Source of the DNA: Apoderus coryli
Taxonomy: Eukaryota > Arthropoda > Insecta > Coleoptera > Attelabidae
Assembly (NCBI GenBank): GCA_911728435.2
Contig: OU452198.1
Span: 8,094,001-8,158,000 of the forward strand
Reading direction: 5' to 3'
Length of the DNA stretch: 64,000 nt
In this document: piece after piece, positions 1 through 64,000 of the stretch
How the letters are laid out: each line of letters begins with the position of its first letter
Numbering within the stretch: the first letter of the stretch is position 1
Notes under the pieces: generated by a model
Seen by the model: the letters and a program-made list of their open reading frames with translations, nothing else
Databases searched by the model: none
What the model was told of the DNA's origin: nothing
Translations under genes and position numbers: made by a program

Positions 1-431
1 AAAATTTTCAAACTTGAATTTCTCGAAAACTTTTAAGTTTTTCGAGAAAAAACAAGTATGCCTTTTTATGTAGAAAACTTTATTTTATCACATTTTTGAA
101 ACAAATGGAATAAAAGTCACAAGAAAGAAAAGTTAGGTTATAATTAATGCAAGGGTCGCCCCTTTTACCCGCCTATGGTCATCCTTTTTTTATTCAATTT
201 CATGTCAGTTTACGACATTTAACTAGGTGAATAAGTGTGCTACATTTGATTAATTCATCTTTACTCGTTTCGAAAATATTTAAAAAAAATCGTCCTCAGG
301 CAGTTATTTTTAACACCCTGTAACTTTGTACATAAGGACTTTTCGAAAAATTACAATTTAGGTTTTTTTCATGATTAGACGTCCCCAACTCGCTCACAAA
401 TTTTGACCACCTATTTTAGAAACACCTTGTA
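1..431. repeat. Dispersed repeat family F, copy 1
   Basis: This stretch recurs in the same orientation at 37113-37510, with the same order of blocks: a TTTTTCGAGAAAAAA start, GTTAGGTTATAATTAA, CCCGCCTATGGTCATCC, TTACTCGTTTCGAAAATATT and CATGATTAGAYGTCC. Both copies end near an ACACCYTGTATA motif like the element ends seen all over the window. Copy 1 has an extra AACACCCTGTAAC segment near 313 that copy 2 lacks. No coding content is visible. It may be a MITE or an untranslated part of a larger element. Confidence 0.75.
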
Positions 432-539
432 TAATAACCGCTTAGAGAAAAACAATAATGACAAAATGGCTTTACAAATACAGTCACAACTTTTCGGGAA
501 GTTCAGGATAGTTTCAAATGTATTTCATTCCAAAATATG

Positions 540-1317
540 CTTGCGGTTTAGGTAAGATTGGTATCGACCTTGCAGGGTAAAACGGTCACGTTTAGTAGGA
601 ATCCCTGGGTAGCAGTGGCAATTGCGGAAATACTTTCATCCTTGAGAGGAAGCATGACCGAATCAGATCAGCCTGATTCTCGTATCCTGCCGGTTTTGTA
701 GCTGAGCAGTCGTTTTAGGTGGCGGGGACTAGCACTGACACTAGCGCCACTTGGACCGCTGCCATCACAGGGGGCACATACTTTGTACATTCACAGTCGT
801 GGATCCAGTAGTTCAATTTCGGCGACAGTGGAAGTTAACACTACACCAGGCACAACGCTGTTACAGATGGTAAGAGTGGGATAGGTAACGGGAGACTTGA
901 TACTAAACCCCTGAGACGGCTGCAAGCCGACCGTTAGTATTGCTACTGTATTGTGCAGAGCACACAAAAAATCAAGTGTTAACACTTTTATCTATGGGAA
1001 CTACCGAATTAATTAGATCAAGTGCTGAAGTGTCTTATTGAACATACTGTTTCTTTTTTACATAATGTTCGCTTCTCTCTTGTTTTATTTCGGGGATGAA
1101 CTTATTGCAACTGTCCCAACTGATGTACCGATGTAAAACAGCATTCATCTTATTAGTAAACTGTTGTTTACGTTTACAAGATACAGAAGGAGATACTCTT
1201 CCGAAAGACGTTGATGGCAAATTATGTCTCAATTGCATGCTGTGGCGTCGAAAAGAGTTAGGAACGGCACTGCTTGCCAGGCCTCCTCTGGAACAACAAT
1301 TCTTATTGTACATTTAG
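540..1317 (+). other. GC-richer island, possible host exons (weak)
   Basis: Base composition is visibly less AT-rich than the surroundings, and short open stretches look protein-like. One runs 702-869 after a TTTTGTAG acceptor-like site and ends at ATG|GTAAGAGT, a good donor; it reads ...SATVEVNTTPGTTLLQM, loosely like the start of a cadherin repeat. Another runs about 1182-1317 after TTTACAAG and ends in LARPPLEQQFLLYI-stop. A second frame at 721-810 is also open, so the frame is ambiguous. I see no start codon context and no conserved domain that settles it. It could equally be transposon debris. Confidence 0.17.
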
Positions 1318-2714
1318 GAAAAGGTACTTATATTAACATAAAATGTACGACATATCAGTTCCAAATACATATACAACAACTAAGCACTATATCAAAATAA
1401 AAAAAGATGAGTAAATTACATATTTTTTTATTATTATGAACTCAAACAGTGAAATATTCCAGCAACAAAAAGTTGGGGCGTTATTTCCCCCGCCCCCTCT
1501 AGTTTGATACGCTAATGACTATAATTTTGGAAATCCTTGTGGTTTGACTTGTTAAGAATTAAAAATCAAATACATGTGTAAAATTTCATCAATGTACCAA
1601 AAAACGTTTCGGTAATATTCACAAAAAACCATCATCAGGGGCTAATTTTAAACGCCCTGTATCTCGGTTACAATGCGTTTGCGGACCTAAGTTAAAATTA
1701 ATTATTCTGCATTAATTTGTATTAATACATAGGGAACACCCTGTTATAAATATGTTCTTATGGACAAATCGCTGGGAACACACTCTACAAAAACATTTAA
1801 ACTCATAATTATTATTTTTCCATGGGCTACCAAGATGACCTGTGAACTGAAACGATGGCCGTGGGTAACTTTTGTAGATTTCTTAGAAAACAAACAACTG
1901 AAATGTCGTCAAAGCAGTTTTAGATATTTTAATATGATATTTTATATATGGCCACTGATGTTGCCTCGATTTGGGAAACATAAAATTGTAACAATAAATT
2001 TTAAAATAAATAAATAAACATAAAATGTACTATATGATCTTATTATAAATGGTTTTGTACGTAATAATAACTTGATTTTGTCTTGCCTGTTATTTTGTCT
2101 CCATAATTTATATGATAAATAGACGTTACTTGAATTACCTTGGTTTCAAGATGTGATTTATTCGCGACATATCGTTATGCTATTATTGTCTTGATATCAG
2201 TGTCGGAAACAATCAAAAATAAATTAGAGCGCTTCGTAAATTTTAAAGAGAATGCAATATAATCGAAAAATAAATAGCTAACGTCTTAAATATCCAGTGT
2301 GTCCCAATTTTGAATTTTGGAATGACGTTTGGGGAATGAGCAGAGCCCCCGTAAGGGCTACTAGCGACTGTGTTCAAAAAAGGATTTTGGCGCCTTAAGG
2401 CTGTTTGATCAGACTCCAAATAAAGGTATAAGGCGTGCATGATTGTGCACTTATTTTTTAATCGATTTGAAAAATTCTTTTTGAAGCATAGAAAGAAGAC
2501 TTTAACAGAGGTTTATATAGGAATAAAAAAAAATTCTTAACAATTTATTTTTTTAAGAAACTTGGATCATGTTTTTTTATTTATTTTTTTGAAGGTAAGT
2601 AGGTGCTTGAAATAAAGCAAAAAACTGAACCTTAGAAGTCATATTTATTTGTAGAGTAAAATATCAAAATGAAATAAACAGAATAAAGTCATAACAAAAT
2701 AAATTAATAGTATA
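1318..2714. other. No gene recognised; AT-rich, repeat ends
   Basis: No recognisable coding sequence. A CGCCCTGTATC motif at about 1653 and AACACCCTGTTATA at about 1735 look like the terminal motif shared by many elements here, so part of this stretch is probably transposon-derived. Short open frames (for example 1760-2017) show no motif I know. Confidence 0.5.
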
Positions 2715-3356
2715 TTGTGCAACGAACATGAAATAACATATATTTGCTACGAGTATGATCGTTACGATAAGGTTGTTAAATTTCTGGGAGTCTATCTGGA
2801 CTCGCGTTTGACATGGAATTTCCAGATTGATAACCTCTCTAAAAGATTGTCGAGTGTTAACTACCTTTTGAGGAGACTGGCGAGTACATGCTCTGAGAGC
2901 CTTTCAGGGACTTATTAACTATAGCGTTCTGTTCTGGGGTAATGCATCTCACAGCGAAAAATATTTAAAATACAGAAAACAGCAATACGCATAGTAGCAA
3001 AAGCGAATTACAAGGATTCATGCAAGCCGTTGTTTAAAAAACTAAATATTTTCACTGTTCCTGCGTTATATATTTGGCAATGTATTTTATATGTCAGAGA
3101 TAATGCAGAAGGTTTAAATATACACGGTGATATGCATGAACATAACACAAGAAAAAAAGATAGGATATGCTTACCTCAGCACAGACTGGCCCTGACTGAT
3201 AAACAGTGTTTGATCATGGGAATCAGATTTAACAACCACTTGCCACTTTCTCTCCAAAACTTGAGAGACAATGTAAGGTTTAAGCAAGGGGTAAAACTGC
3301 ATCTTCTTGAAATAATTCCGTACACTTACGCTGACTTTCTTAATTTCAAATTTTAA
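2715..3356 (+). pseudogene. LINE reverse transcriptase C-terminus, broken
   Basis: The C-terminal part of a non-LTR retrotransposon polymerase (Jockey/CR1-like). VKFLGVYLDSRLTW at about 2775 is the conserved strand after the RT palm. The frame closes at 2918, and the next part (LINYSVLFWGNASHSEK) continues in another frame. The last part, FKKLNIFTVPALYIWQ to the stop at 3356, is in a third frame. It is truncated at the 5' end and carries at least two frameshifts, so it is dead. A 3' untranslated region follows, ending in an ATT-rich tail at about 3556-3585. Confidence 0.8.
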
Positions 3357-3585
3357 ATGTATATAGACTAAAAGTTTTGTTTCTGTAGGATTTGTAATTT
3401 TACACTTATTGTGTTGTTGTTGATGTCGTTCTGTTTGTTTACTTATGGTAATGTTTTTTATTTTATTTTGTGTATTTTATATTATTTATATTACTTATAG
3501 TAGTTTTAGTATATGTATGACGATGCAGATAACTACGGTTAAGACGGAAATAAAGAATTATTATTATAATTATTATTATTATTAC
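3357..3585 (+). repeat. LINE 3' UTR and (ATT)n-like tail
   Basis: Continues directly from the broken RT and ends in AATAAAGAATTATTATTATAATTATTATT-type sequence, the simple tail typical of Jockey/CR1-type insertions. The same kind of tail occurs at 4868-4886 and 27040-27057. Confidence 0.6.
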
Positions 3586-3594
3586 GAGTAGGAA

Positions 3595-4230
3595 ATGGTC
3601 ATTTCATGTCAGTTTCACACTATACTTTTTCTACGACTTAAATCTCCTGAACTTCTAAGTAAATGTATTGAGCTATTAAAACATGAACTTGTAACTGATA
3701 TCAACGCGAGTGATATAAATAATGTGTATAGACTTGGCAGATCTGATACGGCCCCTGTTGTCCTGGAATTTGTGTCGTACATTAAAAAACGTTCGCTGTT
3801 TGTCAATAAAGATCTTCTAAAGAAGCTGAATGGTAAGGGCATATCAATTTCTAATGATTTGATTCCTTCTGAACGTGAGGAACAAAAAATTCTTCGTATT
3901 CACTTTAAAGAAGCCAAATCACAGCAAAGGGATGTTAAAATTTTCGGCAATAAGCTAAAAATTGACGGTTCTGTTTATACAATTGTTGATCTCAAGACTA
4001 TTGAATCTCTTAGCAGTGAGTCGGAAGTAGCTGAAAATGACTTGAGTAATGGTGTAGCTGTTCCGGCTCATGTAAACAGGAGTCAAACAGCTGCGTCAAC
4101 GTGTGGTGTAAAACTCGGGGATAAGCCTACGGTCGTAAATAAACTTTCTACGGCACAGAGTAACCTAACCAATAATCCGAAAAGAAAGAGACAGAAATTT
4201 CAATATAGCCCAAACCTTTCAGATATATAA
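3595..4230 (+). pseudogene. LINE ORF1 nucleic-acid-binding protein
   Basis: An open frame of about 200 residues resembling the ORF1 protein (L1-type RRM / transposase_22-like region) of insect LINEs. DINASDINNVYRLGR is followed by PVVLEFVSYIKKRSLF, ISISNDLIPSEREEQK, then a second basic block and a lysine-rich tail (NPKRKRQKF). ORF1 proteins coat element RNA and act as chaperones. The start is uncertain: coding similarity begins after the upstream LINE tail at about 3640, so the N-terminus is probably lost. The stop at 4230 is followed at once by the end of an ORF2, so ORF2 is almost wholly deleted. Confidence 0.72.
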
Positions 4231-4231
4231 G

Positions 4232-4324
4232 TTGTATAATAAGATTCAGGATACTTTGAAGTCGTTAAGCCTATTCACATTCAGACGAAAATTGCGTGAT
4301 CTTTTGTTAAATTCACTCTTATAA
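4232..4324 (+). pseudogene. LINE ORF2 extreme C-terminus
   Basis: Reads LYNKIQDTLKSLSLFTFRRK...LLNSLL-stop, the typical last 30 residues of CR1/Jockey-type polymerases (LYN-LP-..-FRR-L). It begins one base after the ORF1 stop. With the preceding ORF1 it makes an internally deleted LINE. The 3' UTR follows to at least 4550. Confidence 0.65.
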
Positions 4325-4619
4325 AAGATACATACATTATTTCTTTGTTATTAACTAGAATTTTGTTTACATTTTTTTATTATTGTTGTAATATTAATTA
4401 TATTTCTATTTCTTAGTTTTCTTGTTGAATTTTGTATTTTAAGGTACGTACGTAGATTTCAAAATCAGTAGTTATACTGCCCTCTAGACCTTTTTGTAGT
4501 TTTTTTGGTAATGTAATAATTATTAGAGTTGTAACTTGTTTTTTTTTTTTGAACTGCATCAAGAATCTTTAAGTAATAGAGCAATATTTGGGAGATCTTT
4601 TTGATATTGTATAGAAAAT

Positions 4620-4886
4620 TTGTATAATAAAGTTCCAATAGATCTTAAGTTACTAAAAGGATTTCAATCTAAAAGAGTTATAAGGGAAATTATAACTAGA
4701 TTTATTTAATTCACTGTTTTGTCCAATTTCTGAGTTTTTAAGTTTATGTAATTATGTAATTTTTATTGATTTTGGTTAGTTTGTTTTAGTACATACGGTA
4801 AATAATTATAAGCTAAGATATAAAGTAAAGCTTCGGCTTTACCTTTTGTATTTATTTACAATAAAGTCTTTATTATTATTATTAAA
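4620..4886 (+). pseudogene. Second LINE 3' end, tail and (ATT)n
   Basis: Reads LYNKVPIDLKLLKGFQSKRV...ITRFI-stop (4620-4709), again the last residues of a non-LTR polymerase but different from the one at 4232. A 3' UTR follows with a small hairpin (GTAAAGC/GCTTTAC around 4826-4843). The end is AATAAAGTCTTTATTATTATTATT at 4861-4886. A heavily 5'-truncated insertion. Confidence 0.6.
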
Positions 4887-5190
4887 TGTGCTGGTGTAAC
4901 CTTCGTTGATGAATTCTAAAATTGGGATTTTCAGAGAACCAATACCGACAATTTTGTGATGAAACAACATCATTGGTTGCGCATGTGGATTCATCTGAGA
5001 AAATTATAAAATGATGATAATATCGCTCTTCTATAATTTTTCTGTAATAGTTAATGATCTCCTTCTTCAAGTATATGTTTATGAATAGCTTTATAGGCCC
5101 TAATTTTTTTTGCTGTATAAATTCGTCGATGCTCGGACTTGCTAATATTAACGATACCTGATCTCTCACTTCTATGTAACCTTCCGCCAA
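4882..5190 (-). pseudogene. Tc1/mariner-type transposase fragment
   Basis: Minus-strand open frame containing IIFSDESTCATNDVVSSQNCRYW followed by ENPNF, the block around the first catalytic aspartate of DDE_3-type (Tc1/mariner superfamily) transposases; the usual DEATF is DESTC here. About 100 residues of a roughly 340-residue protein remain, with no helix-turn-helix and no second or third catalytic residue. The 3' side abuts the LINE tail at 4886. Confidence 0.72.
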
Positions 5191-6100
5191 CGTGGACTAC
5201 CTAAATAATTATTGTTGTTTAGAACAACATCGACAAATGTTAATGGAAATTTGTCAATGTTCTTATGAAATTATCACGGTAAACACTTGTGGTAAGCACT
5301 AACAGGTAAATTGTAAATAATAAAACAAAAGTTAGGTTATGTCGCAATATGTAAACAGAGGCTGACCCACGCATGCGTAGTAATGCTAAAGTTTAGTCTC
5401 TATTTACTAAATCTTAATACCAAAGTAATGAAACTGTTCACAATTACTAATTTTATCTTTTAAACGAAAACAAGAAATAATAGTATTTTACTATCTGAAA
5501 TGTTTATATTTTACAATTTTATTGTCTATGTAGTACACCAGTCTATTTATGAACAAACATAAAATATTAAATCCCTTGCAAAATTATGTTTATGTTTATA
5601 TTGTCAGTAGAAAAACAAATCACAAAAAATATAATATATTTTTTAATCTTGTATTTTTGACTTGAACCTTGTTATAGGTACAATTTTTGAATAATTCTTT
5701 CTTTTTCTTGAAGTAAAAGTTCTATTATATACAATTTTAGAGAAGTATTGTACCTGAAGAAGGCTAATGAGCCGAAACGTAGTACAGTGACATGAAATAA
5801 AACATATTTCAAAGAAAAATTTAATTTCCCTTTTATAATAGAACCTTTAAGAAAATGAAAGAATTATTCAAAAATAATATATTTGAATGTAAAGGATTAA
5901 GTAGTGCATATTCAAGTGGAGTATATTGTGAATAAAACGAAAAGGTTTCCAAAAATCGCGATTGGCAGTCTGGTGTAATGAATTAGGAGATTGTCGTCAT
6001 TGAGTTTTCTAAGCCTAGTGAACAATAATGAACAGAGGAGTCAGAAGTATTTTTTAATCATAATTTATTTGGTTGATTTAAAAATTTTTTGAGATATACA
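5191..6100. other. Non-coding; inverted repeat with CTGAAGA cassette
   Basis: No gene seen. At 5754-5778 there is CTGAAGA, a GGCT-AATG-AGCC hairpin and GAAAC, one of the recurring ribozyme-like cassettes. It is flanked by an imperfect inverted repeat: TTGAATAATTCTTTC near 5686 and its complement near 5857-5875. This suggests a small retroelement-like unit. Confidence 0.5.
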
Positions 6101-6134
6101 GGGTGGTCCAGGTTAAACGTCATTAACTTTGACA
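6101..6134 (+). repeat. Terminal motif of a TACAGGGTGG element
   Basis: ATATACAGGGTGGTCCAGG followed by TTAAACGTC is an element left end. The reverse complement of 8150-8172 (GTAGAGGGTGGCCC) is a plausible partner, which would make the RTE fragment below an insertion inside it. The internal match is too short to be sure. Confidence 0.4.
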
Positions 6135-6135
6135 G

Positions 6136-7044
6136 GTGATAGAACACATTCGTGTGGAAAAAGGTGTCAGACAGGGTTGCAATCTAAGTCCCCTTCTATT
6201 CAACATTTACGGGGAATGGATCATGAGAAGAGCGTTAGAAGACTGTAATGGAGGTATAACTATGGGAGGCAACAAAATCAGTAACCTTCGATATGCCGAT
6301 GACACTACCCTGATTGCAGCATCGAAGGAGGAGCTCATTGAACTTTTGAAACGAGTGGAACGGTTTAGTAATGAGGTTGGCCTAAGTATCAATAAAAACA
6401 AGACCAAAATTATGATTGTAGACAGAGTAAATAACAATCAACCTGAGACAAAAAGTATGAATCATATAGAAACGGTCCACAAATTTGTCTACCTGGGCTC
6501 CTTAATATCTAATGATGGTGGCTCTAGTGATGAAATAAAACGCAGAAGTGCAGTGGCAAAGGAAGCAATGGTAAAACTTTCAAACATCTGGAAAAGCCAC
6601 GACATCTCAATTAACACCAAAATGAGGTTGGTCAGAAGCCTGATCTTCTCCATTTTTCTCTACGGGTCAGAATGCTGGACACTGAAACAGTCGGATAAGA
6701 ATAAAATAGACGCTTTCGAAATGTTCTGTTGGCGTAGAATGCTGAGAGTGTCGTGGACCGAAAAGAGGACCAATCAATCCATTCTGGATCAACTAAAAAT
6801 AAGGAAGAGACTACGCACAATAGTAGTAGAAAAAATTGCCAAATTTTTTGGCCATGTAGTGAGGAGGAAAGGATTAGAAAGACTCACTTTGGAGGGTTGG
6901 GTAAATGGCAAAAGATCCCGAGGAAGGTCCCCAACAAGATATACAGACCTCATAACGAATATTACAGAGGAAAACTTAACACAAACATTCAAATTGGCCG
7001 AAGATCGACAACAATGGAAAGCCATTACAAAAGATAGCCCATGA
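6136..7044 (+). pseudogene. RTE-clade LINE reverse transcriptase, 3' half
   Basis: An uninterrupted frame of 302 residues from the middle of an RTE-type endonuclease/reverse transcriptase. GVRQGCNLSPLLFNIY, then the catalytic box LRYADDTTLIA, then VYLGSLISNDGGSSDEI, then the RTE-typical thumb and tail blocks (YGSECWTLKQ, RRMLRVSWTEKR, HVVRRKGLE, GKRSRGRSPTRY). The first half (AP endonuclease and RT fingers) is missing, as usual for 5'-truncated copies. The frame opens on GTG within coding sequence, so no real start exists. After the stop comes a short purine-rich 3' end (GAAGAAGAAGAAC). This copy has no visible stop or frameshift and looks younger than its neighbours. Confidence 0.88.
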
Positions 7045-7497
7045 TCACGATGCTCGCAGTCGAGCTCCCGACCAAGAAGAAGAAGAACAATAAGAAAAAA
7101 GTAGACTTTTATAAGAAAATTTTGTTAAGAAATGTTTCCTAACAAAGATAAAGAGTGTTAAATTGTTGGTAAAAAACTAGTTTTCTCGTCATAACTACTT
7201 AATCGATTTCCGTCCAATTTCGCATACAGACTAACGTAGTAGATCTCTAAGTAATGATTGACATAATTTGAAAAAATTCTACAGTGGCGTAGATACTGGC
7301 GGTCGGCACCCATTCTGCCCTCCTAATCTTCGCCGCCACTGGATATTTTACAAAGAAGATTACATTTTTGCATTGCTTATTTAATTTTGGGAAAAAAGTT
7401 ACCCTTGCAATTTTTCAATTTATGGCTTTGTTTTTCAGAGACCTATTATAATTTAAAGTGATGTAAGCAGACCAACAGTTCTGACTTAACTACCAAA

Positions 7498-8132
7498 CAA
7501 ATACGATATGAGCAGCCAAAATCTTTTTATTATTTGTTACTAAACGTATGTGTTTCCACGACTTAATGATAACCTTTTTTTTTAAACATCTTGACCGATC
7601 ATCTTTTCGATTTGTTCGATGTGGTGCCTCTTGGTAGACGAATCAATAGCTGCTTCCAAATGAATGGCGCTCCTGCCCATTTTGGAAGAATGTGAGGGCA
7701 TGGATGAATGAAAACTATCAAGAGAGATGGATAGGGCCGTTGACACAAAATGATCCACCAGAACCTGGACAGGGGCCAGTGGCGTGGCCTCCAAGATCAC
7801 CAGATATTACGCCTATGGATATTCATGTGTGGAGATATTTAAAAGACATTTGTTTACGAAACGACAGTGGAAACTCGAGAAGAGCTGGTGAAACGTATTG
7901 AAGAGGCCTGCCGTCAACTGAAGGGAAATTATCCACAAGTAGCAATTAATTCCGTGGCCAAAAGAGTTAAAAAATGTATTGATATTGGTGGAGTCCATTT
8001 TAAGAAATTATTAGTGTAATTTAATTATTTATTTGTAATTTTTTGTATCTTTAATGAAGCATAATTATGGGCTAGTAAGAAATAAAATGTTTAAAAATAT
8101 TTTGGCTGCTCATTGCTCATATCGTATTTGAG
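7498..8132 (+). mobile_element. Short TIR element with transposase tail
   Basis: AAATACGATATGAGCAGCC near 7498 is matched in inverted orientation by GGCTGCTCATTGCTCATATC near 8102-8132, which has a small internal duplication. Between them lies the C-terminal half of a mariner-type transposase. An internally deleted DNA transposon copy. Confidence 0.6.
7645..8019 (+). pseudogene. Mariner-type transposase C-terminal part
   Basis: Begins with SCFQMNGAPAHFGR, where the usual second catalytic aspartate (QQDGAPAH) is Asn. After a +1 shift, VRAWMNENYQERWIG follows, then GPVAWPPRSPDITPMD with the third catalytic aspartate. After another shift comes REELVKRIEEACRQLKG and a GGVHFKKLLV-stop end at 8019. 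Two frameshifts and the Asp-to-Asn change show it is inactive. DDE_3 family, Tc1/mariner superfamily. Confidence 0.78.
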
Positions 8133-10065
8133 TTCCCAAAAGATATCGTCCTGTTTGGGCCACCCTCTACATACAAGCAAACATTGTAATTCTTCTGGCA
8201 TAGTAAAATGTTTGTTAGCTAAATATTATATCATATCCAAACTGATGATGACCCTAGCTAGGGTCGAAACATGTATTTTTATTATTTGAAAAAAAGATAA
8301 GTATTAGAACAATTTGGTGGAGGCGACAACGTTTCATTATCCAGGATATTGGACTTCCACAGTAGTATGGACTAATTCTTCTAAAACATACATATTTGTT
8401 CCTTAATTAAAATATTTTTCCTGATATCAAAGCAAAAGGCATTGCATAAATCATTTATGTTCTATCGTACAGATTCCAGAGGCGTACCTCATCAGTACCT
8501 TCTATGGTAATCACCTGCTGAGTCCTCTCAGATGGGGGTCGTTCCCATAAATCATTTAACTACCGATCATATTACATATAATTAAAAAAAAATCGTGCAA
8601 TTATAGATGTGTCAAAGGTTTATTTATGCACAGAGTGCCACAGAGAAATGAACCGACCAGCTGATCAAAATATACAGTATGTAAAAAGGAAAACGTTGCT
8701 TTTTGAAAGGGTTGACTTCTTAATTATTATAAATGAGCATTTATTATTTTATATTCCTGTTTATCCTTCCTGATGAGAGGTATTCGAATTGCTGCTAGTT
8801 GTTATAGATTTTCATACATCTAAAAGCTGATTACTCATGATTGTGTCAAAAACTGTACTGATCAGTGGAGTGATTGACAGCTATATTCGTGATTTCTTTT
8901 GGTATATATCGCGGATACGCGTTGTATATGAAGTGTAAACAGCGACATCTAGTGTTTAAGCGGTAATGTGCTGTGTAAACAAATAATCACTTCCAGACAA
9001 GTGGTTACTGACCCCATTAGGTCACTGGATGTCGCCACATACATGTTTCATATGTAGAGCAAAATTGATTTTATAGGAAAATATTAAATACTGAACACCA
9101 ATCTAAATTTTTTAGACTGGATAAGAGAATCAATTAGATCATTGAAATTAAATAGTTACACTGTCACACTGAAGAAACATGGGTCATTTATTTCTTCTGC
9201 CCAAACAGCAGATTAAACAGTGACATTTAGTGTATGTATCTACATCTGACGTCTTAAGAAAGGCTCCTGGATTTTCTCCCCGCTAACACAAAGATGATCC
9301 TGCCGATTGCTTTAATAACAAGGAAGCTTTACTCCTAAATAAAAATTTTTAGAAACTCGGAGACCAAGTTTCTGTCGCAAATTCTTTCATAAATTGGCTG
9401 GTGCAGCAATTTTTTTTAAGACTACACTTGGCTTGACGTGTCGCGTTGGTATAAGCTTCTTCATTCTGAAATGGCAAAACATACCGAACACAAAAAATAA
9501 TATGTTAGTTGTCAGATTCACTGATGAGAAACAACATAAAGACAAGGTGTCTTAAGGTTGACAGATCTTGAAAAATATTAGATCAATAATTAATCACAAC
9601 TATTCTATTTTATTTTGTATAAACCAACATTTGAAGTCGGATTGACATGTTGTTACCGTCCCTCAACTAACCTATTTAAGAGTTTAAAATTTTATCAGTT
9701 CGCTCTGTATTCGAGCCACCAACAGAGCTTTAATACAAAAGTGTGTGTGCTCAACAGGTGAACGCCGGTAGATTGTCAGTTGTTTTCTGTATACACACAC
9801 TATATAAAACATCCGCACGGCCAGACATGATCTATCTCACCGGATTAGAATTATTGTACGATTTTGAAAAATAACTCGAACTAATTGGTCGAATGGGAGA
9901 GTTAATCGAGACCTGCGGCGTATGTTATTGGAAATTTTGATTTGTGTACCGTATTTATTTCACTGCTGTTCATTTTTTTATAGAATGCATTTTTTTTTTT
10001 TAGTTGTTGTAATTATCATTGGCGTTCTTGCCTTCTCTAAATGGATAATCTTATGTTGAAATAGG
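8133..10065. other. No gene recognised
   Basis: Almost 2 kb without recognisable coding sequence. It holds a TE end (GGGCCACCCTCTACA, about 8158-8172) and a CTGATGA-hairpin-GAAAC cassette at 8242-8270. Near 9680-9725 TATTTAAG is followed about 24 bases later by TATCAGTTCG, resembling a TATA box and arthropod initiator, possibly an old LTR promoter. I cannot define LTR borders. Confidence 0.4.
8242..8270 (+). ncRNA. Hammerhead-like cassette (diverged)
   Basis: CTGATGA, one extra T, the perfect hairpin palindrome GACCCTAGCTAGGGTC, then GAAAC followed by ATGTA. This has the order of a hammerhead core (CUGAUGA - stem II - GAAA), but the extra base before stem II and the poor stem I make it non-canonical. 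Compare 24146-24174, 24700-24728, 32635-32663 and 53854-53881. Confidence 0.4.
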
Positions 10066-11364
10066 TATTGGGTCTGCCAGATAACTTTTTTTTTTTTTGA
10101 AAATGCTATAAAAGAAAAACTGCTGAATATTTTCTCAAATTTCTTTTTTTATTTGAAAGTACAATCCTTCCCGTTAATAATGACAAATAATTTCATTCAA
10201 ATGGCTGCCTCGGCTGGCCATGCAGTAGCCTAAACGATCGGTCCAATTTTTAAGCACATTATCGATTGTGTGCAGCTGTATGTCACCAATGACTTCACAA
10301 ATATTGTCCTTTAAAGCGTCAATTGTCTCTGGCTTGTCGGCGTAACACTTATCTTTGACGGCACCCCACAAATAATAGTCCAACGGTGTCAAATCGCAGC
10401 TCCGAGGTGGCCAAACGACATCAGCTCTGCGGCTGATAATGCGATCTTCAAAAACAGGGCGCAAAACATCGAGTGTAGCGTCGGCTGTGTGGCACGTAGC
10501 GTCGTCCTGTTGAAACCAATATCCTCCTCTTCAATTTTTGTGAACAAAAATTCGTTCAACATGACCCGATAACGATCGCCATTGACTGTAACGGCCACTC
10601 CTTGCTCATTTTCGAAGAAAAATGGCCCAATTATGCCTCCGGACCAAAATCCGCACCAAACAGTGACTCGTTTTAGGTGCATCGGCTTTTCAATGTATGC
10701 GTGCGGCTTTTCTGTGCCCCAAATGCGACAATTTTGCTTGTTTACATATCCGCCAAGATCAAAATGAGCTTCATCTGAAAAGATTATTTTTTTGGCAAAA
10801 TCGGCATCTTCTGTAAGTCGATCGCAGGCCCACTGAGCGAAGCGAAAACGCATTGGATGGTCAGTTGGTTTCAACTCCTGAACCAATTGGACTTTGTATG
10901 GCGTCATACCAAGGTCTTTATGCAAAATTCGTCTCAATGATGTCTCCGAAATGTTCAATTGTTGAGACCGACGGTGAATTGATGTTGATGGCGCTTCACG
11001 CACACTTTCTGCCACAGCAGCAATATTCTCGGGTGTACGCACTGTTTTTGGCTTTTCACGCTTTGGTTTATCGATGAGGATGCGAGTTTCTTGCACTTTT
11101 TTCACGAGATAACGAACATACGGAGCTGACGGTGCTTCTCTTCTTCCAAAATCCGTACGCAATTTTCGCACACATTCTGCAACATTACCATGATTTTCAA
11201 AGTAATGTCGCAATATTTCCCAGCGTTGTTCAAGCGTATACACAATCATATTCGTTCAGCGGAAGGATAAAACTAATTATCTGTCAAATCAGACATGAGC
11301 TAAGTGTTACCCTTCACGAAATAAGCACTAGTTGAAAAAAAAACGTTAGATGGCGGACCCGATA
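10066..11364 (-). mobile_element. Nearly complete mariner element
   Basis: About 1.3 kb with matching ends. The left end reads TATTGGGTCTGCCAGATAAC plus a T-run. The right end, read on the minus strand, is TATCGGGTCCGCCATCTAAC plus a T-run. TA is present at both outer borders, consistent with the TA target duplication of Tc1/mariner elements. The transposase lies on the minus strand and has one frameshift. Length and structure fit a full-size mariner, making this the best preserved DNA transposon in the window. Confidence 0.9.
10174..11249 (-). pseudogene. Mariner transposase with one frameshift
   Basis: Starts at ATG 11249 (MIVYTLEQRWEILRHYFENH) with the N-terminal helix-turn-helix, then a second DNA-binding segment (TSIHRRSQQLNISETSLRRIL). 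The catalytic domain has IIFSDEAHFDLGGYVNKQNC (first Asp), VTVWCGFWSGGIIGP, WFQQDDATCHTAD (second Asp) and WPPRSCDLTPLDYYLWG (third Asp). I count about 36 residues between the last two. A single-base shift just before FQQDD, near 10525, splits it into two frames (10389-11249 and 10174-10464), so it cannot make an active enzyme as it stands. Both halves otherwise lack stops. Confidence 0.9.
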
Positions 11365-11859
11365 TTTATTCTTGATAAATATAAATCAATAGTTAAATAT
11401 AACCTAGTAGTAAGTTAGGCATACCTCCAATATACCTGATTATTTAAAGGATCAAAAAAACTATCGACAGATTTATTACGTTGTACCTCTACTGAGACAT
11501 TAACTTCACATATTTTTATTTGCATGGTGGTAACAATGACATTGACTTTTGTTATTCTTCAACGTCAATATCAGAATTTTTATCAGTTGACAATTAAGTG
11601 AGAAGATAAGTAGCAACTGAGCATCAGTTGACCCCATCACATCAGTTCAACTGAACAAAGAAGTGAGGCTATAAGCTGTGCTAATTTAGTAGACTGTGCC
11701 TTGCCTCGCATCATCAATTGTTCTACTCATTGGTTTTCAAGAATAGCCTGTTCTAGGCTGTTGCAGCTGATAACTTTTTCGGCGTTATCCTTCTTCTAGA
11801 ACATTAATTAATTTACAAATTGCCACTTGTCATCGTTGTCATATTTAATAATTGTCTTA
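11365..11859. other. No gene recognised
   Basis: AT-rich flank of the mariner. ATCAGTTG-type words recur four times between about 11581 and 11650 without forming a clear array. No coding motif. Confidence 0.4.
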
Positions 11860-12039
11860 GATAGTTGCACTTGTCGGTTTTGTGAAGACGCAACAGAGAC
11901 AACAGAACACGTGCTCTGCGAATGCATGGCACTTTGCTGCAAAAGGCTAAATCACCTTGGAGAGGTGACTCTAACACCCGACGAGGCAAGGAATTTAGCC
12001 CCCAGAGAAATCATCAACTTTATGAAAAGTGTGCGATAG
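11860..12039 (+). pseudogene. LINE polymerase C-terminal Cys/His segment
   Basis: SCTCRFCEDATETTEHVLCE followed by CMALCCKRLNHLGEV and a LAPREIINFMKSVR-stop end. This is the short CxxC...H...C segment found after the RNase H domain at the end of R1/Jockey-type LINE polymerases. Only about 60 residues remain; no RNase H core is visible upstream. The sequence to about 12600 is probably its 3' region. Confidence 0.7.
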
Positions 12040-12221
12040 CTGGGCAATTCATAAATTAGAGTCATTCACAAAAGATCTTCTGCAGGTCGAAGTAAGGGGA
12101 GGGCAAACCGCCGAAACGACTCCGAAAAACAATCTACAATCTAGATAGTTGCATCGTTGTCAGATTTAGTTTAAGCTAGTATAAAAAACATATTTAACTG
12201 CGATAATATTTTTGTAAAAAT

Positions 12222-12580
12222 AAACTGAAGATAAAGCTTGGCTAATTTGGTGGTAATTAGGCATTTGCACTTGTGTTGGGTGTGTAAATAGATATCGGAG
12301 TGATCGATTGATTTCGGTATTACGCGAATAATGACTACGTGGTTTTTCAAATAAAGTGTGGCATCCGCGGTTCTGTGGTTTTTCTTAATTGTTGCGAGAT
12401 TTTGAATGAATTGAATTGAATGAAATATAAATAATATGCAATTTTTTCAACAAACAAATTAGCGAAAATAAAATAAACTTGGTAAAATTAAGTTTGTGTT
12501 TAATTAAGCATCTGCACATGTGTTGGGTGTAAATATATTTCGGATTAATTACGCTATTGGGCGAGTAATGAATACGTGGT
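12222..12580 (+). repeat. Diverged direct repeat, ~245-bp period
   Basis: 12222-12350 and 12468-12580 share GGTAATTAGGCATTTGCAC versus AATTAAGCATCTGCACA, then GTGTTGGGTGT, a TATTTCGGATTA-like block, GGCGAGTAATGAATACGTGG and similar words in the same order. Probably duplicated LINE 3' UTR units. Confidence 0.6.
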
Positions 12581-13496
12581 GCATGATGACGATATTTTTT
12601 TTTTTAATGACCTTACTTTAATGATAAAATTGACCCTTTGGGAACTATTTTAAAAAAGTTTCCCTTCAAAGAAGCCTCAACAAAAGTAAATACATAATTT
12701 GATTACATAATATGATAGGATATTGTGTTATAAGATGTTAATTTTCTCGAAGCTGATATTTGGTGAGATATACCCTTTCTGCAATAAGCGATTCAATAAT
12801 AATTTCAAGTCAACATAACAAAATAGAATTCTGAACTTTACAAAAATGTGGACAACCATTATTGTTTAATTTAGTGTAAAAGCAGTAGACGTTTTAGTCA
12901 CATAAACAAATATAGATTTGAAATTTACGCACTCATCTAATTGCCATATAATTGTAGATTTGACCCAGAGAATTCTATTAAACTAAATCTGAGGATAATA
13001 AAAATTTGCCTAAAGAAAAATAGCACAAAATTAACAAATCAAATAGGTTTATGTTGCGTGATTAGGATCTTTTAACAGACAATTAAAAAAAAGACAAAAC
13101 CACCGATATAGCGTTTTCTATATAAGTAATTTTTAAATTACCATGTTGTAACAAAATACAGCATAGTAAATAAATAATTCATGAACCATAACAATGTTAT
13201 ATTTCAAAACGTTTTTCCTTGGAAATTTAATATATTAATTAAATATTTCTTTATTTAAACAATAACAAACTAGGTTAATAGAAATATTATATTCACTGAA
13301 CGATATTATATGCTATTTTCTACCATAACTTTATTAAACATTTAGGTACTACTATTTCACATTTTTAACTACAAACAATAAAAAAGTAAAAAGCATGTAA
13401 ACCATCAAATAGATATCCCAGCTATGAATAATTTTATTTACCATATTGCAATAAACATACATTTCGTAGCTTTAGAATATAATTAGTAAAATTATA
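12581..13496. other. AT-rich, nothing recognised
   Basis: Low-complexity AT-rich DNA with no motif, inverted repeat or coding trace that I can support. Confidence 0.5.
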
Positions 13497-13967
13497 CAGG
13501 GTGTCCCGGAAAATATGGGAAATCTCTCGGACACTCCTTACGAAGATACACAGCCCTCAATAGCGCCACGGTTTTGTCAAACAAACTGGTTGGATCCCAA
13601 ACCCTTTGTGGCTTTCTGTCCAAAACATTAAGGACTCTTTGGTTGATTATCACGAAGACACGACAGCAGATTGGTTTAAAAACTTTCTGTTACCCAACAT
13701 TCCACCAAACAGCGTTATAGTAATGGACAACGCAAGCTATCATAGTCGACGGGGGTGCGCGGAAAAAATATTTCTCCGACTTAAAGTGGTACTGTGGTAG
13801 AATTAATTAGGAACTGTTAGAATGACATTCCTACCGAGAGTTGGAAAAGTTCTGTTAGTCCTGTTATAAATGTTGAAAACTCGTACCTTTCTGTAGAATC
13901 AATTGCACCAATTATAATTAATTTAGATGAGGATAGCGATAGCGACACTGAATTAAATATAGAATAG
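13497..13967 (+). pseudogene. Tc1/mariner-type transposase, C-terminal half
   Basis: Follows an element end (TACAGGGTGTCCCGGAAAAT, 13496-13515). Coding trace from about 13600: WLSVQNIKDSLVDYHEDTT, WFKNFLLPNIPPNSV, then VIVMDNASYHSRR with the second catalytic Asp in the MDN-SYHS form of DDE_3 transposases. The frame fails at about 13760. The acidic C-terminus SIAPIIINLDEDSDSDTE ends in another frame at 13967. The first Asp block and the third catalytic segment are missing. Confidence 0.78.
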
Positions 13968-14510
13968 AATTGTACATTTAAATAAATTACTTGGTATAAT
14001 TATCTCGCGTATATTATGCAAAATGAAATTCAGATTTATTAAGTTCGACCCTGTAGCAGATTTGCATCTTTTACCTGGTGATTTTCTACACAATAGGATT
14101 AAACCAGGTAGTTTATTGCAGTTGATAAGCCAAAACCATTTTTCGTGAACTGTACAGGGTGAGCAAAACTCGATGTCCCAGCTCTGTTACGAGAAAATGA
14201 AAAACGATAGAAACATTCGGAAAAGAGGTTCTTAAATAGGATTAAGTAAGCTCCATTTTATCCCATATTACATTTTGTTTCCATGTTTGAAAACTGAGGT
14301 AAATGACGTCATCAACTTTTTTTTTCCAGAAACATACCTATATTTTTGCACAGTTCAAAAGAGCTAATTTTTCTAAACATCTTCTGTAAAGAAAAAAATG
14401 TGCTATCTTCATTCGTTAAAAAAATATAAGCAAATTTGTAGAAAAAACTAATATGAAAAATTCGCAACCGGCACAACTTTTACACAAGTAGGCTTTGGAA
14501 ACAAGCTGCA

Positions 14511-15199
14511 ATTGGACCGCGTTATGCATAACATGACCAAGCACCATTTCGTTAATTTTGAGATAATATCGCCATCTAATGTCTAAAGGTGTAATTTAAC
14601 TATACAAAATTAATGGGCATATAGAGACCTTTATTTTAAAAGAAATAATTAAAAACGCTAAGCGCCAAATTATGCATTTACTTATTGTCATTACGCATTA
14701 TACGACCAAGTCCATGTAGTAAGAAGAGATTCAAAGATGTCAATACGAGAGTTTAGCAAAACATGACCAACCACCAATATAGCCATTATTTTGTCGCTTG
14801 GTCAAGTTATGTTTAATCATTATTAAATTAGCATAATTTGACTAAACGCCAAAAATGGCGTGTAGTTAAAATATGTAAAACTAAAAATGCAGCCCGAATT
14901 TAGCATAACAAGACTAAGCGCCAAAAATGGCATATAGTCAAAGTATGCAAAACTCAAACATGTAGGAATGTATAAAACCAATAAGCGATCAAACGGCTTT
15001 TTTGTTCACAAAACCTATATTTTTTATATTATCATCATAAAACTGCGAAACTAATTTCTCTTTAGTACTTTTGATATCCATATAAAATTTGAACTCAGTC
15101 TGATGGACAGTTTTTTTTTAGAAAGCTTAATAACTAGAAGTCATTTATCTATATTCGTTAAAATGGCGCTTGGTCATGTTATGCATAACGCGGTCCAAT
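14511..15199. mobile_element. Inner TIR transposon, unknown superfamily
   Basis: ATTGGACCGCGTTATGCATA at 14511 is inverted at 15180-15199, and the inverted match continues through ACATGACCAAGCRCCATTT, giving TIRs of about 42 bp. The outer element's mirror arm shows the insertion point: its uninterrupted counterpart lacks this segment. Inside, GCATAAYTTGACTAAGCGCC-like words with AAAATGGC recur at 14827-14880 and 14897-14955, and variants occur at 14523, 14705 and 14757, so it carries internal repeats of its TIR motif. No coding sequence. Confidence 0.85.
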
Positions 15200-15287
15200 T
15201 ATATCTGTCAATACTTAAAATAATCCTTGACAAATAGTATTCGTGTGATAACTTCTAATATAAGTCAAACATTTGATATTCAAGTCA

Positions 15288-15711
15288 GAGACCTCCCAGG
15301 CAGCCGATATAGGAACTGTTGTTCACTCGGCGTACTACCAACGATTAAACTAGATGTCGCCAAACACATCCTTTTACATCTCTGTACCGTGTGGGGTATA
15401 TACCACATTATTTACGAGAGTTTGGCTGTCAACTACTGACCGATCACCACTGATGAGTCGTGGATCGACGAAACGGCCGTCTGGTGAAAGTATAGTGGTT
15501 GACAGACAAACTCTCGGATTTTAAGTATTGTTTTGTTAAACAAGCCCATTTCAAATATATGCGATCCCGCTTAAGGGAGTATCGGCGCGTCTATGTGTTG
15601 GTAGTTGCTTTATGGGGTCAGAGACCTCCCAGCCAGCCGATATAGGAACTGTTGTTCACTCGGCGTACTACCAAGATTAAACTAGATGTCGCCAAACACA
15701 TCCTTTTACAT
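15288..15711 (+). mobile_element. Retrozyme-like hammerhead repeat element
   Basis: GAGACCTCCCAG... begins at 15288 and again at 15621, so a unit of 333 bp is followed by 91 bp of a second copy that differs by a few bases. The insert is bordered by TTTGATATTCAAGTCA (about 15272-15287) and TTTGATATTCAGTCA (15711-15725), a duplicated target. The unit contains a complete hammerhead ribozyme at 15415-15517. Tandem units of this size with a type I hammerhead and target duplications are the defining features of animal retrozymes, non-autonomous retroelements thought to move with help from Penelope-like elements. No protein is encoded. Confidence 0.85.
15415..15517 (+). ncRNA. Type I hammerhead ribozyme
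   Basis: The core CTGATGA is at 15450-15456. Stem II is GTCG/CGAC around a TGGAT loop (15457-15469). GAAA is at 15470-15473. Stem III is AC/GT around GGCC (15473-15480), and the cleavage triplet GTC ends at 15481. Stem I is TCACCA (15444-15449) with TGGTGA (15482-15487). After an internal loop it continues as CGAGAGTTTG-CTGTCAACTACT (15415-15437) with AGTGGTTGACAGACAAACTC (15494-15513). Every core nucleotide of the hammerhead consensus is present. Predicted self-cleavage is between 15481 and 15482. The very short stem III is typical of the retrozyme/Penelope and satellite-DNA hammerheads. Confidence 0.88.
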
Positions 15712-15881
15712 TTGATATTCAGTCAAGAGAGAAGATACGTATTATCCATCGGTTGCTAATAATAATTACTTATTAAACACAACAAAAACAGATGATATTA
15801 TTTATTAGTAACTATTATTACCACAGAATTAAACATAGTAATACTATAGGTTACTACTAATTAATTATAGGAAATCAATCA

Positions 15882-16300
15882 CTACAACAGATTTTCAATG
15901 TGACCACCTCCTAGTTGTAAACGCTTATCTAATCTCCTCCTTACTTCTCTTCCTGAGGCCTTACATAACATTTCTCTTGAGAGTTCATTGCATGCATTTC
16001 TAATTATTTCCTTTAAATGTTATGTGTTAGCAATTCTTGCTTGGAGCGCCGCGCCGCCCCCGTCATGCTGGAAAAACATATTTGCTCGTAACTGCAATGG
16101 CACATTTTTGAGAAGCACAGAAAGTTGCTCTTGAAGAAATTGCAAATATTCTTCACTGCATAAAACACCTTCGTAAACATATGGAGCAATTAAATGCCCG
16201 TTAATAATACCACACCAAAGTTAATGCCAAAATGTCCTTCGTTTTCAATCGGATTGACAAATAACATGTCAACTTTTTCGTTATGCGTAAACATTTAAAA
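15882..16300 (-). pseudogene. Transposase remnant inside the long-TIR element
   Basis: Read on the minus strand: WCGIINGHLIAPYVYEGVL, then EEYLQFLQEQLSVLLKNVPL, then MFFQHDGG with the second catalytic Asp. After a deletion of the third-Asp region come EIIRNACNELSREM and LQLGGGHIENLL-stop at 15882. This is a Tc1/mariner superfamily transposase of the DDE_3 type whose N-terminal half is also gone. It shows the parent family of the long-TIR element. Confidence 0.78.
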
Positions 16301-16719
16301 TGCACACATTAAATGACGATAATACTATTTGTCAACCATTAGTTTTATTATTGACAGATATAAGTGCAGTTTGTTTCCAAAGCCTACTTGTTTACAAGTT
16401 GTGAAAGTTGCGAATTTTTGATAATAGTTTTTCCTACAAATTTGCATTTATTTTTTTAACGAATGAAGAGAGCTAATTTTTTTCTTTAGAAAAGTTGCTT
16501 AGAAAAATTAGCTCTTTTGAACTATATAAAAATATAGATATGTTCCTGGAAAAAAAAGGTTGTTGAGGTCATTTACTTTAGTTTCCAAATTTGGCAACAA
16601 AATCATATGTTAAAAATGGAGCTTACTTAATCCTATTTAAGAATCTCTTTTCAGAATTTTTCTATCGTTTTTCATTTTCTCATAACAGAGCTGGGACATC
16701 GAGTTTTGCTCACCCTGTA

Positions 16720-17766
16720 CTATACCTGACAAATATTCGTACTCAAAAAACCTCGTTTCTTCCAAATGACACAATAGTTGATAGCGCTATCTGTATCATT
16801 AAGATTCATGTCATTTTATTTCGTTCCCAATATACCTAGTCATTGTAACTAGAACGAAACTTATTCAGTTGACTTGTTCAATGTATTTTCGTATGAATAA
16901 CTCTTGTATGCACCTAGTTCTTGTAATAAATATAAATTAAGTTAAATTTACGTGTCATACGAAAAAAAAAAAATTAAAATAGCACCCTTCAAATCCATAA
17001 ATTGCCGTATTTAATTACTAAAACAAAACCAAATAACATAATGAGTAGAGTAAGCAAAAACTTGCGACAGAAAATAAACTAAAAACAAAAATAAAAAAAC
17101 GAAATAATATTTCAGTTGTAGGCAGACATTTATACATACATTCGAACGGTTTTTGGCACGATATTCAACTTCGGTTATAAATTGATTCTGTTCTAACTCT
17201 CGCGCGGTGTAACATCTTTGACTCCTCCACTAAATTAACGTTAATTTATCGGTATCCGCATTAACTCTACATATATAGAGAGAAATACACACCACACACG
17301 TACTGTATTCGTTTTTAATATTCACAGAATTGTCGATAAATTTCCGTTTGTGAATTATGATTTTATATAATTTGCCCTTTGTTTACCATAGTGCATTGTA
17401 GAGACCAACGCAACAAAGTCAGAGATATTTCCACAGTATATTGCATTCAATTTTCATTTCATTGAACATTTCAACTTTTATCAATAGTAGAACAGAACTT
17501 TTTTTTTTTTATTGTTTTTGTTATTATTATTGTTATTATCATTATAATTTTTTCTATTCGATATTTTTGGCATGTGTACTATTTTTATTGGTATGATTGG
17601 TATTATTTAATTTATTTATTGGTTTTGTTATGGTGAGATTACCTTTAAGTAAAAATATTATTTTTTTTTAGTTTTTAAGTTCCTTATCATTTGAATTGTA
17701 TTTAATTTATAAATTTTTTCCTGTAATTGGGCTATGCTTGTTGGAAATAAAGATCTTATTATTATT
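16720..17766. other. AT-rich, nothing recognised
   Basis: No gene or clear repeat. TTATTATTATT at 17757-17766 is a TAA-type microsatellite that forms the 3' border of the LINE fragment below. Confidence 0.5.
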
Positions 17767-18400
17767 TTTTTTTTTTCACCATAAGGGTATATTTTCCTAG
17801 AATCGGAAAACAAGGTTTCAAGATTCATGAGCATTGCCAACAGCCAAGAAAGATCTCACAATGTTGAGAGATTGCAGTATCGCAGCTTTCTGCATCTCCT
17901 CAATTACGGTAATAGGGATTTGAATCATTTTTAGGTTCTTTTCCAAATTTTTCGGTATTACTCCCATCGATGATAGTATTATAGGTACTATGTACACTTC
18001 CCTCATATTCCATGCGCTTTATTTCATGTTGAAGCGCTTGATATTTGTTTAATTTTTCCGTATGTTTTTGTTGCAGATTGTGTGTTCCTGGTATAGAGAC
18101 ATCAATTAGATATGTTGTGTGTTTTTTCTTGTCTATTAATGTAATATCAGGACGGTTGTGTTCTATTGTATGATCGGTGTAAATTGTTTTGTCCCAATAT
18201 ATTTTAAAGTGATCGTTTTCCTCACCTTCGTTTGGCACATATTTGTAATAGGGGACAATTTCGGTTTTCATTTTTCTGTCTATCAGTATTTTCTGATGGA
18301 TTATATGTGCTACTTGATTGTGTCGAGTCAAGTACTTCGTATTTGCTAGTGTGTTACAGGATCCCAAAATATGATCTATAGTTTAGTTATTATTATTATT
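17767..18400 (-). pseudogene. Dong/R4-like LINE end with PD-D/EXK endonuclease
   Basis: Minus-strand frame 18367-17900: CNTLANTKYLTRHNQVAHII, YYKYVPNEGEEND, then HNRPDITLIDKKKHTTYLID followed by VSIP, the PD...D core of the restriction-like endonuclease at the C-terminus of R2/R4/Dong-type LINEs. A single frameshift near 18000 moves the rest (VPIILSSMGVIPKNLEKNLK to the stop at 17818) into another frame. On the element's strand the 3' end is GGTG plus an A-run. TAA repeats flank both sides (17757-17766 and 18387-18400), which is the known target preference of Dong. Confidence 0.82.
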
Positions 18401-18579
18401 AGAACTTCAAAATATGGCTTAGCATTCAGCACCTCCATTTTGAGAACTAGCCACACTGGTATTGCCAGGTGAAATATGTCATCGGCATCTTGAGGTTTGA
18501 CATTTTTGACAGTATACGCACTAAGAACGTTTGACGTGTTGTTTACAGTAAGTTTAATTAGGTCGCCAAAATTTTCGAG

Positions 18580-18797
18580 CTATGATTTATTATCCTCCAA
18601 AATCAGTCGTTGTGCCTGAAACCATCGATGCTGTGCGAAAACTATTTATTGAAGAAGATTGTTATGTGACATATCGAGAAATAGAGACAAGTATGACCAA
18701 AATATATAAGATTTTGCACGAACATTTGGATGTACGTAAGCTATGTCCGCGTTGGATTCCACATTTGTTGACAGGTGCTCAAAAAAAGGTTCGAGTC
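18580..18797 (+). pseudogene. Mariner transposase N-terminal part
   Basis: PPKSVVVPETIDAVRKLFIE, VTYREIE, then KILHEHLDVRKLCPRWIPHL and LTGAQKKVRV. This is the second DNA-binding segment and linker of a DD34D-type (SETMAR-like) mariner transposase. The sequence stops at 18797 where another TIR element begins, and the transposase resumes at 19917. Confidence 0.82.
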
Positions 18798-19916
18798 GGT
18801 ATAGTCTTTCTAATTTTAATTTAAAATTATATGAAAAACCACAACTTAATATCCCTTTGTAATGTCAACACTGATCGTAGCAGTCCATCCTTTTAACTTT
18901 TCATAACAATACATGTCCTACGATATTTTAAAAATCCTTTATGTATAAACAATTATTGTACCATCATTTGTATAAAAGTATACTGTATTTTTCCTTGCCG
19001 CTCCAATACGGCAACATATAAACCCACCCTGAAAAAGACTGTTTTTGTTTTTGGAAGTTTATACATAGATGCACACGTACCTAGTCCGTGGCCGAACAGC
19101 AAGGAACATATCTTTATAATAATTAATACTATTGTTAATACTTGTTAGGCATATAAGTAGATACATTTATAATAATATGCTTCTGATATTATAAACTAAC
19201 AACAAATTTTACTCACTAAGTCAGTGACATTTGCTATAGATCGTAACATTTTTAGAATATGTGTGTGTTCGTCACTTAATTATTTTCAGACCTTAACTGA
19301 TGATAAATATTTAAAAGAATACGATGGCTTTGCTCATATGAATCATGATGCTTAAACTCCCAACGTGTTCCGCTCGTGTCGGATACGCTGTCTATACGCT
19401 GTCATTGTATACAGGTACTGCAAAAAGTTTCATCCACTTGAGGTTTTATGAAAAATTATTATCTAATTTGATAGATCTTTTTTCATTTTATTAATCTATG
19501 AAAAACTATTGAACAAATCATGGTTACAATATACACATACAAATTTTCTTGTATAAATTCCACATTAAGTCTTCGCCATACCATATGATGTCCATCCGAT
19601 TATATTTAGATTAATCTGAGAAAATAACACGTTGCCAAAATTATTTGTTTCATTGATATATTTATTTGCAAACTCTAATCCTTTTTTTTCGATTAATCAT
19701 TAACCCAATACTTTTTCCAGTCACTGTAGTTATTTTTATTACTGGCGGTATCCTTTGGCAGGCATGATTTATTATACGTCTTATATACGAGGGAGAAATG
19801 TATCAAAAAACGCTACATTCGATGCTCTTTTATAATGTAAAGAGGCTTGAGGACGGATAGCCCCGGTAGAGTCGTTAAATTTATATATTTCAAATTAACT
19901 TTGGAATAACTATACC
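18798..19916. mobile_element. 1.1-kb TIR element inserted in the mariner
   Basis: GGTATAGTCTTTCTAATTTT at 18798 is matched by the reverse complement of 19897-19916 (GGTATAGTTATTCCAAAGTT), and the similarity continues for about 45 bp. It interrupts the mariner coding sequence cleanly. No coding sequence is seen inside and the superfamily is unknown; the flanks (GTC / GTG) do not give a clear target duplication. Confidence 0.72.
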
Positions 19917-20095
19917 GTGAAATGCTTAAAAATATAATTGTGGTGCATCCACCAGGTGATGAGTCATGGATTTATGCCTATGAGCCAGAAGTGAAAGGGC
20001 ATCAATCAGCAGTTTGGGTGTTTCAATGTAATAAAAAAGCGAACAAAATTCACACACGATGACACCAAATAAGATTCTAGGTCGCAAGAATGAAG
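19917..20095 (+). pseudogene. Mariner transposase, first catalytic block
   Basis: Resumes as REMLKN, then PPGDESWIYAYEPEVKGHQS and AVWVFQ. GDESWIYAY holds the first catalytic Asp of DD34D mariners. The frame closes soon after (IHTR-stop). It is the continuation of the fragment at 18580-18797, displaced by 1.1 kb. Confidence 0.82.
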
Positions 20096-20369
20096 CTTAC
20101 TCTCCAATAATTACTTAAAACCGGAAGGGCATCTGTGCGAAAACAAAGATTGCCTATAAGATTTGGCATAAACAACGCGCGACAATATAAAATATAGAGA
20201 ACGTCTAAAGAATGTAGTATAGTTATAATTTTATGTTTTAATACTTTAAATATTTTGGTTTTAAATTAAAGTTAAGCAAACTGCAGATATGCTTAATTAA
20301 ATACAATCAAAATTTTCTATTCTTTACGTAGTTTACAGAGGTATTCTACATCGAAGAAAGCGGAGCATA

Positions 20370-20700
20370 CACTGTGACCAATGAAATTGATAGGAGTTAC
20401 AATGTCAGTTAAATTAGAGAAAAGTTGTACAAATACCTTTTAATGGTGTTTTTAAAAGTAAAATAACTTTAGCGGTTTTCCAGAATTTTGGAAAAAAAGA
20501 TTTTTTACGATTTTAGTTTTTATTTATTTCTGAAATTATTTTTACATATAAAAAAATTAAAAGCATTTTCTTGTTCCTTTTTGAGGAGAAAAAGATAGAG
20601 TTTACAAATTTTCACTACGACGTTTCGTTTTTGAAAACCCATCATCAACTTGCTTTTTTTCTGTACGGCCCTGAATTTTTTTGTTGTATCAAAATTATTA
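20370..20700 (+). repeat. Fold-back family B, copy 1 (half)
   Basis: AGAGAAAAGTTGTACAA, TTTTAATGGTGTTTTTAAAA, CGATTTTAGTTTTTATTTAT, TTTTCACTACGACGTTTCG and AACCCATCATCAACTT occur in the order seen in the other family B copies at 32977, 41881 and 49812. Only one arm is present. It lies within the shredded mariner. Confidence 0.75.
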
Positions 20701-21290
20701 TATGAGTATCAAATTATAATTATTATACAATTACAGTAGACGAAAAAAGAAAGAAGCAAATCTTTGCCTAACCCTGCTACTTCAATAAGTAGACAAAAAG
20801 TTATATTTCTAATTATTTATTTGTAATACTTTTACAGGTAGTATACATTCCCAAATCAAACTTCTTTTTTTAGTGATGCTGAGCAATAGCAAAACAATCG
20901 TTTACAATAAAAAAAGAACCAAACAATTGTACAACAAAAGACTATCAATTACACAGCCACTTCGTTTCGATCAATTTACGATTTCATTTGTTAGCAATTA
21001 AATGTCTCTAATCAACAATGTTTGTAAAATCAATATGAAAGCCCCTCTGGGGTATAGAACGTTAAAAGCTATTCATACATATATACGGGCAGTGTGTATA
21101 ACAGAGAATTGATGGTCAATAAAAAATCAATTAGAAAGATGAATTCGTACATTCAATGGTAATTGATGGGAATTATTATTAATTTTATTTATTTTTTTGT
21201 GTTTCCATAATGCTCCATGTTTAATATTATTAATCTCATTATATTATTACAAGCAACGAATTTAGGGCTTATGTCTTAATGTCGGAGGAC
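20701..21290. other. No gene recognised
   Basis: AT-rich DNA between mariner fragments with no motif I can support. Confidence 0.4.
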
Positions 21291-21294
21291 AGTC

Positions 21295-21540
21295 TCTGCA
21301 TTTATAAACCAAGAACAACTTCTGGCTTTTGCATCACGATAATGCTGCTCAAACATGGTTGTTTGTTCGTGACTTGTTGGTCAAAAACAACACCGTCATA
21401 TGCCTTGATTTTAAAAAGTCGGTGGTCTTGTTTGAAAGGGAACTAAGGAATATGCACCTGTAACTCTGACAATATTTCGCGCAGATATCTTCAGGGCAAC
21501 CTAGAAAACAAACAAAAGATTTGTAAGCCATGGATTTAAG
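21295..21540 (+). pseudogene. Mariner transposase, second catalytic block
   Basis: FWLLHHDNAAQTWLFVRDLL followed by VKNNTVI. HHDNA holds the second catalytic Asp of DD34D mariners. The PPYSPDLAP block with the third Asp is not readable, and the rest decays after about 21420. It may be the end of the same element that starts at 18580, spread out by insertions, or a separate relic. Confidence 0.7.
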
Positions 21541-22290
21541 TAGCTAATACCCATTGTTCGCTCAGCTAGCTTATTCCCAGTCGTAATAACGAAAAGGATA
21601 ATATGTCAATAATCTTTAAGTGGAACAACATATGAAGTATTTATGAACGAGTTTAGTATAAAAATAAAAAATTAAATGAAATTTTTGATTTTGTATTTTA
21701 GCTATGCTTTTATATTATATCCCAGACGCTCTTATGAAGGCAAATTCAGCTTTATAAATAGGTATACGACTAAATAACATCCATAGTTTTCTGTAGTGTC
21801 TCTGAAATCTAAGTAAACGATGTGACATTGAAGGTGTAATCCTAGCAGGATTAAGTGTGTTAGACAAGGAAATCCTGTTGGAGATTCTGGACGTCCCTGA
21901 CGTGAGTTAGAGAAAGTGAGAGGTTGATCCTACTACTTCGTATATGACAGAATATTGTCTTTAAATTGATACATTTTAATAATTTAACTGTACTTATTAG
22001 GTAGGTACAACTAAATAGTTATCGGTATGGTATTTGGATTGTGTGCAAATAATGGTCCTACAAACAACTGTACATCTTAGACATTTCTCGAGAATGAGAC
22101 TTAGGATTTTTGTATAAAATTTGTTTAAAGAAGTAAGAAAATCTAACCAATATTTTGAAATTATTATAATTATGTTTGTTATTTCAAATAAAATACTGAT
22201 GTATATTTTTAAATTTGTTGAGTATTTTCTCGTATTTCCTAGAGTTTTCCCAATAATTTTTTTTTTCGGGTAAAAATATCATCCAAGTCG
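21541..22290. other. No gene recognised
   Basis: AT-rich sequence; no coding motif or clear repeat. Confidence 0.4.
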
Positions 22291-23024
22291 TCAGCAAGCC
22301 AAAAAAAGTCCGTTAACATATTTGGCCTTATTGCTGAGAATTAACTGTAACGATGCGGAATTGGTCGAAGAAATCAACAACTCATCCGGATGTAATGGTC
22401 GTTCTTCAATCAATTTTGGGTTCGCTAAACCCCAAATACAGCAATTTATTTTATTCACATATCCACTGAGTGATAAATGCGCACCGCTGAAGAAAATTAT
22501 GTTGGAAAAATCGGCGTTTGTGGCCTTTTGGTCCAACACACAATCAGCATACTTACGACTTTGTACGTGGTCAGCTGGCTTTAATTGTTGAATGAGTTAG
22601 ACTTTACATTGTTAACGATGCCAGTCCAAATGCAAAATACGCCATAGGGAGCTGTATGAGAGGCCCAACTGCTAAACACGTCTTCGGAGCTTCAGCCACA
22701 CTTTCACTATTAGCAGCGATATTCTCAACACTATACGTGCATCTCTCTGGTGCAGCTCCCCATAATTTAAGGGTAATAACTAACTACTTAAATGAACATT
22801 TTGGTGATGAGTCGATAGGACATCGAGGACCTATAGCTTGGCCAGCTAGGTCACCGGACTGGACACCTTTAGATTTCTATCTTTGGGAACGAATTAAAGA
22901 CTTAATTTACAAACAATTAATTACCTCCAGAGAGTTATTGAAGGAAGCATGCTTTTGCCACAGTTACCAATTTGGAGATATGATCTGCAATGAATGCTAT
23001 ACAAAAACGTTGTCGCATGTGTAG
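22291..23024. pseudogene. Mariner-type relic with its halves inverted
   Basis: From about 22740 down to 22291 the minus strand encodes the N-terminal part: a second DNA-binding segment, WSNTQSA-like spacer, then NIIFFSGAHLSLSGYVNKIN and CIWGLANPKLIEERPLHP, where the first catalytic Asp-Glu is Gly. From about 22741 to 23024 the plus strand encodes the rest: LSGAAPHNLRVITNYLNEHF, then GPIAWPARSPDWTPLDFYLW with the third Asp. Either one element suffered an internal inversion and deletion, or two relatives were joined head to head. The usual second Asp (QQDGAPPH) is degraded. Confidence 0.78.
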
Positions 23025-23228
23025 TTCTAGTATCTTGTTTGTGGTTAATTTGTTGATTATTTCTTTCTCTTTTGTGTATTGTTTATATTTATTTCTAGTT
23101 TATGTAAATTACATATTGTTGACACTTTAATATATCTATCATTTGTTGACAAAAAAATGCTTAATAATGTAATTGTTACAATAAATGAGTTTGGCTAATT
23201 GTTTTTACTGAATTGTACGGGGTGCCGC
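23025..23228. other. Flank; broken TE end used as hAT target
   Basis: No gene. The last bases (TGTACGGGGTGCC) look like a decayed TACAGGGTG element end that continues after the hAT as ACACAGTTGAAACCTGG at 25053, so the hAT landed in the end of another element (family A copy 1). Confidence 0.5.
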
Positions 23229-23589
23229 CAGAGCTGGGCAAATACTCGAATACTTTTACTCGTATATTGATTACGGGTAAAAATATTACTCGTAATTTTT
23301 ACTTACGAGTACTTTTAATTTGCAATACTTAATACTCATACTTACAAGCAACTGCACCTTGATTCGTGGAGTATTAATCGTAATACACGAGTACTATTTT
23401 ACGAGTAGTCACATGTTTGTCAAACAGAAAACAATTGCCGCTTGGCGGCGCGCTTTGATCGCTTAGTGCGCGATTGCTGCTGCAGCTTTGGGGATGACGA
23501 TGAATTTCAAGCGAGAAAGTAAATCTAATAAAAAATAAAGCATACTTGAGGTATATTAGCGATTCGCGCACTAGTTTAAATACGAGTAT

Positions 23590-23763
23590 GATTGGGGATG
23601 ACCAAACTATTAAAACATTTTTATTAGATATAAGACGCCTCTAAACTCATCTGCACCCGTTGAGAGACTATTTTCCTTTGCTACAATTATTAATAGTCCA
23701 AGGAGGCATGCTTTATCGGATAGTACTTTTGAGAAACTTGTGGTTTTAAAGAATAGTATTTAA
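23590..23763 (+). pseudogene. hAT transposase C-terminal dimerisation domain
   Basis: Reads TPLNSSAPVERLFSFATIIN followed by SPRRHALSDSTFEKLVVLKN and a stop at 23763. This is the hATC signature (S-S-A-P-V-E-R-x-F-S...LS...E-x-L-x-x-L). It is the end of the transposase on the plus strand, agreeing with the element orientation. The catalytic core and BED finger are not readable, so this copy is non-autonomous. Confidence 0.85.
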
Positions 23764-24145
23764 TATCTTACTTTCCTCATTTCCCAAAGATTTTTTTTTA
23801 ATAAACCTAAATTTATTTTGATTTTCAAAATATTAATATTTTGTAGGTACCTATTTTATATGACAAAATGTAAGAGTATGTATGTATTGTTTACTTTTTA
23901 TATCAATATATAAATTATTTTTATTTAAGAAACTTTTAGTTTTTATAACTTTTTAAATAATTATTCGAGTAATTTCATAAAATTAGGTACTTATATTATT
24001 TAAAAAATACCTATATGAGTATTATTTAGAACTTACACCAATAAGCAGAATGTTTTGATTAAAAAAATATTACTTTCTAATGGTATGAAAGACGTCTGCT
24101 CCACAATATAATCTTCTATAATTAAATCAATGTACAACCATACAT

Positions 24146-24174
24146 GTTTCGAGAGTATATAGTCTCATCATCAG
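24146..24174 (-). ncRNA. Hammerhead-like cassette, left arm
   Basis: On the minus strand: CTGATGA, T, GAGACTATATACTCTC, GAAAC, ATGTA, flanked by ACCA before and TGGT after (a possible stem I). Differs from a canonical hammerhead by one extra base before stem II. Confidence 0.4.
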
Positions 24175-24699
24175 TGGTAATAGTAGGGTCGAAATTAGAA
24201 AGCTAATGCATTATTGAAGGATCAATTGATAACAATTACAGATCACACCGTGGAAATAAAAATATTATAGTTAAAATATTGTTGTGTCAGCATTAAAAAT
24301 AAGTCAAGTGGCAATGCACGTTGCGGTGCTCAATAAGCGATAACCGTTATCGAATTTGACTGTCATTGAAATTTCGCAATAATTTTAAGACACGTGTTCT
24401 TACGTTATTACGATCTTAAACATTTAATTTCTTCATTCGACAAGTTATGCGTGAAAAAGGAAAAGTGAAAAACCCACTCAACGATAATAATCGTGTGTTG
24501 TTTTTACGTTATGAGTATCAAATGCAAGAGAAATGGCTTATTGAGCACCACAACGTGCATTGCCACTTGACTTATTTTTAATGCTGACAGAACAATATTT
24601 TAACTATAATATTTTTATTTCCACGGTGTGATCTGTAATTGTTATCAATTGATCCTTGAATAATGCATTAGCTTTCTAATTTCGACCCTACTATTACCA

Positions 24700-24728
24700 C
24701 TGATGATGAGAGTATATACTCTCGAAAC
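24700..24728 (+). ncRNA. Hammerhead-like cassette, right arm
   Basis: CTGATGA (24700-24706), T, the perfect palindrome GAGAGTATATACTCTC, then GAAAC (24724-24728) and ATGTA. ACCA/TGGT flank the unit. Mirror partner of 24146-24174. Confidence 0.4.
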
Positions 24729-25046
24729 ATGTATGGTTGTACATTGATTTAATTATAGAAGATTATATTGTGGAGCAGACGCCTTTCATTCCATTACACT
24801 TTCACTCCTCGTCATGGATTATTTTTCGAAAAAAAATATTACTTTATTTTACTTTCATAATTATATTTTTATTATTATGCTAATTTTCTTGACGTACTCG
24901 CACTCTTTACTCGTACTTTCACAATTACTACCCGTAAACTACTTTTAGCAATTTACTTACGAGTAAAATAATTATACATACATTTTGTGGGTACTCGTAC
25001 TGGTGCTTCCTACGAGTATCTTTTTAAGTACTTATGCCCAGCTCTG

Positions 25047-25546
25047 GGTGCCACACAGTTGAAACCTGGCAACTATTGTCATACTTGATTTGTATGGATT
25101 ATTTTCTTAAAGTCAAATATTTGTAACGTTTAAAAAATATATATAACTTGTTATATATTCTTGAAAAGGGAATTTTAGGGGCTGTAAGAAATTTCAAAAT
25201 TATACAGGGTGTCCCATAAGGATAACATAATTTTCTGTACAGTAACTTTACGAATCGCCCTGTAATGAAACAGATTACTATATCTTTTTCTACGTTGAAA
25301 AGTGATACAAGAAAGTTTTTGCAGAATGCAATTATCTCAAATAACAAAAAAGTTATAGGCCATAAAAGAAATCGACCAAAATTGAGAAACGCCACCTAGC
25401 GGCTTAACCGTTATAGATAGCCAAATTTAGTTTCCACGAGTGAGCTTTTCATAAAATTTGACCCTGGAGGACCTTGATTAATTTTTTTTATCTTCGATAG
25501 GAACATGAGTTGCCATAAGAAAACGTCTACTTTGGGCCACCCTGTG
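25047..25546 (-). repeat. Repeat family A, copy 1
   Basis: About 500 bp shared with 29070-29560 and 45728-46240, here inverted. Shared blocks in order include TTGGGCCACCCTGT, GACCCTGGAGGACCTTG, CACCTAGCGGCTTAAC, CTACGTTGAAAAGTG, TATACAGGGTGTCCCATAAG and ATACTTGATTTGTATGGATT. The part between the two CACCCTGT-type ends (about 25203-25546) has the form of a MITE, and the shared sequence runs further. Not coding; the short open frames here are shadows. Confidence 0.85.
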
Positions 25547-25589
25547 CAACTAATTTCGGTTGTTCCAAAGTTTACATTATTTTACTTTT

Positions 25590-26714
25590 TATTTATTTTA
25601 TTTGTTAGACTTTTCAAAAGCTTTTGATACTATTAACCATAAATTGTTGGCAGCTAAATTAAGGTTTTATGGATTTGATAATTCATCACGATCTTTATTT
25701 GAATCTTATTTATCCTCAAGAAAACAGAGAGTGTCTTATGGGGGCCAGTGTTCCAATGTTATTGATGTAACCTCTGGAGTTCCCCAGGGTTCAATATTGA
25801 GACCTCTTTTATTTTTAATATACACCTCTGATATTTTGAGATCCTTAAATTATTGTAAAATTCAGGCCTTTGGTGACGATACTCAAATTTATTATTCGTT
25901 TCCCACTAATAATTATATGGAAGCCCAAAAGAACGTCAACGCCGATCTTCATGTATTGTACACCCTCTCCAGGAATCATAATCTAAAGTTGAATCCATCA
26001 AAATCAAACCTGCTACTGTTTAGCAATAGGAATGATGTAGATTTCCTCAAAGAAAATTTTAGAGTTGTAATAAATAGTAATGTTGTCCAATGTGTCAAAT
26101 CCGCAAAGAACTTGGGTGCGAATATGGATATTTCATTGAGATGTCGGGAGCACGTGAAAGGGTTACTTAGAAAGTCATACGTTACCTTAAAACTCTTGTA
26201 TCCAAATAAACATATTTTGGGCCGGGGGTTGCGTCAAACACTATGTGAAGCATTGGTTTTATCTACCTTTAATTATTGTGATTTTGTTTACGGTCCTCTG
26301 TTGGACAGCATGGATCGTGAACGCATACAAAGAGTTCAGAACTGTTGTACTAGATTTGTAAAGGGTCTTAGAAAGTATGATCGCGTGTCCCAGGTAATCC
26401 ATGATATGGTCTGGCCGAGAATGGAGTATCGTCGCCTTCTGCATCTTGGGAATTTTGTTATTCATATAACGTTTGATTCAGATGCTCCTTCTGATATTAG
26501 AGAAAAACTTGTACCTAGGAGTGATATTCATGATAGAGATGTTCGACACATTGACCGCCTTACCTTACCACATCATCGCACATCGCTTTTTTAGAGGGGT
26601 TTTACATACAACGCCATAAAGCTCTATAATACTATTCCTAAGGGGTTCCGGATATTGAGTCCAGCTAAGTTTAAAGTTAATTTTAAGAGATACCTTCTTA
26701 ATCGATACCAGTAA
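25590..26714 (+). pseudogene. LINE reverse transcriptase (Jockey/CR1-like), nearly open
   Basis: A frame of about 330 residues: LLDFSKAFDTINHKLL (finger/palm Asp), then RKQRVSYGGQCSNV, TSGVPQGSILRPLLFLIYTS and the catalytic box QAFGDDTQIY. The box is normally (F/Y)ADD, so Gly replaces Ala. Then HNLKLNPSKSNLLLF, a LGANMDISLRC block and the thumb (FNYCDFVYGPLL, RIQRVQNCCTRFV). A TAG at 26593-26595 interrupts the frame, which then continues GFTYNAIKLYNTIPKGFRIL to the true end at 26712. The 5' half (endonuclease) is absent. One stop and one unusual active-site residue are its visible defects. Confidence 0.9.
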
Positions 26715-27060
26715 TTGCTTCTCTTTCTTATTATTTCACTTTTATTCCTTTTAAATTTATAGTAGTCTTGTCCTTTGAGAGTGGAATCGTGCAATCACAG
26801 GGTGATCTTTTTTTTTTTTTAATTTTTTTATTTCGCACACGGTGCTTTATAGATAGGCAAATGATATGGAAGAATAGTGCTAATTTTTGTATTTGTGTAC
26901 TATTGTTTAACTCATGTTGGTTGCTATTTAGGGTTGAGTAGAGTAGCTCTCAGCTAGACTTTGCCCTATCTAGTGACTGTTTTAACTGTGTTATATGTAG
27001 GTATAGTGTTATGATATTGTTACTTTCGAAAATAAAGACGATTTATTATTATTATTATAT
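26715..27060 (+). repeat. 3' UTR and (ATT)n tail of the LINE
   Basis: Non-coding sequence following the RT, ending in AATAAAGACGATTTATTATTATTATT, the same tail type as at 3585 and 4886. Confidence 0.65.
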
Positions 27061-28298
27061 TATAAAATGAAACTGTAAAGCAGAAACAGGTTTTCATGTA
27101 ACTAGTTTCAGTTATTCTAAAGTCGGGAAAATGAAAATAAAGCAATTCGGCTGAAAATGTTTGTGATTTAGTGATTAGGAAGGCTCTCAATACACTGAAA
27201 AATTTTTGTTTATATAAATGTGGTTTCAGCTGAAAAAAAAAAATCATTCAAACAGCCTTAAGCGGGAACACAAAACTACTAGTTTTTTATTAAATTATTA
27301 TTTGGGTACTTTTAGACATTCAAAGAAAAACATTTTAAACGAGTAAGCCGCTGAGTAACTCACTAATAAAATCACTTACCGCATCTCTGTGTACGAAAAT
27401 ATATCAAGACGGGATTAGAAATTTCCGATGAAAATTGGAAACGTCTCATACACAACTGTATAAATTAGCACTAATGGTGTTTGCGTATATACAATTTGAG
27501 ATCAGAAGTAAAATTTATTGTAATACAAATTTACACTTTAAATGAAATAAATAGTACTTACGAGTAAACCGCATGTTTTGACTTATTTCGCAGTTAGGTG
27601 TGCCAAATTATTATTGATTTAATGTGTGCATGTACCGAATATAAATCATGTTATTTTAAAATAGAGATATATGGTATGAGTATATCTTTGTACGCAGGAT
27701 AGTATGTATATATATATCGCATTTCTGTTAGTATGTGTCGCCTTGAGATTTTCCTCCTACAGATATATCTATCTATACATGATAAATAATTGTGCTGTCA
27801 AATGTGCTAACTTTGTATTAAGTTGATATATGGTTTGATATAAATAGAGATATTACAGTTTATTTTTTACAATAATTATGTTTAATCTTTCATGGTGGAG
27901 GCGGAAGACTATACCCAACATGTTTAGGCGTAATAAGTGCATTGTTTCTCGAACGTGTGCACTTAGCGAAGCTGTTAGCAGACCTCTAGTGACTGGTAAT
28001 AGTTTACAACAAAACGATATGCTATAAATGTAGATATTTGAAAATTTCATTAGCTAAAGCATTATTAGGTAAAACGAATTTATCTTCTTTTTTACATCAG
28101 TCACCTAGATGCAAAACGAGACAACTCACACATTTCTTAAAATCGAGTTGGTTGTACCAGATATCCAGTTATAAATATTTCACCCCCCACCCCCCTCCAC
28201 TTTAAGTTTTTCATTAGACGTTTTATAAAAAAAGGTCTCAAGTAAAAGTTGAATGGTTCAAAATAAAAAAAATTAAATCTCTATTTTACATATATAGG
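27061..28298. other. No gene recognised
   Basis: AT-rich sequence, with a short (TA)n near 27708-27716. No motif, domain or clear repeat. Confidence 0.45.
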
Positions 28299-28418
28299 TA
28301 CAGGGTGTCCTATGGTGACGACCCATTAGAATATTTATAATAATGGCACAGCATAACACTTACGGTTATGCCGGAAGTTGGTGGCGACCTTGTTATTTTA
28401 AATAGAACACCCTATATA
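28299..28418. repeat. Short MITE family D, copy 1
   Basis: Runs from TACAGGGTGTCCTATGG to GAACACCCTATATA. The segment GGTTATGCCGGAAGTTGGTG is shared with GGTTATACCGGGAGTAGGTG in the element at 30278-30452. Confidence 0.6.
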
Positions 28419-28453
28419 TTATTACAATTTTCGATTCTACGTAAGATTCTAGA

Positions 28454-28690
28454 CAATCCATGGAATGGCGACATTCATCATCACCCAAAAGAGTGAAGTT
28501 TAAGCAAACAATTTCTGCCCGGAAAATCATGTGCACAGTTTTTTGGGACAGAAAAGGAGTATTGCTAGTGGAGTTTCTGCCTCTTAATGAGACAATCAAT
28601 GCAGCGTCAGGCGGCAGAATTTTATGAGGAGGGTATTCAAAACGTTATGACAAGTGCCTCAATATTCACGGAGATTATGTAGAAAAGTAG
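28454..28690 (+). pseudogene. Mariner transposase, internally deleted
   Basis: QSMEWRHSSSPKRVKFKQTI, then RKIMCTVFWDRKGVLLVEFL and LPLNETINAA: the segment between the first and second catalytic Asp of a DD34D mariner. It is joined at about 28620 to the extreme C-terminus (FYEEGIQ, then after a shift RYDKCLNIHGDYVEK-stop at 28690). The second and third catalytic blocks are deleted. Confidence 0.82.
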
Positions 28691-29069
28691 ATTAAGGTAC
28701 AGGCTTTCATGTAAAAATAAAATTATTGCGATATCTTTGCACGTCTTTTTTTAATTCGAAAACGGTAGTTACTTAAAAAACATTCCTCGTATTTTCAGAT
28801 TTATTCATACAGGGTGGTCAAAAAAGTATACTGAAAACGATGTTAGAAAAACAGTTGGACCTCAATTTTTTCAAACGGGATAGGTTTATTTATATAATTA
28901 ATTAATTAATATTACTTTGGCTAATTAATTTAGTTAGCCATGAAAATATTAGAATGCAAAGTAACTACAATTAGATACAAATTATGATTAAAGAACACAA
29001 CTGAGAGTAACATATTCTAAATTTATTATTTATCCCCAGAGAAAGTAACAAAGTAATAAATAGAACATG
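28691..29069. other. TE ends only
   Basis: TACAGGGTGGTCAAAAAAGT starts near 28809, another element end. No coding sequence. Confidence 0.4.
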
Positions 29070-29560
29070 TACAGGGTGGCCCAAATTAAACTAACCAAGA
29101 CCCTCCAGAATCAAATTTTATGAAAAGCTCACTCGGCAAACGAAATTTGGCTATCTGTAAGGGTTAAGCCGCTAGGTGGCGTCTCACAATTTTGATCGAT
29201 TTCTTTTATGGCTTTGTTGTTATTTGAGATAATTGATATCTGCAATCCTTTCTCATGGCACTTTTCAACGTAGAATAAGATGTAGTAACCTGTTTTATTA
29301 CAGAGCCATTCGTAAAGTTACTGTAACGAAAATTTTTTTTTCCTTATGGGATACCCTGTATAATTTTGGATTTTCTTACAGCCCCTAAAATTCCCTTTTC
29401 AAAAATATATAATAAGTTATATATATTTTTTAAACCCCACAATATATTTGACTTTAATGAAATAATCCATAGAGATCAAGTATGCGGCCATGGCCATTTT
29501 GACACAACGGCGCGGCGTGAATATTGTTTTAAAAGAAACGCAGCAATAAATTTGAACTTA
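29070..29560 (+). repeat. Repeat family A, copy 2
   Basis: TACAGGGTGGCCCAAATTAA, ACCCTCCAGAATCAAATTTT, GCCGCTAGGTGGCG, TTCAACGTAGAATAAGATG, TTATGGGATACCCTGTATAA, then the extension TAATCCATAGAGATCAAG and AACGGCGCGGCGTGAATATT. Same order as copies 1 (inverted) and 3. Confidence 0.85.
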
Positions 29561-30277
29561 ATCGAAGTATGCAGCTGTCAAATCTGTTGAAAAGTTTGGC
29601 ACGTCAAATATATTTTGGTAAAAAAGTGGTTTCCCGAGATTTTTCGAAATAGGCTCCTCGTAAATTACGTGTGTTTTACTATATTTTATTGGTGCAACTT
29701 TAGTTTCAGAGGATGCCCTAACTTTTAACAAAAAGAACTTTTTGTCGAAAAACCCCTAAAGAAATAAGTTTCACATACATATGGCACATACTTTCGGTAT
29801 GATACTGTATAATATACCTGTATGAAGGAGGTCAAGACAAACCTAATTTTTTATACAAGAAAATTGGCCCTTAATGTCTGATTACGATATAGAGCCTCAA
29901 GGGGATATCCAGCTACTCACCTTCTCAATATAGCACACTGTATAAATATGTACCGGGTGATGCACTATAAAGTCGCCTTCTTTAAATTTTTTATTTTAAG
30001 TGTCCGAAAAAATATATAAATATGATTATCTATTATGTATGTACTGAAAAATACTTTTTTTTCTACGTATAAAAATTGGAAACATGATCGGTATACAGGA
30101 AAAACTAAAAAGTTAATTTTCTCTGAATGGATCACCCTATATAATATAAATTTATTTTTCGATTCCTCGTGAAATTCTAAGCATAATCCATATGACATAC
30201 AGTATACCTAAATTCAACCGTTTCTGAAAAATATTTCAGTGCGAATACGCATGTGAAACGTTATTTATTAATAAAAT
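29561..30277. other. Small TE ends, no gene
   Basis: TACCGGGTGATGCAC (about 29951) and GGATCACCCTATATA (about 30128-30142) may be the two ends of a ~190-bp MITE. Nothing else recognised. Confidence 0.4.
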
Positions 30278-30452
30278 ACAGGGTGTCCCAAATCGATGTG
30301 TATATAGAAAACTATAAATAGGAGAATTTTGAAAATTTTGCAGTGTAATTATGTCGATGGGGGCAGATGAGGTAAAATAGTTATTCGTTATTGAAACTTC
30401 CGGTTATACCGGGAGTAGGTGTCAACTTTCTTATTTCGAATGAAACACCGTA
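30278..30452. repeat. Short MITE family D, copy 2
   Basis: TACAGGGTGTCCCAAATCG to GAAACACCGTA, containing the CTTCCGGTTATACCGGGAGT segment shared with copy 1. Confidence 0.6.
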
Positions 30453-30649
30453 TTTTTCAACAAGACTTGGTGTTTCATGTCTTACCGTTTCTGACTTATT
30501 TAAGGATTTATGTCTAAAAATGACGTTTGCAGGCTCTAAAATCAATTTAAAATTTTCCTATAAGGAAACCTTAATTAATTGTTTTAGATACAATTTCTAT
30601 CTCAAAAATAGTTATTTTATGAGAGTTTTGAACTGTTTTGCTAAATATT

Positions 30650-31145
30650 AATACAGGGTGTACAAAACATCAAATCCAACATGAAAATGAAAAAACTGTC
30701 AAAAGTCAATATTTTCAAAATAGAAACTCCAATATTTTATAGTTTTATCTTATTAAGCCATAAAAATAAGGTTAAATTGGCATAAGGTTGTATATCTCTA
30801 AAATGTTTAGTTTTTGAAACATTTCCGAATGAGTAAATTGCATACAGTAATTTTATTACAAGTTTTAAGTTTAAATACATCTACGTAGCTATGACGACAA
30901 TAAAAATCAAAAACTGTCATTATAACGCTGTCACTGACCAGTTTAAAATTATTAATAACAATGCCGGGGCGTTTAAATTAAACACATGAAGATTATTTAA
31001 ATTTATTTATTATTTATGGACAATGTGATAAAGTAATATCAAGAACGTGTAACACATTTGTCAATCGTTTTCCTCAAGAACAGACACCATCACAATATGG
31101 TGTTAAACAAATTATTGAAAATTGTAAGAACTTTGGACATCTCTA
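30650..31145 (+). pseudogene. Transposase N-terminal helix-turn-helix trace
   Basis: After an element end (TACAGGGTGTACAAAACATC, about 30652) the plus strand reads EDYLNLFIIYGQCDKVIS, NTFVNRFPQEQ and YGVKQIIENCKNFG at about 30990-31145. This resembles the N-terminal DNA-binding segment of DDE_3-type mariner relatives (YxxMxxIYGxCxxN...RFP). A stop precedes EDY, and nothing recognisable follows. Confidence 0.55.
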
Positions 31146-32600
31146 TGGCAAATAAAGAATTGAATTTGAAATATTGATATTTTATCGGCATAATAATTTG
31201 CAGAAAGCATTCTATTATTAAAACATAAGATTCCAAGGTCATGACTCCAGTATCTAAAAACAATTTTTGTTTTTAATTTAATTGATGAGCCTATATGAGA
31301 TACTATAAAACCATAGGTCTCGTCTATAATAATTTCGATTTTATTGATCAATAATTGGCAGATAAACATCTTTACGATCAAGTTTTACAACCGTATACAA
31401 CCAACCCAACAAATTTAGATGAATCATAAAAATCGGCTCCTTTTTATGGTTAACTATATAACCTTTTATAATTTTTAGTGTATTTATTTTCTTTTATACA
31501 AAATATTATTGCCTGCTTATATGTTGTAGAGATATGGATCTTGGATCAAGCAAAAAATGTTGCTCAAATAATTAGCAAGATTCCTATTTTTCGTGCTCTA
31601 AACGACAAGCCAGGTGGTCTTCGACTAAAGACAAGAAATATTGTTAAATTCTTAACCCCAACAGAATGAGCAAACAATATAGGTATAATGTGATTAGAAA
31701 ATTTGGTATTATTGTATATTCAAACACTCTGTGTAACCTGTTTCTTCACAGACAGGATATTTCACCCTATAGGCTTTCATAAAGATTTTTATTCGAAATA
31801 AATCTGACGCTAAACAAATACATTGGTGGGCCTCCCTAGCGCACTACTTGATGTGTAACCAAGGATTAAAGCAATTAGAATGTAAACTTGCCGTGCTAAG
31901 TAGTAGTATGCGTCGGTTCATGTGAAAGTCTTTCTGCAACTCCCACTGTTACACAAGAGGTCTCCGACTAAACCAACCTTTTGCCCCTGCGAGACTGAAC
32001 TGCATTCAGATTATGTTTCGTATTTACCACTTCCATTTCTATGGTTCGTTTGTACCTAAGATTCGCCGATGCTACAGCACTAATTGCTACTATATACCGG
32101 CTTTCTGGTTGTACTCCCAATCTCTCTTGAGTTTTCTTCCTAGGTCTGATAATAAATTGCACCGTTCCACTATATTCTTATAAACACTAGCACTAGGGAA
32201 TGACCCCATGATATCTCAACCGACTTTCAATAGCGGGTTCAGCATTGATAGAAAATCTGCAGGCCTTAATGCGGTCGCTGGCCTAATTTTTCACGACCGA
32301 GTGAGCATATATTCCGGCATTTCCTTGCCTGTTTAGTTCAATTTTGCATATCCAAGTGATAAAATTCTCCATCGAATTGGTTAGAGGCAGAGGCGTTTAA
32401 CTCAGTGAACACGTTTGCCACTGGTCATTTGTAATAGTGAGCTGTTGCCAAAAAAATTTTTGATCTCTATCTTTGATAAGCTTTTTTGACTAAGCTTTTA
32501 TATTAAATTTTAAAGAAGTAGTCCATTCTTAAGTGGAGTAAATGTATTGTAAATAGGAAATAAAACGTCAAACTCTACGAAATCAATTTAATACATCACA
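31146..32600. other. No gene recognised
   Basis: An open frame at about 31517-31669 (KNVAQIISKIPIFRALNDKP) has no family that I know. The rest shows no motif. The less AT-rich stretch at 31800-32420 might be old element sequence. Confidence 0.35.
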
Positions 32601-32619
32601 CTTAATGTGTTAGGTCGAT

Positions 32620-32675
32620 TAAATTGCCATACATGTTTCGAAGCTCGCTAGCTCCATCATCAGTGGCAATATCTG
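32620..32675 (-). ncRNA. Hammerhead-like cassette with perfect stem I
   Basis: Minus strand: ATTGCCA, CTGATGA, T, GGAGCTAGCGAGCTTC (hairpin), GAAAC, ATGTA, TGGCAAT. The flanking ATTGCCA and TGGCAAT pair perfectly over 7 bp where stem I belongs. The equivalent bases in the copies at 24146 and 24700 are ATTACCA and TGGTTGT, so the change at this site looks compensatory. One extra T before stem II remains. Confidence 0.48.
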
Positions 32676-32976
32676 TAGAGAATCTGTATTTGAAAATTTG
32701 TTTTTTTTATAAGCTTTTATAGTTTGTTCGTATTGGGACAGGCAACAATTTTTCGGTTAAATTTTGGTTTCGGGGATGGTTTTTCACAATGAACACCTCA
32801 TCTTCCCCAATATGCTCGTCTTCCTGTTTATTACCCACTAGGACTGGTTATTGGTAAGCTTACCTGAACATATCTGTCCTACTCATACCATGCGGATCTC
32901 ATCTAACACCGAAGGTATTGGGAGGTAACTTGTTGGCGGTCAAGGTTGGTGGAGACCCACTGACTCAATCACCATG
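32676..32976. other. No gene recognised
   Basis: Higher-GC stretch at about 32740-32970 with no readable domain on either strand. Confidence 0.35.
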
Positions 32977-33910
32977 TACACTGTGTCCAAGATAAGAATG
33001 GCATAGTATTGGAATCTTGAAAACAGTAGCAGTTCAAATTAGAGAAAAGTTGTACAATTTAAACACCTTTTAAATTGTATTTTCAAAACTAAACTAATTT
33101 TAGCCGTTTTCGAGAATTTTAGAAAACACGATTTTTTGCGATTTTAGTTTTTGTTTATTTCTGACATTATTTTTACAGATATAAAAAAATAAAAAACACT
33201 TTCTCATTATTACTTTTGGTGAAGAATAAGACAGCGTGTACAAATTTTCACTACGACGTTTTTGTTTGGAAAACCGTCATCAACTTGGTTTTTTTCAATA
33301 CGGCCCTGAATTTTTTATTGTTAAATTTAAAGCCATATTCATTTCAAAAATGGTGGAATATCACATGTAATGGTTTAAACAAGTCATCAGTGTTTTTAGC
33401 TGTTATTTAAAATCGCCATAGTTGGGCACTTAACTAACTGAATGCAGAGTAGTACGTTTTGCAGAAACATTTTTTCGTCGGTATTCACAATTATTTGACA
33501 ATTTATTTCTGTCTCAGTACAACATTTTATTCTGAACGCGGTTTTTTATATTTAGTTGAAATTTTTGTGCTGTTTGAAGTTATTAAAAAAACGCCTTTCT
33601 CATATGAATGTTTTACGCAAAATAAGTGCCAAACTATGGCGATTTTTCTTGAGTAATTTTAAATAACAGCTAAAAACAGCGAAAACTTGTTGAAGCCATT
33701 ACGTGTACCACCGATTTTTTAATTGAGAATGGCTTTAAATTTCACAATAAAAATACCAAGGCTGTATTTAAAAAAAAAAAAACAAGTTGATGATGGTTTT
33801 TCAAAAACGAAACGTCGTAATGAAAATTTCGTAAACGCTATCTTATTCTCCACAAAAAGTAACAGAGAAAGTGCTTCTCGTTGTTTTTATATCTGGAAAA
33901 ATAATGTAGA
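32977..33910. repeat. Fold-back family B, copy 2
   Basis: The left arm starts TACACTGTGTCCAAGATAAG at 32977 and runs through TTTTCACTACGACG and the CATCAACTTGG block to about 33430. After a 190-bp centre, the inverted arm (about 33620-33900) returns: AGTTGATGATGGTTTTTC, AAACGAAACGTCGTAATG, TATCTTATTCTCC. A long hairpin-forming element, non-coding; the right end is truncated near 33910. Confidence 0.8.
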
Positions 33911-35070
33911 AGTTAAAACGCATGCGGAAAAATGGGGAATTGTTTGCAATTTAAAATAAAACTTGCAAAGATTAAAGTATCATTCAAAGTAAATTAAATC
34001 CATACACCCTATACGATACAGCTCGTTTTATTTTTATAAAATGGCGTGAAATAAAATTGAAACTATTAATATTAAAAAAATGAACATCCTGCATAAGAAA
34101 TCGACAATATTGCATTTTTGTAAAATATTAAATGATCCCACTTTAGCCTTTTTCCAAAATTTCGGTTGAATGAAGTGAAAAATGACAGCGGAATTAAATT
34201 ATAAATAATTTAAGTAAGTAGTGATTTCGTCAAAAAAAAAAATGATTAAAAATTGAATAACTTGATAACGGTGCAACAAAACATCGATAGGACCAATTTT
34301 AATTAAAATATGTAGGCCATTCCATGTATAAAAATTTTTAATACTTATGCGTCACGTTTGTTTGGATCACCCTGTGCAAGCCAAATTGTTCTTAAAATGT
34401 AGTCCTTTTATACTCATTAACATAACGCTTAGCAACATTTTAATTGAATAATAACCATAAACCCGGAGACCGGAGTGTTAAATGGACACCCTGTATATTG
34501 TTAGATCCACCTCTGGTAATATTAATTTCCTATCCAGCTTGCATATTATACAGTCTATTTGGTATATACAAACATTTCTGGCCGGTAATATCATAGGAGT
34601 CCTACATTGCCAATAATTATTAGAGTTGACTTTGTGCGGTTAGTTTTATGTCGGCACCAGATCAAAGAAGGCATTGCATTTAGTACTGATAGAACACCAG
34701 ATTTTATTTGTTTGCTAAATGCCATGTAGAATACAGATGTCGATTCTTCCAACAAACTAATCTCAGAAGAAGGAAAATCGTAATAAATAAAATGCAACAA
34801 CTTGTATCACAAGAAATCTTGATAATAAAGCTTGTTGTTAAGTAAATATTTATTTTCGTTATGACTGTAGAATACGATATTTTCTAGATATAAAATGTTC
34901 CCACAAATAACCTTAAGTATAACTTGTTGCATTGGAGAGTACCTAAAGCTCCCCTTTTATAGGTATTTTCTTCACGCTGATTTTTAACAGTAGCATATAT
35001 GTTCCATTTATGTTTTGTTTCTGATTAGCTGAATTAATAAGTATGGTGCGACAGTTGTTTACACCTAATT
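33911..35070. other. TE ends, no gene
   Basis: CACCCTGTGCAAG (about 34370) and GGACACCCTGTATA (about 34485) are element ends. No coding sequence recognised. Confidence 0.4.
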
Positions 35071-36433
35071 ATTAATAATAATAATAATAATACAAACTAT
35101 ATACAAAAATAATAACAAGAAAAATAAATGAACACATCACAAAAAACAATATTTTAGCAATTGAGCAGAACGGATGCAGAAGGGGTGCCAGAGGTAGCAA
35201 GGAACTACTGGTCGTGGATAACATCGTGGTCAGACAAGCTCAGCATAAACAGAGGTATATTCCCGTCGCTTGGATTGACTATAGGAAAGCATTTGACTCT
35301 GTGCCTCATTCCTGGTTGGTCCGAGTCATGAAATTTTATAAAATTGAGCCACGAATAGTGACCTTGCTAAAAGATTTAATGTCGAGGTGGAATATACGAT
35401 TGATTCTTCAAAACTCTTGCCGGACAGAGCCAATAAGGATTAAAACTGGAATATTTCAGGGTGATTCACTGAGCCCTCTTTGGTTCTGCTTAGCATTGAA
35501 TCCACTGAGGGATATATTAAATCGGTCAAATTACGGCTTTAAGATTGACCAATTCTCTTGTTTGTCGCATCTTTTGTATATGGATGACCTAAAGCTCTTC
35601 GCAGGAAATCGATAGCATTTGCAGAGCATGCTAGAACTTGTATGTGCATTCACAAAATCGATTAAGATGCAGTTCGGCTTGGAAAAATGTGCAGGGGCTC
35701 ACTACATTAAAGGTAAATTATCACAAGAACCTAATATGCGACTAATGGATAATGTTGAAATAAAGACTTTGGATGAACCCTATAAATATTTGGGCATGCT
35801 GCAACGAGGAAAAATAGATAACAACACTATGAAACAAAAAGTCACAGATAATGTACTTGAGACGGGCCACAAAGATCTCCAATACTCACCTACCTTCAAA
35901 AGAAAAGTTTATCGGAATCAATACCTGGGCTGTCCCTGCGCTGAGTGATACTTACGGAATACTTGGCTGGTCTCCCACTGACCTTCAAAACTTAGACAGA
36001 AGTACACGAAGAATACTTACGAAACACAGAATGCACCATCCCAATTCCTCAGTAACCAGGCTTTATCTCCCTAGGTCCAGTGGTGGCAGAGGATTGTGCA
36101 ACATCGAGGAAACCTGTAACAAAGAGAAACAATATGTCATCAACAAAGATACACCATTACACCGTACTAATGTACTCATCGTTGCATAACAATTGAATAA
36201 CAACACAAATTTTGACTGTATCGTCGGTGTCGCAGAAAAAATTCCTTTGTTCAATCTGTATTACTTCTGGGGCTCCAGGACAGCATCGCCGACGATTGCT
36301 GCAATACAGTTGTCTTGGGAACTACCCGAATAATCCGTAGAACTCTGGTTAAGCCTTGAATTTCATAATTCCGGTCACCTAGAATAACGGAATTAATCGT
36401 CAAGAAAAAATAATAATAATAATAATAATAATA
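35071..36433 (+). mobile_element. Dong/R4-like LINE copy inside a TAA repeat
   Basis: (AAT)n at 35071-35091 and (TAA)n at 36411-36433 bracket a 1.3-kb 5'-truncated LINE whose 3' end is an A-run (GTCAAGAAAAAA). Dong elements are known to insert into TAA repeats. The same arrangement holds for the relic at 17767-18400. Confidence 0.78.
35104..36189 (+). pseudogene. Dong/R4-like reverse transcriptase, frameshifted
   Basis: EQNGCRRGARGSKELLVVDN, then IPVAWIDYRKAFDSVPHSWL (first catalytic Asp), TGIFQGDSLSPLWFCLALNP and the catalytic box SHLLYMDDLKLFAGN. The YMDD form is typical of this LINE group. A stop (TAG, 35613-35615) follows, then KMQFGLEKCAGAHYIKG and EPYKYLGMLQRG in the next segment. After another shift comes GINTWAVPAL, DLQNLDRSTRRILTKHRMHH and LYLPRSSGGRGLCNIEE. 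The C-terminal endonuclease is not recognised before the 3' end. At least one stop and one frameshift; not functional. Confidence 0.87.
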
Positions 36434-37112
36434 CACCATAGCGGAGCTGCACGAAGGCATCATCATAAGGCGTCCGTTCCAAGGCTTTACCTCCCATGAC
36501 ATCGAGGGGGCCGAAGAATCTTAAGTTTGGAGTGTATGACTGCGAGGTAATCAGAGGTAGAGATCCGTATCTGCGCATGGTACTAGATCACGAGATCACG
36601 ATATAAATTATTTTGGGAAGCAGACGTGTTTGATTTCTGGATAAATTACATTTTTAAATAAAACATTTTCCATTTGCTATCAGGATCTCAGGATCTCGTG
36701 TTGGAAGAGACCAACTCTTTGTGAATCCTTCATGGAACAACCGAAACCTATGCTGATGATCTCTGTGTTATGTTGCGTCGGCAAAATGTATTACTCATGA
36801 TCACTAAAGTGCAATTAATGGTTGGTTCCGAACCAACTCTCAATAATTATTATCATACAAACTCTCTAGTTTTTATATTTGTCAAAAAAATTGGTACCCT
36901 TTGCCTATAGTATAAAATCTCTTGGTCGACACTTTGTTATTCCCAGGTTGAGAGGAGAATAACGTAATGTATTTCGTTTTGGGGTTGGTCACGTGAATTT
37001 GTTTAAGCGACATTGTCAAGATGTGTTTAAAAAAGTTGAGAATTTATTTACACTTCCTTCTTTCAATTTCAGGAATTTAGTTTCAGAACAAAATTGAATT
37101 AAAGAATTCGAA
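36434..37112 (+). pseudogene. Possible LINE RT scraps
   Basis: TETYADDLCVMLRRQN at about 36748-36800 contains an FADD/YADD-like box. VFKKVENLFTLPSFNF at about 37020-37070 resembles the FKKLNIFTVPALYI segment of the LINE at 3030. Both are short and unlinked, so this is tentative. The segment at 36434-36600 shows nothing recognisable. Confidence 0.3.
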
Positions 37113-37510
37113 GATATGTTTAACTTTTTCGAGAAAAAAGAAGTATGCCTTTTTTATGTAGCAAACTTTATTTTATCACATTTTTGACACAAAATGAATA
37201 AAAATCACAAGGAAAAAAAGTTAGGTTATAATTAAGCCAAGGTTCCCCCTCGTTTACCCGCCTATGGTCATCCTTTTTTATTCAATTTCATGTCAGTTTA
37301 CGACATTTAACTAGGTGAATAAATATGCTACATTTGGTTAATTTATCTTTACTCGTTTCGAAAATATTTCAACAAAATCGTCCTCAGGCATCTTCTCAGC
37401 TATCTTTGTAAATAAGGACTTTTCGAAAAATTACAATTTAGGTTTTTTTCATGATTAGATGTCCTCAATTCCTCAATTTTGGCCATGTCTTTCTGAAACA
37501 CCCTGTATAT
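37113..37510. repeat. Dispersed repeat family F, copy 2
   Basis: Same blocks as 1-431 in the same orientation, lacking the short AACACCCTGTAAC segment and ending GAAACACCCTGTATA. Confidence 0.75.
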
Positions 37511-37900
37511 CATATTTAAGTGTAAAGCTAATATTTTTGTGACCTTTTTGTCATTTACCTTTCTCGTAAGACTCTTGTTATTATATCATTAATCATCATA
37601 TTATTATAACACCAATTCAACTACTTAAAATGCTAAATATATCATTTTACAGCCTAATTTTTTGACCCTTTTTCTACTATCTAGGAACGCCTATGTAAAC
37701 AAATTTTCTTATGCTGCATTTTGTAGGTTCTTATATCAAAAATATAATTAGGTAGGTAACCAATTTTTCTGGTATTTTCGCGGAATTTATATTTTTTCTA
37801 ATTTTTGACCCCTTTTTACATATTTTAACCAAATCTCTAAGTAATTATTCTCAATTGGAGACAGATGCTTTCTTTCAATAAATTGGTGATTAGACCTAAT
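37511..37900 (+). repeat. Family C repeat, partial unit
   Basis: Contains TTTGACCCTTTTTCTACTAT, GGAACGCCTATGTAAACAAA, TATGCTGCATTTTGTAGG and CAATTTTTCTGGTAT, the unit found many times at 47765-49470 and 62985-64000. Confidence 0.65.
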
Positions 37901-38099
37901 TTTTATAGGAAGAATTCTAAGCAGAGACAAAAAGAGTAGGTACTTATTACGGTTGAGAATTATCTATCATCACTCTCTTAACGCCTGCCACATGGCTCTA
38001 TACCTAACATTAACTTATCTGTGCATTTTTTTTTAACTTAGAGTTATTTTGACCTCTCCTAAGCTGAGAGAATGTCTCCTAGTTACCGACACATTGTAT

Positions 38100-39088
38100 A
38101 AAACAACATACTGCAAATAATTTAGTTCCCAAAAAACTCATTAAAATTTCCTTGGGTTTTTGCAAAATTATTTTTTTTTGCAAAAAAAATCACAAAAATA
38201 AAAATTACTTAAAACACAAATGACCTTCTCTATGACCTCCTTGATTTTGGCCCATAACTGACCATAATGAGACACCCTGTATATCTATTGTTCCTAAATG
38301 TATTTCAATAGATATACAGGGTGTTTCATGAGTCATGCATGGTCCAAACTAAATGAAGTCATAAGAAGTTTTAGTATTTTTAAGTAATTTTTATTTTTGT
38401 ATTTTTTTTTAGCCAAAAAAAATATTGCAAAAAAACCCAAGGAAATTTTGTATTAATTTTCTGTAGAACTAAATAGCAGGATTATTGGTCTTTCATTTGC
38501 AGTGTGTTTCTAAAATATTCACGGTTTTCAAGAAATCTAGGAGCTTAATATTTGAGATGACAGCACGTTATCTGAAAAAAGATTACTTATCTACTTTGAA
38601 TTCCGTGTTTTGACCAGCACAAATTGAAGTAGTTTTTACCAATATGGTTACTTTATAATTAATACTGCAACTTTTTAAAGAACACGAATTTAAAAAACAA
38701 ATGAAGCTCCTAAATTTTTGAAAACCGTGAAATTTTTACAAACGTACTGCAAATGAAAGACGACAATCTTGCTACTTAGTTCTAAAAAAAAACATTAAAA
38801 ATGTTAAAGCTCATTATTATTAAACCGCAATGATTATTTTGATTGCTTAATATTTATAAATTTAAATAGTGGCGAAGTACCCAAATAATGAGTCCACAAC
38901 AAACATATAAATGCTATTCTTGTGTTTTTTGCAAAATTCTTTTTTTTTTACAAAAATCACAAACATTTAAATGACTCAAAAACGGTGAGAAAGCGTTATA
39001 TAATATGTGTCATATGACCTTTTTTATAACAAATGATCTCCTCTATCACCCCCTATAGTTTGGACCATGACTTATGGGACACCCTGTA
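38100..39088. repeat. Fold-back MITE pair, head to head
   Basis: The main copy is 38315-39088: TACAGGGTGTTTCATGAGTC at the left, CATGACTTATGGGACACCCT at the right, both followed inward by the shared AGTTTGGACCAT-type block. Inner arms at 38455-38560 and 38695-38795 are also inverted copies (GTCTTTCATTTGCAGT / ACTGCAAATGAAAGAC), so the element folds back. A second partial copy in the other direction ends at 38281 (GAGACACCCTGTA), and the 33 bases between them are themselves palindromic (TATCTATTG...CAATAGATA). Confidence 0.78.
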
Positions 39089-39656
39089 TCACATCCAAGT
39101 CATTATAATCTATCAAATTTAAATAGAAAGTGGGTGGACCGTAAAAGATTAGCATTTTGTATAATCTGATGTTTTTCTTTTTATACCATATCATGTATTA
39201 TATAAAGCCAAGTCTATAGAAGAGCGACCTTTTAATATATTCATGAGTTATGGATATTGGTCGAGCTCCATGTCATATACGAAACGTATCATGTAGAAAC
39301 TGATGATAAACCTAATGAAATTTCAGTTTTCTTGTAGAAAGATGTGGACAGTTTCATGCGAAATGTTTCAGGATAAGGTAATAAAATGAATTCTTCATGA
39401 ATACTAAATATGCTAATTATTACTAGCAAAAACCATAAAAACATTTGTAGAAACTTCTTTAGAGTTTACTCAACTCCTAACGATGAGGAATAATGAAAGT
39501 GTAGCAGATATACACTAGCGGGGCAATTTATTAAAATAAATTTGTTTAAAAGTGTTTTTTTTTTATTTAAAATAACTTTTCTAATAAACCTTCTCGTCAA
39601 TCGTGACTCACCCTGTATATGAAATGGTTTAAACATATCTTTCAGTAATAATAAAT
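39089..39656. other. No gene recognised
   Basis: A TE end CGTGACTCACCCTGTATA lies near 39598-39618, identical for 16 bases to 53235-53250. No coding sequence. Confidence 0.45.
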
Positions 39657-40162
39657 AATGCAGAATTAAGCAGTGAATTGCCAACCGAACCCATTCTTTC
39701 ACATTTTGAATCCTTATTCTTTGATTAATGTTTTGACCTTCTTGATCTAATGAAGACTTACAATCCCATGAAGCATTGTGACCTTGAGGATCAAACTAAG
39801 ATTTATTACACTTAAACAAGGCATGGGAATAGCAGCTTTTCACACTCTTCACATCCACACATTGTACCGGGTGTCCCATTTTGAATATCTCTGTCATTTT
39901 TCTATACTTTTTAAGTATAAGCAGCAAATAATGCAGAATTAAGTAGTGAATTGCCCATTCTTTCACATTTTGAATCCTTATTCTTTGATTAATAGTTTGA
40001 CATTCTTAATCTAATGAAGACTTACAATCCCATGAAGCATTGAGACCTTGAGGATCAAACTAAGATATATTACACTTAAACAAGGCATGGGAATAGCAGC
40101 TTTTCACACTCTTCACATCCACACATTGTACCGGGTATCCCATTTTGAATATCTGTGTCATT
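39657..40162 (+). repeat. Tandem duplication, ~274-bp period
   Basis: 39657-39902 and 39931-40162 are near-identical (AATGCAGAATTAAG, ACATTTTGAATCCTTATTC, GACCTTGAGGATCAAACTAA, CATTGTACCGGGTRTCCCAT). The second lacks the CAACCGAAC segment. Recent by its high identity. Confidence 0.88.
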
Positions 40163-41574
40163 TTTTTTAGATAGTAAGTTGCGGATGTCAATGCTACTTT
40201 TTCGTGAATCTAAAGATGCCGTTAACAAAATTTTCATAGCCCTTTTAGTTGATAAGAGACAAGGCTAAAAATGTCACATTTTCAAGCATCCCTCGTATTT
40301 CAACTACATTCAGTAGCGAATGTAGTGAAACATAAAACTCCTCAAAAATGTTGTCATGACTTTAATAATTTATATACTGACATACTGATTATATTTATTT
40401 ATGCTTTTCAACATAATATTTTCGTCAAAACATTCCGTATTCCATTCATCGTTTTATAACAAAATCTTATTCTAAATTTCCGTATAAATCATACATTACG
40501 TGAGAAATATGAGCGTCCTTCCTAATTTCTAAATGAATCAAAATCTAGGGGAGGTGTGTTGGTCAAAGTATCCAGCGGTTGGGGGATGGGAGTGTAAGAA
40601 TAAGCTAACTGAAAGGAAAGGGTTCGGCAGTGATTAATAACCAAAAATGGCACACATATACAAACTATAATATTACGGGTAAAGAGTTGAGGCCCAGAAG
40701 GGAAATAGCAAATTGACGATGTCAATGTCTTGATGGCCATCATTTATCTAAACGATAACTGGAACATTTACTTCTTGTTATACTGACTGCTCTTAGGATG
40801 ACTCTCGGAATATTGCTTTAAAATGATGTGATAAATATGGTATAGAGAGGGGTTGTTTTGTAGATAGATTCTCTCGAAGTAAAAATTAAAATTCCAATAT
40901 AATCCATTAATTAAGTTTCATAATTTAGAACTGGTTTCGTTGGCAGTACGTTTTGTTTATTAAGTGCTATTTAAATATTCTCCAAATCATAGTAACTCTG
41001 CTATATCTTAGATATAAGTACGTTGCTTTTTTAACTACATCTAATTACACTTAGCCGCAAAAATAACGCACAACCAAAAATTATGCTCAATTTCAAAGTT
41101 GATTTTCTCGCGAACCGATAAATCGATTTTGATCATTTTTTTTTGAACTGTAGCTTTTTTCTTTGGTAATTGCACTGTGATAGGATTTTTTATTCAGACT
41201 TCAGTTTTAGGCTTGTACAGGGTGCAAAAATAATAATAGTTTTTTAACGTTAAATTTGAGACACCCTGTAGGGAGCATATCAACAACAACAGATGGTATG
41301 GTGAAATCATACTGTAGCCTCATGTTTTCTAAACATTTTCTTTTTTAAATTTCTCTGTTATCTGTAATATCAAAGAACCTTATCAATTGATTATTAAGAC
41401 AAATTTGTTTCTATAACAAACAAATTAATTGACAGATCTGAGAAATACACTTCTCAGGGATGCAGTAGAATATATTGAAAAAGTAAAAAATAATACTGCG
41501 TTTTTATTTTTTATACCCTTATCAACTGATCTTAGGCATAGAACATGAAATTGAGATTGAAATTTTTGTGCCTT
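40163..41574. other. No gene; one tiny TE-end pair
   Basis: TACAGGGTGCAAAAATAATA (41216) and TTGAGACACCCTGTA (41262-41276) lie only 60 bp apart and may be a minimal MITE. Elsewhere nothing recognised. Confidence 0.4.
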
Positions 41575-41880
41575 TTAAAGTTATTAGAAAATGCCTTTCT
41601 CAGATAAATGTTTTGCGCAAATTAAGTGCTAAACTATGGCAATTTTTCTTGAATAATTTTAAATAAACGCTAAAAATACTGAAAATTTTTTTAAACCATG
41701 TGATATATATTTCGAATTGAAAATGGCCTTAAATTTACCAATAAAAAATCCAGGGCCGTAATTAAAAAAAAACAAGTTGTTGATGGGTTTTTCAAAAACG
41801 AACTGTAGTGAAAATTTGTAAACGTTATCTTATTCTCTTCAAAAAGTAACGAGAGAGAGAGAGTGCTTTTCAGTTTTTTA
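41575..41880 (-). repeat. Fold-back family B, isolated arm
   Basis: Inverted-arm sequence (AAATAAACGCTAAAAATACTG, CAGGGCCGTAATT, AGTTGTTGATGGGTTTTTC, CGTTATCTTATTCTC) abutting the start of the next copy at 41881. It contains a GAGAGAGAGAGAG run. Confidence 0.7.
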
Positions 41881-43276
41881 TACACTGTGTCCAAGATAAG
41901 AATGGGAAAGCATTTGAATTTTTGAAACGGTAGGATTAGACAAAAGTTGTACAATTTAAACACCTTTTAAATGGTGTTTTCATCAAAAGTAAACTAATTT
42001 TTGCCGTTTTCGAGAATTTTTTAAAAATCGATTTTTTCCGATTTTAGTTTTTATTTATTTCTGACATTAGTTTTACAGATATAAAAAAATGAAAAGCACC
42101 TTTTCGTTGTTAGTTGTTGAAGAGAATAAGGGTATACAAATTTTCACTACGGCGTTTCGTTTTTGAAAAACCATCATCAACTTCGTTTTTGTTTTTTAAA
42201 AAAAAATGGCGCTTTTTCTTGAAGAAGTTTAAATAACAGCTAAAAATACTGAATACTTATTTACACCATTCAGTGTGATATACCACCTAGTTTTGAATTG
42301 AAAATGGTTTTAAATTTAACACTAAAAAACCCAGGGCCGTATTTAACAAAACTAAGATGATGATGGTTTTTCAAAAACGAACCGTCGTAGAGAAAATTTG
42401 TAAACGCTAACTTATTCTCCTTAAAAAGTAACAATGAGAAAGTGCTTTTCATTTATTTATATCTCTAAAATAATGTTAGTAAGGTACAAGTACCAATTAA
42501 CGACCTATCTAATTTCGCACCCTATTACCGACCCAGCAAGCTCAAAATAGTTTCAGGTACAAAATTTCAATTTTCCCGCGTTGGATATTCTATCCCGGCC
42601 AAAACAACCAACGGCCATACATTTTACTGTCAAAATATAAATTACGAGTGGGGGTAGTTTATATGTCAACTGTAGAATTTCAGTCAAAGTGCAAGCGTAC
42701 TTACTAAGATATTTTCATAAATATTACTTTAATCCAAACTTAATATGTTCTTTTTTTGGATCCAAATGCCGTAAAACGATTCTATTTTTCTTAAATTAAT
42801 ATAGTATTTTAAACCTGAAATAACATTTTAATTAAAAAATCCGTACATAAAAATAGATCGGTAATAGGTATTCAATATTCACACATTTCCCTCTAACGAC
42901 TTAGTGGGTCGGTGATACGAATCTGTTAGAGTAATAGTTTTCTGTTTTAAAATTAAACTGAAAATAGTAACAATAATATACGCGTAACTAAATGATCACA
43001 AATATTTTAAATTTTAATTTTACTAATGTCCGACCTACTGTTAGTCCAATCGTTTGCCTGATAGTTGCCCATCAGCCGTTAATGTTATTGTTTTGGAAAT
43101 TGAATATTTTAATTAAATTAATTTAAACTAATAATGTTTAAAGAAGTATTTAATTAGATTATTAGTTTATTATAGTTATGCATAAAAGTTACACCAAGAA
43201 TGCTAATTGATTATAACATCGAACGTTAATCGGATTATTCTGTGTGCATATTTTTCCTATGAACGATTTCAGAGCG

Positions 43277-43965
43277 ATGGCTACGCTTACCCCTAAAAAA
43301 AGGCGTCAATATTCTCAAGAAAATTTAAGGAAGGCTCTGGATGACATCAAAAATGGTTTATCATCTGGGTCAAGTCAACCGAAAAAACAAATTAAGCGAA
43401 CACACGAAAATCAAGGAAATGATTCAACTGACAAAGAAATTAACCACGATCTTAAGAGTTACAGTACTGGAGAGTATGTCAAGTTTTCTTACGAAAATAT
43501 GTACTATCCTGGCATAATTACTGAAATTAAGATGAACAAATTAAAGATTAACACGTTCGCTGCTCATGACGCACAAGTGGCGTCCTAGCAATACTTACCC
43601 GAGTGCTCAGGACGCACATGTGGCACTGAGACCCAGTGCTCAAGCCGCAACATGTGCGTCGTGTTTTTTTGCAAAAAAAAAACAGAAAAAACTACACAAA
43701 AAAGAATTATATTACACTAATAACTCGTTAAAACATAAACATTTACAAAACAAAAGTTTTTTTTTTTGTCTTAGCACTAGCAGTGCTCATAAAAAAATTG
43801 ATGAGCAGCGAACGTGTTAAATCCATGGAAAAATTGGGTCCTCATTGGACATGGCCTGAAAAGGATGACGTTGTTTGGTATGATCAGAAGGAGATTGTAC
43901 AAAGAATCAATACACCCGATTTAATTAACACAAAAGGTCTTTATTTGGTTCCTGAAATGAATTAA
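43277..43965 (+). pseudogene. Pogo/jerky-like protein without DDE domain, split by a MITE
   Basis: ATG at 43277 gives MATLTPKKRRQYSQENLRKA followed by LDDIKNG, like the start of the CENP-B/psq helix-turn-helix of pogo transposases (an ATG at 43259 is an alternative start). A short charged linker leads to GEYVKFSYENMYYPGIITEI, a Tudor-like patch seen at the C-terminus of insect jerky/pogo proteins. At 43548-43551 the frame meets a TTAA and the MITE. It resumes after the second TTAA at 43817-43820 with KSMEKLGPHWTWPEKDDVVW and NTKGLYLVPEMN-stop. Removing the MITE with one TTAA keeps the frame. The whole catalytic domain is missing, so it is a deletion derivative that might still bind DNA. Confidence 0.75.
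43552..43816. mobile_element. piggyBac-type MITE with TTAA duplication
   Basis: 265 bp flanked by TTAA on both sides (43548-43551 and 43817-43820). Ends are CACGTTCGCTGCTCAT and ATGAGCAGCGAACGTG, a perfect 16-bp inverted repeat. TTAA targeting and precise ends are the hallmarks of piggyBac elements. Inside, GACGCACAWGTGGC / GTGCTCA words recur at 43568-43660. No coding. Confidence 0.9.
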
Positions 43966-44528
43966 TAAAGTTTTTATTTTATATACTACTATAATAATAA
44001 TTATATTAGACACTTTTGTTTTTTTTTTTAATAAAGAATATTATAGCAAATAAGTACTTATATCTATATATTATTCAGAATATGTTTCAGCAGTCGCTAA
44101 TAGGTAACAAAAAGTTGTTAATAGGTGAATAGAAAAAAGAGTAGGTCGTTATTAGGAAAACACACATCCTGCACATAAAAACCCCATTTTTAATTATCAT
44201 AATATATTTTATTCACTATAATATCCCAAAATTGCCATAAACATTATAATATTTTCCGAAATATTAACTTTTAGGAGTACTTTAAAATCGTAAGTCTTAA
44301 TATCTATTTGGTATCGACACTAAAGCTTAGCTAGGTCGCTAATAGGTACTTTTACCTTAATAAATAAAAACTAAAATCGAAAAAATTGTTTTTTCAAAAA
44401 TTCTCAAAAAGGCTTAAGTTAGTTTTGAAAACACCATTTGAAAGGTGTTTAGATTGTACAACTTTTCTCTAATTTAACCACAATGTACCGTTTCCAATGC
44501 TATCCCATTTTTATCTCGGACACAATGT

Positions 44529-45727
44529 CTCATACCACTTGATTCCTTGGAAGTTGGGCAATACAACAACAAATCAGAGAACTTGTATAAGTGAGAATAC
44601 AAGATAGGTACGCTTCCATGTTATTTATAAAGTTAGATGTAATTAAAAGACGCGTTCAGTTGGCAGTAAACACCCTATTCTTATTGTAAGACACCCAAAG
44701 CCATGTTAATATGGCATGTACCAACCAATGAGGAATTTTCTTAGTATTCGGTATTCAGGTAGCGCTCACATTATTATCCGAAGTCATCCTATATCGTTTT
44801 CAAGAAAAAACCAGGCCATAATTCTCAGTTATAATTGCACTGGTATATGCGGCTATATTCACTCTGTTTTAGATCCGATCTACGGTCATAAATATGAAAA
44901 ATAAATACGCATATAAGTATTATACAAAACTTACACACGAATAATATTATGAGGCTTTGCCCCGATGCAGTTTACGTGCAACCATCCAAGATGCCGTGGT
45001 TTGATTCGTTTTTGTTTATCGCCCTGGTGACGGAATGTATGTCTTCGTTTGTTATGATTCTCTTCTCGACTGTGTACTCTTTTGTCTCTCTTTTTTTTAT
45101 TTTTATTGGACAGGCAAAAGGTTGCTTGATGGTCATAATTTAATGTAAACGTTATAGTTAGTTGGGCATAGGACATAGGTAGCTTTTGTTTTTTGTGTTA
45201 TATTGTCTTTATTTGATGGTTGCAGAGAAATTACAGGTGGCTTGTGTTGTTGTAGTCTATCTTAATGGGTTTTATTAATTTTTACTACTGTTTTCAACAA
45301 CTCTCGAGGCTTCTGAAATATGGCTTATGTTAGGTTACCTTTAACATAGAAAATTCGACAATATGCTTGTGCTTATAGGCCCATGATCCACCGTCTTATG
45401 TCTTATTTTCTATCAAATTAACTTGGTGTAAAAGTTGCAAGAAATGAAGACGTAATTATTTCTGTTAAGGATTGTCATATTAATTCCTTGTTTTTATTTA
45501 TTATACAGGATGTCTCTGGTTAGAGGTAGGGACCCATACGACGATTTGTTTTTAGAAAATTATAAAATTTGTATTTTTATTAATATTTCTATACAGGAAG
45601 GCCAAAATGTTGAAACATATTAATGTAGGAGTAAAATATCTAACTTAATGACTTCACTCAACTTTCCCGAAGGTGGAACTATCGATATTGCCTCAATAAT
45701 TTATAGTGAAGTTCCCTGCGGATGCTG
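44529..45727. other. No gene recognised
   Basis: Several short frames overlap on both strands at 44931-45176, but none shows a domain. TACAGGATGTCTCTGG near 45506 is a decayed TE end. Confidence 0.35.
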
Positions 45728-46240
45728 TACAGGGTTTGTCCAAATTAAGCGTTTTCTTATGGGAACTCATGCTCCTGTCGAAGGTAGAAAAAAATTAACC
45801 AAGGTCCTCCAGGATCAAATTTTATGGAAAGCTCACGCGTGCAAACTAGATTTGGCTATCTGTAATGGTAAGGCCGCTAGGTGGCGTTTCTCAATTTTGG
45901 TCGATTTCTTTGATGGTTTATAACTTTGTTGTTATTTGAGATAACTGATATCTGCAAAAACTTTCTCATAGCACTTTTTAACGTAGAATAAGATATAGTA
46001 ACCTGTTTTATTACATGGCCATTCGTAAATGTACTGTAACGGAAATATTTTTTTCCTTATGGGACATCCTGTATAATTTTAGATTTTTTTACAGCAATAT
46101 ATATAATAAGTTATAAAGCCAGCAATATATTTGACTTTAAGAAAATAATCCATATAAATCAAGTATGACCATTGTGACAAAACGGCGCGGGTGAATATTG
46201 GTTCAAAAGAAACGCAGCAATAATTTTGAACTTAATCGCC
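45728..46240 (+). repeat. Repeat family A, copy 3
   Basis: TACAGGGTTTGTCCAAATTA, CAAGGTCCTCCAGGATCAAA, GGCCGCTAGGTGGCG, TTATGGGACATCCTGTATAA and AACGGCGCGGGTGAATATTG in the family order. The plus-strand frame at 45648-45923 is a shadow of this repeat. Confidence 0.85.
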
Positions 46241-46264
46241 GATTACCACTGAGCTACGGTCGAC
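46239..46264 (-). other. tRNA-like box A fragment
   Basis: On the minus strand GTCGACCGTAGCTCAGTGGT contains TAGCTCAGTGG, a good tRNA D-arm / pol III box A. No box B or cloverleaf follows, so this is probably the head of a tRNA-derived SINE or a tRNA scrap. Confidence 0.35.
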
Positions 46265-46319
46265 GGTAAAAGAAATAAAACCAAATTGCATTAAAGTTAC
46301 AAGTTGCATAGGATTGTTG

Positions 46320-46735
46320 TTGTTCCAAAATCCAACCAACAAACCACGTAACTTGGGGCTGTATATGGATGAGGACCTTCGGTGTGGATATCATGCTTCT
46401 AACTTGTAGTTGAATGCATTTGCGAAGCTTAGAGTATTATATATTTGTGGAAATAATATATAATATACTATCTGTTTTAGCCTGCTCTTGTCCAGACGGA
46501 TAGAGAGAGGCTCCAACGATTACAAAATGCGTGTTTTCGATTTGGCTATGGTTTACGAAAACTTGATCATATCTCGAGGGAGTTTGAGGAATCTGGGTGG
46601 TTAAACTTGTATGAGAGATATTGGTTACATTTTTCTCAGTGTTCCTAGAAATAGCACAGCTGCTTTTGAAAGATCTTCCACTCTTTATACCACGAAGATT
46701 TATAATAAAATATCTGCACTGATCACGATTAGAAT
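46320..46735 (+). pseudogene. LINE reverse transcriptase C-terminal fragment
   Basis: NLGLYMDEDLRCGYHASNL near 46352, then after breaks RERLQRLQNACFRFGYGLRK followed by LDHISREFEESGWLNLYERY. These are the thumb-domain blocks of Jockey/CR1-type polymerases. Stops and frameshifts throughout. Confidence 0.7.
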
Positions 46736-47764
46736 GTGGTTATAATTAAGATATGCATATTCTTATTTATATATATTTATATATTAATATTTGGAGACTT
46801 ACTAGATGCAAACTTAAAATTATTTTAAGAAAAATAGAAAAGACAAGCATATCTGGAATGAGTACTTATTATGTAGATAAGATAGAACTAAATAACAAGA
46901 AATATAATATAAATTATTTATCGTCAAGGTATATTTAAATCAAATTGCGTTTTACTTCATGTCCTGGTATAAATATCATTGCACGGCACTGCCTTCTCGT
47001 ATACTCGTAATATATATCGAATTGCCACAAACAATAAGTCACTGAATGGGCCACTGTGTTATAAAGATGTTGCGTTGTTGCTTTCTTCTTTTGCTCACCC
47101 CAGAGGGTTTTATTTTTAAAAGAAATTAACACAAAATGAAATTAGCAGGACACACAGATCGGGCTGTAGATTAAAATGATAAATATTGACAGCAGAAATG
47201 AGATGTTTGTTCAGCAAAATAAATAAATAAAACGACCTAACGGGACATGGGACATGGGACATTATAATGTAAAATATCATAATTCGTAGATTTTTGAAGA
47301 TTGCATCATCGATTTATGATGAAGAAAAATGATTTGTTTCAGAGATAAATAAGAAACACTATAAAAGGAGATATAGAGACATTTGCAAGCAGAGGTATAG
47401 CAGGTTTGAACTTTGTTAGAGGAAGAAGGTGGCAGTGTAAGATCCTGTTGAAAGAGTCTGACAATGTTGTAATTATAAATTAAGTGTCAACAAAGAGGAA
47501 AACATAATCCAAGAATTTGCATAAAACCCAGCTCTATATTGTAGTTTTTTTTAAGGAACTTCAAGCAACCTCGTACTTCCAATAGCCGAGGATGTGTTCA
47601 ATAGCAGTTACTAAACGTTACTTACTGGGGTATAGGAATATCTTTGATTATTGTGAACTATATGTTATGTCCCCTTATTAGTTTTTGTTAAAAGCTATCT
47701 CGATGTAACGATTTTGCCTCAGTTTTATTGGTGTTTAACTATGCTAATAAAAAATAAACTGTTG
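46736..47764. other. No gene recognised
   Basis: Contains a GGGACAT triplet repeat at 47243-47262. No coding motif. Confidence 0.4.
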
Positions 47765-49470
47765 CCCTCGAGGCACGAATAGCTCTCCATATTTAAGTGT
47801 AAAGTAATAATTTTATGACCTTTTTGTCATTTATCTAAAATTTATATATTTTTTTTGTTTTAGACATCAGCTATTTTTTTTCTAAATATCGGATTTTGTT
47901 CCTTTTTCTTCTCTTTGGAGGCACTATTTATACGTACATATTTTATATTTCAGATCTTCTAGGTCAAGTTCTTGTACGCAAAATAGTTGATTTTTGGTAG
48001 TTTTATTTTTTTCTACTATTTACGAACGCCTATGTAAACAAAATTGTTCTGTTATATTGTAGCAAATTTTTTTTTTTCGTTTTTGACCATTTTTTACACT
48101 ATTTTCAAACGCTTGTGTGAACCAGTTCATTTATGTAACATTTTTTAGGTTATATTCTATCACAACTATGAAAAATTATTCCGTATTTCGAATAAGTTTA
48201 GGTAGTATTTTTTTTTATTTTGACCCCTTGTCCACTATTTACGAACATCTATGAAATCAAGTTATTTATAACACATTTTATAGGTTACATTCTATCAAAG
48301 CTATAAATAACTAGTTAATATTTCTGCTATGTTTAAGAAATACGTTTTTTTCTAACCTTTTTACCCCATTTTACACATTTTTCGAATGTCAATATGGTCT
48401 AATTGTTTAGGTTAAATATTTTAAGTTATATTTAATTAAACGCACAAAATTTTTTTCAATATTTCGGATAAGTTTAAGAACTATGATTTTTTTAATTTTT
48501 GAACCCTCTTTCAAACCCATTGCCTACACTCAATGTTAATCACCACCTATAAATATCCTGTAGTATTTTCGTACCAAATGTGGTTAAAATCCGTTAAGTG
48601 GTTTTTGAGTTATCACGGATACAAATTTTTTCTGACCCTTTTATAGGATTTTCACGGACGCCTATGGTACATTAATTTTTGTCGTGTATATGTATGTAAC
48701 ACCAATTCAAGTAGTTGAATATACAAATTTTTACATTTTAAATATTTTTTTATTTTACCACCTTTTCTACTATTTACGAACGCCTATGTAAATAAAAATT
48801 TTATGCTGAATTTTGTAGGTTATCTTATATCTAAGCTATATACATATAATTAGCCAATTTTTCTGGTATATTTGAAAAACATTTTTTTTTCGTTTTTGAC
48901 CCTTTTTTTAGACTATTTTCGAACGCTTGTGTGAACCAATTCTTTTATGGAATATTTTTAAGCTTATATTGTATCACAACAATGAAAAATTATTCCATAT
49001 TTCAAATAAGTTTAGGAAATATATATTTTTTATATTTTGACCCCTTTTCTACTATTTACGAACGCCTATGAAAGTAAGCTGTTTATGACACATTTTATAG
49101 GTTATATTCTATCAAAGCTATAAATAACTAGTTAATATTTCTGCTATGTTGATGAAATACGTTTTTTTTTTAATCTTTTTTACCCCATTTTACACTATTT
49201 TCGAACGCCAATGTGGTCTAATATTTTATGTTCAAAATTTTAGGTTATATTCAATTAAATGCGTAAAAAATTATGCAGTATTTTGGATAAGTTTAAGAAG
49301 TATGATTTTTTTAAATTTTTGAACCCTCTTTTAAACCCCTTGCCTACGCTCACCCAAAATCTAATCAGCTCCTTGTCATGTCCAATAGTATTTTTGTACC
49401 AAATTTGGTTAAAATCTGTTAAGTGGTTTTTGCGTTTTCGTGGATACAGACAGACAGACAGACAGACATT
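47765..49470 (+). repeat. Family C higher-order repeat array
   Basis: Degenerate units of about 110-140 bp, each with TTTTTGACC, a TTTACTATTTWCGAACGCC block and a TATGTAAAC / TTTTAGGTTATATTCTATC block, recur at about 48010, 48110, 48235, 48365, 48640, 48770, 48905, 49040 and 49190. Groups of four are themselves repeated about 760 bp apart (48000-48490 and 48760-49290). The array ends with AAATCTGTTAAGTGGTTTTT and a (CAGA)n run at 49446-49468. The left border CTGTTGCCCTCGAGGCACGA is shared with 62990. Non-coding. Confidence 0.82.
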
Positions 49471-49637
49471 TGTTTTAAACTACTTATTTATGTATAAAAA
49501 CCAAAAACAAGTAGGTATGTCCGGTGAAATTAAAAAAAAAATCATGACTACTAATAGTCTCCATATATATATTAAATATATGATATGGAGAGCTAATAAA
49601 ACAAATGAGTCTTTTCTGCTTATACTTGTACCTATAC

Positions 49638-49784
49638 TTTAATCCGAGTTGTATGTCTGAATCAACGGAGCCTTATCCCGATTTATCTCTTATTGTTGGA
49701 GGCGATTTTAACTCTAGACTGGACAATTTGTGCTTCACTAATGTTGAGATCTTTGAAAACACAAATTTGTTTGAAGGTAGGTAG
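49638..49784 (+). pseudogene. LINE AP-endonuclease fragment
   Basis: YPDLSLIVGGDFNSRLDNLC: the GGDFN motif (catalytic Asp and Asn) of the apurinic endonuclease domain at the N-terminus of LINE ORF2. About 45 residues, ending at a stop at 49784. Confidence 0.72.
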
Positions 49785-49811
49785 GTATATCAGTATAATC
49801 CAAAATTCATA

Positions 49812-50285
49812 TACACTCTGTCCAAGATAAGAATGGAATACCATTGGAATCTTGGAAACGGTAGGAGTTACAATACAAATTAGAGAAAAGTTGTACAATT
49901 TAAACACCTTTTAAATGGTGTTTTCAAAAGTAAAGTAAATTTATCAGTTTTGCGATTTTAGTTTTTATTTATTTCTGACATTATTTCTACAGATATAAAA
50001 AAATGAAAAGCAGTTCCTCATTCTTACTTTTTGATAAGAAAAAGATAGCGTTTACAAATTTTCACTACGACGTTTCGTTTATGAAAAATCATCAGCAACT
50101 TTGTTTTTTTTAAATACGGCTCTGGATTTTTTATTGTCAAATTTAAAGCCATTTTCAATTCAAAAGTAGGTGGTATACCACATGTAATGGTTTAAACAAG
50201 TTTTCAGTGTTATTAGCTGTCATTTAGAATGATTCAAGAAAAATCGCCATAGTTTGGCACTTATTGCAAATGATGACTGTATTGA
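49812..50285 (+). repeat. Fold-back family B, copy 4 (half)
   Basis: Starts TACACTCTGTCCAAGATAAG and follows the family order through TTTTCACTACGACGTTTCG, CATCAGCAACTTTG and ATCGCCATAGTTTGGCACTT. Confidence 0.8.
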
Positions 50286-51317
50286 TTAATAGAAAGACAT
50301 AACGACTAGACAAGGTATTACTTTGTAGTGTTTTTTGTATTATATACATCTTTATTTTCACAATATTTTATTTTAGGCCCTGAAGAAGTTTATGTTTAAT
50401 AAACGAAACGTTAAAGTTTAAGTTTTTTATTTATTTGTCCAATTCCTATAAGGTTCTATTTTAAAAGCGATTTGTTTTTCTTTGAAATATTGAGTTAGTT
50501 GTTCTGTATTTGGAACGGTGTTAAAATAGTCAACATGAAAATTAATTTGACTATACTGAAAACGTTTGAGGGCATGAAAAAGTGCAAAAATCTGATCACG
50601 TTATATTCGGTTTCCTACAATTTTTTCTCAACCTTATGATATTTCTAATTTGATTACCCCTAAATAGACACCCCAAACGACATTTTCCCACAAAATAAAA
50701 TTCACAGTATGTATATAGAATTATTATATTTGGAATATGTTTAAACAAAAACCACAGCTTATAAAATATAAAACTAACACTAGATCAGAGAAATAGCCTA
50801 TAATAAATTCTTTTTGTACACGTTCTCTCACATATACCCGGTTTTAGGGGAAAATACCTCACCTACATACAAATTTTAGTATACCCTAACCTATGCTAAC
50901 AACAAATATTTATTGCCGACAACCAATAAATATTAATAAAATATGCAAACACAGGTTTTTTCTGTATTATCTTATATTCGTTCACCTGTTTCGGTACAAT
51001 ATAGGTACCTACACATCATGTAAATATGGCGGAAAGAAACTAATTTCATGACCTTCTAAAAAATGCCCACTTCCTCGAAAATTCAAAACAAATATTCATG
51101 CTATTTGGGTTTACACCTGTAAATCTCGCAGTTCAGACTAAAAATAAAATGTATCCAATTTGTAGGTCTTTGTGGGTTCTGTAAAATAATATTATTTTTG
51201 TTGGAAACAAACTCTCTCATCCACTAAATTTTTAACTTAATTAATCTTCCAATTATTACAGGACAGGAACAACACAAAAGTCAATAATCAACCCACATAC
51301 CGGGTGGTCCATTTATC
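50286..51317. other. No gene; one CTGAAGA cassette
   Basis: CTGAAGA (50380-50386), a GTTTAT...AATAAAC hairpin and GAAAC (50405-50409) form another ribozyme-like cassette. Otherwise AT-rich, nothing recognised. ACCGGGTGGTCCATTTATC at 51299 is a TE end. Confidence 0.4.
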
Positions 51318-51334
51318 TTGAGACATCCTTATAT

Positions 51335-52203
51335 AATGAAGTCCTATATAAGCCAAAGACAACAATTCGTCTACTACAACGGCTTTAAATCGGAAACTTA
51401 TTGTGTAAGATCGGGTGTTCCACAGGGATCAAACCTTGGACCTTTTTTGTTTCTCCTATTTATTAATGATCTTGCGGAATCCTTATTGTGTTCCAGATTG
51501 TTGTTTGCGGATGATGTCAAGATATTTTCGCCTATAAATACTATCAAAGATTGTGTGAGATTACAGGATGATCTTCGTGCAATAGGGGAATGGTGTGATA
51601 CTAACGAGCTTGCCCTCAATTCATCGAAATGGAAATTGGTTACGTTTACGCGAAAAACAGAATGCACTGTGTTTAATTACGCCGTAAATCATGATATCAT
51701 TCCTAGATGTGATTCCGTCAGGGACCTTGGTGTTACGTTTGATAATGCATTTGCGTTCTCTGAGCACATACTGAGCATGGTTTCGAGGGCCGCTAGGGCG
51801 TATGGCTTCTTAGTGAGGAATTCTAGGTCTTTCGTGGATATAAGCACGTTGAGAACTTTGTATTCTGCGTATGTGCGCTCCAAATTGGAATACTGTTCGA
51901 TTGTTTGGTACCCATATTATAGTTGCTATAACCAGATGATTGAGAAAGTTCAACGCAAATTCTTGAAATTTCTGTATTTTAGGTTAAACGGTTCTTATCC
52001 GCAGCATGATATATCGACTGTATATTTGTGTGATGTATTTCAGTATCAGAGTTTTGGGTTTAAGGAGACAACTGTGTAGTGTTAAGTTTCTTTACGGCGT
52101 CTTGCACAATAAACTGGACGTACCTGAGCTTTTGCAGAGACTAAATTTTTTGGTTCCCAGAGTTAACTCTAGAGGCAGTTCTACCTTTTATAATGACAGA
52201 CCA
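51335..52203 (+). pseudogene. LINE reverse transcriptase (Jockey/CR1-like)
   Basis: SYISQRQQFVYYNGFKSETY, RSGVPQGSNLGPFLFLLFIN, the catalytic box SRLLFADDVKIFSPI, NELALNSSKWKLVTF, RDLGVTFDNAFAFSEHI and the thumb block SKLEYCSIVWYPYYS. The frame stays open until 52079. A frameshift near 52040 moves the end (LGLRRQLCSVKFLYGVLHNK) to the next frame. The active site is intact, but the 5' half is missing and the 3' end is cut by the MITE at 52204. Confidence 0.88.
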
Positions 52204-52440
52204 CAATGTGGAACAAAGTAAAAAACAATTTAAACATTACGATTATAAAAGATGTTCAAAATGAAATCCATCTGCCTTAATACACTTTTCTTGACGAATG
52301 TTTAAATGTGTAATGGATTTTCTGATTGTCAGTGGGTCATTTCTGATAATATTGCAACAGTGAATAATTCTACGTTACTGAGCTGTTGTGTTTTATAAAC
52401 GTAATGTTTGATAAATTGTTTTTTACTTTGTTCCACATTG
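52204..52440 (-). mobile_element. 237-bp TIR element with transposase C-terminus
   Basis: CAATGTGGAACAAAGTAAAA at 52204 is mirrored at 52440, and the arms match over about 45 bp. On the minus strand the interior reads IRNDPLTIRKSITHLNIRQE then CIKADGFHFEHLL-stop, the end of a Tc1/mariner-type transposase. A minimal deletion derivative that kept only the ends. Confidence 0.78.
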
Positions 52441-52634
52441 TTAAAACTGTTTTATTGTTTGGTTATTGTTTTTTATTTTATTTCTTAATTTATGAATAAA
52501 CATTTCCCTGGCTTGTTCATTTCATTCCGATTAAAATAATTAGACACATGAGTTTTCCTCAAACAAATAAGAAAACTAGATTATTACAAACATTTTTTAT
52601 CTGTTTTCTGTCTATTACGGGGGAAAAAGTTACA

Positions 52635-53142
52635 TACAGGGTGAATTATTGGGAGGAACCAGATATGCCAGATTTTTAAGTCCGGACCTGTAAATCAATT
52701 CAAATTATGGTATTTACCATACTGGAGCACAGTGTGTGTCGCTTCTGTCTATTTTGAAGATTTCTTTTTAATAACTAAACATTATTATACAGTAAGATAC
52801 TTCATTATTGCCAGTTTTCAATTTGGCTCTAAATTGAATCTTCAATTGGAAATGTGAGGTGAGTGTAACAAAAAATTCAAATACCCAGGTCTAACTGTCT
52901 ATTTATGCCATCTGAAAAAATTTTATCACATTCTTGAAAAATCATATACAGGGTGAAGTGTTGAATATGAAGCAGTCCCACAAATTTTCTCGAAGACGAA
53001 CCTGGATTTTCTCAATTCTGAATATGTCAGTTAGTTGCCAGGCACCAATATACATTTTAATAAAAAAATGAGATAAATCGACTTAATCATTGAAAAGATA
53101 TGACGAAACATTGTTTTGGGAAGATCCATAATTCACCCTGTA
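52635..53142. mobile_element. 508-bp MITE
   Basis: TACAGGGTGAATTATTGGG at the left and ATAATTCACCCTGTA at the right (53128-53142) are inverted. Another TACAGGGTGAA occurs inside at about 52949, suggesting a nested or duplicated end. No coding. Confidence 0.72.
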
Positions 53143-53248
53143 TAATAATAATCAAAACAAGGAGAGATTTTTTAATGGTCATTTGATAATCCTCTAACGT
53201 GCCTCTACTTATGGTAGAAGTATGTACAGTTCCTCGTGACTCACCCTG

Positions 53249-53510
53249 TATTGGACAAACCTCACAATGGCTTAAACGCCGCATTATACAGCATAAGAGT
53301 GACTGCCGCATAGGCAAACATTCTTGTGCAGTAGTGGATCATCATATAAAAACCGGTCACATCTTTGAATTCAGGAATGTAAAAATTTTGGATCAATCAA
53401 ATAACTATAAAAATAGACTGTTTCTCGAAATGTGTCATATTTATAGAGAAACTAATAGCATTAATTACAAATCTAATATTCAGTTGAGCAACATATATTG
53501 TAACATTTGA
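53249..53510 (+). pseudogene. Penelope-like GIY-YIG endonuclease end
   Basis: CIGQTSQWLKRRIIQHKSDC, then AVVDHHIKTGHIFEFRNVKI and RLFLEMCHIYRETNSINY. This is the C-terminal GIY-YIG nuclease segment (Arg of LKRRI, H-TGH, E-M) of Penelope-like retroelements, ending at 53510. It begins directly after a TE end (CGTGACTCACCCTGTA, 53235-53250), so the rest of the protein was cut off by an insertion or deletion. A CTGATGA-hairpin-GAAA cassette lies 340 bp downstream. Confidence 0.82.
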
Positions 53511-54354
53511 AAGGGCATTTAATTTAATTATTTTGTTGATACACCCTGTATCTTTAAACCTTTTGATAATGCCCCTATTTGTAATTTTCTGCATATACTA
53601 GTGTTAAAGTAAAATAATAAATAACAATAAAAAAAAAACCATATATTCTAGTCGATACCCAAAACTATTCATTTTATATTTTAACTATAAATATTTTAGA
53701 ACTTGACTGACTGAAATTGTTAATGTGTTTGGATTGTTTTACGTTTTGAAATCCTCTAATCTGTAAGCGTTTATTTTATTTCTTATGTGTTTTTGCAGTT
53801 TCATCATTTGTGTAATGGTATTAAGGCTAATTTGTAATTTTTGTAGTTTACTCCTGATGATGACGGAAATAAACGTCGAAATATCGAGTCAATAAAGAAA
53901 AAAAAAATACTTATTAATTAATCACAGACCGAACACCTGATACTCCCGTTTCCAGTTATATATATTTTTGATTCCGATAATAATTTGGGTTCATTTCTCT
54001 GTTTTTTGTTCTTGGTTGAGGTTCAACAGTTTAAAAATCATCGACTAATTATATGATTTTAGATAATTATTCAAATGCCATTATTTATTTCTTCTTTGTT
54101 TCAACGTTTCGACAAGACCACTTTTCTGAGATAGAAAGATGTTCCATATTTTGTTGAAAATACTAAATTGATAACAGACTAACGAACGTACCTACTGATC
54201 GTCATTCGGAAGTAAAAGTTAATAATTCCTCATACCAAATATTTAATTTTAATTTTTTTTATACTTAAAGAAAAAAGTAGTAAATGTTTCATTTGGTAAA
54301 CATTTTTGCACATTTATAGCAAATAAATCATTCATAATATCTTTACACTTGTGA
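53511..54354 (+). other. Penelope 3' region with ribozyme-like cassette
   Basis: ACACCCTGTATC at 53541 is a TE end. At 53854-53881: CTGATGA, T, GACG-GAAATAAA-CGTC hairpin, GAAA, in the plus orientation of the Penelope relic. The remainder is AT-rich with nothing recognised. Confidence 0.45.
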
Positions 54355-55050
54355 GTGACAATAAAGAATAAGTTAGTTTTGAGAAAATATGGAACTGGAG
54401 CACAAAAGGTTGAGATGATATTGCTCTATGGAGAATGTCACAGAAATGTCGATAATGCCGTAGCATTGTATATGCAACGTTTTACAGAAAGAAATCCTAT
54501 ATCCCGCGCTACATTTTACCGTGATCTGAAGGATTTTAGAGAAACCGGAAGCCGAAAAAACGAACTCCACGAGCTACTGTCAGTGGTGAAAATAATGAAA
54601 TCGCAGTATTGGCGGCTATTGCTATGAATCCGCATGTTTCTTGTCGAAGAATTTCTCGAGACTCTGGAATTTGTAAATCAAGCATTCTTAGGATATTAAA
54701 GCGGCATAAATTGCACCCGTATCACATTGCTTTGCATCAAGAACTTCATGGTGATGATTTTGAGAATCGAGTCAGAGTGGGCACGAGAAAAAATTCGATT
54801 AAACATAAACTTTTTCTTTAGTGTGTTGTTTTCGGCCGATTCTGGTTTTACAAACCATGGACAGGTGAATCACCACAACCTGCATTATTGGAGTGTCGAA
54901 AATCCGCGGTGGTTAAGAGAAGTGGAACAACAGCGCCCTTGGACGGTGAATGTATGGTGTGGAATTCTTGGAGATATGTTGATTGGTCCATATTGTATTG
55001 GAGGAACATTGGATGGACAAAAATATCAGCAATTTCTAGAGAAGATTTGA
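54355..55050 (+). pseudogene. Mariner-type transposase, N-terminal two thirds
   Basis: Helix-turn-helix region QKVEMILLYGECHRNVDNAV, YMQRFTERNPISRATFYRDL. After a shift: NPHVSCRRISRDSGICKSSI and LHPYHIALHQELHGDDFENR. After another shift, the first catalytic block FSADSGFTNHGQVNHHNLHY and QQRPWTVNVWCGILGDMLIG. It ends at DGQKYQQFLEK before the second Asp. Three frames are needed; truncated at the 3' end. Confidence 0.85.
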
Positions 55051-55096
55051 AGGCGAGTATTATTACAATTTAATAAACGAAAAATTTGGAAAACAA

Positions 55097-55280
55097 GTGA
55101 TAATGGACAAGTTTTTGCGACCCGAGCGATTCGAAACAGATCCAAACTCAACAAATGCATCCAAAGAGTGGACCCACTGGCTTAAAACATTTAAGAACTT
55201 TTTAGAAATTACCGAAGGTGCAAAAGAACTAACGAGTGACAGCAAACTCAAACTCCTCACGAATTTTTGTGACCATAGCT
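55097..55280 (+). pseudogene. LTR-retrotransposon gag N-terminal fragment
   Basis: KFLRPERFETDPNSTNASKE, then HWLKTFKNFLEI and SDSKLKLLTNF. This resembles the start of the gag-like protein of insect Gypsy-type LTR retrotransposons. The frame stays open to 55447, but the similarity stops near 55275, so a frameshift or deletion follows. No protease, RT or LTR nearby. Confidence 0.65.
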
Positions 55281-55479
55281 TCTACATGAGAACAATTTAT
55301 TATCAACAACTGATTTTACTGACAATCTCGACAATACAATTTATTCATCTTCTGAAATATTTTCAACCAATCAAAACACACAAACAGCTCAGGCATTTGA
55401 ACCTGTTCGAAAGTCTGAAAGAATACGAAAACCACCAAAGTACCTAACGGGGTACGTTCCAAATTAACCAGGGGAAAAT

Positions 55480-56632
55480 GTCATATAATTTACTATAATA
55501 CATAGGCACAGCATTAATAAGTACAGCATTCCGACTCCACGTTCGCACTTTGAAAAAAACTGTGACGTAAGATGCCGCCATTTTGGGTTACAAGTCAGGT
55601 CCTGACTAAGAATAATTATAGTTTTTGGTTTCTAACCACAGTACTGTATTTTTATTTTTGTAAAAATATTTAAGTACATAATAATATCGCTGTCAATTTC
55701 AGAAATATTTGTGGTGTGTCATAGTGATTGAAAACAACCTTGAGTGGTGTTATCAGTTAAATGTTGACATGATTGGGTGATTTTTAATAACAATAATAAT
55801 AACTATTGGAAAAAGTTGTTATTGTCAAAAAAGAATTAAGATTGTCAGATTTTTGATTAGTTTTCAATTTCTATATTATATTGGTCAGTTAAAATCGTTT
55901 CAGTTTTGTATTTAGTTTGTTATTTTTCTTTATTAATAAATCGCGTTTATTTCAATTTTCGTGGTTTATTATGAATATCGTTGTAGTGAGTTAAACGGGT
56001 AGTTTAATTCACAAATTACAACAACAGCAACTTTAAAGGCAAATTTTGGCAAAGACTTCTTGAAACTTTATAATGATATTGTGAATAAAATAACAACTAG
56101 CCACGCGACAACTTGTGTTTATGTTTCACTTGTATTTAGTTTAAAAACATATTAGATACTGTCATTTCATAATATAAATTTTACGGTTATACAAATAGTT
56201 GTTATAAACGTAAATTTATCTAGTATTTATCTTAATTTTTACTTATTACTCACCAACAGGATCTTTGGGGAAGCGAAAAAAATGTTTAGAGCAAGTGTAC
56301 CGCTTATTGGGACAACATTTTGCAACACACACATGTCCTCCGTGATTATTCATAAAATTAAATCCTTTTAATTCTCACGAACACTATACCAAAAACACAA
56401 AACACAGATTTAGATTTAAACACAATATTTATTTATCTCGTACACGCCGACAATGAACTATATATTGAACACAGGAGTGAACTGTATCTATCTACGTCTA
56501 TGCGATTATTTTGACGTTGTAACCCATAATGGCGGCATGCGCGACGATATGCGCAGGACGGCTTGCAAACGTGAAAGTGAGAATACTGTATTATTTATTA
56601 TACTGTGACATAGGTAATTTATTATAATACTG
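55480..56632 (-). mobile_element. P/THAP-type MITE with long TIRs
   Basis: The ends match in inverted orientation over about 120 bp: ATAGGCACAGCATTAATAAG and GATGCCGCCATTTTGGGTTA at the left, complements near 56620-56515 at the right (CATGCCGCCATTATGGGTTA). The interior keeps one exon of a THAP-type transposase gene on the minus strand. The 8-bp target duplication expected for P-type elements is not clear. Confidence 0.7.
56254..56353 (-). pseudogene. THAP zinc-finger first exon
   Basis: ATG at 56353 opens GGHVCVAKCCPNKRYTCSKH followed by FFRFPKDP. The CxxxC(C)...H-FxRFPKD pattern is the start of a THAP (C2CH) DNA-binding domain as found in P-element-type transposases. The exon ends at 56254 before GTGAGTAAT, a strong splice donor. 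The second half of the domain (W, C-x2-H) would lie in a later exon, which is deleted here. It could be a transposon exon or an old captured host exon; the TIRs favour the transposon. Confidence 0.65.
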
Positions 56633-57400
56633 TATTTACAATATCTTTATTGGTTTGACATGTATTAGTTTAGTTTTACATACATACATTTTAAAATTTT
56701 GGTTTCAAATCACCAAAATATTCATTTTGTTTATCTTGCACATACGTACAACATTCAAAAGTCAGCAACCATTATGCTCAATTATATATTACAACATAAT
56801 ATAGCATTGTTTGGTTGAATAATTAATAATTTTCCACAGAAGTTTAAATGGTTTTGTTTTATTTTTTAATTAGGTGCATATTATATACCTTACTCACTCG
56901 TTCATATTATTGTAGTCGTACACGTAACCATCAGGCTATAGCTACTCGTATATAAAATTCATGCATTAGGAACTCGAAAGCATAAATACAAAATTTCGCC
57001 ATATAATATAGCGAATGACAAATATTTATTTAATAATTTATTATGAAAGAGAAATAGTTATCCAGGCATAGGTAGTATCAGGTCAGAGGCGCAGTTACCC
57101 GTACCTTCCAAGATTCTGATGTGTAAATTAGGATGACCTGCATCAAAAACATCAGAGGAAGCCTGCGTAAATCTTAACTAAGTATATGAGTAACTGTTAT
57201 AGCGTTGTCGGTTCGATTATGCTCCAATTTCAAGCCTAGATAGATCGAAGTATGTCAGCGGTCTTAAGGACACGCCTCATGGGCTCCCTTGAGAGTCCCT
57301 GGACAACTTTTCATAACACTAAAAGGGATAGATAGGGCTGTTCTCCTATTTGTTTCTGAGAAGGTTTCTGGGTCTGAACCGGACATCCTCTGATGCTTAT
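56633..57400. other. No gene recognised
   Basis: AT-rich; no motif. The less AT-rich part after 57050 probably belongs to the LINE debris that follows. Confidence 0.35.
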
Positions 57401-58140
57401 ATTTATGCTTCAGTGAGAACTGGCGGTTTCGGGACGTCCATAATGTATTGTTGAACCGGCTCGACAGACTTCAACTGTCTAATATGCCGTATTTTATGTT
57501 AGTTTTACTCCGGTGGATTCAAGGGAAAACTCTACCTGGCTGGTTTCGGCTAACAGGGCCGAACACTTTTAGTAGTGTCTTGGACATTTCAATCCTACAT
57601 TTTTCCTTTTTTGCACCGATTTGTTGATCTTTACAGTGGTGTGAAGCCAACTTAGTGATCCTATTAACTATCGAGCAATGAGGAAAAGAAAATTCTTCCC
57701 AGAATTATTTCGTCAACATGATTTGGTGAGTGTCAGGAATTATCCGGACTTTTTCTCACTTGTTAGTTTCAGTCTCAGAGAGGTTTGAGTACTAATGATG
57801 CCATTTGAATCTTATTTATTTCTTACAGGCTTTTCTACGGGACTCAAAATATGCATGTGAGGCAACCTTAGCGTTTCACTGCGTTCCACAATCTTCCAAT
57901 GAAAAGCTAGACGCGCATAAGTTTTGTTAGAGGAGCATCAGGTTGAATAGCCACTAAATATGAGGATATGTAGTTTTTAAACCGTCAAAAACACTGGGAA
58001 TTTATTTGGGTGTACCCGACGGCTCAACCTTAGGACCTTTTTTAATTATTTATTAATGATCTACTTTCGAGCGATGCGTTTCACACTCTTCTCGGATGAT
58101 ACCGCTACATGTGGCGATTTTTTGGGGGAGTGCTGTGTGT
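57401..58140 (+). pseudogene. LINE RT debris (Jockey/CR1-like)
   Basis: VHNVLLNRLDRLQLSNMPYF at about 57438 and QGKTLPGWFRLTGPNTFSSV resemble the RT palm before the active site. After an interruption, GVPDGSTLGPFLIIY (about 58009), NDLLSSDAFHTL and FSDDTATC (catalytic box, FADD as FSDD) follow with a frameshift. The inserted part (57640-57900) contains DPINYRAMRK, an RT finger block out of order. Confidence 0.6.
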
Positions 58141-58607
58141 AAGATCAACGTTAAGCAAAAATCAGAGGCAGTTGCTTCGTTGTTTTGCAGCTGGCTCTGA
58201 CGGCATATCTCCTGAGCTTTTTAAAGTAGGAGGACCTGTGAGATTGGAACATTCTCATGTCCTAATAACCAAAATGTGGAACACCGAAACCATGCCTGCT
58301 GAAACGGGAGATGCCTCAATTATCACTATATTTAAGAAAGGGGAAATGTGGAAACTATCGTGGTATCTCTCTCCTCTACAACGCCTGAAAGGTTATTGAA
58401 GAAATTTTGTCAAAAAATTGGGAATTTATTTGGGTGTACCCTAATCTACTTTCACACTCTTCTCGGATGATATCGCTACATGTGGTGAATTTTTTGAGGA
58501 GTGATGTGTGTAAGATCAACGTTTAACAAAAATCAGAGCCAAATGCTTTGGTGTTTTGCAGCTGGCTCTGATGGCATATCTCCTGAGCTTTTTAAAGAAG
58601 GAGGACC
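58009..58607 (+). repeat. Direct duplication inside the LINE debris
   Basis: 58000-58235 and 58418-58607 share GGGAATTTATTTGGGTGTAC, CACTCTTCTCGGATGATA, GATGTGTGTAAGATCAACGT and GCAGCTGGCTCTGAYGGCAT. The second copy has lost an ~50-bp piece. Confidence 0.8.
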
Positions 58608-58990
58608 TTAGGCATTCGCCTCCGTTAACCGTAATGCTCTTTGGAGGATAATGAAGCTCAACGGATGTCCCCAGTAATTTATCCGGATTCTTAGAGTCGT
58701 TCACGCTAATATGAAAGCAGGGAGAGGTTTTTCCAATAGCAACTGGCGTAAGGCAGGGTGGTTTCATTGCACCGACCTTGTCTTCGATGGTTGTGGGATG
58801 ACTTGTTAAGGATGAAATGTCGGGGGAATAGAGATCGTCTACAGATTTGATGGCGGCGGACTCTTAAACCTTCCTAGACTGCAAGCTGGGACGAAGATCG
58901 TATCCACATCAGTCATTAAGCTTCAGTCATATTCAGGAATGCATTTCAAGTCATTTTAGGGTTAGCGCATTAGCTGTCATGACCCGTTTT
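58180..58990 (+). pseudogene. RTE-type LINE RT debris
   Basis: AAGSDGISPELFKVGGP, then KMWNTETMPAE and IITIFKKGE (RT fingers). After the duplication, AFASVNRNALWRIMKLNGCP (about 58615), GVRQGGFIAPTLSS (about 58748), then VYRFDGGLLNLPRL with shifts. The order is that of an RTE polymerase up to just before the YADD box, which is lost. Joined directly to a Jockey-type fragment, so the locus is chimeric. Confidence 0.7.
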
Positions 58991-61140
58991 TTCTCAAAAA
59001 TTGATTAATTTTGATTGCTTTGTTTTTGTGTTTAAAAATACTAACAACAGTTCTGCCCTTAATTGTGATCCACGAAAATCTGATCGCAATTACACAATAG
59101 GTTTAAGTGTGCGCGAAGTACGTTTTGCTTGAAACAATTACATGAGAAAATTGTATGACCAAAAGCTTAGAAATGCATTTTCGCCTCGGAACGATGCGCA
59201 CATGATGGATAGAATGACATTCACAATAATTGGTTTTACCACTGCAGAATTCAGATTAATTTAATTATAACATGTTAGATCATAATATGAAAGATCCGTC
59301 AACCACGATGACAAAATGCTCTGTATATTGACGTACGCCAATGCGTTTGATCATATAAGGTATTGCAGTTCGTCGTCTCGTTCGTCCATATAACATATAC
59401 TTTCGAAATAACTGAATAACGTTTCTGTATTTATCTAGGTGGCCAGGAAATTTTAATTAATATTGTTAATTGGAAACGTCGAGAGATGAACAAAATAATA
59501 ACGAACTATTCCAGGGAGAATTCTAAAATATGCGTATATGACTACGTTCTATGTATCCTACTTGTGTGTTTAGATAATGTAGATACAATGTATTAGTTTG
59601 GGATATAATAATATATTTTCAAGTTTTTCCTTGAAAAATGTGCAATTATTTATATTTTTGTAGAATCTATTGGGGCCCTTTCACATGAGTTATCTGTACG
59701 TAGAGTATGAAACAGGACTAATGATGCATCACATTCAAGTTATTAAAGAAAAATTTGCAAAAATATAAATTAATCCTTATAAATACGTGATTGTCTCGAA
59801 AATCTGCAAAAAAAGGACCGCTATCTATGTGAGTTAACTTAAAGCTGTACCGAAGGTGCAGCCGCAGGTCTGTCTATATCGAAAATTTGTTTTTTGCTGC
59901 GTCCCAACGGGTATTTTTCAAGGGGATTTAATGCGGCCACACTGTTTTATTAATTAATTTATTTACATCTACAAAAGTTCATTTTGTGTGCGACGCAGAG
60001 GGAGATATCAACTATTTATCCAAATGTCATATAAACTGTGACAGCTACCCCACACAAAAAAAAATCGATATCAATAAATATTTGTTTGTATTAGAAGCAC
60101 TTAGCTAACCAACCTTATATGAAAATTTCCAGTCAAAACTGATGCTTAATTATCTAAAAAATAATGCAAATATTATACTGAACTCCACCACCAAAGAAGT
60201 AGAGATTTTCCGAATTTCAAATTAGAGAGATATGGTAGAATAATAACTGCAACTAATGAATTTCTAAATAGAAAGAAAAATGGAAACCTGACAAACCAAC
60301 GAATTTCAAATTAGAGAGATATGGTATATTATAGGAAGCCATTTTGACGTTTTCGAATATTATGTGCCATTTTGAGGCTTTCGAATATTATCTTATATTA
60401 TGAAATTTTATAAAGTTTGTGATTTTGACAAATAGATTTATTATTTAAATTAAGTATTTACTAGAATATAACAACATTAATTAATAAGCACCATGTACAG
60501 GGTGATACAAAAAAAACATTAATTAGCCCACATTTAAAAAAAATCCAGATTGCAATCGAAAAACTCGTAATAGAAAATTTTTGTTAGTTGTTTAGATTGA
60601 TTGGTTATGAAATTATTCCATAGGGTGGTTAAACATGTGATCTACGGAGTAACTCAAAAGTGTTTCTATTTATTTTCAATATTTTTAGGTACGGTAGAAC
60701 GTAATAGAAAAATGTTTAGATTTTTAGATTGGTTTAAGAAATTATTGCACTTTTTTTTTTTTATAACCCTCAATGACTTTTGTCATAGATAAGACTACTA
60801 CAAAACGACTGGCAAATCTCAAAGGGATTTCTTGTTTATTTTATAAAATGAAACTTGTCCGTTGCGAACAACTGTATCAACACATAACTAGACATAGGCC
60901 GTCAGCGCGTACAAGAGGTTATAATATAAAAAAATAAATGTCAATAATATTAATTTTAAAAAACATAAAAGTTCTCCAAAAAATGCTAAATAATTTAGCA
61001 ACAGAATGTTAACAAAAAAAAAATAAAAAACAATAGGATGAAAGCTACGTCAATTTCTTTTAGTCCAAAATTTAATAGCAACCAACAAATTTGGTATATG
61101 AAGTGTTTTTGGATATGAAATAAACTATTTTATCGATTTC
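58991..61140. other. No gene; minor repeats and a TE end
   Basis: CGAATTTCAAATTAGAGAGA recurs at 60213 and 60298. TACAGGGTGATACAAAAAAA at 60495 is an element end. No coding sequence recognised in 2.1 kb. Confidence 0.4.
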
Positions 61141-61146
61141 AACATA

Positions 61147-62600
61147 TACAAGCTGTTTCAAACACATACGGAAATATTTATGGGGATTATTTCTCAGGTC
61201 ATTTTAAGAAAACAAGTTCCGATAAATAAGATACGTCAAAGATACAAGGTGTTAAAGTTTTTTTGTAAATAACGGTTTTTTTTTTAATTAAATCAAATGT
61301 ACGCCACTGACTACAATTTAATTTCGATCTTGTCTTGAGGTGAAGCAACTAAAACTGCAACTTTTTTATCTCTTGTATTTTTTTGATATATTGCTTCGTT
61401 TACGAGATACAAATTTAAAACATTTTTTAACATACCAAGAATATTTGCGAATAATTTGACTGAAAATCAGTGGAGGAACAGGAAGGCCAAAGACAGCAAG
61501 AACCGTAGAGTTAGAAGAGGATTTGCTGTAAATCGTTGAAGGTACTTCTTCTCGAAAGTTGCTGAGATTTTGTAAGTAAAAGCATTCTTGTTATATCCAC
61601 ACCACATCCGCGTTCAAGCACTAATACCTTTTTCTCCACGCATGGCGTTTTGTCAATGGCTTTTGCACAAAATTGATGAAATTCCTAAACTACTCATATT
61701 GATTTTTCTTACTGATGAAGCGAGTTTTTCAAGAAATGCAATAAGGAATTTTCATTATAACCATTTATGGTGTGATAGTTGAAGATCGTTTTCAACATCG
61801 GTTCTCGTAAATCGTTTGGATTGGAATTGTGGGTGACTGCTTAATTAGATACGTATTTCTACCAGGAAGACTTACCGCAGAGGTATATCGCGACTTTCTG
61901 GAACACACGCTTCCTGGATTTCTGGAAAACGTACTATTGGCAATAAGAAATGGAATGTGGTTTATGCACGATGGTAAACCAGCGCATTTTTGTCGGATTG
62001 GCCGAAATGAACCTCACTTATGGCCTGCACGATCACCGGATTTGAACCAACTCGATATTTTCATGTGGGGCCATCTGAAGTCCTTAGTTTACGCCTACAG
62101 GTAGTCACTTTCAACCGTTTTTTATTTTTTTTTTTTTGTATTAGGTATATGTGTTTATTTTAATTATTTATTTTTAGCTTACTTAGATTCACAAAAAATG
62201 TTCTTGGTATGTTGAAAAAAATATTTAAATTTTTATCTCGTAAACAAAGCAACATATGAAAAAAAATTCAACAGATAAAAAAGTTGTAATTTTAGTTGCT
62301 TTATTTAAGAAACATATCTAAATTAAATTACAGTGGCGTACTTTTTAATTTTTATTAAGTTGCGCCACTAACGCCACTGGACCTAATGATTTTTATCTAG
62401 TTAGGACGATATAAGCTCCCTATTTCTAGCAACAACGCTGCCAAATTTCAAAGCAATCGGTAAGGAGATATTTGCCTTAAAGAAAAACGCGTTATCTACA
62501 AAAAAGCTTTAACACCTTGTATCTTGGAAACAACCCGGCATATGTTTCAGGGAACTTTTTTCATAAAATGACCTGAGAAATCACCTCCTTAAATGTTGCC
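61147..62600 (+). mobile_element. DDE_3-type DNA transposon with long TIRs
   Basis: Inverted arms: GATTATTTCTCAGGTCATTT, GATACAAGGTGTTAAAG near 61186-61260, mirrored as CTTTAACACCTTGTATC (62504-62520) and AAATGACCTGAGAAATCACC (near 62567-62585). Inner blocks such as CAACTTTTTTATC are also mirrored (61358 and 62275). The arms exceed 300 bp. A broken transposase lies between them. Confidence 0.75.
61580..62104 (+). pseudogene. DDE_3-type transposase, frameshifted
   Basis: YPHHIRVQALIPFSPRMAFC, then LIFLTDEASFSRNAIRNFHY with the first catalytic Asp, HLWCDS-stop. After a shift: GDCLIRYVFLPGRLTAEVYR, FLEHTLPGFLENVLLAIRNG, MWFMHDGKPAHFC (second Asp) and WPARSPDLNQLDIFMWGHLK (third Asp). All three catalytic aspartates survive. 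The segment between the second and third is shortened (NEPHLWPARS), which alone would inactivate it. Confidence 0.85.
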
Positions 62601-62654
62601 TCGTAGACAATATACCAGAGACCGAGCACAAACCGGAACAGTGGGTTTCTACTA

Positions 62655-62915
62655 GTCGCCATACCAAAAATTCATCAATTGGGCTACGAACTGCTACCTC
62701 ATCCACCATATTCTCCAGATTTAGCCCCCTCCGAATATTTCCTGCTTCGAAATCTGAAGAATGGCTTGGGTAGTATGAGATTCCGGTCCAATGAAAATGT
62801 TATGTTATGGTTTTCTCTAAAAGCCACGTACTTATCAAACCACCCTCGTTTACAGAATAATTTAAAAGTTATTCAAGAAAAATCGATTCTCAATGGCCTG
62901 TATCTCCGTACCTAA
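62655..62915 (+). pseudogene. Mariner transposase C-terminal fragment
   Basis: QLGYELLPHPPYSPDLAPSE followed by YFLLRNLKNGLG: the third catalytic Asp block (SPDLAPSDYFLF) of a DD34D mariner, with DY changed to EY. The frame continues to 62915. It lies immediately downstream of the previous transposon. A TE end (GGACACCCTGTATA) follows at 62929. Confidence 0.8.
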
Positions 62916-62984
62916 GGATCTCCTGCAGGGGACACCCTGTATATTTGTGCGTCGCATATTGCGTTTAATAATATAAATAAAAAT

Positions 62985-64000
62985 AAACTGTTGCCGTCGA
63001 GGCACGAATAGCTCTCCATATTTAAGTGTAAAAGTAATAATTTTATGACCTTTTTAATTTTAAACCCTCTTTTCAACCTCTTGAGTATGCTCAATGTTAA
63101 TCACCACCTATAAATAAATATCCTGTAGTATTTTCGTACCAAATGTGGTTAAAATCCGTTAAGTGGTTTTTGAGTTATCACGGATAAAAATTTATTCTGG
63201 CCTTTTTATAGAATTTGCACGGACGCCTATGGTACATTAATTTTTGTCGTGTATTTTTAACACCAATTCAACTAATTCAATATAAAAATCTTTACATTTT
63301 AAATATTTTTTTTATTTTACCGCCTTTTCTACTATTTACGAACGCCTATGTAAATAAAAATTTTATGCTGCATTTTTTAGGTTATATGAAATCTATATAT
63401 AATTAGCCAATTTTTCTGGTATATTTGGGAAACATTTTTTTTTCGTTTTTGACCCTTTTTAAGACTATTTTCGAACGCCTGTGTGAACTAATTCTTTTAT
63501 GTAACATTTTTTAGGTTATATTCTATCACAACTGTAAAAAATTATTCAATATTTCGGAAGTTTAAGAACTATGATTTTTTAAATTTTTGAATCCTCTTTT
63601 AAACCCCTTGCCTACGCTCAATGTTAATCACCACCTATAAATATCCTGTAGTATTTTCGTACCAAATGTGGTTAAAATCCGTTAAGTGGTTTTTGAGTTA
63701 TCACGGATACAAATTTTTTCTGACCCTTTTATAGAATTTTCACGGACGCCTATGGAACATTAATTTTTGTCGTGTATTTTTAACACCAATTCAACTAGTT
63801 AAATATAAAAAATTTTACATTTTAATTTTTTTTTTTATTTTACCCCTTTTTTTACTATTTACGAAAGCCTATGTAAATAAAAATTTTATGCTGCATTTTT
63901 TAGGTTATCTTATATGAAAGCTATATATAATTAGCCAATTTTTCTTGTATATTTGGGAAATATTTTTTTTTCGTTTTTGACCCTTTTTTAAGACTATTTT
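62985..64000 (+). repeat. Family C repeat array, second locus (runs off the window)
   Basis: Shares CTGTTGCCGTCGAGGCACGA and the CTCCATATTTAAGTGTAAA start with 47765. Units at about 63220, 63325, 63455, 63600, 63745, 63850 and 63975 with ACGGACGCCTATGG, CTACTATTTACGAACGCC and TTCGAACGCCTGTGTGAAC blocks. The 530-bp segment from 63220 recurs from 63745. Confidence 0.82.

Follow-up and report, generated by a model that had tools for sequence, protein, structure and literature searches.

Metazoan non-LTR retrozymes, as described by Cervera and de la Pena (2020, PMC7229834), are short tandem units with a type I hammerhead ribozyme and a GC content below 50%. They encode no protein, are bounded by target-site duplications of more than 4 bp, and occur in genomes that also hold Penelope-like elements. 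How animal retrozymes return to DNA, and which enzyme carries them, are matters of proposal in PMC7229834, PMC7761336, and PMC8969392. The element described here, from the beetle Apoderus coryli, has all of these features, and its 333-bp unit, present in many copies, lies within the retrozyme size range of ~170-400 bp. It differs in forming head-to-head inserts with two fixed sites, of which we found no mention in PMC7229834. The satellite-like retrozymes of newt and axolotl in the same report have a comparable unit of ~330 bp and a palindromic stem III tetraloop expected to act in dimers, as here, but belong to another host group and have another sequence. Dolichopoda pDo500 (PMC2837043) is likewise an insect hammerhead repeat with compensatory stem changes, although its unit is ~500 bp and it was reported as satellite DNA.

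Penelope-like elements provide a second point of comparison. One such protein, studied in purified form, has been reported to act on both strands of AT-rich DNA, cutting and extending each, and to begin at two sites within the RNA (PMC11167929). These sites are mirrored in the genomic tail, and the report saw no difference between strands in the start site used. Inverted terminal copies, duplications of 8 to 10 bp, and a 31-bp tail on one of the copies have also been described (PMC3846280). As far as these two sources describe them, Penelope-like elements share with our element the inverted terminal copies, the apparent cutting and extension of both strands, two internal start sites, AT-rich targets, short duplications, and a hammerhead-like motif. 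They differ in that they encode a reverse transcriptase and an endonuclease, whereas the retrozyme has no protein; their start sites are neighbors, whereas those of the retrozyme are far apart in sequence; and their ribozyme is a minimal form, whereas ours has the full core.

The element in the window

The window is the whole stretch of 64,000 nucleotides that was analyzed. The original prediction placed in it a retrozyme-like element made up of a 333-bp unit and 91 bp of a second copy, starting at 15288. The element is real, a hammerhead-bearing 333-bp unit plus partial second copy at 15284-15711, and the unit size stands; the start lies four bases earlier than claimed, at 15284, and the second copy is 95 bp long (Table 1). 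Positions 15284-15341 and 15617-15674 are 98% identical at a spacing of 333, and 15343-15379 and 15675-15711 are 100% identical at a spacing of 332, so that the second copy carries one substitution and one missing base over its 95 bp. A 14-bp duplication around the element, absent from the prediction, is separated from it on the left by a single extra A at 15283, and the last four bases of the element (ACAT) are common to the element and the right copy of the duplication. The element has a GC content of 45.6%, against 30-34% in four flanking stretches of 500 bp, and the unit alone 45.3%, below 50% as in metazoan non-LTR retrozymes. As predicted, the locus appears to encode no protein: no ORF of at least 100 aa overlaps 15284-15711. 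No LTR-like termini were seen in the mapped inserts of the same family. These features support the identification of a retrozyme-like element whose type I hammerhead is complete and, judged by its sequence, of a new member by family of the metazoan non-LTR retrozymes.

Table 1. Features of the retrozyme-like element and of the Penelope-like element in the window
Feature	Position	Strand	Basis
Left target-site duplication, 14 bp, ACATTTGATATTCA	15269..15282	+	
Complete 333-bp unit, family A, numbered u1-u333 (u1 = 15284)	15284..15616	+	Self-repeat comparison; mapped to 39 more loci of the genome
Predicted 5-bp hairpin directly 5' of start site 1, lying in a block that families A and B conserve	15353..15370	+	Fold
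Start site 1, u87-u103, usual end u95/u96 = 15378/15379	15370..15386	+	35/68 outer ends
Hairpin holding the hammerhead, with long stem I	15415..15516	+	Repeat comparison, fold, covariation
Hammerhead_1 match (RF00163)	15444..15487	+	Rfam
Hammerhead core; cleavage predicted from consensus at 15481/15482 (u198/u199)	15450..15481	+	Rfam, pattern search
Palindromic stem III, ACGGCCGU / ACGGCCGT, able to pair intermolecularly	15473..15480	+	Sequence itself
Predicted 6-bp hairpin directly 5' of start site 2	15528..15543	+	Fold
Start site 2, u265-u281	15548..15564	+	28/68 outer ends
Partial second copy, u1-u96, ending at start site 1	15617..15711	+	Repeat comparison, insert mapping
Right target-site duplication, 14 bp, ACATTTGATATTCA	15708..15721	+	4 bp overlap with element end
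Penelope-like protein, C-terminal part (GIY-YIG endonuclease region), decayed	53190..53510	+	2/3 relatives with PF01541
Hammerhead-like pattern 3' of the Penelope-like ORF	53854..53890	+	Loose pattern search

The window also holds a decayed mariner-like transposase (10174-11255) and four different reverse transcriptase ORFs (6133-7044, 25554-26594, 35091-36189, and 51288-52079). With its mariner-like, several non-LTR, and Penelope-like types, it looks like a transposon graveyard. A tandem repeat at 39690-40165 (264-bp unit, 1.8 copies, 96%) also consists of a unit and a partial second copy. It has no Rfam match and is thus not taken as a second retrozyme, and it might be another partial-tandem element.

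Copies and families in the genome

The assembly of the same genome comprises 428 Mb in 129 contigs, and the window corresponds to positions 8094001-8158000 of its contig C1. Allowing up to 3 mismatches, the ribozyme core pattern matched it 3014 times (1504 + 1510), with 0 matches for a reversed control; these matches take in family A, to which the window element belongs, family B, and others. A genome search with the element itself gave 1305 candidates, of which 40 were scored, with 137 matches among them. The loci read were 40 from this scored list (window included), a sample biased to copies like that of the window, and 20 from the list of exact cores on contig C1, picked by ribozyme core alone. 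The copies expected genome-wide by the original prediction are indeed there, numerous and in tandem units, with a conserved core motif, which in the scored-list sample is kept in 97 of 104 complete hairpins.

Family B, found at 10 of the 20 C1 loci, is a sister family; its unit measures 336 bp and has an overall identity of 61% to that of family A. A third, more diverged hammerhead variant with an exact core was seen at L087:1447-1572; it is 81% identical to family A and 83% to family B over short stretches, and it was left out of the family counts. Two loci of contig C21, L076 and L077 (11.14 and 12.32 Mb), carry the same insert, its flanks matching too, as reverse complements of each other, either an inverted duplication of the region or an assembly artifact, and L077 was dropped from arm, variant, and later counts.

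Candidate copies in metagenomic data were rejected. One IMG/VR contig sharing a 16-mer with the unit and two bacterial MAG contigs sharing a 19-mer gave 19-25 matching bases by BLAST, which is about chance level. Five IMG/VR viral contigs (L002-L006), four of them of identical sequence, all carry a type I hammerhead pattern, and the ribozyme is the only thing they have in common with the window element.

Insertion footprint

Among the 39 sampled inserts of family A, 29 consist of two arrays in opposite orientation that meet 5'-to-5', with the minus-strand array on the left, the plus-strand array on the right, and outer ends of the RNA-3' type. The outer ends are far from scattered: 63 of 68 fall in two 17-nt windows, which we call start sites 1 and 2 (Table 1), and 5 lie elsewhere. 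The two-sided inserts combine site 1 with site 2 in 24 cases and site 2 with site 2 in one, and an end is unclassified in four. Were the sites chosen freely, one same-site insert or fewer among 25 would have a probability of 8e-7. The C1 sample agrees with this pattern. In its nine family-A loci (without L087), 14 of 15 ends lie at the two sites and all 6 two-sided inserts are mixed, and in its 10 family-B loci, 14 of 14 ends lie at the homologous places. Only 4 of these 10 family-B loci are two-sided, three of them mixed and one a site-2 pair. The original prediction could not see these two-sided inserts with two fixed start sites, which are the main feature of the family. We recognized no description of such retrozyme inserts in the literature searched, from which subscription papers were mostly absent, and the putative two-sided, two-site use of an RNA circle, not found described in the literature examined, is what we regard as new.

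The one-sided inserts of family A (n = 10, window included) end at site 1 in eight cases, at site 2 in one, and at neither in one, and on this distribution site 1 looks like the primary site. The window copy belongs here. Its left end is u1 plus one extra base, and start site 2 is not used as an end; it is best read as a one-sided form that would have been primed at site 1, copied for 1.28 turns, and closed by joining u1 to the target without a second array. It contains one hammerhead, and release of a unit circle needs two in the same orientation, so the window copy should not release one. The possibly circular RNA that had been predicted from this very locus is thus unsupported, and with its single ribozyme the copy more plausibly arose from a circle than gives rise to circles. 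The sources would be multi-unit arms, which reach 2254 bp, such as the arm of L056 with seven hammerheads on the same strand.

Of the 39 family-A inserts, 26 are bounded by exact direct repeats of 10-15 bp. This count does not include L044 and L048, whose repeats fall within an AT run or within the element itself. Repeats of at least 10 bp were found at 6 of 9 family-A and 3 of 10 family-B loci in the C1 sample. The dinucleotide AA occupies the second and third bases outside the duplication, on either strand, in 28 of 52 cases, against a local background of 0.20 (P 5e-8). At the 5'-5' joints, computed without L044, L069, L075, and L077, the two sides overlap by a mean of 2.9 bp, compared with 0.67 expected at random, and the overlap is at least 3 bp in 14 of 27 joints, compared with 5% expected.

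Template of the two arms

The arms of one insert resemble each other more closely than they resemble the arms of other inserts. Leaving out arms of <60 bp here and in the hairpin and variant counts, we found that the arms within an insert agree in 147 of 307 non-consensus comparisons, with a difference of 0.69% (26 inserts), whereas arms of different inserts, compared for a random half of pairs, agree in 769 of 21275, with a difference of 2.06%. Loci L043 and L074 show zero differences between arms over 2062 and 2412 comparisons, with 22/22 and 21/21 of the non-consensus comparisons shared. At positions covered at least twice in the 39 inserts, a non-consensus base is common to every unit of the insert at 61 sites, confined to one unit at 170, and present in some but not all units at 13. 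Turn-to-turn difference within arms (1.02%) is greater than the difference between arms, because diverged inserts weigh heavily in it. Arms run through the cleavage site 111 times, and none of 66 arm 5' ends lies within 3 nt of it, which together disfavor a linear cleaved template. Shared variants and read-through are most simply accounted for by a circle, judging from the inserts as they now stand, although later gene conversion could mimic part of the one-circle pattern. We lean somewhat toward a stronger form, in which a single hammerhead-made circle would be copied by two reverse transcriptases simultaneously, each 3' end of the same staggered cut going to its own site.

The twin priming of LINE-1 is established and yields head-to-head inverted parts. 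An unlikely alternative, though one to be taken seriously, is that a LINE copied a linear multimeric transcript, read through from a genomic array, in this manner; young arrays with near-identical units could yield a transcript that resembles a circle. Two fixed sites, one each per insert, are however not expected from twin priming at variable internal positions; the variants shared by the arms would require one molecule or identical molecules, and neither the cleavage site nor a common 5' end marks where the arms stop.

We consider it quite improbable that the arrays are ordinary satellite-like DNA, remodeled by inversion, unequal crossing-over, and gene conversion, in which the ribozyme is a passenger. 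Single-copy mutations outnumber shared ones (170 against 61), unlike in homogenized arrays, the same two outer end points recur in two families, and the inserts are dispersed, 26 of 39 with flanking duplications, even though tandem units with inverted arms are substrates for conversion and hammerhead satellites are known (PMC2837043).

Predicted circular fold and start sites

Folded as a circle, the unit has a z score of -6.2 relative to 100 shuffles. Families A and B share a predicted circular fold with a ribozyme arm and a distal arm, in which 80 pairs are standard in both families, 15 have both bases changed, and 10 are non-standard in one. Both sites are found in the two segments connecting the arms. 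Site 1 precedes the core by 71 nt, site 2 follows it by 75 nt, and the distances between them round the circle are 177 and 156 nt. A small predicted hairpin precedes each site in both families, and the positions and hairpins are conserved in spite of the low overall identity of the two. The tail end of the local Penelope-like element has the same arrangement of a predicted hairpin and then unpaired bases, and its short end has no such hairpin. A sequence motif common to both start sites was not found: 170 of 300 shuffles were as good, and in a second test 334 of 1000 were for family A and 201 of 1000 for family B. Simple patterns gave no Pol III B box in the unit of either family and no A-box-like match on the plus strand of either; two A-box-like matches lie on the minus strand of B.

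A compact fold of this kind for a 333-nt circle would also suit a viroid-like RNA that spreads from RNA to RNA and is only occasionally captured as DNA, and RNA-to-RNA copying of retrozyme RNA has been raised in review (PMC7761336). We consider this very improbable here. The 3014 cores in one genome and the dedicated start sites fit a genome-resident retroelement, and the CTGANGA motif occurs on the plus strand of the element only, so that the other strand has no ribozyme.

The hammerhead ribozyme

The Rfam Hammerhead_1 match scores 33.8 bits with an E value of 1.1e-6 (601 bases searched). The covariance search, proposed as a check of the original prediction, thus gave a divided answer, with a significant E value but a score 0.2 bits under the curated threshold of 34, which is why a scan of the whole window at the gathering threshold came back empty. 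A loose hammerhead pattern has two matches in the window (15450-15481 and 53854-53890), compared with 0.18 expected, and 2 of 100 shuffled windows had at least two. The 114-nt hairpin at 15409-15522 has a minimum free energy of -54.5 kcal/mol (z -8.2; 0 of 200 shuffles equally stable). The hammerhead fold, at -45.8 kcal/mol, is 8.7 less stable than this unconstrained minimum under energy rules that ignore tertiary contacts.

Rfam and the sequence bear out both the complete type I hammerhead and its 4-bp stem II as originally described. A stem III of 2 bp closed by a 2-nt loop, as had been drawn, is sterically infeasible. Instead, 15473-15480 is a perfect palindrome in which A-U and C-G pairs close a GGCC loop, and its sequence predicts a weak hairpin within one molecule and 8 bp between two. 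A similar amphibian motif is described as weak by itself but efficient in dimeric form: axolotl hammerheads in which one pair carries a palindromic tetraloop cleave poorly alone and better as dimers (PMC7229834).

Stem covariation was assessed on 13 of 29 listed hairpins and the window, leaving out junction-spanning hairpins, near-duplicates, and the variant L087. Between families A and B, u157-u204 has hardly changed (92-100% per 12-nt step), and the core stretch is their most conserved part. Outer stem I, by comparison, has 9/26 and 11/26 identical bases on its two strands, yet it still pairs. Altogether, 29 pairs of stem I are standard in both families, of which 2 have one base changed and 12 have both; shifted registers of stem I give 0-2 double changes (two sequences only). 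Compensatory change in other copies, the absence of which would by the original prediction's own terms have counted against it, is therefore present. A nonfunctional hammerhead motif, whether arisen by chance or decayed, as a score just below threshold and a different minimum-energy fold might suggest, is hardly credible given a core kept in nearly all hairpins and most conserved between families and 12 double changes that keep stem I paired.

Penelope-like elements

A decayed Penelope-like element occupies 53140-53965 of the window, and its genome relatives are 75-94% identical, some of them head-to-head, with short and tail 3' ends. The ORF at 53190-53510 has itself no Pfam match, and the hammerhead-like pattern at 53854-53890 has no Rfam match. 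Of 1132 candidate relatives, 40 were scored and 15 stretches were read; by eye, 9 of their 3' ends are short and 4 are tail ends, and the two corresponding start sites are ~37 nt apart. A head-to-head insert with one short and one tail end (L099) is the sole such case among the 15, and another copy (L098) has one end elsewhere. The copies read are decayed or partial only. In sequence, the start sites of the Penelope-like elements and of the retrozyme are not significantly alike (best of 12 comparisons, 20 of 1000 shuffles).

Two hallmarks of the Penelope type are nonetheless displayed by the retrozyme inserts, the two-sided head-to-head layout (29/39) and discrete internal start windows (63/68 ends). 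By this analogy, the footprint fits Penelope-like machinery, and the helper is most likely a Penelope-like element. Two points speak against the analogy: the wide spacing of the retrozyme sites, and their different use by the two strands, which has no counterpart in the observations of PMC11167929.

Proposed mechanism and implications

Taken together, we consider it probable, on the layout of the inserts, that one circular RNA is primed by both nicked target strands at two start sites, likely with a Penelope-like helper. Multi-unit transcripts would cut themselves at the hammerhead, the cutting probably being done by ribozyme pairs, which the palindrome of stem III makes probable. The resulting 333-nt circles would be closed by a host ligase, as in published retrozymes. 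An endonuclease would cut both strands ~13 bp apart at an A/T-rich site, and the two free 3' ends may then prime reverse transcription on the same circle, one at site 1 (u96) and the other at site 2 (u273). By the footprint, these sites flank the base of the ribozyme arm, one on either side. Each reverse transcriptase would go round the circle anywhere between less than once and nearly seven times, and the cDNA ends would be joined, often via a few matching bases, leaving the head-to-head arrays between target-site duplications that make up the footprint.

The insert footprint provides evidence for a one-circle template and names two start sites on it. It also ties retrozyme insertion to the two-strand, two-site priming reported in vitro for a Penelope-like protein, and young natural inserts offer material on how an RNA circle might be copied in both directions into a chromosome. 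If the reading with two reverse transcriptases is true, this would be rolling-circle reverse transcription in both directions, from sites on opposite sides of the waist of the circle. The retrozyme would then exploit Penelope-like machinery as a two-headed circular parasite whose start sites are the only signals recognized in trans.
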